The notes below the pieces were generated by a model that saw only the letters and a program-made list of their open reading frames with translations, did not search any database and was not told the origin of the DNA. A stretch of 37,461 nucleotides of DNA, taken from positions 1-37,461 of the forward strand of contig JAUIFJ010000032.1 in NCBI GenBank assembly GCA_030429345.1, given 5' to 3'. The position numbers were made by a program, and so were the translations under genes. This DNA is from a bacterium (GTDB taxonomy: Bacteria > CAIWAD01). Positions 1-37,461 of the stretch are shown here, piece after piece; within the stretch, counting starts at the first letter, position 1; every line of letters starts with the position of its first letter.

Positions 1-288
1 CCGTGCCTGGCACCGTCCTTGGCACCGTCCCTGGCACCGTCCTTGGCACCGTCCTTGGCACCGTCCTTGGCACCGTGCCTGGCACCGTCCTTGGCACCGT
101 GCCTGGCACCGTCCCTGGCACCGTCCGTGGCATTGTCCCTGGCACCGTCCGTGGCACTGTCCCTGGCACCGTGCCTGGCACCGTCCTTGGCACCGTCCCT
201 GGCACCGTCCCTGGCACCGTCCGTGGCACCGTCCCTGGCACCGTCCCTGGCACCGTCCTTGGCACCGTCCCTGGCACCGTCCTTGGCA
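1..288. repeat. 12-bp tandem repeat (minisatellite), 24 units
   Basis: Twenty-four consecutive 12-bp units of the form CCGTCCYTGGCA, with no indel or phase slip; the array starts at base 1 and so probably continues to the left. Variants are confined to a few positions (CC, CT or TT at the start; C or G at base 5; C, T or G at base 7). Because 12 is a multiple of three and no stop occurs, all six frames are open: plus-strand frames read GTVL/GTVP or APSL, and one minus-strand frame reads (K/R)DGA. Whether it is translated cannot be decided here. On the minus strand an ATG at 292-290 opens the array, but no Shine-Dalgarno sequence precedes it. Confidence 0.97.
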
Positions 289-307
289 CCATACGCAACT
301 CGCGCGC

Positions 308-2521
308 TTACTCTCTCACGAACTGGAATCCACCCTGCAGTCCCAGGCGAAAGACGCGCCCGGGCAGGCGGTAGCGCTCCATTTCCTCGTAGGCCGTGTT
401 GGCCAGGTTCTCCACTGCCAGGCTGAGCTGCCAGTCGCCCAGCCTGCGGGCCAGTTCAATGCCGACGAGCCCGTAGCCTTTCGGGGCGTCGCTGGCATAG
501 AAGCGTACCACATCGGTTCGTGATACGCGCCGCCAGTCGACGCCCGCTTTCCAGGGACCCTTCGACCAGCTTCCCCTGGCATAGAAGCGGTGCTCCGGCT
601 GGTAGGGCAGGGGAAGACCCGTGTCCTCGTTCCGGCTCTCGACCCAGGTGTAGGACAGCTGCCAGCGAAAGGCACCCAGCCTGGCATCCGCTTCCAGCTC
701 GCATCCTCGAATGCGCGCCCGCTGCAGGTTGACGATCTCGAAGACGCTGACATCGTCTGTATCCCGATAATGGATCATGTCCGTGTACTGGTAGCGGAAA
801 AGGGCCAGATCCGCCGAGAGACCGTCCAGGGGTGTCCAGTGGACCCCCGTCTCGAGACTCGTGCTGCGTTCGGCGCGCAGATGCGGATTGGCCACGAAAC
901 TGTAGTCATTGCCGGGAACCGATTTCAGGTAGAGGTCGGCAATCGTCGGAAAGCGGAAAGCGCGGCCGGCGGTCAGGCGCAGGACCCAGTCCCGCAATGG
1001 GCCGGTGCCCGGCAGGCTGAGGCCCAGGCGCGGCGAACCCTGCCACTCCTCATCGCGACCGCTGACCTGATTGCGGTCCAGGCGTGCGCCACTCGTTACT
1101 ACGGGTCCCTGCAGAAAGGCTGGGAGAGGACTGGGCAGGCTCCATTCGTCCTGCGCGAAAAGCGCCGCCGTGGTCGCCGTGTGCTCCCCGTAGAAGATGT
1201 CCAGAGGTCTGCCGTCCACGCGATCCGCCAGCAGGTCCATGCCCAGGCTCAGGTCGTGCGAACGGCCCCAGCGGCGGGAGGCCACGGCGCGCAGCCCGCT
1301 CCTCAGCGCCAGGCTACGTGTATCACGGATGTGCGGGTCATGGTAGACGCTTTCGCTGAGCAGGCCTTCCTGCCAGGCGTTGAGCTGCAGGCGATAGGCC
1401 TGCCCCGTCTTCCTCCACGCCAGGTCCAGGGCCAGGCTGCGCTTGAGTTGGCGGTCATTGAGCCATTCCGGGTGCTGGCTGCTGATGTGCAGGGGCCGTG
1501 CCCGGTTGTCCCAGCGGTGGGGGAAGGCGCGATCCAGGTTCCCGACACGCAGGCCCAGGTCCAGTCGCGAGGCCGATTTCGGATCTGTCACACGAAGCCC
1601 CAGGAGCAGGTTCTGGCCGCGAAAGTCGCTGTTCTGGCGGTGTCCGTTGCTGGCCCGCTGTCCCGCGCTGGCATACCAGCCCAGTTTTTGCCCGCTGTCA
1701 CTCAGGGTCAGCTGCAGGTCTTCCGACAGGTGCGGCCCTTCGCGGAAACGTCGGCTTTCCACCGGGGCGGCCTCGAAGGAGCCGCCCAGGGAAAGACTGA
1801 GCCTGCGCTCCGGAAGCCTGCGCTGTGTCACCAGGTGGATCACGCCTCCCATGGCCGCCGATCCGTAGAGCGCGCTGGCGCTGCCCTTGACGACCTCGAC
1901 CCGCTCGACCAGCGCCATCGGCAGGGAAGACCAGTCGGCCCCCCCGGTGTCCGCACTCAAGGCGGGACGTCCATCGACCAGCAGCAGCACCCGGTTGCCG
2001 ACGCCGCCTCCCAGAAGATTGCTGCTGCCACGGATCGACAGCGAATTCGCCGTCGCGCCGTCGCTGCGCTGCACTCCCACGCCCGGCACGGTCTCCAGCA
2101 GTTTCGTGAGTTCCCGGCCGCGGTGCCGGGGGACTTCCGCCATGCGTCTCACATTGACGCGAGTGCTGGCGTGGCGGGCGGTCTGTTCGCGCAGCTCGGC
2201 GCTGTAGACGAGCTCGCCCGCGTCCAGGGCCAGGGGATGCAGACGGATTTCCAGAGGGGGCGTGTCCGGCCGGCAGGGCAGGGTCCGCTCCCCGAAACCC
2301 AGATGTGTTACACGCAGCCGCAGAAGTGCGTGATCCTCGACATCCAGCCGGAAATGGCCCCGCGCATCGCTGCTGGTGCCCAATGGGCTTTCCAGGACCT
2401 GCAGGTTCGCGCCCTGGATCGGCAGACCCGATTCCGCATGGACGATCCTGCCCTCCAGCACCCATGCGGGAAGGATCCGTACCAGGCCCAACAGGCAGCA
2501 CAGAGCGATCAGACGGATCAT
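308..2521 (-). CDS. TonB-dependent outer-membrane receptor
   Basis: A 737-aa outer-membrane active transporter, probably for a siderophore, cobalamin or similar scarce ligand. An N-terminal signal peptide (about residues 1-20) is followed by a carboxypeptidase-regulatory-like beta-sandwich (about 20-100; [19 protein letters not shown]). The plug domain (about 115-235) carries [21 protein letters not shown] and [17 protein letters not shown]. The rest is a 22-strand type beta-barrel ending in FQFVRE. The appended N-terminal domain is usual in Bacteroidetes-like receptors. It begins 6 bp after the lipoprotein gene stop, so the two are likely one operon with the lipoprotein first. The ligand cannot be read from the sequence; BtuB/colicin-receptor-like members are the closest by feel. 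No ExbB/ExbD/TonB genes lie in the window. Confidence 0.93.
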
Positions 2522-2527
2522 GGGGAC

Positions 2528-3388
2528 TTATTCCTGCGGGCGGCAGGAAATCACGATTCCTTCCAGGTCCGGGTAGGCCGGTGTGCGTGAGACGCCCTGC
2601 AGCATGGGCTCGCCTTCCGACCAGTTCCAGCCATATCCGCCGTAGAAGTCGGCGGCAGGGTCGGCGAAGTCATAGGGATAGCCGTAGACGGCAATGAAGG
2701 CGTTGTAGTGGAGCTCTTCGCTTTCGACTTCCAGGACGAAGCCCGGCTCTTCTTCCGTGACAGCGACAAAACGCTGCGGCATGCTGGGCAGGGCCGGGTC
2801 GCCGGAGCTCATCAGCAGGACGTAGACACCGCTGGCGTAGCCGGTCGGCCAGTCGCCGGGGAACTCGACGCTGCCGGTGACATGCACGGTCCAGGGATCG
2901 ATCTCGCCCACCGGAATCAGGCCCAGGTCCGCCTGCAGGTCCAGTTGCAGGTCTTGTCCGGCCTGGATCGTGATCGTCTCCGGCAGTGTGTCCCCCTGGG
3001 CGATGGCGGCGCCGTGCATGCCGAGCACCGGTTCATCCAGCCCCAGGGTTCCGCCATTGCGCCAGCCGACCACCAGGCTGGAGTAGTCGCCGGGACTGAT
3101 CGCCTCGATGCTCCAGTCGATGCTGTGAGACAGGGCCGTCGGCGTCTCGCTGAGCAGGGCCTCCGTATGGAAGTCCGGCGGGCCGCCCGGAGCCAGGGAC
3201 ATGGCCACGTCCGTGTTCCAATGGGAAAAGAGCGAAATCTGGATCTCGCCTTCCAGGGGCCAGGGGCCTTCCAGTTCCAGGGTGCCGGAAAGGCGGCCCA
3301 GGCTGTCGACGGTATCCTCGGAATCTTCTTCACAGGCGGTCAGCAGTAGCAGGGCCGACAGGGCGGCCAGGGGCAGAAGGGATTTCAT
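2528..3388 (-). CDS. Lipoprotein co-transcribed with the TonB receptor
   Basis: A 286-aa predicted lipoprotein of unknown function. A type II signal peptide ends in the lipobox LLLLTAC, with the lipidated Cys at about residue 19 followed by EEDSED, an acidic linker. The body looks like two related beta-rich halves: LSGTLELEGPWPLEGEI near residue 33 and VHVTGSVEFPGDWPTGY near residue 168 both open a strand-rich segment, suggesting an internal duplication. The minus strand has GGAGAA about 8 nt before the ATG. It is the first gene of a two-gene unit with the TonB receptor (6-bp gap), so it may be a surface or periplasmic partner that binds the same ligand. I do not recognise a named family. Confidence 0.85.
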   Translation of the reverse strand: MKSLLPLAALSALLLLTACEEDSEDTVDSLGRLSGTLELEGPWPLEGEIQISLFSHWNTDVAMSLAPGGPPDFHTEALLSETPTALSHSIDWSIEAISPGDYSSLVVGWRNGGTLGLDEPVLGMHGAAIAQGDTLPETITIQAGQDLQLDLQADLGLIPVGEIDPWTVHVTGSVEFPGDWPTGYASGVYVLLMSSGDPALPSMPQRFVAVTEEEPGFVLEVESEELHYNAFIAVYGYPYDFADPAADFYGGYGWNWSEGEPMLQGVSRTPAYPDLEGIVISCRPQE

Positions 3389-3461
3389 GGGGTTCTCCAG
3401 TTGACCGCAGAAAGTTCTGCCCGGCCCACTGGAGAAGTGTCAGCGGATTGTGTCGTGTGTC

Positions 3462-3500
3462 TAAGGAAAAGAAAACGGGCGCTGCCCGAAGGCAGCGCCC
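3462..3500 (-). terminator. Rho-independent terminator after the cytochrome gene
   Basis: A perfect 10-bp stem (GGGCGCTGCC at 3477-3486, loop CGAA, GGCAGCGCCC at 3491-3500) is followed on the minus strand by GTTTTCTTTTCC. It lies 26 bp past the stop of the nine-heme cytochrome gene and separates it from the lipoprotein/TonB receptor unit, which therefore needs its own promoter in the remaining space up to 3389. Confidence 0.9.
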
Positions 3501-3525
3501 GCCGGTACACTCTGTCTCCTGAAGC

Positions 3526-4986
3526 CTAGGGAAGGTTGTTCAGGTAGTCGATCGCGTTCTCGAGCAGATCCGTGGCATAGGTCGGATTGTGGATGCCGTG
3601 GCTTCCATCATTTTCGACGAATGCAAGCGCGTAGATGGCCTTGCGCTGATCAGGCGTGGTTGCAGTCGCCGAATAGACGCTGTCCGCGGGTACGCCCTGG
3701 GCATCCAGCGCGGCATAGAGGTCTGCAATCAGGCCGTCCATGGTGTCGGAGAATCCGCCAATGTTGAAGTCCGTCGCGCCGGCATGGCAGCCCGTGCAGG
3801 CGGCCACAGTAACTTCGTTGTTGTGCAGACGGTGACCATCGCCATTGTCATCCGTCACGGCCATGTGGCAGCTGATGCAGTTCAGGCCGAAGGTGGTGAA
3901 ATGACCATGGTCACGCTCGTAGGTGTAGCCTTCGATCTCATAGCTGCCGTCGCCCAGGTTCATGTCTGCCTGGTTGCTGTGATGCGGACCGAAATGGTTG
4001 GAACCGTTCTCGATCTGTCCCAGCACATTGTCCACATCGCGGCGAGCGTGGTGGCACTGGGCGCAAAGCTGGGAATTGCCATTGCCCGTGTAAGTGCGGC
4101 CCTCGTTCGCATCATAGAGCACCGTGTAGTCCGCCAGAGTGCGAAGCTGTGCCGGATGGGTATTGTTGTGAGGATCGTGACAGGTTACGCATCCGATCAG
4201 GCTCAGGTTTTCAAGCGAACCCGGGTCGGTCATGCCGGCCCAGTCGGGATCGTTGGCGGCAATGAAGCCTTCCGAAGTGTGGCACTGCCAGCAGTAGGTG
4301 CGGTCAAAGTAGTCCGTGAACTCCTCGATGACCTGGTTGTGGGTCTCCAGGTAGGAGCCGTGACCGGATTCGGTCCATTCCTCGATCTGGTCGTGGTGGC
4401 AGCTGCCGCAGATCGCGGTGTACTCGCCGTCCACTTCGCGGGTCGAGAAGGACAGTTCCGGGTAGTGATTGTAGATGGTGGGGCCCATGTTGCCGTGGCA
4501 GGCTTCGCACTGCACGCCTTCCAGAGCCGCCATGCGGGCCATGGCTTCCTCGGAGTCATCGCCGAAGTAGTCGTCATAGCCGTCCAGGTTGGGACCAGGG
4601 GTCGTGACTTCGGTGTCGCCGAAGTTGACCGGGGCGTCCCAGCCCGTGGTGTGGCACTGCAGGCAGTAGGGGTCGTCGGCGCTGCCGGCATCCACCAGTG
4701 ACTGCAGGGCATGGGCGTGACCCGTTTCCATCCACTCGTGCACCGTTTCTTCGTGGCAACCGCCGCAGCTGACGGCATTGTCGCCCACATAGGTGAAGGC
4801 GGGATAGCCTTCGCCGGCAGGTCCCTGGGGACCTTCGGGACCCTGGGGGCCTTCGGGACCGGCGGGTCCGACCGCGCCGTCAGAGCCGTCGAGACCGTTT
4901 GCACCGTCCGCACCGTCGTCCGCGCAGCCCACCATCAGCATGGGAACGGCACAGGCGAGAAGTCCGATCAGTTTCAGTCGCTTCAT
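3526..4986 (-). CDS. Nine-heme c-type cytochrome lipoprotein with collagen-like stalk
   Basis: A 486-aa multiheme cytochrome c. Nine CXXCH heme-binding motifs are visible in order: CGGCH, CLQCH, CEACH, CGSCH, CWQCH, CVTCH, CAQCH, CISCH and CTGCH. Several are followed by EW-x-x-(S/T)GH elements typical of cytochrome c554-like proteins, where distal His can ligate heme. The N-terminus is a lipoprotein signal ending LMVGC (Cys21). Residues 25-60 are twelve Gly-X-Y triplets (GPAGPEGPQGPEGPQGPAG within them), a collagen-like spacer between the lipid anchor and the heme domain. The ATG at 4986 was chosen because GAGG lies 8 nt upstream; the in-frame GTG at 4995 overlaps that ribosome site. Likely an extracytoplasmic electron carrier or reductase. 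Redox partner unknown; a terminator follows. Confidence 0.93.
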   Translation of the reverse strand: MKRLKLIGLLACAVPMLMVGCADDGADGANGLDGSDGAVGPAGPEGPQGPEGPQGPAGEGYPAFTYVGDNAVSCGGCHEETVHEWMETGHAHALQSLVDAGSADDPYCLQCHTTGWDAPVNFGDTEVTTPGPNLDGYDDYFGDDSEEAMARMAALEGVQCEACHGNMGPTIYNHYPELSFSTREVDGEYTAICGSCHHDQIEEWTESGHGSYLETHNQVIEEFTDYFDRTYCWQCHTSEGFIAANDPDWAGMTDPGSLENLSLIGCVTCHDPHNNTHPAQLRTLADYTVLYDANEGRTYTGNGNSQLCAQCHHARRDVDNVLGQIENGSNHFGPHHSNQADMNLGDGSYEIEGYTYERDHGHFTTFGLNCISCHMAVTDDNGDGHRLHNNEVTVAACTGCHAGATDFNIGGFSDTMDGLIADLYAALDAQGVPADSVYSATATTPDQRKAIYALAFVENDGSHGIHNPTYATDLLENAIDYLNNLP

Positions 4987-5349
4987 CGTACACACCTCTT
5001 AAAATTCCATGCCCTGTGGCATGCGAGTCGTTCAGCAGGCCACTGAGGCCCGTCTGACATTTAGGTTACAATTGTTTTCAGCTTTGCGCATGACCTGTGT
5101 CAACTTTCGGCCTTTGTCGACGAAATATCTCTTTTTTGTCGTACATCAATCCGGAAGTCTGGCAGGGCGCGATGTGCGAATCGTGTTCGGGACTCTTCTG
5201 ACAGCTCAGGCAATCCACTGGCACCATCCGTCACTCCATAAGTTATCGACATTCTGAAGACAATCTCAAGACTTTGTCGAGGCATATGGGTTGTCTGATG
5301 AAGATTTCTGGCAATAATTTTGCTTGTCGGAACGGGAAAAGGCAGAATA
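4987..5349. promoter_or_regulatory. Divergent intergenic region between cytochrome and yraN
   Basis: This 363-bp stretch is clearly A+T-richer than the flanking genes and has no convincing gene. It must hold the promoters of both the cytochrome (minus) and yraN (plus). The hexamer TTGTCG recurs four times on the plus strand (within 5113-5120, 5135-5141, 5273-5280 and 5324-5330), three of them as TTTGTCG, possibly repeated regulator sites or just AT-rich drift. Confidence 0.5.
5291..5320 (+). promoter_or_regulatory. Candidate sigma70-type promoter for yraN
   Basis: TTGTCT at 5291-5296 and TAATTT at 5315-5320 are separated by 18 bp, about 30 bp ahead of the chosen yraN start. This is a pattern match only. 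Confidence 0.35.
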
Positions 5350-5793
5350 ATGTCAGGAATGGCAAATGAAGAGAGAGATCGACGGATTCTGGGGCGCCGG
5401 GTCCAGGGTTTGTATGCGGAAGATCTGGCTCTGGAATGGCTGATCGCCCAAGGTTATCAGCTTCTCAAACGTAATCTGAGGCAGCCTCGAATCGGGGAAG
5501 TGGATCTGGTTCTGCTCAGGAAAGACTTGCTGCACGTCGTGGAAGTCAAATCCATTGGTCCCAATGTACGGAATCGCAAGGCCGACCCTCTTCTATATAT
5601 AAGCCAGTCCCAGCTGAAGCGCATGCTGCGCGTGCTCGACCTCTGGTTTGCCCGCTGCGGAGTGCTGGCCGCACTACCAGAGTGGAGTGGTTTGTCCATT
5701 GATGTCGTGACAGTGGACCAGCGTCACCGTCCGCCGCGGATTCGTCACTTCGAAAACGTCCTGCCGCCGGAGATCGGTCTTCCCGGATTCTAG
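5350..5793 (+). CDS. yraN: YraN/UPF0102 family predicted endonuclease
   Basis: A 147-aa protein of the YraN (UPF0102) family, related in fold to archaeal Holliday-junction resolvases and restriction-type endonucleases. The catalytic PD-(D/E)XK-like core is visible: GxxAExLALEWLIAQGY near the N-terminus, then RIGEVDLV and VVEVKS, giving the acidic residues and the Lys of the active site. The start at 5350 has AAAAGG about 8 nt upstream; a second in-frame Met at 5359 is possible and an upstream TTG at 5320 is unlikely. It is 97 bp ahead of comEC in the same direction. The family's cellular role is not well established; a part in DNA processing fits the neighbour. Confidence 0.9.
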   Translation: MSGMANEERDRRILGRRVQGLYAEDLALEWLIAQGYQLLKRNLRQPRIGEVDLVLLRKDLLHVVEVKSIGPNVRNRKADPLLYISQSQLKRMLRVLDLWFARCGVLAALPEWSGLSIDVVTVDQRHRPPRIRHFENVLPPEIGLPGF

Positions 5794-5890
5794 AACTCGA
5801 TTCTGATCCTGCACAAATCCGCATTCCCCGGCGCGCAAGAGTCGATGCCAGGGCGTTTCGGGACGGCATCCCCTTTGCCCTACAGCGGGC

Positions 5891-8182
5891 ATGCATCCCA
5901 TCGGCGACACACCCTTCATGCGACGCTTTCTTCCCCTGCTGCTGGCGGCCTGGGGACTGCAGGCACTCTTTCCCACACAATTCGGGAACCGGGCCTTGCC
6001 TGCCGCATGCGTACTCCTTTTGTGGCTATGCCTGGGGTTGCGTTTTCCGGCAGGAGCCGGGATCCTGGGACTCCTGGCTCTTCTGATGCTGACTTCTTCG
6101 CCCGCCCGCCAGCAGTTGCCGCCTGCGGGCGTGGTGGAATTCCTGCAGGTCCTGGGAGCGGATTCCCGAGGGCGGGTGTTCTACAGGCGATGGCTGCCTG
6201 CGGGCGGCAACAGCTTGCGGCCCGGGGGACGCCTGTTGGGGCGGGAGCTGCTCCCAGCAACAGCTGGAGAACTGCTCCGATGCCGACGCGCCGACGGGCA
6301 GGCCCTGTTTTTTGCACCCAAGGCACGGAACAATCCCGCGGGATTCTCCGAGCAGCGATGGCTCGAGTCCCTGTCCTGTGTCGCGCGGATCCCTTCAGGC
6401 AGAACTGTCTGTGAGACAAGCGGGCGCAGGGTCCCGCTGCTCCTGCAGGACCGGATCTGGAGCTGGCGCCAAGGCCTGCTGCGAAAAGCGGGCGAGCATC
6501 TGGGGCGGGGGCTGCATCCGGCCACCGCGGCATTCCTGGGAGCGACGCTCCTGGGACAGCGCGCGGAGGGCGACGGGGAGCGTCGCCTGGTCTGGCAAGA
6601 GGGTGGACTGGCGCACCTGCTGGCCCTCAGCGGCCTGCATGTAGCGCTGCTGGTTCTCGTGGCCCGCAGCGTGCTGGATCTTTTTCCTCTCCCGCATCTG
6701 ACACGATCGCTTCTACTGATGATGCTTCTGGGGGCCTGGCTGCTGCTGGTCGGCGCGCCGGCTTCGGCCTTGAGGGCCGTGGCGATGGCCTGGCTGCTGT
6801 TGCTGGGTCGAAGCCTGGAGCGACCGACCGACGCCATGCACAGCCTGTTGCTGGTCTTCTCGCTGAATCTCCTGCTGGCTCCCCATTCCCTGCTGCAACC
6901 AGGGTTCCAATTGTCTTACGCCGCCGTGGCCTCGCTCTTGCTCGGAGCTTCGGGGAATCGGACTGCAGGTGCCCTTGGCTGGCTCGCACTCAGTCTCAGG
7001 ACCAGCCTGCTGGTCAGCTTCGCCACCGCCGGACTGCTGCTGCATCACTTCCACTTCCTGGCACTGGGAGGCATTCTGCTCAACCTGGCGGCCATTCCAC
7101 TGTGCGCGCTCGTGCTCTGTACTGCCCTGCTGCGACTGTTGGTGCCGCTTCCCATGGATCCGCTGGCCGCCCTGCTGGATGCGGGCAGTTTCCTGCTGGA
7201 CGCCATGGCCCTGGCAGGATCCACCTTCGGCGGGCGTATTACACCGTCCCTGTCACCGGGGATCGCCCTTTCCCTCACTCCGCTGGCACTGCTCTGGCTG
7301 GCGCGCAAGCGTATCCTGCCGGCCGTAAGACCCCCGCTGCTGCTTGCCCTGCTGGTCCTGGTTCCCGTCGCCCTCGAAGCCGGGCAACGACTGAGATCCA
7401 GGGGGCAGGTCGAGATCCTGGCCCTGGATGTGGGACAGGGGGATGCGACCCTTCTACGCCTGAAGGGGGCCGCGCTCCTCATTGACGCGGGGGCGCGCGG
7501 CTTCGGCAGGGACGCCGGGCGGGACATGCTGCCGCTTCTGCGTCGACTCTGCCCGAGGGGGCTGGACGCTCTGGTCCTGACACACCCGGATGCGGACCAT
7601 CTGGGGGGTGCGCCGGCGCTCCTGCGGGGCCTCCCCGTTCGCGCGGTCTACAACAACGGAGAATGGCGGGACAATCAGCTGAATCGTGAGCTGAAACAGC
7701 TCTGTGATTCCTTGGCACTTCCGGTCCGGCCGCTCTACGCGGGGGAGCTTCTCTGGAAGGACGCAGGGCTGCGTCTTCAGGTCCTGGGCCCTCCCGAGGA
7801 AGGGCTTCCTTCCGGAAACGAGCGGAGCGTGATCCTTCGCCTGCAACACGAAAGCGCGGTGGCCCTGCTCTGCGGTGACGCCGGCTTTCCCGCCGAGGCC
7901 TGGCTGGAGAACTGGGGAGACTGGCTGCGTGCGGATCTGCTCAAGCTGGGGCACCATGGCAGCGCCCACAGCTCATCCACATCCTTTCTGGATGCGGTCG
8001 ACGCGAGGCAGGCTTTCTACAGCTGTGATCGAAGGAATCGCTACGGGCACCCCGCCGCGGAAGCCCTGCAACGCTGTGATCGCCAATCGATTCCCGTGCA
8101 TGGGACGGATCACGAGGGCGCGCTCTGGTATCGCTCGACAGGTCATCAATGGAAACTGCTGAACTGGAGGAAAGGGGAATGA
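5891..8182 (+). CDS. comEC: ComEC/Rec2 DNA-uptake channel with metallo-beta-lactamase domain
   Basis: A 763-aa inner-membrane protein that in competent bacteria forms the channel for single-stranded DNA import. All three usual parts are present: an N-terminal membrane and OB-like segment (about 1-180), the competence domain with LLALSGLHVALL (about 243-254) and multiple membrane helices to about residue 495, and a C-terminal metallo-beta-lactamase-like domain with LDVGQGDATLL, HPDADHLGG (565-573), LLCGDA and GHHGSAHSS. Length matches the family. The start at 5891 has no strong ribosome site; ATG at 5918 (MRRFLPLLL) is an alternative. The 3' end overlaps the next gene by ATGA. No other competence gene lies in the window, so natural transformation is possible but unproven. 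Confidence 0.95.
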   Translation: MHPIGDTPFMRRFLPLLLAAWGLQALFPTQFGNRALPAACVLLLWLCLGLRFPAGAGILGLLALLMLTSSPARQQLPPAGVVEFLQVLGADSRGRVFYRRWLPAGGNSLRPGGRLLGRELLPATAGELLRCRRADGQALFFAPKARNNPAGFSEQRWLESLSCVARIPSGRTVCETSGRRVPLLLQDRIWSWRQGLLRKAGEHLGRGLHPATAAFLGATLLGQRAEGDGERRLVWQEGGLAHLLALSGLHVALLVLVARSVLDLFPLPHLTRSLLLMMLLGAWLLLVGAPASALRAVAMAWLLLLGRSLERPTDAMHSLLLVFSLNLLLAPHSLLQPGFQLSYAAVASLLLGASGNRTAGALGWLALSLRTSLLVSFATAGLLLHHFHFLALGGILLNLAAIPLCALVLCTALLRLLVPLPMDPLAALLDAGSFLLDAMALAGSTFGGRITPSLSPGIALSLTPLALLWLARKRILPAVRPPLLLALLVLVPVALEAGQRLRSRGQVEILALDVGQGDATLLRLKGAALLIDAGARGFGRDAGRDMLPLLRRLCPRGLDALVLTHPDADHLGGAPALLRGLPVRAVYNNGEWRDNQLNRELKQLCDSLALPVRPLYAGELLWKDAGLRLQVLGPPEEGLPSGNERSVILRLQHESAVALLCGDAGFPAEAWLENWGDWLRADLLKLGHHGSAHSSSTSFLDAVDARQAFYSCDRRNRYGHPAAEALQRCDRQSIPVHGTDHEGALWYRSTGHQWKLLNWRKGE

Positions 8183-10065
8183 ATCGAATCGTATTGCTGG
8201 CCGTCCTGTGCTGGATGCAGGTCTGCCGGGCGGGCTGGTGGGAGTCCTGGCACACACTCCGGGAACTGGAGCAGGGCCTGTTGGCACTGGGGGAGACCCA
8301 TCTGTGCTGGGTGGATCGGGAGGGTCACCGGCAGGAACACGGCCTGCCGGCAGGGGCGCTTGCCTGCATGGTCGAGGAACCTGCCAGTGCCTGGATCCTG
8401 GATGGCGAAGGCGCCTGGAGACAGCTGCGGAATGGAACCTGGCAGGCGGTCTGGAGTGACGGTCGCCTGCCGCGCCAATGTGTTGCAGGTACGAATCCAC
8501 CCCGTGTAGTCGTATACAATGGACACAGTATCGCCGTCTACGGTCTAGCGGAACGGCCCTTCCTGCAGTGGGAACTCCCGGTTCCCGGTCTGGTTGTCGA
8601 TCAGCTGCGCCTGGATCCGGTCTCGGGAGGGATCTGGTTTCGTGCCGGCGCGAGCCTCTACCAGGTACGGGAGGGGAGCATCGAAGCCGAAACCGCACTT
8701 CCTTTTCCCGTAGCCGACTGGAGCGTATACCGCGGAAGGGTGCTGCTTCGGGATCAGGCGGACCATCTGCGGAATCCGGATGGCCGGATCCTTTTGCCCG
8801 ACAGGGAGCGTGTCCGGCAACTCTTCCGGGAAGCCGATGGAGTTCGTGTTCTATGTCGTTCGAACCGGGTATTCCATTTCGGGGAAGGAGAGCTGCGCGA
8901 GGAATCGCCGCTCGTTCCCTACCCGGGCGAGAGTCCGGACTGGGTCGGTTCCAGGCTGGCCGTTTTCAACGGGGCGCGAACCCGGCGCGTGCACCAGCGG
9001 AGCGCCCTTTCGAGCCCCCTTGCAAGAATGTATCACGGAGGAAAGCTGCTGCAGCGGTTGCCCTGGGGAAACGTGGACTGGATGCTGGAACGGAACGGCA
9101 CGCTGCGACGCGGCGCAGGCGGGGATGAGTTGGAACTGGGCCAATGGACCGCGGCGCGCAGTCTGCACCCTGCGGGACCGGGGCCGGTGCTGCTCTGCGA
9201 AGGAGGATTGCAGTCCTTTCTGTGGAGCGGGACGACAGGCGGCTGGATCGACGAAGGAGGCACCTGTGCCGCGGCGCTGGAAGACTGGCTTCTTGTGGGC
9301 AGCGCAGAGGGGCTGCGCGTCTACTGGACCAATGAGGAAGAGCCGCGCCTGGAGTACCGCGAGAACAGCGGGGCGATTACAGGCATCGAAGCCTCCGCGC
9401 GCTGGTGCGTGCTGCGAAGGGAGTCCTTCCTGGAATTGTGGGACCTGGAGCTTCCCTGGCAGCCGCGTCGCCTGGACCTCTTGCCGCTTGCCGCAGAGAA
9501 GCCCTTCACCGTGCTGGAGGACCGGCTTCTTGTGGGAGGCATCGGCTTGCTGCAGGCCTATACCTTGTCCAGCCAGGGAATCACGCCGGTCGCGGAGCCT
9601 TGTGTACGATTTCCCGCCAGCTCATGGGTCCGCCGTGGAGCGGATCGATTGCTGAGCCTGGACCATGAAGGCCGCTTGCGGCAACTTCGCCTGCGGGACA
9701 ACCTGCCGCGTCGCGTCGAGTGGGACCTCCGCCTGGAACTGGCCGGAAGGCTTAGTCTCAGGCAGGATGGACTCCAGGTGCTGGGTTCCGGCGGGGTGCT
9801 GGTTCAGGATCTTCCGCCCCTGCCGATGGAGACAGCCCCGGCGATTCAGCTGTTTCCTGCAAGAGCCCTCCGTTCACCCCAGGTACTTGCGCGCACATTC
9901 TCTGGCGAGCGTCTGAGGCTCTATGACCTGCTCGGCAGGCACCTGGGAGAGTGGGCTGCGGAAGGATTCCGCCCGGATGGACTGGCAAGGGGAAGATACC
10001 TGGCCGTCCGACTGGACAGCCAGGGGCAGGTTCTGTCCAGAGAGCCGATGCTGGTCCTGCCGTGA
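8179..10065 (+). CDS. Secreted beta-propeller-like protein with T9SS-like C-terminal tail
   Basis: A 628-aa exported protein of unknown function. The start was set at 8179 because GGAGGAAAGG precedes it and because the residues after it form a signal peptide (MNRIVLLAVLCWMQVCRA); upstream codons in this frame overlap comEC. The ATG shares ATGA with the comEC stop, indicating translational coupling. The body consists of many short strands with recurrent W/L-rich blades (for example LRVYWTNEE, FLELWDLELPW), like a degenerate beta-propeller; no named repeat is certain. The last ~55 residues (LRLYDLLGRHLGEW, then GLARGRYLAV and REPMLVLP) match the layout of FlgD-like/T9SS sorting domains. It may thus be delivered to the cell surface, next to a DNA-uptake protein. 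Confidence 0.8.
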   Translation: MNRIVLLAVLCWMQVCRAGWWESWHTLRELEQGLLALGETHLCWVDREGHRQEHGLPAGALACMVEEPASAWILDGEGAWRQLRNGTWQAVWSDGRLPRQCVAGTNPPRVVVYNGHSIAVYGLAERPFLQWELPVPGLVVDQLRLDPVSGGIWFRAGASLYQVREGSIEAETALPFPVADWSVYRGRVLLRDQADHLRNPDGRILLPDRERVRQLFREADGVRVLCRSNRVFHFGEGELREESPLVPYPGESPDWVGSRLAVFNGARTRRVHQRSALSSPLARMYHGGKLLQRLPWGNVDWMLERNGTLRRGAGGDELELGQWTAARSLHPAGPGPVLLCEGGLQSFLWSGTTGGWIDEGGTCAAALEDWLLVGSAEGLRVYWTNEEEPRLEYRENSGAITGIEASARWCVLRRESFLELWDLELPWQPRRLDLLPLAAEKPFTVLEDRLLVGGIGLLQAYTLSSQGITPVAEPCVRFPASSWVRRGADRLLSLDHEGRLRQLRLRDNLPRRVEWDLRLELAGRLSLRQDGLQVLGSGGVLVQDLPPLPMETAPAIQLFPARALRSPQVLARTFSGERLRLYDLLGRHLGEWAAEGFRPDGLARGRYLAVRLDSQGQVLSREPMLVLP

Positions 10066-10074
10066 GACGGCAAA

Positions 10075-10105
10075 AAGAGAAATCGCCGCGCACATGGCAC
10101 GGCGA
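10075..10105 (-). terminator. Terminator of trxA
   Basis: TCGCCG at 10083-10088 pairs with CGGCGA at 10100-10105; on the minus strand the stem is followed by ATTTCTCTTTTT. It lies 30 bp beyond the trxA stop, in the convergent gap with the T9SS-tail protein gene. Confidence 0.7.
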
Positions 10106-10134
10106 CTTCAAGCGAGGTGTGATTCGTTCAGGCC

Positions 10135-10497
10135 CTAGTTCTTCTGGGCTTCCACCTTGCGGCGGACTTCGTCCATGTCCAGAGCTTCGATCTTGCCGAT
10201 CAGGTCTTCCATGGCCTCTTCGGGCAGGGCGCCGGACTGGCGGAAGACCATGATGCCGTCGCGAAAGGCCATCACGGTCGGAATGGACTGGATCTGCAAC
10301 TGGGTCGCCAGCTCCGGATTGTTTTCCGTGTCCAGCTTGGCGAAGACATGGTCGCCGTGCTTCTCGGCGGCGGCCTCGAAAATCGGGGCGAACATGCGGC
10401 AGGGGCCGCACCAGGACGCCCAGCAATCCACCAGGACGACACCGTCCTGTGTCACTGTGGACTGGAAATTGGAGTTGTTCAGTTCTACGGTAGCCAT
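10135..10497 (-). CDS. trxA: Thioredoxin
   Basis: A 120-aa cytoplasmic thiol-disulfide oxidoreductase with the canonical WCGPC active site (Cys30, Cys33), preceded by VLVDCWAS and followed by the cis-Pro motif SIPTVMAF. It is about 10-12 residues longer than typical thioredoxin-1, the extra being a charged C-terminal helix (MDEVRRKVEAQKN). An extra Cys (Cys25) lies in the strand before the active site. A strong AAGGAGG ribosome site is 4-5 nt before the ATG. It is divergent from the TetR gene; a candidate promoter with an inverted repeat between its elements suggests repression, possibly by that TetR protein. A terminator follows. Confidence 0.95.
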   Translation of the reverse strand: MATVELNNSNFQSTVTQDGVVLVDCWASWCGPCRMFAPIFEAAAEKHGDHVFAKLDTENNPELATQLQIQSIPTVMAFRDGIMVFRQSGALPEEAMEDLIGKIEALDMDEVRRKVEAQKN

Positions 10498-10516
10498 GGG
10501 GCCTCCTTTTTTGGCT

Positions 10517-10546
10517 TAAATAACCATACGGTTATGAAATAGTCAA
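10517..10546 (-). promoter_or_regulatory. Candidate trxA promoter with overlapping inverted repeat
   Basis: On the minus strand TTGACT (10546-10541) and TATTTA (10522-10517) are 18 bp apart, just upstream of trxA. Between and over them lies an inverted repeat ATAACC-4 nt-GGTTAT at 10520-10535. A dyad in the -35/-10 spacer is a common repressor layout. The half-sites differ from those of the 29-bp palindrome nearer tetR. Confidence 0.5.
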
Positions 10547-10549
10547 GCC

Positions 10550-10577
10550 CAGTGGTGGTTTGTTCCACTGCTTTTTT
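10550..10577 (+). terminator. Terminator-like hairpin ahead of tetR
   Basis: CAGTGG (10550-10555) and CCACTG (10565-10570) flank a 9-nt loop, followed on the plus strand by C and six T (10572-10577). It could stop plus-strand read-through from the comEC unit before it reaches tetR, but it sits between divergent genes and may have no such role. Confidence 0.4.
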
Positions 10578-10583
10578 CAAGAT

Positions 10584-10612
10584 TGACCACCCGGTCATTG
10601 ACCGGGTGGTCA
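10584..10612. promoter_or_regulatory. 29-bp palindrome, likely TetR-family operator
   Basis: Two perfect 14-nt arms, TGACCACCCGGTCA and TGACCGGGTGGTCA, flank a single central T. Each arm is itself a dyad (TGACC-4 nt-GGTCA), so two operator-like sites are nested in a larger palindrome. It lies 56 bp before the chosen tetR start and just upstream of a possible promoter (TTGTGC 10616-10621, 17 bp, TCTACT 10639-10644). A further TGACCGG half-site is at 10643-10649. TetR-family proteins bind such dyads as dimers, often at their own promoter. Confidence 0.75.
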
Positions 10613-10668
10613 TTTTTGTGCAAGCCCCGAATTTTCAATCTACTGACCGGATACGGAGCACACATTCC

Positions 10669-11331
10669 GTGGAACTCAGCACGGCAACCATCGCCTACCG
10701 ACAGCTGGAAGCCTCCAAGCAAAGCGCCATTCTGCAGGCGGCAGAGGAAGAATTCAGTCGCAAGGGATTCCGGGCGGCCTCGATGAACAGCCTGGTGCAG
10801 CAGGCCGGCATCAGCAAAGGCAGTCTTTTCCAGTACTTCGGCAGCAAGGAGGCGCTCTTCCTGGGATTGGTCGAACTGGCCACAGGAAGGGTGCGGGATC
10901 TCCTTCGTGCTGTCCGGGACGAAAGCCGGCAGCAGCCTTTGCCGGATCGTCTGCGCGCCATTCTTTCCAGCGGAATCGCTTTTGTCCGGCAGCATCCGCG
11001 CCTGGCCCGCATCTATTTCCAGCTTCTGCAGGGCGCGGAATCTCCCGTGGAAAGGGAAGGTCTGGGACGGCTGGAGCGTCGCAGCCGCCGCTTCCTGCAG
11101 CGCATCCTGGAAGAAGCCCGCGAACAGGGCGAACTGGGACCGCATGTGGACTGCGAACTGGGCGCTTTCGTGCTCAACGCGGTCTTCGAGCGGGTTCTTC
11201 GCGGGGCCTTCATGGATCACCTGGACGAACTGACGGTCAAGAACGGCGCGCTGGATGCGCTTGTCGCACATCTCCTGTGCGGTCTTGGACATCCCGCGCC
11301 GGCACATGCCAGAGAGGAAGCTTCGCCATGA
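10669..11331 (+). CDS. TetR/AcrR-family transcriptional regulator heading the men operon
   Basis: A 220-aa one-component regulator. The N-terminal DNA-binding domain shows the family signature: ILQAAEEEFSRKGFRAASMNSL, then VQQAGISKGSLFQYFGSKEALF (about residues 21-64), helix-turn-helix included. The C-terminal helical domain, which would bind the ligand, is not assignable. I chose the GTG at 10669 (GGAG 11 nt upstream) because it gives the usual length and leaves the upstream palindrome outside the gene; the open frame extends back to 10552. Its stop overlaps the DAHP synthase start (ATGA), so it is the first gene of the menaquinone operon and probably represses it and itself. The inducer could be a pathway intermediate or quinone; that is inference. 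Confidence 0.9.
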   Translation: MELSTATIAYRQLEASKQSAILQAAEEEFSRKGFRAASMNSLVQQAGISKGSLFQYFGSKEALFLGLVELATGRVRDLLRAVRDESRQQPLPDRLRAILSSGIAFVRQHPRLARIYFQLLQGAESPVEREGLGRLERRSRRFLQRILEEAREQGELGPHVDCELGAFVLNAVFERVLRGAFMDHLDELTVKNGALDALVAHLLCGLGHPAPAHAREEASP

Positions 11332-12440
11332 ATCAAGGGAATCGCGGATCCACGTCCTCCGAACTGCTCGTACTACAATTCGCCAGGAACGTATCCCGGG
11401 AAGCGATCGCGGTTCTGGGAGAACGCAGCAGGGGACAGGGCCTGGACCTGAGGGTGCCCCCGGGTACAGGCATGGCCTTCGCGCGTCTGCCCTTTCCGGC
11501 CGCAGGGCTGCTCAAGGATCTGCAGGCCAATTCGTCCATCGCGAGAGCCTGGGTGCAGCAGGTTCCCTGGATCCTCGCCGGTCGCGACTGGCAGGAAGAG
11601 GACACATGCATCGAGGTGCGAGGTAGACGGATCGGCGGCGGAGGCCTGTCCCTGATCGCCGGCCCCTGCAGCGTTGAAAGCGCCACGCAGCTGTCCCACA
11701 TGGCCCATGTCGTCGGCGAGGCCGGCGCGGATTTCCTGCGCGCCGGCGCTTTCAAGCCGCGCAGCAACCCTTACGATTTCCAGGGCCTGCGGAAGAAGGG
11801 GCTGGAATACCTGCGTGAGACATCGCGCGAAAGCGGACTGCCGGTCATCACGGAAGTGATGAGCGTGGCGGACCTGGACGCCGTGGCGGAGCATTGTGAC
11901 GTGATCCAGGTCGGCGCGAGGCTCTGCCAGCATTTCGACCTGCTGCACGAACTGGGCCGCATCGGCAAGCCGGTGCTGCTGAAGCGCGGTTTCGGAAGCA
12001 CGCTGGACGAGCTGCTGCTGGCCGCGGAACACATCCTGTCGAGCGGCAATCCCCGCGTGATGCTCTGCGAACGGGGAATCCGCAGCTTCGAACACGCCGC
12101 GCGCTTCACCTTCGACCTGAACGCCATCCCGATCCTCAAATCCCTGACCCACCTGCCGGTCGTCGCCGACCCTTCCCACGCGACCGGGGATCGACGTTTC
12201 GTGCCCGCTGTCGCCCGCGGGGCCGTGGCCGCCGGCGCCGATGCCCTGATGGTGGAAGTCCACGCGGATCCCGAGGAGGCCTTCAGCGACGGCGCGCAGA
12301 GCCTGGAACCCGCTGCCTTCCGCGCCCTGGTGAACGACCTGGAGCTACTCCTTCCCGCTCTGGGGCGCCCGCCCTTGCGGGGAAAAAGGACGCCCGCCTC
12401 CCCGACGGCAGAGGACCTCTACGCGAGCCGCGGCCGGTGA
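11328..12440 (+). CDS. aroF: 3-deoxy-7-phosphoheptulonate (DAHP) synthase, AroAI-beta type
   Basis: A 370-aa enzyme joining phosphoenolpyruvate and erythrose 4-phosphate, the first step of the shikimate pathway. A divergent ~100-residue N-terminal segment (the place of the regulatory ferredoxin-like domain in Thermotoga-type enzymes) precedes the barrel: LIAGPCSVES, GAFKPRSNPYDFQG, KPVLLKRGF, ERGIRSFE and DPSHATGDR. Metal ligands match the family: Cys114, His284, Glu310, Asp321. The motif usually read as GARNMQNF is GARLCQHF here. The C-terminus has a ~20-residue basic extension. ATG at 11328 overlaps the TetR stop and has GAGAGGAAG upstream. Its place ahead of menF suggests a dedicated supply of chorismate for menaquinone. 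Confidence 0.93.
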   Translation: MNQGNRGSTSSELLVLQFARNVSREAIAVLGERSRGQGLDLRVPPGTGMAFARLPFPAAGLLKDLQANSSIARAWVQQVPWILAGRDWQEEDTCIEVRGRRIGGGGLSLIAGPCSVESATQLSHMAHVVGEAGADFLRAGAFKPRSNPYDFQGLRKKGLEYLRETSRESGLPVITEVMSVADLDAVAEHCDVIQVGARLCQHFDLLHELGRIGKPVLLKRGFGSTLDELLLAAEHILSSGNPRVMLCERGIRSFEHAARFTFDLNAIPILKSLTHLPVVADPSHATGDRRFVPAVARGAVAAGADALMVEVHADPEEAFSDGAQSLEPAAFRALVNDLELLLPALGRPPLRGKRTPASPTAEDLYASRGR

Positions 12441-13579
12441 AGGAAGCTGTCACACAAGGTGTGACGGTCCCCGTTGCGGATGGACTGGAAAGCCTGCGTC
12501 CCCATCTGCGCGCGCTGGGATTCCTGATGCTGTGTCCGGATGGAAGCTGGAGTGCCGGAATCGGCAGTCCGAACTGGACGAGCATCCCCGACCTGGCCCG
12601 ATTGCGGAATCAGGGCAGCCGTGCCTCCCTTCTCCTGGCCCCCTTTCCCGAAACGGATGCCGCTCCCCGGCGCGCCTTCCTGCTGCACTGTCCGAAGGTG
12701 CTGCAGGGCTCTCTGGTGGATATGTATACGGAGCTGCCCCGTCTTCCGCGCCTGCGGAAATCGCTGGACCTGGATCGCGACGAGTCCTGGAGAACAGGTG
12801 TTGCGGCCTGCATCCGGGCCATGCGGCGGGGGGATGCAAGCAAGGTCGTGCTGGGCCGGCAAAGAAGGCTCACGCTGGAGGCCGAACCCTGCCCGCTGAA
12901 TCTCGTGCTCCATCTGGCCGCGCGGCACCCCGGTAGTACGGTCTATTGCGTGCGTCTGGCCGACGGGAGCTTGCTGGCCGGCGCCAGCCCGGAAGTGCTG
13001 CTCGAAAGGCGGGGACTGCGGCTTCGCAGCGACAGCCTGGCAGGGACGCGCTCGCTGGACGGCGCGAAGTCGCGCGGGGAGCTGGAGCAGGAACTGCTCG
13101 CCAGCGACAAGGATCGCCGGGAACAGGCCATTGTCAGCGATTCCCTGCTGTGGCACTTCCGCAACGCGGGCTGCGTGTGCCCGGAAACCGAAGGGCCGAC
13201 TGTGAGACGGGCCGGGCAGTTGCTGCACCTGTACAGCCGTGTCCAGGGACAGCTGCCCGATGCGGAGCGCTTCTGGCGCCTGCTGGCCGATCTGCATCCC
13301 ACTCCGGCTCTCTGCGGAGATCCCCGCGCCGCCTCCCTGTCCTGGATTGCCCGGGTCGAAAAGCGGCCGCGGGGGCTTTTCGGCGGCATCGTCGGGCTGC
13401 TGGAAGCGGAACGCGCCCATGTGGCCGTCTGCATTCGAAGCATACGCGTACTGCATCGCAGCGTGATCCAGTTTGCCGGAGCAGGCATCCTGGCAGAATC
13501 CGACCCGATGGCCGAATGGCTGGAAACGGAAGCCAAGCTCCAGGGCCTTGCCCGTCTGTTTCCCCGGGAGAAAGGATGA
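12437..13579 (+). CDS. menF: Isochorismate synthase MenF
   Basis: A 380-aa enzyme converting chorismate to isochorismate, the entry to menaquinone synthesis. The chorismate-binding fold is clear: SKVVLGR (Lys136, the catalytic base in MenF/EntC), GASPEVLLE (Glu186, exactly 50 residues later, as between Lys190 and Glu240 of E. coli MenF), LAGTR, LHPTPALCG, FGGIVG and AGAGI. The usual EH in the segment after AGTR is EQ (DKDRREQAIV). Starts with GTG sharing GTGA with the upstream stop; no good ribosome site is seen, so it probably relies on coupled translation. Salicylate or anthranilate synthase members share the fold, but the menD neighbour settles the assignment. Confidence 0.94.
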   Translation: MKEAVTQGVTVPVADGLESLRPHLRALGFLMLCPDGSWSAGIGSPNWTSIPDLARLRNQGSRASLLLAPFPETDAAPRRAFLLHCPKVLQGSLVDMYTELPRLPRLRKSLDLDRDESWRTGVAACIRAMRRGDASKVVLGRQRRLTLEAEPCPLNLVLHLAARHPGSTVYCVRLADGSLLAGASPEVLLERRGLRLRSDSLAGTRSLDGAKSRGELEQELLASDKDRREQAIVSDSLLWHFRNAGCVCPETEGPTVRRAGQLLHLYSRVQGQLPDAERFWRLLADLHPTPALCGDPRAASLSWIARVEKRPRGLFGGIVGLLEAERAHVAVCIRSIRVLHRSVIQFAGAGILAESDPMAEWLETEAKLQGLARLFPREKG

Positions 13580-15348
13580 GCTCAAAAGGTCTTCATCTTT
13601 CGGAGAACGAGAACCTGTTGGCGACGCAGCTGCTGGCGGAAGAATTCTACCGGCTGGGCCTGCGGCATGTGATGCTTTGTCCGGGTAGTCGTTCGACTCC
13701 ACTGACCATCGCCTTCGCGCGCCAACCCGGCCTGGACTGCACGCTGTGTCACGACGAACGCGCCGCAGGCTTCCGGGCCCTGGGCATTGCAAAAGGGAGC
13801 GGACAGCCTGCGGCGGTCGTCTGCACCTCGGGCACCGCGCTGGCCAATCTCCTTCCCGCTGCTGTCGAGGCCTGCCAGGACCGTGTTCCCCTGCTTCTGC
13901 TAAGCGCTGACCGGCCTCCCGAGCTGCGGGCCAGCGGGGCCAACCAGACCATCGACCAGCCGCCGCTGCTGCAGTCTGTCACACGCTTTCGCCAGGACAT
14001 GCCCTGTCCGGGGCCGGAACTGGCCCTGCCCTGGTGGCTCAGCACCATCGACGAATGCTGGCGACGCTCCCTGGGGCCGGATCCCGGCCCGGCCTGGCTG
14101 AACCTGATGTTCCGCGCCCCGCTGGAACCGACACCCCGCCCTGTTGCCACCGGGCGCCTGGCGGGCCTGCAGCAGTGGCTGGAGGCGGAGGAGCCCTGGA
14201 CAGGCAGCCAGGTGAAGCAGGAGCCGCAGGAGCAGTTGCAGGTGGAAGACACATCTATCCGGCTGAATGGCTGGCAGCGTCCGCTGCTTCTCGCCGGCGA
14301 AATGAGCAGCGAGGCCGACCGTGCAGCGCTTCGCCTCTTGGCCCGCCGGACCGGCTGGCCGGTGTTGTGCGACATGTCTTCCGGGCTCGAGGGAGGCGCG
14401 GAGGGATCCTTCCTGCTGCACGGGGACTGGTTGCTGGAAGAGGACCCGACCACGGCCCTGCGGAAGGCGGATGGCGTGTTGCGCTTCGGTGGTCGCCTGC
14501 TGTCGAAGTCCCTGATCCGCTTCTTCGGGGAATCCGGGCACGAACGTATACATGTTGATCACCGCCCGCAGCGCTGGGACGAGACTCACAGCATGCTGCA
14601 GCGCGTCGAGGCCGCGCCACGCGTCTTCATTCGGCAGCTGCTGGATCGCTCGGAGAAGGAGCTGCATGTCGGCCCGGAGTGGGCCGCGGAGTGCGCGGAA
14701 CTGCTTCGGCAGGACCAGCGCTGTGATGCGCTGATCGGGGAAGAGCTTGCGCGGCACCCGGGCAGCGAAGCCGCCGTGTCCCGCACCCTGGCAGGTTCCG
14801 GCCAGCCGGCTCTCTTTGCCGGCAACAGCCTGCCGATCCGCCATCTGCAGCGTGTGCGTCCACGCGGGGAGCACTTCCCCCGTGTGTACAGCAACCGCGG
14901 GGCTAGCGGGATCGACGGACTGCTGGCCACCGCCGTCGGCGTGGCGCGCACCCTTCCCGTCGACCAGCCCTTCCCGCTGCTGATCGGGGACACCAGCCTG
15001 CTGCATGACCTGAATTCGCTGCAGCTCGCGGCGCGCTGCGGTCGCAGCCTGCGCATTGTCGTACTCAACAACGGGGGCGGCGCGATCTTCGATCGGCTGC
15101 CCGTGCGCGAACACGCGGAGTTCCAGGACTGGTTCCGCGCTCCCCTCGCCCTGGATGTGCTCGCCCTGGCCGGTGCCTTCGGCCTGCCGGCGATCCGCCT
15201 GGAACGTGCAGCGCAGCTGAAAGACTGGCTTCTGCGTGATCCAGGCAGGGCCAGCCTGGCCGAGTTCCGCGTGCCCTTTGCTGAAAGCGCGGAGATCGAG
15301 CAGAGGATCGGCGCCGAGCTGCGCAGACTTTGCGAGGACCAGCGGTGA
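13576..15348 (+). CDS. menD: SEPHCHC synthase MenD
   Basis: A 590-aa thiamine-diphosphate enzyme adding the succinyl semialdehyde unit from 2-oxoglutarate to isochorismate. Features: CPGSRSTPL near residue 35, the ThDP-activating Glu61 in HDERAAGFRALG, TSGTALANLLPAAVEA, LSADRPPELR, SNRGASGIDG, and the ThDP/metal site GDTSLLHDLNSL followed by VVLNNGGGAIF. Length is close to the usual ~560. The ATG at 13576 shares ATGA with the menF stop and has GGGAGAAAGG before it; the open frame extending upstream to 12946 lies antiphase within menF and is not used. Confidence 0.96.
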   Translation: MSSKGLHLSENENLLATQLLAEEFYRLGLRHVMLCPGSRSTPLTIAFARQPGLDCTLCHDERAAGFRALGIAKGSGQPAAVVCTSGTALANLLPAAVEACQDRVPLLLLSADRPPELRASGANQTIDQPPLLQSVTRFRQDMPCPGPELALPWWLSTIDECWRRSLGPDPGPAWLNLMFRAPLEPTPRPVATGRLAGLQQWLEAEEPWTGSQVKQEPQEQLQVEDTSIRLNGWQRPLLLAGEMSSEADRAALRLLARRTGWPVLCDMSSGLEGGAEGSFLLHGDWLLEEDPTTALRKADGVLRFGGRLLSKSLIRFFGESGHERIHVDHRPQRWDETHSMLQRVEAAPRVFIRQLLDRSEKELHVGPEWAAECAELLRQDQRCDALIGEELARHPGSEAAVSRTLAGSGQPALFAGNSLPIRHLQRVRPRGEHFPRVYSNRGASGIDGLLATAVGVARTLPVDQPFPLLIGDTSLLHDLNSLQLAARCGRSLRIVVLNNGGGAIFDRLPVREHAEFQDWFRAPLALDVLALAGAFGLPAIRLERAAQLKDWLLRDPGRASLAEFRVPFAESAEIEQRIGAELRRLCEDQR

Positions 15349-16109
15349 AGCTGCTCTGCCTGCATGGATTCATGGGGTCGCCTGAGGACTGGGCGCCCTG
15401 CCTGGAGGCCCTGGCGGAACCGGCCTTCACGCCGCCTCTTCCGGGACACGGCGGCGGACCTGTCGGCGACTCGCTGCCGACGGATGCGGCTCGCTTCCTG
15501 TCCGACTGGCTGGATCCCTGTGATGCAAAACCTTTGCTGGCCGGCTATTCGCTCGGAGGGCGCTTCGCCCTCGAGATGGCAATCGCCGAGCCGCAGGCCT
15601 TTTCAGGCCTCGTCCTGCTGGGCGCTTCTCCCGGCATAGCTGACGAAGAGCGTCGCATAGAACGCCGTGTGCTGGACCGGGAGCGGGCGCTGCGGCTGCG
15701 TGAGGATCCGACGGCCTTCCTGAAGGCCTGGTACCGCATGCCGCTCTTCGGCGACCTGGCAGCTTCCCCCGGGTTCGGGAACCTGCTGCGCCGCCGCCTG
15801 GAACACGACCCGGAAGAACTGGCCCACGCCCTGGAGATTTACAGTCCGGGGCGCGTGCCCTGTCGCACAAGCGCGCTGGCAGGTCTGCCCTTGCCCGTGC
15901 TGTACCTGTACGGAAGCCAGGATCCCGTCTACTCGGCCCTGGCGCCCGGCCTGCGGCGCGCCAGTCCGGACATGCGGGTGCAGGTCCTCGAGGGGGCGGG
16001 ACACGCCCTGCTCGAGCAGCAGCCCCTTGCCCTTGCCGGCCAGCTGAGGAACTTCATCAACAACCTGGAAAGGCGGCAGGCCGCCATCAATGCACAGAGG
16101 AGAGCATGA
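15345..16109 (+). CDS. menH: SHCHC synthase MenH (alpha/beta hydrolase)
   Basis: A 254-aa alpha/beta-hydrolase-fold lyase that removes pyruvate from the MenD product. It opens with [14 protein letters not shown], contains the nucleophile elbow GYSLGG (Ser69), Asp193 in GSQDPVY and His220 in GAGHALLEQ, i.e. the full triad, plus LPGHGG as in MenH proteins. GTG start shared with the menD stop (GTGA). Other small hydrolases look similar; its position between menD and menB makes MenH by far the best reading. Confidence 0.92.
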
Positions 16110-16927
16110 GCGAACACAAGTGGACATCCGCCGGCGAGTACAGCGACATTCTGTACGACAAGCTGCCCGGTGTGGCGAAGATCACCATCAACCGTCCGGA
16201 AGTGCGCAACGCCTTCCGTCCGCAGACCGTGATGCAGATGCGCGAGGCCCTCAACGACGCCCGCGAGGACACGAACATCGGCGTGGTGATCCTTTGCGGC
16301 CAGGGCGAGAAGGCCTTCTGCTCGGGGGGAGACCAGAAGATCCGCGGGGATGCCGGCTACAACGACGGCACCGGCACCCTGCGCCTGAACGTGCTCGACC
16401 TGCAGCGCGAGATCCGCAGCTGCCCCAAGCCGGTCGTCGCCATGGTGGCCGGCTACGCCATCGGCGGCGGCCATGTGCTGCACCTGGTGTGCGACCTGAC
16501 CATTGCCGCGGAGAACTCCCGTTTCGGACAGACCGGCCCCAAGGTCGGCTCCTTCGACGGCGGCTACGGCGCGAGCTACATGGCCCGCTGCATCGGGCAG
16601 AAGCGGGCGCGGGAGATCTGGTACCTCTGCCGGCAGTACGACGCTCAGCAGGCGTTGGCCTGGGGCCTGGTCAACGCGGTCGTGCCCTATGAGAAGCTGG
16701 AGCAGGAGACGCTCCAGTGGTGCAGCGAGATGCTGCGCAACTCGCCGACGGCCCTGCGCTGCCTGAAGGCGGCCTTCAATGCCGACTGCGACGGCCAGGC
16801 CGGTCTGCAGGAACTGGCCGGCTGTGCGACAATGCTCTTCTACATGTCCGAGGAAGGGCAGGAGGGGCGCAACGCCTTCAACGAGAAGCGCGCTCCGGAC
16901 TTCAGCCAGTTCACGCGCCATCCGTGA
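16106..16927 (+). CDS. menB: 1,4-Dihydroxy-2-naphthoyl-CoA synthase MenB
   Basis: A 273-aa crotonase-fold enzyme closing the second ring: O-succinylbenzoyl-CoA to DHNA-CoA. The sequence is highly typical: [48 protein letters not shown], and [20 protein letters not shown], the last being the E. coli-type (bicarbonate-dependent class) segment with Gly where other MenB enzymes have an acidic residue. It ends [11 protein letters not shown], as usual. ATG shared with the menH stop (ATGA) and a good AGAGGAGAG ribosome site. Confidence 0.97.
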
Positions 16928-17799
16928 ATCACACTTCCTTGTCCATCTGGTGGCAGGCCAGCCGCCCCAAGACTCTTGGGGCGGCGCTGGCGCCGGTCTT
17001 CATGGGCGCGGCCCTGGCCTGGCCCCAGGCTCCCATGTGGGTGCTTGGCCTGATCCTGGCCTGTACCCTGGCGATCCAGATCGGCACCAACCTGGCCAAC
17101 GACTACTTCGATTTCCGCAAGGGGGCGGACGACGGGGAGCGGCTCGGCCCGCAGCGTATCACACAGGCCGGCCTGGTCGAGCCGCATAAGGTCCGACGGG
17201 CCTTTCTGCTGGCTTTCCTTGTCGCGCTGGGCATTGGTGCCGTGCTGCTCGCCCGCGGCGGCTGGCCGATTTTCGTCATTGGCAGCTTGAGCCTGCTTTT
17301 CGGCGTACTGTATACGGGAGGCCCCTGGCCGCTGGCCTACATCGGCCTGGCGGATCCCTTCGCCTTTCTCTTCTTCGGTCCGGTGGCGGTTGCCGGAACA
17401 CACTATCTGCTCGGGCTGCAGTGGAGCACGGAAGCCTGGCTTGCCGGCATCGGGCCGGGCCTCTTGTCGATGGCATTGCTGGCGATCAACAACCTGCGGG
17501 ATCGCCGTGGCGACGCCCGTTCCGGCAAGCGTACGACCGCCGTACGCTTCGGTCCACGCTTCGCGAAGACGCAGATCCTGTGCTGCCTCGTCGGCGCAGG
17601 GCTGGTTCCGGTCGGTCTGGTGCTTTTCGGCGAGCATAGTCCGGCACTCCTGCTGGCCAGCCTGGGCCTCGCTCCGGCCGTGCCCGCGCTGCGCATCGTG
17701 CTCGAGGAGGAGGGGCGCACTCTCAACGACGCCCTGGCCCGCGTCGGGCTGTCGATGCTGCTCTTCGGCCTGCTCTTCGCGGCGGGCGCCCTGTTGTGA
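16924..17799 (+). CDS. menA: 1,4-Dihydroxy-2-naphthoate polyprenyltransferase MenA
   Basis: A 291-aa integral membrane UbiA-family prenyltransferase attaching the isoprenoid tail to DHNA. It has [13 protein letters not shown] at the N-terminus, the first Asp-rich motif [12 protein letters not shown] (prenyl-diphosphate/Mg binding), the second motif [21 protein letters not shown], and about eight hydrophobic helices. GTG start shared with the menB stop (GTGA). The open frame extends further upstream inside menB but lacks membrane-protein character there. The next gene begins within its stop codon. Confidence 0.95.
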
Positions 17800-20075
17800 T
17801 CCCCCCGTTGGAACTGGGCTGGCGCCTGCTGCGCCTGCCCCTTCGCCGTCCGCTGCCGGTTCGCGGGACCCTGTGTCACGAACGTATGGTGCTGCGCCTC
17901 CACCTGCGGGACGCCTCGGGCCGCCAGGCCTGGAGCGAGGCCGCGCCCCTGCCCGGCCTGCATTCGGAATCCATGGACCAGCTGCTTGCCCTTCTCCGGG
18001 CGGAAGGAAGCTCCTTGCTGCGGGAGCTGAGAGGCGGATCCGTACCGCAACAGGCGAGGCGTCCGCCGTCCCTGGGCCTGGCGCTGGACCTCCTCGCTGA
18101 AGGCTTTCTGCCACCGGCATCCCCCGCGCATTTCCTCCCTGTGCCCTGTGCGCCCCTGCTGGGACTGGAGCAGCTGCATTCGCCGGAAGCCGCAGGCGTG
18201 TCTCACGCCAAACTGAAGGTGGATCCAAGCAGTCTGCCCGTCCTGCAGGACCTGGGCTCCGTGACGGGGACTCCCGTGCTGCGCCTGGATGGAAACGGCC
18301 GGCTGCGCGTGGAGCACGCCGACGCGCTCCGCGGGTCCCGGGAGAAAGGCCTGCGCCTGCAGTGGATCGAGGATCCCTGTGCCACATGGGAGGAGAGCCT
18401 CGCCTTTTCCAGGGAATCCGGCCTTCCCCTGGCGCTCGATGAGGGCGTGGAGCACATGGACGATGGGGAACTGGCCAAGCGGCTGGCCCGGCCCGAGGTG
18501 GCGGCTCTCGTGCTCAAGCCCTCGCTGTCCGGCGGGTTGGCCATCCTGGGCAAAGGGGTCACACTTGCGCGGCAGGCAGGAAAACTTCCCGTGTTCTCTT
18601 CCTCCTTCGAGAGTCCCTTCGGACTGCGCCAGCTGGCCTGGCTCGCAAGGCGACTTGGCCTTGGCGGCCCGCAGGGACTGGGGACTGCCGGCTGGTTCGA
18701 AGGCACTGCCGTTCGCGGCCAGGCGCAAGAGCTGTGGCCCCTGTGTCCCTCGCTGCCTGCCGGAAGCGGAGAAGGCGAGTTGCTGGACTGGGGGCGTTGC
18801 CGGATCGAGCCGGCGACTTCCCGCGCCCGGAAGCGAACCCTGGCCATCGAGCTGAGCTCGCAGGGGAACACGCTCGCAGATCGCGAGAGGATCGAGCAGG
18901 GCCTGTCGAAAGGGCAGGACCTCTTCCTGCTCAACGGGCGCCTGCCACGGGAACGGCGGATCGAGCTGGCGCGGGACCTCGGCTGCAGCCGCATGGCGAC
19001 ACCAGATGGCTTGGAAGAGCTGGACCCGCCAGCGACTCGTCCCGCACACGGAGCGCGCCTCTGGGTCGCCACCGGCGGCAGCAGCGGACGCAGTCGCCTG
19101 GTAGCGCTGGATGCGGAACAGCTGGAGGACGCGGCGAGGGGTATCAATCGGCGCCTGGGGCTGGACGCGGCCGATCGCTGGCTGCTCAGCCTGCCGCTGT
19201 ATCACGTGGGCGGGCTGGGGATCCTCTGGCGCTGTCGGCTGGCCGGGGCGACCCTGTTGCACATGCGGGATGGCTTGGCGCGGAGTATCACGGAATGTGA
19301 GCCGACGGTGATCAGTCTTGTGCCGGCCCAGTTGCAGCAGTTGCTGGAGGAAGGGCATGCGCATGCCCTGCGCGCCTGTCGCATCGTATTGATGGGCGGC
19401 GCCCCTCTCGACGATGGCCTCTATCGGCGCGCCATGTCTCTGGGGCTGCCCCTGCGGCTGAGCTACGGACTCAGCGAGGCCACTGCCGCGGTCTGCCTGA
19501 GCGATCCGGCGGAAGGGCGCCTGCCCGACGGTCCCGGAGCGGGCCGCGTGTTGCCGCGGCGCGAGCTCTCCCTTGACGGGCAGCAGAGGATCCAGGTGCG
19601 CGGAACCTGTGTGACACGTCACTGCCGGGTCGACGGCAGGGACGTCGATCCCCGCGATGCCGAAGGCTGGCTGGATACGGGGGATCGGGGCGTAGTGGAT
19701 GCCGCCGGGCGGCTGCGCGTTCTGGGGCGCGTGGACCAGCGGATTCAAAGCGGCGGCGAGAACGTGCAGTGCGAACGAGTCGAGGAAGTGCTGAGAGGCT
19801 GTCCCGGCGTGCGACAGGCCCTGGTGGTCGGCGTTCCCGACAAGCGCTGGGGCCAGCGCCCCGTTGCCGTGATCCAGCTGGCGGAGCAGGCACTTGCCCC
19901 GAAGATCCTGGATCACGCGGCTGTCCGGCTGGCAAGCTACGAGCTGCCGAAGATCTGGCTTGACTGGCCGGAAGATCTGCAGGAAGGCCTGAAGGTGCCG
20001 CGCGGCGAACTGCGCGGCTGGGTGCTGCAGCAGCAGGAAGCGGGCTGGCCGGCACGACTATTCCAGGGCGAGTAG
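17796..20075 (+). CDS. menCE: MenC-MenE fusion: O-succinylbenzoate synthase / O-succinylbenzoyl-CoA ligase
   Basis: A 759-aa bifunctional protein. Residues ~1-335 are an enolase-superfamily o-succinylbenzoate synthase with Lys139-x-Lys141, Asp165 (LRLDGNG), Glu192 (IEDP), Asp215 (LALDEG) and Lys241 (LKPSLSGG), spaced like the E. coli MenC catalytic set. Residues ~345-759 are an adenylate-forming acyl-CoA ligase: VATGGSSGRSRL (P-loop, 424-435), LPLYHVGG, SYGLSEAT (556-563), GWLDTGDRG and LGRVDQRIQSGGENV, with a Lys in GLKVPRGELR near the C-terminus. No stop or frameshift separates them. GTG start overlaps the menA stop. In most bacteria these are separate genes; here one chain dehydrates the MenH product and activates it for MenB. 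The 3' end overlaps a convergent thioesterase gene by 18 bp. Confidence 0.94.
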   Translation: MIPPLELGWRLLRLPLRRPLPVRGTLCHERMVLRLHLRDASGRQAWSEAAPLPGLHSESMDQLLALLRAEGSSLLRELRGGSVPQQARRPPSLGLALDLLAEGFLPPASPAHFLPVPCAPLLGLEQLHSPEAAGVSHAKLKVDPSSLPVLQDLGSVTGTPVLRLDGNGRLRVEHADALRGSREKGLRLQWIEDPCATWEESLAFSRESGLPLALDEGVEHMDDGELAKRLARPEVAALVLKPSLSGGLAILGKGVTLARQAGKLPVFSSSFESPFGLRQLAWLARRLGLGGPQGLGTAGWFEGTAVRGQAQELWPLCPSLPAGSGEGELLDWGRCRIEPATSRARKRTLAIELSSQGNTLADRERIEQGLSKGQDLFLLNGRLPRERRIELARDLGCSRMATPDGLEELDPPATRPAHGARLWVATGGSSGRSRLVALDAEQLEDAARGINRRLGLDAADRWLLSLPLYHVGGLGILWRCRLAGATLLHMRDGLARSITECEPTVISLVPAQLQQLLEEGHAHALRACRIVLMGGAPLDDGLYRRAMSLGLPLRLSYGLSEATAAVCLSDPAEGRLPDGPGAGRVLPRRELSLDGQQRIQVRGTCVTRHCRVDGRDVDPRDAEGWLDTGDRGVVDAAGRLRVLGRVDQRIQSGGENVQCERVEEVLRGCPGVRQALVVGVPDKRWGQRPVAVIQLAEQALAPKILDHAAVRLASYELPKIWLDWPEDLQEGLKVPRGELRGWVLQQQEAGWPARLFQGE

Positions 20076-20459
20076 CGCGCTGCGCAGCGCATCTGGAAGC
20101 GGAATTGCTTTCTTCTGCTCCAGCTGGACCAGGGTATGGGCGGTCGTCGCCTCGCAGCACAGACTGTCGTGCTCCTTCAGCAGGCGGTGGCCGAGTTCAA
20201 AATGGCGGCGACCGACCTTGAGAACGCGGATCTCGACGCGGTAGCATTCCCCATAGAAAAGCGGCAGGCGGTAGTCGGCGCTGGCGTGGATCACAGGAAG
20301 GGCCTGTCCGCCCCGGGCCAGCAGGTCCTCGAGCGGGAAGCCCAGCTGGCGCATCAGGTCCTCGTAGGCCCGGTGCAGCAGGTCGAAGTAGCGCGCGAAG
20401 AAGACGACGCCGGCGGCGTCCGTATGGGCCATCTCGACCCGTGCGGTGTGTTCGAACAC
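20058..20459 (-). CDS. 4HBT-type hot-dog thioesterase, probable DHNA-CoA thioesterase
   Basis: A 133-aa acyl-CoA thioesterase of the 4-hydroxybenzoyl-CoA thioesterase family. The diagnostic start is HTDAAGVVFFARYFDLLHRAYEDLM, with the catalytic-site Asp, close in pattern to cyanobacterial DHNA-CoA thioesterases (Slr0204 type); RLLKEHDSLCCEATTAHTLV follows. The GTG at 20459 was chosen because AAGGAG lies 6-7 nt upstream and the protein then has the usual length; the frame is open to 20516. It converges on and overlaps the 3' end of menCE by 18 bp and is the only thioesterase here, so hydrolysis of DHNA-CoA to DHNA before MenA is the likely role. YbgC-like acyl-CoA hydrolase is the alternative. 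Confidence 0.82.
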   Translation of the reverse strand: MFEHTARVEMAHTDAAGVVFFARYFDLLHRAYEDLMRQLGFPLEDLLARGGQALPVIHASADYRLPLFYGECYRVEIRVLKVGRRHFELGHRLLKEHDSLCCEATTAHTLVQLEQKKAIPLPDALRSALLALE

Positions 20460-20518
20460 GTGTGCTCCTTGTTTGGGAGAGGCGCCTTGAAGGTCAGGCA
20501 ATTGCAGGGATCGCACAA

Positions 20519-21268
20519 ATGGAATCAGAAGCGCTCTTGCTGGTCCTCCTGGGCCTTGCGGGCCTGGTGGCCGGGTTCACCGACTCGATCGCCGGCGGCG
20601 GCGGCCTGTTGAGTGTGCCGGCCCTGCTGGCCGCCGGACTGCCGCCAAGCCTGGCCCTGGGCACCAACAAGCTGCAATCGACCGCCGGCAGCCTGAGCGC
20701 CTCGCGCATCTACCTGCGTTCGGGCCTGGTTTCCCTGCGGGAAGCCCTGCCCGCCATCGCCCTGACGGCCCTGGGCGCCGCGACGGGCACCTTTTGTGTC
20801 ACACGGATCAGCACCCGCAACCTGGAGCACCTTCTGCCCTGGCTGCTGCTGGCAGTCTTCCTCTTCTTCCTGTTGCGGCCCCGCATGGGGCTGAAGCCCG
20901 GGCCGGAGCGGATTCCCGTGAGACGCCTCTACCCGGGCATGGGTCTTCCCCTGGGATTCTACGACGGCTTCTTCGGTCCCGGCACGGGAGCCTTCTGGAC
21001 CCTTGGCCTGGTGGCCCTGGGCGGCCGGGAACTGAAGGAGGCCACCGCCCGCACCAAGCTGGTCAACGCCACCAGCAACCTGGTCAGCCTGCTGACCTTC
21101 CTGGCCTTCGGCAAGATCTGGTTCGCCGGCGGCCTGGCCATGGCCCTGGGGCAGTATACGGGAGCCCGCCTGGGCGCCGGCCTGGTAGTGAAAAAGGGTT
21201 CGCGCTTCGTGAGACCGGTCTTCCTGACGGTGGTGGGTGCGATGTTGGTGAAGCTGTGGTTCTTCTAG
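20519..21268 (+). CDS. TSUP (TauE/SafE) family permease
   Basis: A 249-aa membrane protein of the sulfite exporter TauE/SafE (TSUP) family, close to YfcA. It shows about eight hydrophobic helices and the two related glycine-rich halves: GFTDSIAGGGGLLSVPALLAAGLPP with GTNKLQST near the N-terminus, and GFYDGFFGPGTGAFW with RTKLVNATSNLVSL in the middle. Start at 20519 (AGGGA upstream); divergent from the thioesterase, so the 59-bp gap must serve both promoters. Members move small organic or sulfur-containing anions; the substrate here is not predictable. Confidence 0.9.
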   Translation: MESEALLLVLLGLAGLVAGFTDSIAGGGGLLSVPALLAAGLPPSLALGTNKLQSTAGSLSASRIYLRSGLVSLREALPAIALTALGAATGTFCVTRISTRNLEHLLPWLLLAVFLFFLLRPRMGLKPGPERIPVRRLYPGMGLPLGFYDGFFGPGTGAFWTLGLVALGGRELKEATARTKLVNATSNLVSLLTFLAFGKIWFAGGLAMALGQYTGARLGAGLVVKKGSRFVRPVFLTVVGAMLVKLWFF

Positions 21269-21370
21269 GTAGGATGGAGCAGGAATTCTACCGTAGCCGA
21301 AGCTGTATCACGAAAAATTCCAACCCACCGAAACCCCCAACCCAACCACGAGTCCCACTTCACACTTGGA

Positions 21371-21405
21371 GAAAGCCCCTGCCTCACCGTGAGACAGGGG
21401 CTTGT
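21371..21405. terminator. Hairpin between convergent genes
   Basis: AAGCCCCTG (21373-21381) pairs with CAGGGGCTT (21395-21403), with an inner CTCA/TGAG pairing. On the minus strand it is followed by TCTCC, so the T-run is weak. It sits between the TSUP gene (plus) and the T9SS-tail protein gene (minus) and may serve both. Confidence 0.65.
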
Positions 21406-21435
21406 GCAACCGAAGGGGTCAAGCGGGAGCCTGTG

Positions 21436-22356
21436 CTACTTGATCAGCAGCATGCGGCCGGTGGCGGCCTCGCCCTCGCTCTGCAGACGGTAGATGTAGC
21501 TGCCGCTGGCCAGGCCCTTGGCGTCGAAGGTGACGCTGTGCTCGCCGCGGCTCACCAGGCCGTCCACCAGGGTGCTCACCAGGGCACCGCGCATGTCGAA
21601 GACGCTCAGCGTGGCCGAGGCGGTCTCGTTCATGGTGAAATTGATCTGGGTCGTCGGGTTGAAGGGATTGGGGAAGGCGGCGCCCAGCTCGAAGGCCGTG
21701 GCCAGTTCGACGGTGTCGCTGGTGCGGGTGCCTTCGGTGTGGATGCAGATTGTCTCGCTGGTCTGCAGGTTGGTCAGTTCCTGCCAGCTGCTGGTGCCGG
21801 GGGCCCAGGCGCAGAAGCGCATCTTGTTGATGCCGGTGACATTGCTGAAGTCCAGGCAGATGTCTTCGGGCATCTCGTCGCCGCCCTGCAGGGCCATGCC
21901 GTCGGTGCAGCACTCAAGCCAGTTCCAGCTGAAGAAGCCGACGCCGGTACCGCCATTGAAGTTATAGACATCATTGTCATCGTCCTCGACGACAAGGCTC
22001 CAGCCGAGGGCGCCGGTCAGATCCATGGTGGCGCTGCCACCGCTGCCGTCGTTCCGCTTGTCGATGATCACCAGCAGGCTGTAGTCGCCCTGGTCGTCGA
22101 TGCCCCAGACAATGACGATCTCGTTCCGGGCGGGAAACATGGAATTGGAACTGCTGTTGCTGGTCAGATAGTTGTAGACATCGACCGCATCCTCGCCGGC
22201 AGGCAGCTGGTAGGGTTCGAGCTCCACATTGGTGTAGCTGCTGCTGGTCGAGACCGTGGTGACGGCCTGGGCCGGAAGGGCGAAAAGACTGGCGCCTGCG
22301 GCGACCGCCAGGGCGGGCAGCCAGCGCAGACCGGACGAAAGGGTGCGAATGTTCAT
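21436..22356 (-). CDS. Secreted protein with T9SS type A sorting domain
   Basis: A 306-aa exported protein. A signal peptide (WLPALAVAAGASLFALPAQA, cleaved near residue 34) precedes a unique ~190-residue domain rich in acidic and aromatic residues (EDDDNDVYNF, WNWLECC) that I do not recognise. The C-terminal ~80 residues are a textbook sorting tail: FPNPFNPTTQINF, VFDMRGALVSTLVDG, GLASGSYIYRLQSEG and GRMLLIK, as in FlgD-like/T9SS substrates. The ATG at 22356 is preferred over GTG 22365 because AAAGGAG lies 8 nt before it and abuts the GTG. Monocistronic, with a hairpin downstream and a long upstream non-coding region. Likely surface-attached or released; ligand unknown. Confidence 0.88.
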   Translation of the reverse strand: MNIRTLSSGLRWLPALAVAAGASLFALPAQAVTTVSTSSSYTNVELEPYQLPAGEDAVDVYNYLTSNSSSNSMFPARNEIVIVWGIDDQGDYSLLVIIDKRNDGSGGSATMDLTGALGWSLVVEDDDNDVYNFNGGTGVGFFSWNWLECCTDGMALQGGDEMPEDICLDFSNVTGINKMRFCAWAPGTSSWQELTNLQTSETICIHTEGTRTSDTVELATAFELGAAFPNPFNPTTQINFTMNETASATLSVFDMRGALVSTLVDGLVSRGEHSVTFDAKGLASGSYIYRLQSEGEAATGRMLLIK

Positions 22357-23047
22357 GTGGAACACTCCTTTCCTACAGGTTAGGGCATTGAACTGTTGTG
22401 CAAAGTCTTAGGGCTGAGGGTCGGACTCGTGTCCGAATCGCCCCCTAGGTAAACCGAATTGCCGAAAATGGCAAGCAAAGAACAGAGTTTTCTTAAAAAA
22501 AGTTTTGATTGCCGAAGTAATAGACTCCAAGAGTCTGTTCCTGCGTGGGATAAGACTCTGCCATTCTGCAGAAAGCGGCCAGGGGGCACCCGTTTCCGGC
22601 GAGATCTCGGCTGCGTCTGGCCCGGAATAATGGAATTCTGCGCTCCGGCCAGCTTGATGCCGAACCTGGCAGGCACGCTGATTGAAGGTGAGCAGGGGCG
22701 AACAGTCGGATACCGGCAGGCGACAAGAATCGATTTCGGACAGGTTGTCCTCAATGGATCGAGCCAGGATTGTGGCTTTTAAACCATCTTTCCTATTATG
22801 CCTTGCGGTTTCAGGTACTGGCCCGTTCTTCCGGATTTTGCTTTAAAATCTTGCACCCGGAGAAACGGCGCTCTGCAGGATGACTTCGGTAAACATGCCT
22901 TGTGCAATCCTGACTGAATTACTTGAAGACCCGGTTGTAGGCTATCGATGAATTGTCATTCTCCGGCTGCCGGGGATGCCATTGCGATTCGCAGCGCATT
23001 CGTCGATCCACTCGTTTCCATTCGCTCAATATGAACCCGGAGGAATT
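22357..23047. other. 691-bp non-coding region
   Basis: No open frame here has a ribosome site or recognisable product, and composition is more A+T-rich than the flanks. Visible items: inverted repeat TCGGAC-TCGT-GTCCGA (22421-22436), inverted repeat AGACTC-CAA-GAGTCT (22522-22536), and a run of A and T around 22490-22510. It must hold promoters for the flanking divergent genes. A small RNA is possible, but no complete hairpin-plus-T-run unit was found. Confidence 0.5.
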
Positions 23048-23581
23048 ATGGCACGCAAGTTCGGTACAGTTACATCGGCGATCGCAGATGCGCTGCGCCA
23101 CGCCTTCCGCAAGGATGGCAGCCTGGAAGTATTCAATGATCCCAAGCAGAAGCGGAAGCGCATGGAGCGCATTCCCCGAGTCTACAGCGGCGCGCGTTTT
23201 GATGAAAACGCCGTCCTTAGCTGTTTCGATGTGGCGGTCCTGCGCAACAAGGACTGCCTGGCCCTGGCCCGCGTCTTCGAGGGCGTGGACACGGAGATCA
23301 GCGAAGTGCTGGGCGTGGTTTCCAGCGTCCTGCTGTCCGACAAGCTGCGCGTCGACGGGCGCAGTTTCAGTTTCAAGAACACGCGCCTGGTTGTGGCCAT
23401 TGCCACCTCCGGCCGCGGAGTCGGGCAGGGGCAGTACAGCAAGCTGGAGAAGAAGCTCGCCGCGCAACTGCAGGCCATCCAGGCTGCCGGACACGCCAAG
23501 GGCATTGCCGAGGTGCGTCTGGCGGTCGCCACTGCCGCGGGCATCGAGAACCTGCTCAAGGAAGGCCTCGGCGAGGCCTGA
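23048..23581 (+). CDS. Conserved-looking hypothetical protein, 177 aa
   Basis: I do not recognise the family. It is a soluble, basic protein beginning MARKFGTVTSAIADALRHAF with no signal peptide or membrane segment. A middle part (LSCFDVAVLRNKDCLALARVFEGV) and a Gly-rich stretch (ATSGRGVGQGQYSKLEKK) suggest a folded alpha/beta protein; an amphipathic Lys/Ala-rich helix follows and it ends LLKEGLGEA. The start has a near-perfect GGAGG five nt upstream, and a strong terminator follows, so it is probably a well-expressed single-gene unit behind a long non-coding region. Function unknown. Confidence 0.85.
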   Translation: MARKFGTVTSAIADALRHAFRKDGSLEVFNDPKQKRKRMERIPRVYSGARFDENAVLSCFDVAVLRNKDCLALARVFEGVDTEISEVLGVVSSVLLSDKLRVDGRSFSFKNTRLVVAIATSGRGVGQGQYSKLEKKLAAQLQAIQAAGHAKGIAEVRLAVATAAGIENLLKEGLGEA

Positions 23582-23606
23582 TCAATGCCGACCCATGACG
23601 GGCACA

Positions 23607-23635
23607 GGGCTCATCCCGCGGGGTGAGCCCTTTTT
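23607..23635 (+). terminator. Rho-independent terminator
   Basis: GGGCTCATCCC (23607-23617), loop GCG, GGGTGAGCCC (23621-23630; one bulged T in the first arm), followed by TTTTT at 23631-23635. It lies 25 bp after the stop of the 177-aa gene. Confidence 0.92.
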
Positions 23636-23716
23636 CGTGATGCACGCGCCTTTGCGGGTTTCCGCTGTCGCGCGCATGAGAGAATCGCCGGTCGCGGATT
23701 CCGGCGGAAAGGGTGA

Positions 23717-24253
23717 ATGGACCTCTACCTGTCCTGGGTGCGCGAGCAGCCCCTGCTCTCCGCCGCCCTTCAGTTCATGCTCCTCGGAACCCTGGGCGAA
23801 CTGCTGCCCTGGTGGCTGGGCGCAAAGGGAGGCGGCCGGAGATGGATGCCGTGGAAGACGCGGCTCCTGGCGGGCAAGCTGCTGGCCTGGGCCCTGCTGG
23901 GCCTGCTGATCAAGTTCGGCTTCACGATGATGCGCGGCGCGCAGGAAGGACTTGTACTCCATGGATTGCTGCCTGCCGCATGCGGGACCGGCCTGGCCGG
24001 CGCATTCACCCTGAGCGTGTTGACCAACCTCTTCTTCGGACCCCAGATGATGGCCTTTCACCGCCTGGAGGACAACTGGCTCCAGGGGGAGAAAGGTTTC
24101 GCGGGAATCGAAAAGGCCTGGGCGACCCTGGCCTGGTTCTGGATTCCGGCGCACACGCTGACCTTCCTGCTGCCGAAGGATGCGCAGATCGGCCTGGCCG
24201 CGCTGTGGTCGGTGGTGCTGGGAGTGATCCTGGGACTGAGTACGAGACGCTAG
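23717..24253 (+). CDS. Multi-pass membrane protein, Mpv17/PMP22-like
   Basis: A 178-aa integral membrane protein with about four hydrophobic helices. LLGTLGELLPWWLG opens the first, KLLAWALLGLLIKFGF the second, and the C-terminal part AWFWIPAHTLTFLLPKDAQIGLAALWSVVLG recalls the W-x-x-P-...-NF-x-x-VP-...-R pattern of the Mpv17/PMP22 family. FFGPQMMAFHRLEDN in the loop also fits (GP-x-x-H-x-x-Y/L). Assignment is by pattern only. Start ATG 23717 with AAAGGG close upstream, after the previous gene's terminator. Its TAG stop lies in the same CTAG as the stop of the convergent Ntn-hydrolase gene. Substrate or function unknown. Confidence 0.7.
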   Translation: MDLYLSWVREQPLLSAALQFMLLGTLGELLPWWLGAKGGGRRWMPWKTRLLAGKLLAWALLGLLIKFGFTMMRGAQEGLVLHGLLPAACGTGLAGAFTLSVLTNLFFGPQMMAFHRLEDNWLQGEKGFAGIEKAWATLAWFWIPAHTLTFLLPKDAQIGLAALWSVVLGVILGLSTRR

Positions 24254-25191
24254 TGCCCTTGCGCGGGGACCAGCGGTACCCTGTCTTCCGGAACACCTTC
24301 CCCCGTCTGCAGCCAATAGCGGCGATCCGTTCCCTCCAGGGTATTGGCCATCACGCAGGTCCTTCCTTCCCGGTCCATGGCGTGCAGGATCAACGGACCC
24401 AGGTAGCCGCCCTGCAGGGCGCCCAGGTCGCGCAATGTCTCACGGCAGGCCTCTTCCAGCTCCAGGCCCCTGGCCAGCAGGGACACCAGCAGGCGCGCGC
24501 TGCCGGCACGAATGCTCATTTCCCCCGTGTGCGTGCAGGCGCAGGCGCCGTGGCGGTCATCCGCAAAGAAACCGGCTCCGCAGATCGGGCTGTCTCCCAG
24601 ACGGCCCGGGTACTTCCAGGCCCAGCCGGAGGTGCTGGTGCCGACAGCCATCCCTCCCCGTGGATCACGAACAATCAGCACCGTTGTGCCCCTGGCGATG
24701 TCCGGGTGCGCGCTCTTCCTGCAGGCCGGCGAGAGAGCTGTATCACGAAGAGCCTCCGGACTCTCGGGCAGGCCGTGTCTGCCCAGCCAGGCTTTCCACT
24801 TCCTGCGGACGTGCTCCAGGGGCCGCATTTCCGCCTGCAGGCCGCACTCCATTGCAAAGCGAGTGGCGCCTTCCCCGGCAAGGATCTCGTGGGGCAGGTC
24901 CTCGAGCACGCGGCGGGCAAGCGTGATCGGGTGCGGCACCTGGCGGACCGCGGCGACGGCTCCGCTGCGCCGGTCGCTGCCCCTCATCAGGGCGGCGTCG
25001 AACTCCAGTTCGCCGAGCAGGTTGGGCGCCCCGCCCATGCCCACGGTGGCAATCGCGGGATCCGCCTCCACGGGCCGGATCCCTGCCTCGATGACAGAAA
25101 GCGGATCCCGCCCGGCAGAAGCGGCTTCAGCAGCCGCCGCCAGCCCGCCCCGGCCTTCGCACCCGGCGAGGAAAATCCAGGGATCGGTCAT
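24250..25191 (-). CDS. Ntn-hydrolase of the glycosylasparaginase / isoaspartyl peptidase family
   Basis: A 313-aa proenzyme that should self-cleave before a nucleophilic Thr and hydrolyse N-glycosyl-asparagine, asparagine or isoaspartyl dipeptides. Thr169 aligns with the nucleophile of Flavobacterium glycosylasparaginase: 15 residues on comes GTSTSGWAWKYPGRLGDSP with the substrate-binding Arg197 and Asp200. The residue before the cleavage site is Gly (RG|TT), as in isoaspartyl peptidases/type III asparaginases, rather than the Asp of HDT in glycosylasparaginases. The ATGNGD segment reads CTHTGE. No signal peptide was seen. AAGGAG lies 11 nt ahead of the ATG. It is downstream of the DUF5916 gene; the larger open frame reaching to 26124 overlaps that gene and is not used. 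Confidence 0.88.
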   Translation of the reverse strand: MTDPWIFLAGCEGRGGLAAAAEAASAGRDPLSVIEAGIRPVEADPAIATVGMGGAPNLLGELEFDAALMRGSDRRSGAVAAVRQVPHPITLARRVLEDLPHEILAGEGATRFAMECGLQAEMRPLEHVRRKWKAWLGRHGLPESPEALRDTALSPACRKSAHPDIARGTTVLIVRDPRGGMAVGTSTSGWAWKYPGRLGDSPICGAGFFADDRHGACACTHTGEMSIRAGSARLLVSLLARGLELEEACRETLRDLGALQGGYLGPLILHAMDREGRTCVMANTLEGTDRRYWLQTGEGVPEDRVPLVPAQGH

Positions 25192-25224
25192 TCTGCAAGG
25201 TCTCCTTTTCGGTAAGCTGCGCAG

Positions 25225-25244
25225 GGGTCGATCGCGATCGACCC
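25225..25244. repeat. Perfect 20-bp palindrome
   Basis: GGGTCGATCG followed immediately by its reverse complement, ending one base before the DUF5916 gene stop codon (25245-25247). Without a loop it is a better cruciform or protein-binding site than a terminator, and no T-run follows on the minus strand; it may be an intercistronic processing element. Confidence 0.75.
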
Positions 25245-27887
25245 TTACAAATCGAACCACCGACTCACTTTCACCAGGAAGATCTGCCGGCTCGGCACCT
25301 CGCCGTGGTCGAAGGTGTTGCGCAGGGGCTTGTAGCCGTGTGGATCCAGGTCGCTCCAGCCGCTGCGGGTCCAGACCAGGTAGAGTTCGCTGCCTGGGCT
25401 GTACTCCCAGCGGTAGACCAGGTTGGTATTGAGGCCCAGGTCGTCGAAGTCCGGTTCTTCCACGGTGTAGTGGTCGCCGCCGCTTTCCTGCACACGCCAG
25501 ATCTCGTCGTCCTCGTCCCAGGTGCGCTCGTTGTCCGACAGGGAGCGCGTGCGCGCCTCCAGGGAGGAGGCGAGGGGATCCGCGACGCGCCGCCAGTCCG
25601 AGTACTTTCCCTGTGTGACATAGAGTTCCGAGTAGAACTGCAGGCTCATGCCGGGACGCGGGTAGTAGCTGACCCGGCCGGTAAGCACGTAGGTGTCCCG
25701 CTTCAGGCTGGCCAGCAGCCAGGGCGTGCTTGCCGCTCCCTCGTCGTCGTCGACAGGGAGGAACTGGAAGCCATAGGTCTGGCGACTGATGCTCGGATTG
25801 AGAGACAGGGCCAGGAAGGGCCAGGGCCGGGCCCAGACTTCGCACCAGGCGCTGCCGCCTTCGTTCAGCCCCTCCGCCCCGATGCGGTAGCTGGCGCCAT
25901 AGCCGGCACCGACGCGCCCCAGGTCCGGCAGGTTGTGCCAGGCGTCCATGTTCAGCACCGCCGGCGTCTGGAAGGACGGTCCGCCCCGCAGCAGGGTCGG
26001 ATTCTTGTAGTCCGAATCCCAACTCAGGCTGCCGCCCACCTGGTGCCGGCTCTTGAAGCGCAGGCTGCCGTTGAAATTCAGCGCCGTGCCCAGCAACTCG
26101 CGATCGCTGTTCATCTCGATCCACTCGTTGCCGTTGAGCTGCCAGTCCAGGTACCAGTCGGAGGGCGTGCGCTGGTTGAGCCCGGCCCAGCCGAACTGCA
26201 CCAGCTGGTCGGCCTGGCGCAGGTAGCCCAGGTCGTTGCTTTCGAAGCCCGGCGTGCGCAGGCTGAAGCCGGTCTGCCAGGCCAGCAGTCCGCCCTGCCG
26301 GTTGCGTCCCAGGTGCGCGTATACGGACGCGCCCGAAAGGACGGTGGCCGTCGTGTCCAGTTCCAGGTGCGCGGCGTCCGGGCGCTGGAAGTAGTGCGCG
26401 CTGGATTCCTGCGTGCGACGGATCGCCTCGGCGCTGCCGCTGACCCGGCTGCCCGCCAGGCGCGCGCCCAGGTAGTAGCGGCGCTCCCCGTCCAGGTTGT
26501 GTGACAAATCGAGACCGCCGCTGAGCGCGTTGCGATGCATGCGCTCCTCGATGTGCGCCGCTTCCAGGCGGCGATTGGCGCTCGTCAGCAGGCCGCCGAT
26601 CACCGTGTTGCCCCCGTTCATTTCCCGCCGCAGGCGCAGCACGCCGTAGTGGGTCATCGGCTCGACGATCACCTCGCGCTGCGCTCCCGTGTCCTCGTGT
26701 TCCAGCAGGCCCGTTTCCTCGGCCGTGACACTTTCGATCAGTCCGATGGTCCAGCCGCCGGGCGTCTTGCCGTTCAGCTTGAGCGCTCCGAGAATCGTCG
26801 AGTTGACGGGCGCTTCGACCAGGTCTTCCTCATCCGCGGCCGCTTCCTGCCAGGCACCCTGAGGCCGCCGACCGATGCGCCTCGAATAGAAGAGGTTGTC
26901 CGAGTTGAAGCCGCCGCCGGTGACCGCCTGGCTCAAGCCGAAGGCGAAGGCCTCGCGGCCCTCGATGAAGAAGGGGCGCTTCTCGGAAAAGAAGGTCTCG
27001 AAGGCGCTCAGGTTGATCTGCGCCGGGTCGGCCTCGACCTGGCCGAAGTCCGGGTTCAGCGTGAAGTTGGCGACGAAATCCCGCCCCAGCAGCCACTTGC
27101 CGTCCATGCCCACCCGCAGGTCCTGGTCCGGGCCCCCGTAGCGGCCGGAGGCCACATCCTCGTACTGGTTGCGGGCCACCGTATAGGGAACCAGTTCTGC
27201 GTCTCCGCCGGCGGGAATGTCGCGGATGCCGCGGATCTCGCCGAAATAGCTGACCCAGCCGGGAGCGTTGAGCGGCATCGGCTGCCAGGTGCTGCGCTCC
27301 TCGGCGCGCTGGATGCGCCGCGTGATCTGGATGCCCCAGGTGTGCTCGCGCTGTTCCGGAAAGCGCAGTTGGCTGTAGGGGATCTTCATTTCCGCGGTCC
27401 AGCCTTCCTCATCCACGCGGGTGCCGGAGAACCAGATCGGGTTCCAGTTGCCGTCCCAGTTGTCGCCGTCCTCGCTGATCGCCTCGTCGCCCTGGACGCC
27501 GGATACGCTGAGGGTGAAGGAGAAGGCGGTCCGCTTGTCGTTGCGCGAGTCGATGTTGACTTCCACCCAGTCGCCGGGAAACTGGTCGCGGCGTCCCAGG
27601 CGGCTTTCGATCAGCTCCGGATCATCGTAGGCCCGAAAGGCGAAGTAGATCGCCTCGTCGTCGTAGAGCATGCGGACCTTGGTCTCCCGGGTGGGCGGGG
27701 CGCCGCGTTCGGGCGAGTGCACCAGGAAGTCTCCGGTCCAGGGCACCGCCTCCCAGGCGGAGTCTTCGAGGGAGCCGTCGATCAGGGGGACACTTCCCTT
27801 CAGCTTGCCCGCTTGATAGCTGCGGCGCTGGAAGTCGCTGGAGGCCTGCAGGGTGCCGGCCAGGAGAAGAAGAATCAGGAAGGGCAT
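25245..27887 (-). CDS. DUF5916 outer-membrane protein with CBM9-like N-terminal domain
   Basis: An 880-aa outer-membrane protein. A signal peptide (about 1-16) precedes a carbohydrate-binding-family-9-like sandwich (about 25-215: LIDGSLEDSAWEAVPW, DDEAIYFAFRAYDDPE, WVEVNIDSRNDKRTAFSF, GWTAEMKIPYSQLRF, WGIQITRRI). The DUF5916 barrel part follows: FTLNPDFGQVEADPAQINLSAFETFFSEKRPFFIEG and NLFYSRRIGRRPQ are family hallmarks. It ends with VSRWFDL, an aromatic-terminated beta-signal. Full family length. It starts 57 bp after the NhaC-type gene in the same direction with no terminator between, so the two may be co-transcribed. The family is common in Bacteroidetes-like bacteria; its function is not established. 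Confidence 0.93.
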   Translation of the reverse strand: MPFLILLLLAGTLQASSDFQRRSYQAGKLKGSVPLIDGSLEDSAWEAVPWTGDFLVHSPERGAPPTRETKVRMLYDDEAIYFAFRAYDDPELIESRLGRRDQFPGDWVEVNIDSRNDKRTAFSFTLSVSGVQGDEAISEDGDNWDGNWNPIWFSGTRVDEEGWTAEMKIPYSQLRFPEQREHTWGIQITRRIQRAEERSTWQPMPLNAPGWVSYFGEIRGIRDIPAGGDAELVPYTVARNQYEDVASGRYGGPDQDLRVGMDGKWLLGRDFVANFTLNPDFGQVEADPAQINLSAFETFFSEKRPFFIEGREAFAFGLSQAVTGGGFNSDNLFYSRRIGRRPQGAWQEAAADEEDLVEAPVNSTILGALKLNGKTPGGWTIGLIESVTAEETGLLEHEDTGAQREVIVEPMTHYGVLRLRREMNGGNTVIGGLLTSANRRLEAAHIEERMHRNALSGGLDLSHNLDGERRYYLGARLAGSRVSGSAEAIRRTQESSAHYFQRPDAAHLELDTTATVLSGASVYAHLGRNRQGGLLAWQTGFSLRTPGFESNDLGYLRQADQLVQFGWAGLNQRTPSDWYLDWQLNGNEWIEMNSDRELLGTALNFNGSLRFKSRHQVGGSLSWDSDYKNPTLLRGGPSFQTPAVLNMDAWHNLPDLGRVGAGYGASYRIGAEGLNEGGSAWCEVWARPWPFLALSLNPSISRQTYGFQFLPVDDDEGAASTPWLLASLKRDTYVLTGRVSYYPRPGMSLQFYSELYVTQGKYSDWRRVADPLASSLEARTRSLSDNERTWDEDDEIWRVQESGGDHYTVEEPDFDDLGLNTNLVYRWEYSPGSELYLVWTRSGWSDLDPHGYKPLRNTFDHGEVPSRQIFLVKVSRWFDL

Positions 27888-27944
27888 ACTGGAACCTGTG
27901 CGCGATGGATTTGCAGACTTGGACAGATCCCGGTCCCCCGGGTT

Positions 27945-29552
27945 TCAACCCACATGCACTCCGCGGGGCGCCTTGCGTGAAAGCCCGGCCAGCAGCAGGA
28001 AGAAGCAGAGGCCCATGCCGACAAGAGACAGCAGGGGAGAGGCGTCGAGGGCCGCCGGCAGATACCCCGCCGCCAGCGCGCACAGGCCCACGAACAGGCT
28101 GTAGGGAAGCTGAGTGCGCACATGGTGCAGGTGGTCGCAACCGCTGGAGATGGAACTGAGAATCGTCGTGTCCGAAATGGGGCTGCAATGGTCGCCGAGA
28201 ATCGAACCGTCGAGCACAGCGCCCAGGCTGATCATTGTGCACAGACCATAGACTTGGCCGTCCAGCTGCCAGGCCAGCGGAATTGCCGTCGGCAACAGGA
28301 TCGCCAGGGTGCCCCAGCTGGTGCCGGTGGCGAAGGCGCAGGCGCCCGAGAGCAGGAAGAGCAGAGCCGGAAACCAGAGCGGCGAGAGGAACTGTGTCAC
28401 GCTTTCGGCCAGCCAGGGACCGGTGCCGACGGCCTCGCAGGCCGATTTCAGCGCCCAGGCCAGCACCAGGATGCCGGTGGGCAGCAGGCCGCCTTTCAGG
28501 CCGCGACCCATGGCGCGCAGGCCTTCGCCCAGCGGCAGGCGGGCCAGGCCGACCGCCAGCAGCAAGGCCAGCAGCAGCGCCAGCCCCGCCCCGAGCGCCA
28601 GCAGGCTGATGCTGTTCTGCGAGGCGCGCAGGGTCTCGAACCAGGCCGAGGGGCGGAAGAGGGCCGCCGGGCCGCGGGCCAGGCCGCCGCCGTCGATCCA
28701 CAGCCCGCCGAACAGCACGAGCAACAGGCTGCCGATCGGGAGCAGCGCGGTCCAGGCGCTCAACCGCAGGCCCGGTGCGGGTTCCACGGATCGGAAGGCC
28801 GCGCTGTCCAGGGGACGGGCGTCTTCGGCGAAAGGCCGGCCCTCCTCGCGGGCGCGCCTTTCGGCGCGGGCCATGGGGCCAAAATCGATCCGCCACCAGA
28901 GCAGGGAGAAGAGGAAGGCCAGCATGCCCCAGCAGTAGAAGCGGTAGGGCAGGGCGTCCAGGAAAAGGCTGTAGCCGTCGCTGCCCAGCGAGAGGCTGCT
29001 GTTCAGCTCTCCGAAGAGGCCGACCTCGTAGCCGATCCAGGTGCTGACCAGGGCCAGGCCGGCCACCGGCGCGCTGGTGGCATCGATGATGAAGGCCAGC
29101 TTCTCCCGGCTGACCCGCAACTTGTCGCACAGGGGCCGCATGGCGCTGCCGATGACCATGGTGTTGGCGTAGTCGTCAATGAAGAGCAGCAGGCCCATGG
29201 CCAGGGTGCTCAGCTGGGCCCGGCGGGCATCGGCGGCTCCGCGGGCCAGGTGGAGCACAAGCGCCTGGAAGCCGCCGGCGCGAAGGATCACGGAGATGGC
29301 GGCCAGGATCAGCACCACGAAAAGCAGGATCTGGCTGTTGAAGACATCCGTCAGCGCGGCCCACGCATAGCCCGCGCCGGCGAACAGCCCCTCGCCCAGC
29401 GAGCCGAGGGGGGCGCGCGTGTTCCATTCGGCGATCAGGCCGCCGGAAAGCACGGCCAGGCCGAGGGCCGGCAGGAGCCGCCGCGTCGCCAGGGCCAGGC
29501 CGATGGCGAGCAGGGGCGGCGCGAGGCTCAACAGGCCGTGATGCGTGTCCAT
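27945..29552 (-). CDS. NhaC-family Na+/H+ antiporter-like transporter
   Basis: A 535-aa membrane protein with about 12 hydrophobic helices, of the NhaC antiporter family. Motifs include LLLFIDDYANTMVIGSAMRPL and, near the C-terminus, TGTSWGTLAILLPTAIPL and GAVLDGSILGDHCSPISDTTIL, the family's most conserved site. Members exchange Na+ for H+, sometimes coupled to organic acids (malate/lactate or amino acids). No good Shine-Dalgarno precedes the ATG, and only 30 bp separate it from the pckA terminator, so expression may depend on read-through or a promoter inside that hairpin. It is followed by the DUF5916 gene. Confidence 0.93.
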   Translation of the reverse strand: MDTHHGLLSLAPPLLAIGLALATRRLLPALGLAVLSGGLIAEWNTRAPLGSLGEGLFAGAGYAWAALTDVFNSQILLFVVLILAAISVILRAGGFQALVLHLARGAADARRAQLSTLAMGLLLFIDDYANTMVIGSAMRPLCDKLRVSREKLAFIIDATSAPVAGLALVSTWIGYEVGLFGELNSSLSLGSDGYSLFLDALPYRFYCWGMLAFLFSLLWWRIDFGPMARAERRAREEGRPFAEDARPLDSAAFRSVEPAPGLRLSAWTALLPIGSLLLVLFGGLWIDGGGLARGPAALFRPSAWFETLRASQNSISLLALGAGLALLLALLLAVGLARLPLGEGLRAMGRGLKGGLLPTGILVLAWALKSACEAVGTGPWLAESVTQFLSPLWFPALLFLLSGACAFATGTSWGTLAILLPTAIPLAWQLDGQVYGLCTMISLGAVLDGSILGDHCSPISDTTILSSISSGCDHLHHVRTQLPYSLFVGLCALAAGYLPAALDASPLLSLVGMGLCFFLLLAGLSRKAPRGVHVG

Positions 29553-29575
29553 GCGTGATCCACTATTCCGCCCTT

Positions 29576-29618
29576 CCTAGAAAACGCCCCCGCACCGGGA
29601 TGCGGCACGGGGGCGTTT
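29576..29618 (-). terminator. Terminator of pckA
   Basis: AAACGCCCCCG (29582-29592) pairs with CGGGGGCGTTT (29608-29618) around a 15-nt loop; on the minus strand the stem ends in GTTTTC. It lies 20 bp past the pckA stop and just ahead of the NhaC-type gene. Confidence 0.88.
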
Positions 29619-29638
29619 GGGCGGTCTTGTCGTACAAT

Positions 29639-31246
29639 CTAGAGCTGCGGTCCCGCGGCGACCAGGGCCTTGCCCTTCTCGTTGTCCGTGTACTGGGCGA
29701 AATTCTTGATGAAGAGCCCGGCCAGTTCCTCGGCCTTCTTCTGCCATTCGGCGGCATCGGCGTAGGTATCACGGGGATCGAGGATCTTCGGGTCGACGCC
29801 CGGCAGTTCCGTCGGGACTTCCAGGTTGAAGACGGGGATCGTCCTGGTCGGCGCGTTCTCGATGTCGCCATTGAGGATCGTGTCGATGATTCCTCGCGTG
29901 TCCTTGATCGAGATGCGCTTTCCGCTGCCGTTCCAGCCCGTGTTGACCAGGTAGGCTGTCGCGCCGGCGGCTTCCATGCGCTTGACCAGCTCGACGCCGT
30001 ACTTGGTCGGATGCAGGGCCAGGAAGGCCGCGCCGAAGCAGGCCGAGAAGGTCGGGGTGGGCTTTGTGACACCGATTTCCGTGCCGGCCAGCTTGGCGGT
30101 GAAGCCGGAAAGGAAGTGGTACTGGGTCTGTTCCGGCGTCAGCTTGCTCACCGGCGGCAGGACACCGAAGGCGTCGGCGGTCAGGAAGATCACCTTCTTC
30201 GCGTGACCGGCGCGCGAGACGGGCTCGACGATGTTCTGGATGTGATGGATGGGATAGCTGACGCGCGTGTTCTGTGTCACGCTGGCGTCGTCGAAGTCGA
30301 TCCTGCCCGCGGCGTCCAGTGTCACGTTCTCCAGCAGCGCGTCGCGCTTGATGGCCTTGAAGATGTCGGGCTCGGCATCCTTGTCCAGGTTGATCGTCTT
30401 GGCGTAGCAGCCGCCCTCGAAGTTGAAAACGCCCTCGTCGTCCCAGCCGTGCTCGTCGTCGCCGATCAGCTTGCGCTTGGGGTCCGTCGAAAGGGTGGTC
30501 TTGCCCGTGCCGCTAAGGCCGAAGAAGATCGCCGTGTCCCCCGCCTGGCCCACGTTGGCGCTGCAGTGCATGCTCGCCATGCCCTTGAGCGGCAGGTAGT
30601 AGTTCATCATCGTGAACATGCCTTTTTTCATCTCGCCACCGTACCAGGTGCCGCCGATGACCTGCATCTTCTCCGTCAGGTTGAAGGCCGCGAAGTTCTC
30701 CGAGTTCAGGCCCTGGGACTCCCAGTCGGGGTTGTTGCACTTGGAGCCGTTCATCACCACGAAGTCGGGCTCGCCGTAGCTTTCCAGCTCCTCGTCCGTG
30801 GGGCGGATGAACATGTTCTTGACGAAATGCGCCTGCCAGGCCACTTCCATGATGAAGCGCACCTTGAGCCGCGAGGCCGGGTTGGCGCCGCAGAAAGTGT
30901 CGACGACGAAAAGCCGCTTGCCGCTGAGCTGCTTCGCCACCAGCTTGCGCAAATGGGTCCAGGTTTCCTGGGAAAGGGGCTTGTTGTCGCTCTTGACGCC
31001 CGGCTGGGCCCACCAGACCGTGTCCTCGGTGATCGAGTCCTTGACGATGTACTTGTCCTTGGGCGAGCGGCCGGTGAACTTGCCGGTCATCACGTTGACC
31101 GCGCCGAGCTCGGAGACCTGGCCTCTTTCGAAGCCCTCCAGCCTGTCGTCGGTCTCTTCCTTGTACAGGAAATCGTAACTGGGGTTGTGCACGATTTCGG
31201 TCGTGTTCTCAATGCCGTACTTCGTCAGGTCCAGTGTGCCTGCCAT
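29639..31246 (-). CDS. pckA: Phosphoenolpyruvate carboxykinase (ATP)
   Basis: A 535-aa cytoplasmic enzyme interconverting oxaloacetate + ATP and phosphoenolpyruvate + CO2 + ADP (gluconeogenesis, or anaplerosis in reverse). Near-complete agreement with the E. coli type: [12 protein letters not shown], the P-loop [52 protein letters not shown] and [10 protein letters not shown]. The Met at 31246 has GAAGGAG 8 nt upstream and gives the standard N-terminus ([11 protein letters not shown]); the frame extends 12 codons further. A hairpin with six U lies between this ribosome site and any promoter. PEP is also the substrate of the DAHP synthase in this window. Confidence 0.98.
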
Positions 31247-31263
31247 TGTGTTTCTCCTTCCGG

Positions 31264-31288
31264 AAAAAAGCCCCGGTGGCACCGGGGT
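31264..31288 (-). promoter_or_regulatory. Leader terminator (attenuator-like) upstream of pckA
   Basis: CCCCGGT (31271-31277), loop GGC, ACCGGGG (31281-31287) followed on the minus strand by GC and TTTTTT (31269-31264). Only about 6 bp separate the T-run from the pckA ribosome site (31253-31258), so a promoter cannot fit downstream of the hairpin and the pckA mRNA must pass through it. This suggests transcriptional attenuation. Confidence 0.65.
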
Positions 31289-31323
31289 GCGGATTCGCGC
31301 ATGCGTCAGCGACGCCGGCGGGT

Positions 31324-31334
31324 ATTACAGTAAT
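31324..31334. promoter_or_regulatory. Candidate pckA -10 region with ATTAC-A-GTAAT dyad
   Basis: On the minus strand TGTAAT (31329-31324) matches the -10 consensus at five of six positions; no good -35 is found 16-18 bp upstream, hinting at activator dependence. The same bases form a perfect 11-bp dyad ATTAC-A-GTAAT that a regulator could use. Confidence 0.35.
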
Positions 31335-31430
31335 GAATGAAGCTAGCCGCTTTTGCAAGGAATCGGCTTGAGCGAAGTCAAGTCGCCCTGCATCCCCGGA
31401 AAGTAGCAAGTGGAAGCTCAACGGGCCAGC

Positions 31431-32573
31431 TCAGCTCGATGTGCGCGCATCCCGCAACGGAAGCCGGAAGTGAAACCAGGTGCCCTGGCCCACCCGGCTG
31501 TCGAAACTCACCTTGCCGCCCAGGACCTCCTCGCCGAAGAGCTTCATCGAGAAGGTGCCGATGCCGCGACCATCCTGGCACTTGGTGCTGAAGCTCTTCT
31601 GGAAAATCCGTTCGGAGATCGAGGCCGGAATCACCTGGCGATTCCAGACGTGGAAGGAGACTTCCTTGTCCTGGTCCTCGATGCGCAGCCGGACCACGTC
31701 CCCCCTGGCGGAGGCTTCCAGAGCATTGAGCACCATGTTGAACAGAATGCGGGAGAGCACCTCCGGATCGCTGCGGAAGCGGAAGCCGGGGTTTTCCAGT
31801 TCCAGCTCCAGCCGCCTGTCCCGGGATGCCGGGTGACGCGAGAGGACTGCCTGCAGATCCCGCGCGAGCTCCCCGACCAGAAGCTCGGAGACCTGCGGTG
31901 AGTAGGAGTGTTCCTTGCTGCGACTCAGGCATTGCTGGATCGACACCTCGCGCATCAGGCGCCGGGCCACTTTCTGCATGTCGACGGCGAGCTCGTTGTC
32001 GGTTTCGTCGACCAGCATGTCGCCCAGTCCGACCAGGGCCGTGATCATGTTGTTGATATCATGGAAGAAGGTCCGCTCCAGGGCTGCCCGCTGGTACTCC
32101 TTGCCGGCGTCCTCCAGGAAGACCAGGGCGAAGAGCCTGCCGCCAATGCGGATCGGGCGCGCGCGCACCTTGAGGGTCCTGTCCACGCGCCGCCCTTCCG
32201 CCTGGACACTCAGGGCGCAGGTCTTTTCCACCAGTTCATCGCACTGCATGGCTTCCAGAACGGCAAGAACGGCGCCGCAGTTGGCGCAGGCGCATCCGGT
32301 GCCGCAGCCCGAAGGCGCGTCGGCGGCGTAGATGCAGTGCATGGCTTCTCCGGGACGCATGCCGAGCACCTCCGCCGCACTCCGGAGCCCCAGCATGTCG
32401 GCCAGCGAATCGTTGAGCGCGACGATCTGCCGGTTCTCGTTGACGACCGCCAGCAGGCCATGGACCGTGTTCAGCACGCCGATCACGAAGGGGTTTCCGC
32501 TGATCAGCTGGATTTCGCGCTTGAGTTCTTCCATGCTGGTGCGTTCAGGAGAGGCGAAGTGCGTTTGAGTCAT
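31431..32573 (-). CDS. PAS-domain sensor histidine kinase with cysteine cluster
   Basis: A 380-aa soluble histidine kinase. A PAS domain (about 30-155; VLNTVHGLLAVVNENRQIVALNDSLADMLG) contains Cys80, Cys90, Cys94, Cys96 and Cys99 (HCIYAADAPSGCGTGCACANCG) and Cys111, a clustered arrangement known in some PAS kinases that could bind a metal or sense redox state. The phospho-acceptor is His171 in FFHDINNMITALVGLG; the ATPase domain has the N-box NMVLNALEAS (Asn283), FSTKCQDGRGIGTFSMKLF and GQGTWFHFRLPL. No membrane segment. The ATG at 32573 has GGAG 6 nt upstream. No response regulator is nearby, so it is an orphan. It is divergent from the radical SAM pair and upstream of pckA; partner and signal unknown. 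Confidence 0.92.
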   Translation of the reverse strand: MTQTHFASPERTSMEELKREIQLISGNPFVIGVLNTVHGLLAVVNENRQIVALNDSLADMLGLRSAAEVLGMRPGEAMHCIYAADAPSGCGTGCACANCGAVLAVLEAMQCDELVEKTCALSVQAEGRRVDRTLKVRARPIRIGGRLFALVFLEDAGKEYQRAALERTFFHDINNMITALVGLGDMLVDETDNELAVDMQKVARRLMREVSIQQCLSRSKEHSYSPQVSELLVGELARDLQAVLSRHPASRDRRLELELENPGFRFRSDPEVLSRILFNMVLNALEASARGDVVRLRIEDQDKEVSFHVWNRQVIPASISERIFQKSFSTKCQDGRGIGTFSMKLFGEEVLGGKVSFDSRVGQGTWFHFRLPLRDARTSS

Positions 32574-32788
32574 GACAAACTCCACATGCTTGAAGACGGC
32601 GGGGCGGTATGGAATCCTATCGACGTTCTGTACGGACGACTGCAGACTTCGGAAGGGCGAACCAAAGGAAAGATCCAGAAGACGGAAGCGGTTGATGCCG
32701 GTCAATGGCGCTCCCCGGGAATGGGGCCAGATTGCGCAAGCATACGCTGCCGAGGCGCGAAGCTGCCGGTTCCGGAGACCTCTATGCC
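32574..32788. promoter_or_regulatory. Divergent intergenic region, histidine kinase / radical SAM
   Basis: These 215 bp must carry promoters for both directions; no match to a standard promoter or clear operator was found. Confidence 0.35.
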
Positions 32789-34573
32789 ATGACCCTGCAG
32801 GTCGATACCCATTTCATGTCCGCGCTCTCGTCCATCAAGGTGGATCTGCTTCTGCTGCATGCTCCGGCGGTCTTCGATTTCCGCGAGCGGGGAGACCTCT
32901 GGTTTCCCTTCCTCTCGACGGCGGGGGATGTGCCGATCACTCCGCTCTACGAGTACTTTCCCATGGGCTTCCGCAGCCTGCGATCGAGCCTGCGCGAGGC
33001 GGGGCACGAGGTGCGGATTCTCAACCTGGCGACCCTGTTGCTGCGGTATCCCTTCCTGGACCTGGACCCACTGCTCGATCGGCTGGAGACCCCGCTGATC
33101 GGCATGGACCTGCACTGGATGGTCCATGTCCAGGGAGTGCTCGAACTGGCGCGGCGGATTCGGCGCCGCAAGCCGGAGTGCCGCATCCTTCTGGGAGGCA
33201 TTTCCGCCACCTGGTACGCCGAGGAACTCGTGAGACGCCCGGAAATCGATTTCGTCCTGCGCGGCTACGACACGCACGAGCCCCTGCGCCTGCTGATGGA
33301 GGTCCTGCAGGCGGGCCGGAGGCCGGACGAGGTGCCCAACCTCTTGTGGAAGACCGGCGAAGGACAGGTGCTGGACAACGGCATGTCACACAAGCCCGCG
33401 GCCTGGGGCCGGGCGATGGACTGGAGCGAGATGCCCGCCGCTCCGCCGGGAGACGGCCTGCCCTTCCGGGAGGTCCTCTCGATCCAGAACACGGGCTGCG
33501 CCTACGATTGCCACTGGTGCGGGGGAAGCCGCAGCGCCTTCCGCCGCATCCACGGGGAGGGCGGCTCCGTGGTATACAAATCCGCCGCCGAGACCCGCAG
33601 GGAGCTGGAAAGCCTGAAGCGCATGCGCGGCGGGGAACATGCGCTGTGCTACGCGATCAGCGCCTACAACGAGAGCCCCGAGGGCCTGCGGGAACAGGCG
33701 CGCGCCCTGGGCAGCGCCGGACCCGCGGCGGTCAATTTCGAGCAGTTCCACCTGACTCCGGAACCGACCCTCAAGGCGATGGCCGCCGCCAACCCGCGCA
33801 CCTGTATCACCCTGAGTCCCGAGTCGCACGACCGGGAGGTCGCCCGCCGCGCCGGTCGCGGCGTCTACAGCATGGAGGAGATGGAAGCCTGGATCACGCG
33901 GGCCCTCGACCTGGGCATTCACCAGGTGGACATCTGGTTCTTCATCGGCATGCCGGGGCAGGACGAGGCCTCCGTCGCCGGCACCCTGGCCTATTGCGGA
34001 CAACTGCTGCAGCGCTTCGAGGGGCGGCGGGTCCTGCCCTACATCTGCCCGATGCAGCCCTTCCTGGATCCGGCGAGCACCTTCTTCATGGCGCCGTCGG
34101 CACACGGCTACCGACTCTTCGCCCGCACGGCCGAGGAGCACCGCCGCCTGATGCTCCGCGCCTCCCTGCCCAACCGGATGAACTACGAGACGCACTGGCT
34201 GAGCCGCCTGGACATCGTCCGGCTGGGGCTGGAATGCGTTTCCGGCCTGGCGCAGATGAAACGGGCGGCAGGCCTTTTCCCCGGAAGCCTGCTGCGCAGG
34301 CTGCAGGGCCGGATTGCGGATACCCTGGAATTCCTGCCGGTGGTACACGAGGCGGACAGCCTGCCGGATCCCGCCGAACGCAAGGCCGCCCTGGCCTCGC
34401 TGGAAAGGGGGATCCTTCAGCGCAACCGCGAGATCTTCTTCGGCGGCGTGGCCAACCAGGCCTTTCCGCTGGCGAGAGAGGTGGGCGGGCGCTGGTTCGA
34501 CGAGCTGCTCTGGCCCGTATCCGAACTGGAGGCCATGCGTCTGCAAGAAGAAGATTCTGCCAATAGTTTCTGA
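32789..34573 (+). CDS. B12-binding domain / radical SAM protein, copy 1
   Basis: A ~594-aa enzyme with an N-terminal cobalamin-binding-like domain and a radical SAM core. After VDLLLLHAPAVFDFRERGD come PITPLYEYFPMGF, AGHEVRILNLATLLL and LLGGISATWYA. The [4Fe-4S]/SAM motif is CAYDCHWC (CX3CX2C), followed by GGSRSAF. Later blocks HLTPEPTL, TLSPESHD, RAGRGVY and VDIWFFIGMPGQDEAS are shared with copy 2, as is the C-terminal block with FFGGVANQAFPLAREVGG. The layout recalls the Ta0216-type B12/radical SAM family (TIGR04190), from memory. The start at 32789 has GGAG 11 nt upstream; 32816 would match copy 2's length better. Reaction unknown. Tandem with copy 2 (75-bp gap). Confidence 0.9.
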   Translation: MTLQVDTHFMSALSSIKVDLLLLHAPAVFDFRERGDLWFPFLSTAGDVPITPLYEYFPMGFRSLRSSLREAGHEVRILNLATLLLRYPFLDLDPLLDRLETPLIGMDLHWMVHVQGVLELARRIRRRKPECRILLGGISATWYAEELVRRPEIDFVLRGYDTHEPLRLLMEVLQAGRRPDEVPNLLWKTGEGQVLDNGMSHKPAAWGRAMDWSEMPAAPPGDGLPFREVLSIQNTGCAYDCHWCGGSRSAFRRIHGEGGSVVYKSAAETRRELESLKRMRGGEHALCYAISAYNESPEGLREQARALGSAGPAAVNFEQFHLTPEPTLKAMAAANPRTCITLSPESHDREVARRAGRGVYSMEEMEAWITRALDLGIHQVDIWFFIGMPGQDEASVAGTLAYCGQLLQRFEGRRVLPYICPMQPFLDPASTFFMAPSAHGYRLFARTAEEHRRLMLRASLPNRMNYETHWLSRLDIVRLGLECVSGLAQMKRAAGLFPGSLLRRLQGRIADTLEFLPVVHEADSLPDPAERKAALASLERGILQRNREIFFGGVANQAFPLAREVGGRWFDELLWPVSELEAMRLQEEDSANSF

Positions 34574-34648
34574 TAGCGTTGTTCAGGGCTTGCAGGGTTT
34601 CCGGGCCTTTCCTTCCTAGATGGGAACACTCAGCCTTGGAGCCTCCCC

Positions 34649-36400
34649 ATGTCCACAACCCCCCTGAGCCGCGTCCGCGCGGATCTGCTGCTGCTGCACG
34701 CCCCCGCCGTTTTCGATTTCCGCGAACGGCGCGACATCTACTTCCCCTACCTGAGCACATCGGGCGATGTGCCGATTACTCCGCTCTATGAGTACTTCCC
34801 CGTCGGCTTCAAGACCCTGCGCGGCCATCTCGGCGAGGCGGGGCACGAAGTGCGCATCCTGAACCTGGCGACCCTTCTGCTGCGCTACCCGGAAGTGGAA
34901 CTCGGGCAGCTGCTGTCGGCTCTCGACACGGAACTGATCGGCATCGACCTCCATTGGATGGTCCATGTGCAGGGCGCTCTGGCGGTGGCAGAGGAGATCA
35001 AGCGCCTGCGCCCGGAGATCCAGGTGATCTTCGGCGGCATCTCCTCGACCTACTATGCCGATGAACTGATCCGCTACCCTTTCGTCGACATGGTGATGCG
35101 CGGCTACGAGACCCACGAACCCATGCGTCTTCTGCTCGAAAGCCGCAAGCTGGGGCAGGAGCCGCGAAACGTGCCGAACCTGCTCTGGAAGGACACGCGC
35201 GGCGAGGTGTGTGACAACGGATTCGTCTACACGCCGGACAGCTACTCCTGCGGCATCGACTGGTCGCAGATGCCGGAGTCGCCCGACCGCAGGGGCCTGC
35301 CGGTCAAGGAGCTGCTCTCGACCCAGAACGCGGGCTGCTCCTACAACTGCCCCTGGTGCGGTGGCAGCCGGGAGGCCTTTCGCCGGATCATGGGGCGGCG
35401 CAAGGCCATGGCGCGCAAGCCCCTGGAGGAGGTCGAGCGCGAGTTCGCCAGCATGCGCGAGCTGAATGACCTGAACCGCCACCACTTCTATACGGTCGGC
35501 ACCTACAACGAGCCGCCCTCCAGGTTGAAGCATTTCATCGCGCAGGTGGCGCGGACTCCGCCGGCCTCGATCAGCTACGAGCAGTATCACCTGACCCCGG
35601 AACCGGTGCTGCGCCAGATGGCTGCCGCCTGTCCGCGGACCAGCATCACGCTCTCGCCCGAATCCCATGATCCCGAGATCGCCCGCCGAGCCGGCCGCGG
35701 CGTCTACAGCAACCGCGAAATGGAAAAGTGGATCGGCAAGGCCCTCGACCTGGGGATCCACCAGGTGGACATCTGGTACTTCATCGGCATGCCGGGACAG
35801 GACGAGGCCTCTGTGGAGGGTACCCTGCGGTATTGCGAGCACCTGCTCAAGAAGTTCCAGGGGCAGAATGTCTACCCCTTCCTCTGCCCGATGATCCCCT
35901 TTCTGGATCCCGCCTCGACGCTCTTCGAGCAGCCGGAGAAACACGGTTATACGGTGTATCACCGAAGCGTCGAGGAGCACCGCAGGGGCATGGAGTCGGC
36001 GTCGATCGTCAACCGCATCAACTACGGCACCCGCTGGCTGGACCGCGAGGACCTGGTGCGCGTCGGATTCGGCGCCGTGAGGCGGCTGACGGAAATGAAG
36101 GTCGCGGCGGGACAGTATTCGGCGAGCATGGGCCGCCGTGTCACGGGCCGCATCGACGACGCACTGCGATTCCAGCCGCTGGTGCACGAGGCGGACTGCC
36201 TGAAGAATCCGCGCGAACGTGCGCGCGCACTCGATGCCCTGGGAGACGAGATCCTCCTGAGAAACCGCGAGATCTTCTTCGGCGGCGTGGCTAACCAGGC
36301 CTTTCCGCTGGCGAGAGAGGTGGGCGGGCGCTGGTTCGACGAGCTGCTCTGGCCGCTGGAGGAGCTGGACGCCCTGCGCAAGGCAAGCCGCGTGGGCTAG
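34649..36400 (+). CDS. B12-binding domain / radical SAM protein, copy 2
   Basis: A 583-aa paralog of the preceding gene, alignable end to end. It starts MSTTPLSRVRADLLLLHAPA with GGAG 7 nt upstream. The cobalamin-binding-like part has PITPLYEYFPVGF, AGHEVRILNLATLLL and IFGGISSTYYADEL; the cluster motif is CSYNCPWC (Cys230, Cys234, Cys237) followed by GGSREAF. Shared downstream blocks include HLTPEPVL, TLSPESHDPEIARRAGRGVYS and VDIWYFIGMPGQDEAS. The last 31 residues before the tail match copy 1, and at DNA level 36263-36354 differs from 34424-34515 by one base although the rest is well diverged. No partner substrate protein or precursor peptide is visible. Function unknown. Confidence 0.91.
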   Translation: MSTTPLSRVRADLLLLHAPAVFDFRERRDIYFPYLSTSGDVPITPLYEYFPVGFKTLRGHLGEAGHEVRILNLATLLLRYPEVELGQLLSALDTELIGIDLHWMVHVQGALAVAEEIKRLRPEIQVIFGGISSTYYADELIRYPFVDMVMRGYETHEPMRLLLESRKLGQEPRNVPNLLWKDTRGEVCDNGFVYTPDSYSCGIDWSQMPESPDRRGLPVKELLSTQNAGCSYNCPWCGGSREAFRRIMGRRKAMARKPLEEVEREFASMRELNDLNRHHFYTVGTYNEPPSRLKHFIAQVARTPPASISYEQYHLTPEPVLRQMAAACPRTSITLSPESHDPEIARRAGRGVYSNREMEKWIGKALDLGIHQVDIWYFIGMPGQDEASVEGTLRYCEHLLKKFQGQNVYPFLCPMIPFLDPASTLFEQPEKHGYTVYHRSVEEHRRGMESASIVNRINYGTRWLDREDLVRVGFGAVRRLTEMKVAAGQYSASMGRRVTGRIDDALRFQPLVHEADCLKNPRERARALDALGDEILLRNREIFFGGVANQAFPLAREVGGRWFDELLWPLEELDALRKASRVG

Positions 36401-36445
36401 GGCGGCACAGGCCCGGACAGGTGCTCGTGCATTCCCGCTGGATCA

Positions 36446-36484
36446 GAGGGAAACGGCCCCCGAAGCCTTCGCTCCGGGGGCCGT
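36446..36484 (-). terminator. Terminator between copy 2 and the cohesin-like gene
   Basis: ACGGCCCCCG (36453-36462) pairs with CGGGGGCCGT (36475-36484) around AAGCCTTCGCTC; on the minus strand the stem is followed by TTTCCCTC. It terminates the minus-strand gene ending at 36514; no T-run follows on the plus strand. Confidence 0.8.
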
Positions 36485-36513
36485 CGCAGGTTATGTAGTA
36501 CTCGCTCTGCGTG

Positions 36514-37209
36514 CTAGTCGTGGTCGGCCAGCACATAGTAGAAACGACGGGAATCGGCGGCGGGGATCGGGGTGTCGACCCAGCTCGTGTCGGTCGTCGT
36601 CGCCACGATGGTCCAGGGACCGTCCGTCTCCGGTCCGCGGTATACATTGAAGAAGTTCGCGTTGAGCACGCGGTTCCAGCGCAGCTGCGCGCTGCTGGCG
36701 CCCAGGTAGTCGATCTCCAGCATCGGGGCCTGGCAGATCTGGTGCTCGAAGCCCGGTCCGACGGTGATCGGCAGGGGGCTGTTCTGCAGGTCGCGCAGCT
36801 CGACATTGTCCACAGTGATCGTCTCGATGCCGCAGTTCTCGGCCAGGAAGAAGACATAGAGCAGGTTGCCCGGCCCTGTGCCTCCGGTCGTTCCGCCGAG
36901 AATCGCGTGATCCACATGGATGCGCCGCGTGCCTCCCTCGTTGAAGTCCTCCCAGTAGAGGAAGGTCGGCGGATGGGAGAGCAGCACCTCGCCCTCGCTG
37001 ATCGAGAACAGGCTGACCTGGTCCGGGTCGTAGTACAGGTCCAGGGTGTAGCCCCTCAGGTCGCTGACCGGCGCGTCGATCATCAGGTTGAGCGAGATCA
37101 GCTCGCCCGGTTCGGCCACCAGGGGGCTCAGGTTCATGCTCAGGTTCTGCGCCCCGCAGAACAGGGGCAGCGCAAGCAGGGCGGCGAGGATGTGTTGCAT
37201 GCTTCTCAT
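36514..37209 (-). CDS. Secreted cohesin-like plus FN3-like protein
   Basis: A 231-aa exported protein. A signal peptide (HILAALLALPLFCGA, cleaved near residue 20) is followed by a cohesin-like immunoglobulin-type domain (about 22-155: LVAEPGELISLNLMIDA, LRGYTLDLYYDPDQVSL, GTGPGNLLYVFFLAE) and an FN3-like module (about 165-231: AQLRWNRVLNANFFNVYRG, ending FYYVLADHD). No sorting tail follows the second domain. AAGGAG lies 5 nt before the ATG at 37209. It sits directly downstream of a T9SS-tail gene on the same strand, separated by a terminator hairpin. Probably a cell-surface or periplasmic adhesion or scaffold component; ligand unknown. Confidence 0.82.
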   Translation of the reverse strand: MRSMQHILAALLALPLFCGAQNLSMNLSPLVAEPGELISLNLMIDAPVSDLRGYTLDLYYDPDQVSLFSISEGEVLLSHPPTFLYWEDFNEGGTRRIHVDHAILGGTTGGTGPGNLLYVFFLAENCGIETITVDNVELRDLQNSPLPITVGPGFEHQICQAPMLEIDYLGASSAQLRWNRVLNANFFNVYRGPETDGPWTIVATTTDTSWVDTPIPAADSRRFYYVLADHD

Positions 37210-37240
37210 CGGGACTCCTTCACTCGTCGCGGAGCAGGAT

Positions 37241-37275
37241 AACAGGAACCGGGGGCCCCGCTCGGGGACCCCCGG
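37241..37275 (-). terminator. Terminator of the T9SS-tail gene at the right edge
   Basis: CCGGGGGCCCC (37249-37259) pairs with GGGGACCCCCGG (37264-37275), one mismatch or bulge, 4-nt loop; on the minus strand TTCCTGTTAT follows. It lies just beyond the stop at 37285-37287. Confidence 0.7.
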
Positions 37276-37284
37276 GAAGTGAAT

Positions 37285-37461
37285 CTACTTGATCAGCACC
37301 ATCTTCTTCAGGTCGCTGTGCTCGCCGGCCTGGATCCGATAGACGTATACGCCGCTGGCCAGACCGGAAGCGTCGAAACGCAGATCATAGCGTCCCGCGT
37401 CCTGGGCCTCGTCGACCAGCACCTGGACCTGCTGGCCCAGCATGTTGTAGACGGCCAGCCG
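37285..37461 (-). CDS. 3' end of a gene encoding a T9SS type A sorting domain (partial)
   Basis: Only the last 58 codons and the TAG stop are inside the window; the gene continues past the right edge. The translation starts RLAVYNMLGQQVQVLVDEAQ, then includes GLASGVYVYRIQAGE and ends KKMVLIK, the standard FlgD-like/T9SS C-terminal sorting tail. Upstream domains and function cannot be seen. A terminator hairpin follows the stop. Confidence 0.88.
   Translation of the reverse strand, partial: RLAVYNMLGQQVQVLVDEAQDAGRYDLRFDASGLASGVYVYRIQAGEHSDLKKMVLIK

What the first reader, a model, noticed from the sequence alone, without database searches (positions are those of the whole stretch)
32789..36400. 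Tandem B12/radical SAM paralogs of unknown reaction
Two full-length copies with CX3CX2C motifs, cobalamin-binding-like N-termini and a shared, long C-terminal domain lie side by side, opposite a sensor kinase. Their marked divergence in the cluster region (CAYDCHWC versus CSYNCPWC) suggests different substrates or a heteromer. No precursor peptide or known pathway gene is nearby.
Basis: partly seen in the sequence, partly recalled or inferred. Interest (0 to 1): 0.6.

Follow-up and report, generated by a model that had tools for sequence, protein, structure and literature searches.

The report
Duplicated B12 enzyme for pyrrole tailoring
Two neighbouring genes, one a fast-changing copy of the other, encode vitamin-B12 radical enzymes of a family that nearly always shares its genome with the genes that turn proline into a carrier-bound pyrrole, so they most likely add carbon groups to that pyrrole before it is attached to something outside the cell.

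Summary
In detail: two adjacent same-strand genes (60% identical; Pfam B12-binding plus Radical_SAM; CX3CX2C) lie opposite a sensor kinase. The cluster-motif differences are ordinary family variation; the real divergence is elsewhere (residues 261-310 of copy 1).

The pair is a duplication seen only in this genome. Seventeen close relatives in scattered phyla each gave one match, nearer to copy 2; copy 1 evolved about four times faster.

Function follows from where relatives sit. In four genomes the gene adjoins a prolyl-carrier dehydrogenase gene (three with the proline ligase too); in a fifth, a PltA-like halogenase. A PigA-like dehydrogenase at >=396 bits occurs in 16 of 19 genomes with this rSAM versus 5 of 384 without. 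This genome carries, on another contig, an operon MBOAT-SGNH / ACP / proline adenylation (PltF-like code) / prolyl-ACP dehydrogenase: a Dlt-like export layout loaded with a pyrrole.

Best reading: B12-dependent C-methylation of pyrrole-2-carboxyl-ACP, working like CloN6, the second copy altered in specificity. Best fold match is TsrM, a methylase of an aromatic N-heterocycle. Reaction, acceptor and copy roles are inferred. The family is near TIGR04190 but fails its cut-off. New variant of a known kind.

The parts
32789..34573 (+). Copy 1 (P0001), B12-binding/radical SAM protein, 594 aa; likely true start ATG 32816. Fast-evolving copy.
34649..36400 (+). Copy 2 (P0002), B12-binding/radical SAM protein, 583 aa. 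Slow copy, closest to the single-copy relatives; AF2 model pLDDT 87.6, best PDB fold match TsrM.
32939..33277 (+). B12-binding domain of copy 1 (aa 51-163)
34778..35116 (+). B12-binding domain of copy 2 (aa 44-156)
33497..33520 (+). CX3CX2C motif of copy 1, CAYDCHWC
35336..35359 (+). CX3CX2C motif of copy 2, CSYNCPWC
33569..33718 (+). Copy 1 aa 261-310, fast-diverging segment; aligned to alpha1-beta2-alpha2 of the radical SAM domain in the copy 2 model; loses the close clade's invariant His279 (Leu286 here)
34424..34515 (+). 3' tract of copy 1, 91 of 92 nt identical to copy 2 (36263-36354); probable gene conversion
36263..36354 (+). 3' tract of copy 2, partner of 34424-34515
31431..32534 (-). 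Divergent PAS/HATPase_c sensor kinase; neighbour, not conserved beside relatives, so probably not part of the system

Best explanation
The pair encodes cobalamin-dependent radical SAM enzymes of a narrow, horizontally spread clade that modifies a carrier-bound pyrrole. Proposed pathway: a PltF-like ligase loads L-proline on a small ACP; a PigA/AnaB-like flavoprotein oxidises it to pyrrole-2-carboxyl-ACP; P0002 (and P0001) transfers a methyl group from SAM via methylcobalamin to a ring carbon; in this genome a fused MBOAT-SGNH membrane protein then moves the pyrrolyl group across the membrane onto an unknown acceptor, as DltB/DltD do with D-alanine or PatA/PatB with acetate. P0002 keeps the ancestral activity; P0001 is a later copy with an altered active-site segment, probably acting on another ring position or a later intermediate. 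Shown by computation: domains, fold, duplication history, physical linkage and co-occurrence with proline-to-pyrrole genes, the operon in the same genome. Inferred: methylation, pyrrole as the direct substrate, acceptor, division of labour.
For: Linkage: the relative sits beside prolyl-PCP dehydrogenase in L006, L008, L012 and L026/L082; L006, L008 and L082 also have proline ligase and ACP (L006/L008 also Rieske oxygenase and MBOAT-SGNH), in different gene orders. In L005 it lies 103 nt behind a tryptophan/PltA-type FAD halogenase, and relatives of that halogenase sit beside the dehydrogenase in L073, L074 and L077. Co-occurrence: PigA-like dehydrogenase >=396 bits in 16 of 19 rSAM genomes versus 5 of 384 others, Fisher p about 1e-21. 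Own genome, contig C66: MBOAT-SGNH (836 aa), ACP (86), ligase (522), dehydrogenase (386) in one operon; ligase pocket code DLLYNALVC versus DLLYLALVC of PltF; dehydrogenase keeps the DWER glutamate motif. MBOAT assignment by profile comparison, probability 94.6%. Fold: TsrM E 1.2e-17, then MgmA, CysS, TokK, the B12 methylases. Precedent: cloN6 deletion shows a B12-type radical SAM protein methylating pyrrole-2-carboxyl in clorobiocin (PMC10849742, PMC8992657). Copies: sisters at 99/99 support, branches 0.84 and 0.21; dN/dS about 0.43, so both look functional.
Against: In this genome the rSAM genes and the pyrrole operon are on different contigs, so the link here is by inference. The same operon occurs without the rSAM in G119 and G160, so the rSAM is optional. 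Three of 19 rSAM genomes (G061, G072, G073) show no PigA-like dehydrogenase at that score. rSAM genomes are large and rich in biosynthetic clusters, which inflates co-occurrence, and the background sample is not matched for genome size. Three Myxococcota ligases have another pocket code (DLFNxSVSS). Fold similarity to methylases does not prove methylation: OxsB and AprD4 also match.
Confidence: 0.6

Rival explanations
1. Same pathway, other chemistry: the enzymes act on the carrier-bound pyrrole or its later product but do a rearrangement, ring coupling, desaturation or multi-step alkylation instead of a single methylation.
For: OxsB (ring contraction) and AprD4 (dehydration) are also among the fold matches; CysS and TokK do repeated methylations, CysS on a carrier-bound aromatic acid (PMC8992657). 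Rieske oxygenase or halogenase accompany the enzyme in some genomes, so the pyrrole is heavily tailored.
Against: The best matches are methylases, TsrM first; the only known precedent on this substrate, CloN6, is a methylation.
Confidence: 0.2
2. The enzymes serve an unrelated task (lipid, cofactor or protein modification) and the pyrrole link is a by-product of large genomes that collect biosynthetic clusters.
For: In this window and in about half of the relatives the neighbours are unrelated. Distant TIGR04190-like members (31-38% identical) occur without PigA-like or PltF-like genes.
Against: Direct adjacency to the dehydrogenase in four genomes of different phyla in rearranged orders, plus a halogenase neighbour in a fifth, is hard to get by chance; same-family genomes G001-G003 lack both rSAM and PigA-like dehydrogenase.
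Confidence: 0.15
3. The two copies form an obligate heteromer in which P0001 is a non-catalytic or regulatory partner of P0002.
For: Adjacent genes, asymmetric rates, loss of a clade-invariant His at beta2 in P0001.
Against: All 17 relatives yielded a single match, so the ancestral enzyme needs no partner; P0001 keeps all three cluster cysteines and the columns that are invariant also in the archaeal relatives, and is under purifying selection.
Confidence: 0.12

Closest known systems
CloN6/CouN6, pyrrole C-methylation in clorobiocin and coumermycin
   Same: Radical SAM protein of the B12 type serving a proline ligase + carrier protein + prolyl dehydrogenase pathway (PMC10849742, PMC8992657).
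   Different: CloN6 sequence could not be compared here; no aminocoumarin genes; in this genome an MBOAT-SGNH protein stands where a soluble acyltransferase acts in clorobiocin (the latter from own knowledge).
TIGR04190 (B12_SAM_Ta0216)
   Same: Best NCBIfam match along almost the whole length, E 5e-92 and 3.5e-105.
   Different: 309 and 353 bits, below the cut-off of 500; bacterial, with an extended C-terminus; archaeal relatives are only 33% identical.
TsrM, tryptophan C2 methylase
   Same: Best solved fold for the P0002 model (E 1.2e-17, TM about 0.56), two-domain plan, aromatic N-heterocycle as substrate.
   Different: 16% identity; the TsrM-specific Arg69 and Glu273 could not be checked in the model.
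Dlt operon (D-alanylation) and PatA/PatB-type MBOAT-SGNH acylation of cell-envelope polymers
   Same: The C66 operon has an amino-acid adenylating ligase, a small carrier, MBOAT and SGNH modules (PMC12148441 for MBOAT-SGNH systems).
   Different: The ligase is proline-type, a prolyl dehydrogenase is built in, MBOAT and SGNH are fused, acceptor unknown.

Membership tests
Cobalamin-dependent radical SAM enzymes | B12-binding Rossmann domain followed by radical SAM domain | tested here: met
   Pfam PF02310 and PF04055 above gathering scores in both copies; fold matches TsrM, CysS, TokK, OxsB
Cobalamin-dependent radical SAM enzymes | CX3CX2C cluster motif | tested here: met
   both copies and all aligned relatives
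Cobalamin-dependent radical SAM enzymes | Binds cobalamin and a 4Fe-4S cluster, uses SAM | not testable with these tools
   needs purified protein
TIGR04190 (Ta0216 family) | Score above the curated cut-off of 500 bits | tested here: not met
   309.1 and 352.7 bits
CloN6-type pyrrole methylase | Sequence relationship to CloN6 | not tested
   CloN6 sequence not available in the held collections
CloN6-type pyrrole methylase | Genes for proline ligase, carrier and prolyl dehydrogenase in the same genome | tested here: met
   contig C66 operon
CloN6-type pyrrole methylase | Methylates a pyrrole carbon | not testable with these tools
   needs assay or product structure
TsrM-type non-radical methylase | Arg under the cobalt and Glu ligand on the unique iron | not tested
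Dlt-like envelope acylation system (C66 operon) | Amino-acid ligase, carrier, MBOAT and SGNH modules together | tested here: met
   SGNH by Pfam GDSL below the curated cut-off in L006/L008/L085 and no Pfam hit in the own-genome copy, but SGNH-like motifs in the alignment
Dlt-like envelope acylation system (C66 operon) | D-alanine as cargo | tested here: not met
   pocket code DLLYNALVC like PltF proline ligase
Prolyl-carrier dehydrogenase (PigA/RedW) | Score above NF053553 cut-off of 500 bits | tested here: not met
   own-genome protein 418 bits; the L006 relative's best PDB match is a prolyl-ACP dehydrogenase, 4irn, and the catalytic-Glu motif WER is kept, so it works like one without meeting the curated PigA cut-off

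The most novel reading that the evidence does not exclude
A surface- or lipid-acylation system, Dlt-like in layout, makes an aromatic pyrrole-2-carboxyl group on its own carrier, has it C-methylated by a B12 radical SAM enzyme (here duplicated for two positions), and exports it with a fused MBOAT-SGNH transferase: an undescribed pyrroloylation of an extracytoplasmic molecule in several phyla.
Probability: 0.35. Interest if true: 0.8.

Novelty: new variant of a known kind. Interest (0 to 1): 0.55.

Why it matters
It gives a testable reaction to an unassigned branch of B12 radical SAM enzymes. How B12 radical SAM enzymes methylate pyrrole carbons is open: CloN6 has only genetic evidence (PMC8992657). 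This clade offers close relatives in cultured-lineage genomes such as Methylomonas, a natural duplicate pair for comparing specificity, and a compact operon that suggests pyrrole groups are attached outside the cell, a decoration for which the held literature returned no description.

Tried and rejected
Riboswitch search around the genes: nothing. Promoter and terminator scan: no more than chance. Plasmid collection: no homologue. PDB by sequence: no usable hit for the rSAM; solved by fold search instead. AF2 of the MBOAT-SGNH protein with two sequences: pLDDT 39.8, discarded; replaced by profile comparison with 13 Pfam-MBOAT ORFs, several of them truncated fragments, P 94.6%. L016's second radical SAM gene (L016:6102-7967) is a different, unrelated-type protein, not a second copy: the family search gave one hit there. 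Neighbours of distant TIGR04190-like members shared no context. Gene calls in loci came from a simple script of my own and may misplace starts.
Full report
Observation. Two full ORFs stand side by side on the plus strand, 32789-34573 (P0001, 594 aa; ATG 32816 is the likelier start) and 34649-36400 (P0002, 583 aa), 75 nt apart. They share 347 of 574 aligned residues, 60%, without gaps, and both carry Pfam B12-binding and Radical_SAM domains above curated scores and one CX3CX2C motif. A PAS/HATPase_c kinase is divergent at 31431-32534.

Family. The nearest NCBIfam model is TIGR04190 (Ta0216), but at 309 and 353 bits against a cut-off of 500, so they are not filed there. A scan of about 85,000 species genomes gave 17 bacterial loci 56-65% identical to P0002, and five archaeal ones at about 33%. 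The bacterial loci lie in Hydrogenedentota, Myxococcota, Pseudomonadota, Planctomycetota, Chloroflexota and Acidobacteria. All are closer to P0002 than to P0001 (about 50-54%), with one match per fetched locus. A further one at 43% is in G032. Three genomes of the same family as the window lack the gene. The patchy spread points to horizontal transfer.

The duplication. P0001 and P0002 are sisters (support 99/99) with branch lengths 0.84 and 0.21. In relative-rate counts P0001 has 71-98 private changes against 29-45 for P0002, p below 0.02 with each of 14 outgroups. dN/dS between them is about 0.43 (0.36/0.83), so P0001 is not a pseudogene. The cluster cysteines are kept. Divergence peaks at P0001 residues 261-310, 20-24% identical; of 20 well-conserved columns in that block 13 are changed in P0001 and 5 in P0002. 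This corresponds to alpha1-beta2-alpha2 of the radical SAM domain in the model, and includes His279, invariant in the 15 other close members aligned and Leu286 in P0001. The last part of the two genes is 91 of 92 nt identical (34424-34515 and 36263-36354), far above the synonymous similarity elsewhere; gene conversion is likely, an assembly effect is possible.

Structure. AlphaFold2 on P0002 with 20 relatives gave pLDDT 87.6, pTM 0.89. Foldseek against the PDB: TsrM first (E 1.2e-17), then MgmA, CysS, AprD4, TokK, OxsB. TsrM methylates C2 of the indole of tryptophan; CysS acts on a carrier-bound aromatic acid (PMC8992657).

Pathway. Neighbouring genes were called with a simple script and compared between loci. 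In L006 (Betaproteobacteria) the gene lies in a run of Rieske oxygenase alpha and beta, rSAM, an 845-aa MBOAT-SGNH protein, ACP, amino-acid ligase and acyl-CoA-dehydrogenase-like protein; L008 (Methylomonas) holds the same set in another order. The dehydrogenase's best PDB match is a prolyl-ACP dehydrogenase (4irn, E 2e-110) and its best NCBIfam models are PigA and RedW; the ligase matches L-proline--carrier ligase 6o6e. In L012 (Chloroflexota) the dehydrogenase is about 2 kb away and divergent; in G032 it follows the rSAM directly with ligase and ACP behind. In L010 the rSAM and the dehydrogenase are on one contig, about 13 kb apart. In L005 (Polyangia) a PltA-type FAD halogenase lies 103 nt upstream, and related halogenases sit beside the dehydrogenase in L073, L074 and L077.

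Co-occurrence. A PigA-like dehydrogenase of at least 396 bits is present in 16 of 19 genomes with the close rSAM clade and in 5 of 384 sampled genomes without it (Fisher p about 1e-21). The adjacency in different phyla is the stronger argument.

This genome. Contig C66 (locus L070) carries an operon on one strand: MBOAT-SGNH protein 836 aa, ACP 86 aa, ligase 522 aa, dehydrogenase 386 aa. The ligase pocket reads DLLYNALVC, against DLLYLALVC in PltF, and the dehydrogenase keeps the WER glutamate motif. The N-terminal half of the MBOAT-SGNH protein matches a profile of MBOAT ORFs at 94.6% probability, E 7e-8, with the FWRR...P and His motifs aligned; the C-terminal half has GDSL/SGNH features, by weak Pfam hits in relatives and by conserved motifs. 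In 386 genomes the MBOAT-SGNH protein was found in three, G000, G119 and G160, and all three have the ligase and dehydrogenase. G119 and G160 lack the rSAM, so the rSAM is an optional tailoring step.

Mechanism, best supported. L-proline is loaded on the ACP, oxidised to pyrrole-2-carboxyl-ACP, C-methylated by the B12 radical SAM enzyme(s), then passed by the MBOAT-SGNH protein to an acceptor outside the membrane. The first two steps rest on well-known families; the order follows thiotemplated pyrrole biosynthesis (PMC10849742). The methylation is inferred from fold and from CloN6, whose role rests on gene deletion only (PMC8992657). Transfer to an extracytoplasmic acceptor is inferred from MBOAT-SGNH systems (PMC12148441, abstract only) and the Dlt layout. 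That P0001 has a shifted specificity is inferred from its asymmetric change.

What is not settled. CloN6 itself could not be compared. Cofactors, the reaction, the acceptor and whether the copies form a dimer are untested. In this genome the pair and the operon are not physically linked. Three of 19 rSAM genomes lack a PigA-like gene at the threshold; G061 has the halogenase neighbour and G073 has the MBOAT-SGNH protein, G072 has neither. Three Myxococcota ligases have a different pocket code, so the substrate may vary.

Verdict. A real tandem duplicate of a sparsely distributed B12 radical SAM clade now tied to carrier-bound pyrrole chemistry. New variant of a known kind; interest 0.55.

Noticed in passing
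window 34424-34515 and 36263-36354: 91 of 92 nt identical between the two paralogs, synonymous sites included, while the rest has diverged: recent gene conversion or an assembly effect.
   Followed up: partly
L070:8436-13922 (own genome, contig C66): Dlt-like operon of MBOAT-SGNH fusion, ACP, proline ligase and prolyl-ACP dehydrogenase; also in G060, G074, G119 and G160, in the last two without the radical SAM gene. Worth a study of its own.
   Followed up: partly
L119 (G119:C23:33338-34921): The MBOAT part of the G119 copy is read with one internal TGA stop; frame change, pseudogene or sequence error.
   Followed up: no
L005:8561-9871: Tryptophan/PltA-type FAD halogenase directly upstream of the single-copy rSAM gene in a Polyangia genome.
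   Followed up: partly
L075, L076, L078: Myxococcota ligases in the dehydrogenase/ACP clusters carry pocket code DLFNxSVSS instead of the proline code, so another amino acid may be loaded.
   Followed up: no
G106 and G246 (loci L087, L089, L095-L098): Distant TIGR04190-like proteins (31-36% identical) occur in three copies per genome, without pyrrole genes; a separate unexplained expansion.
   Followed up: partly
window 16106-16927 and 18198-20075: Enoyl-CoA-hydratase-family protein and an AMP-binding ligase in a run of plus-strand genes that looks like a menaquinone cluster.
   Followed up: no
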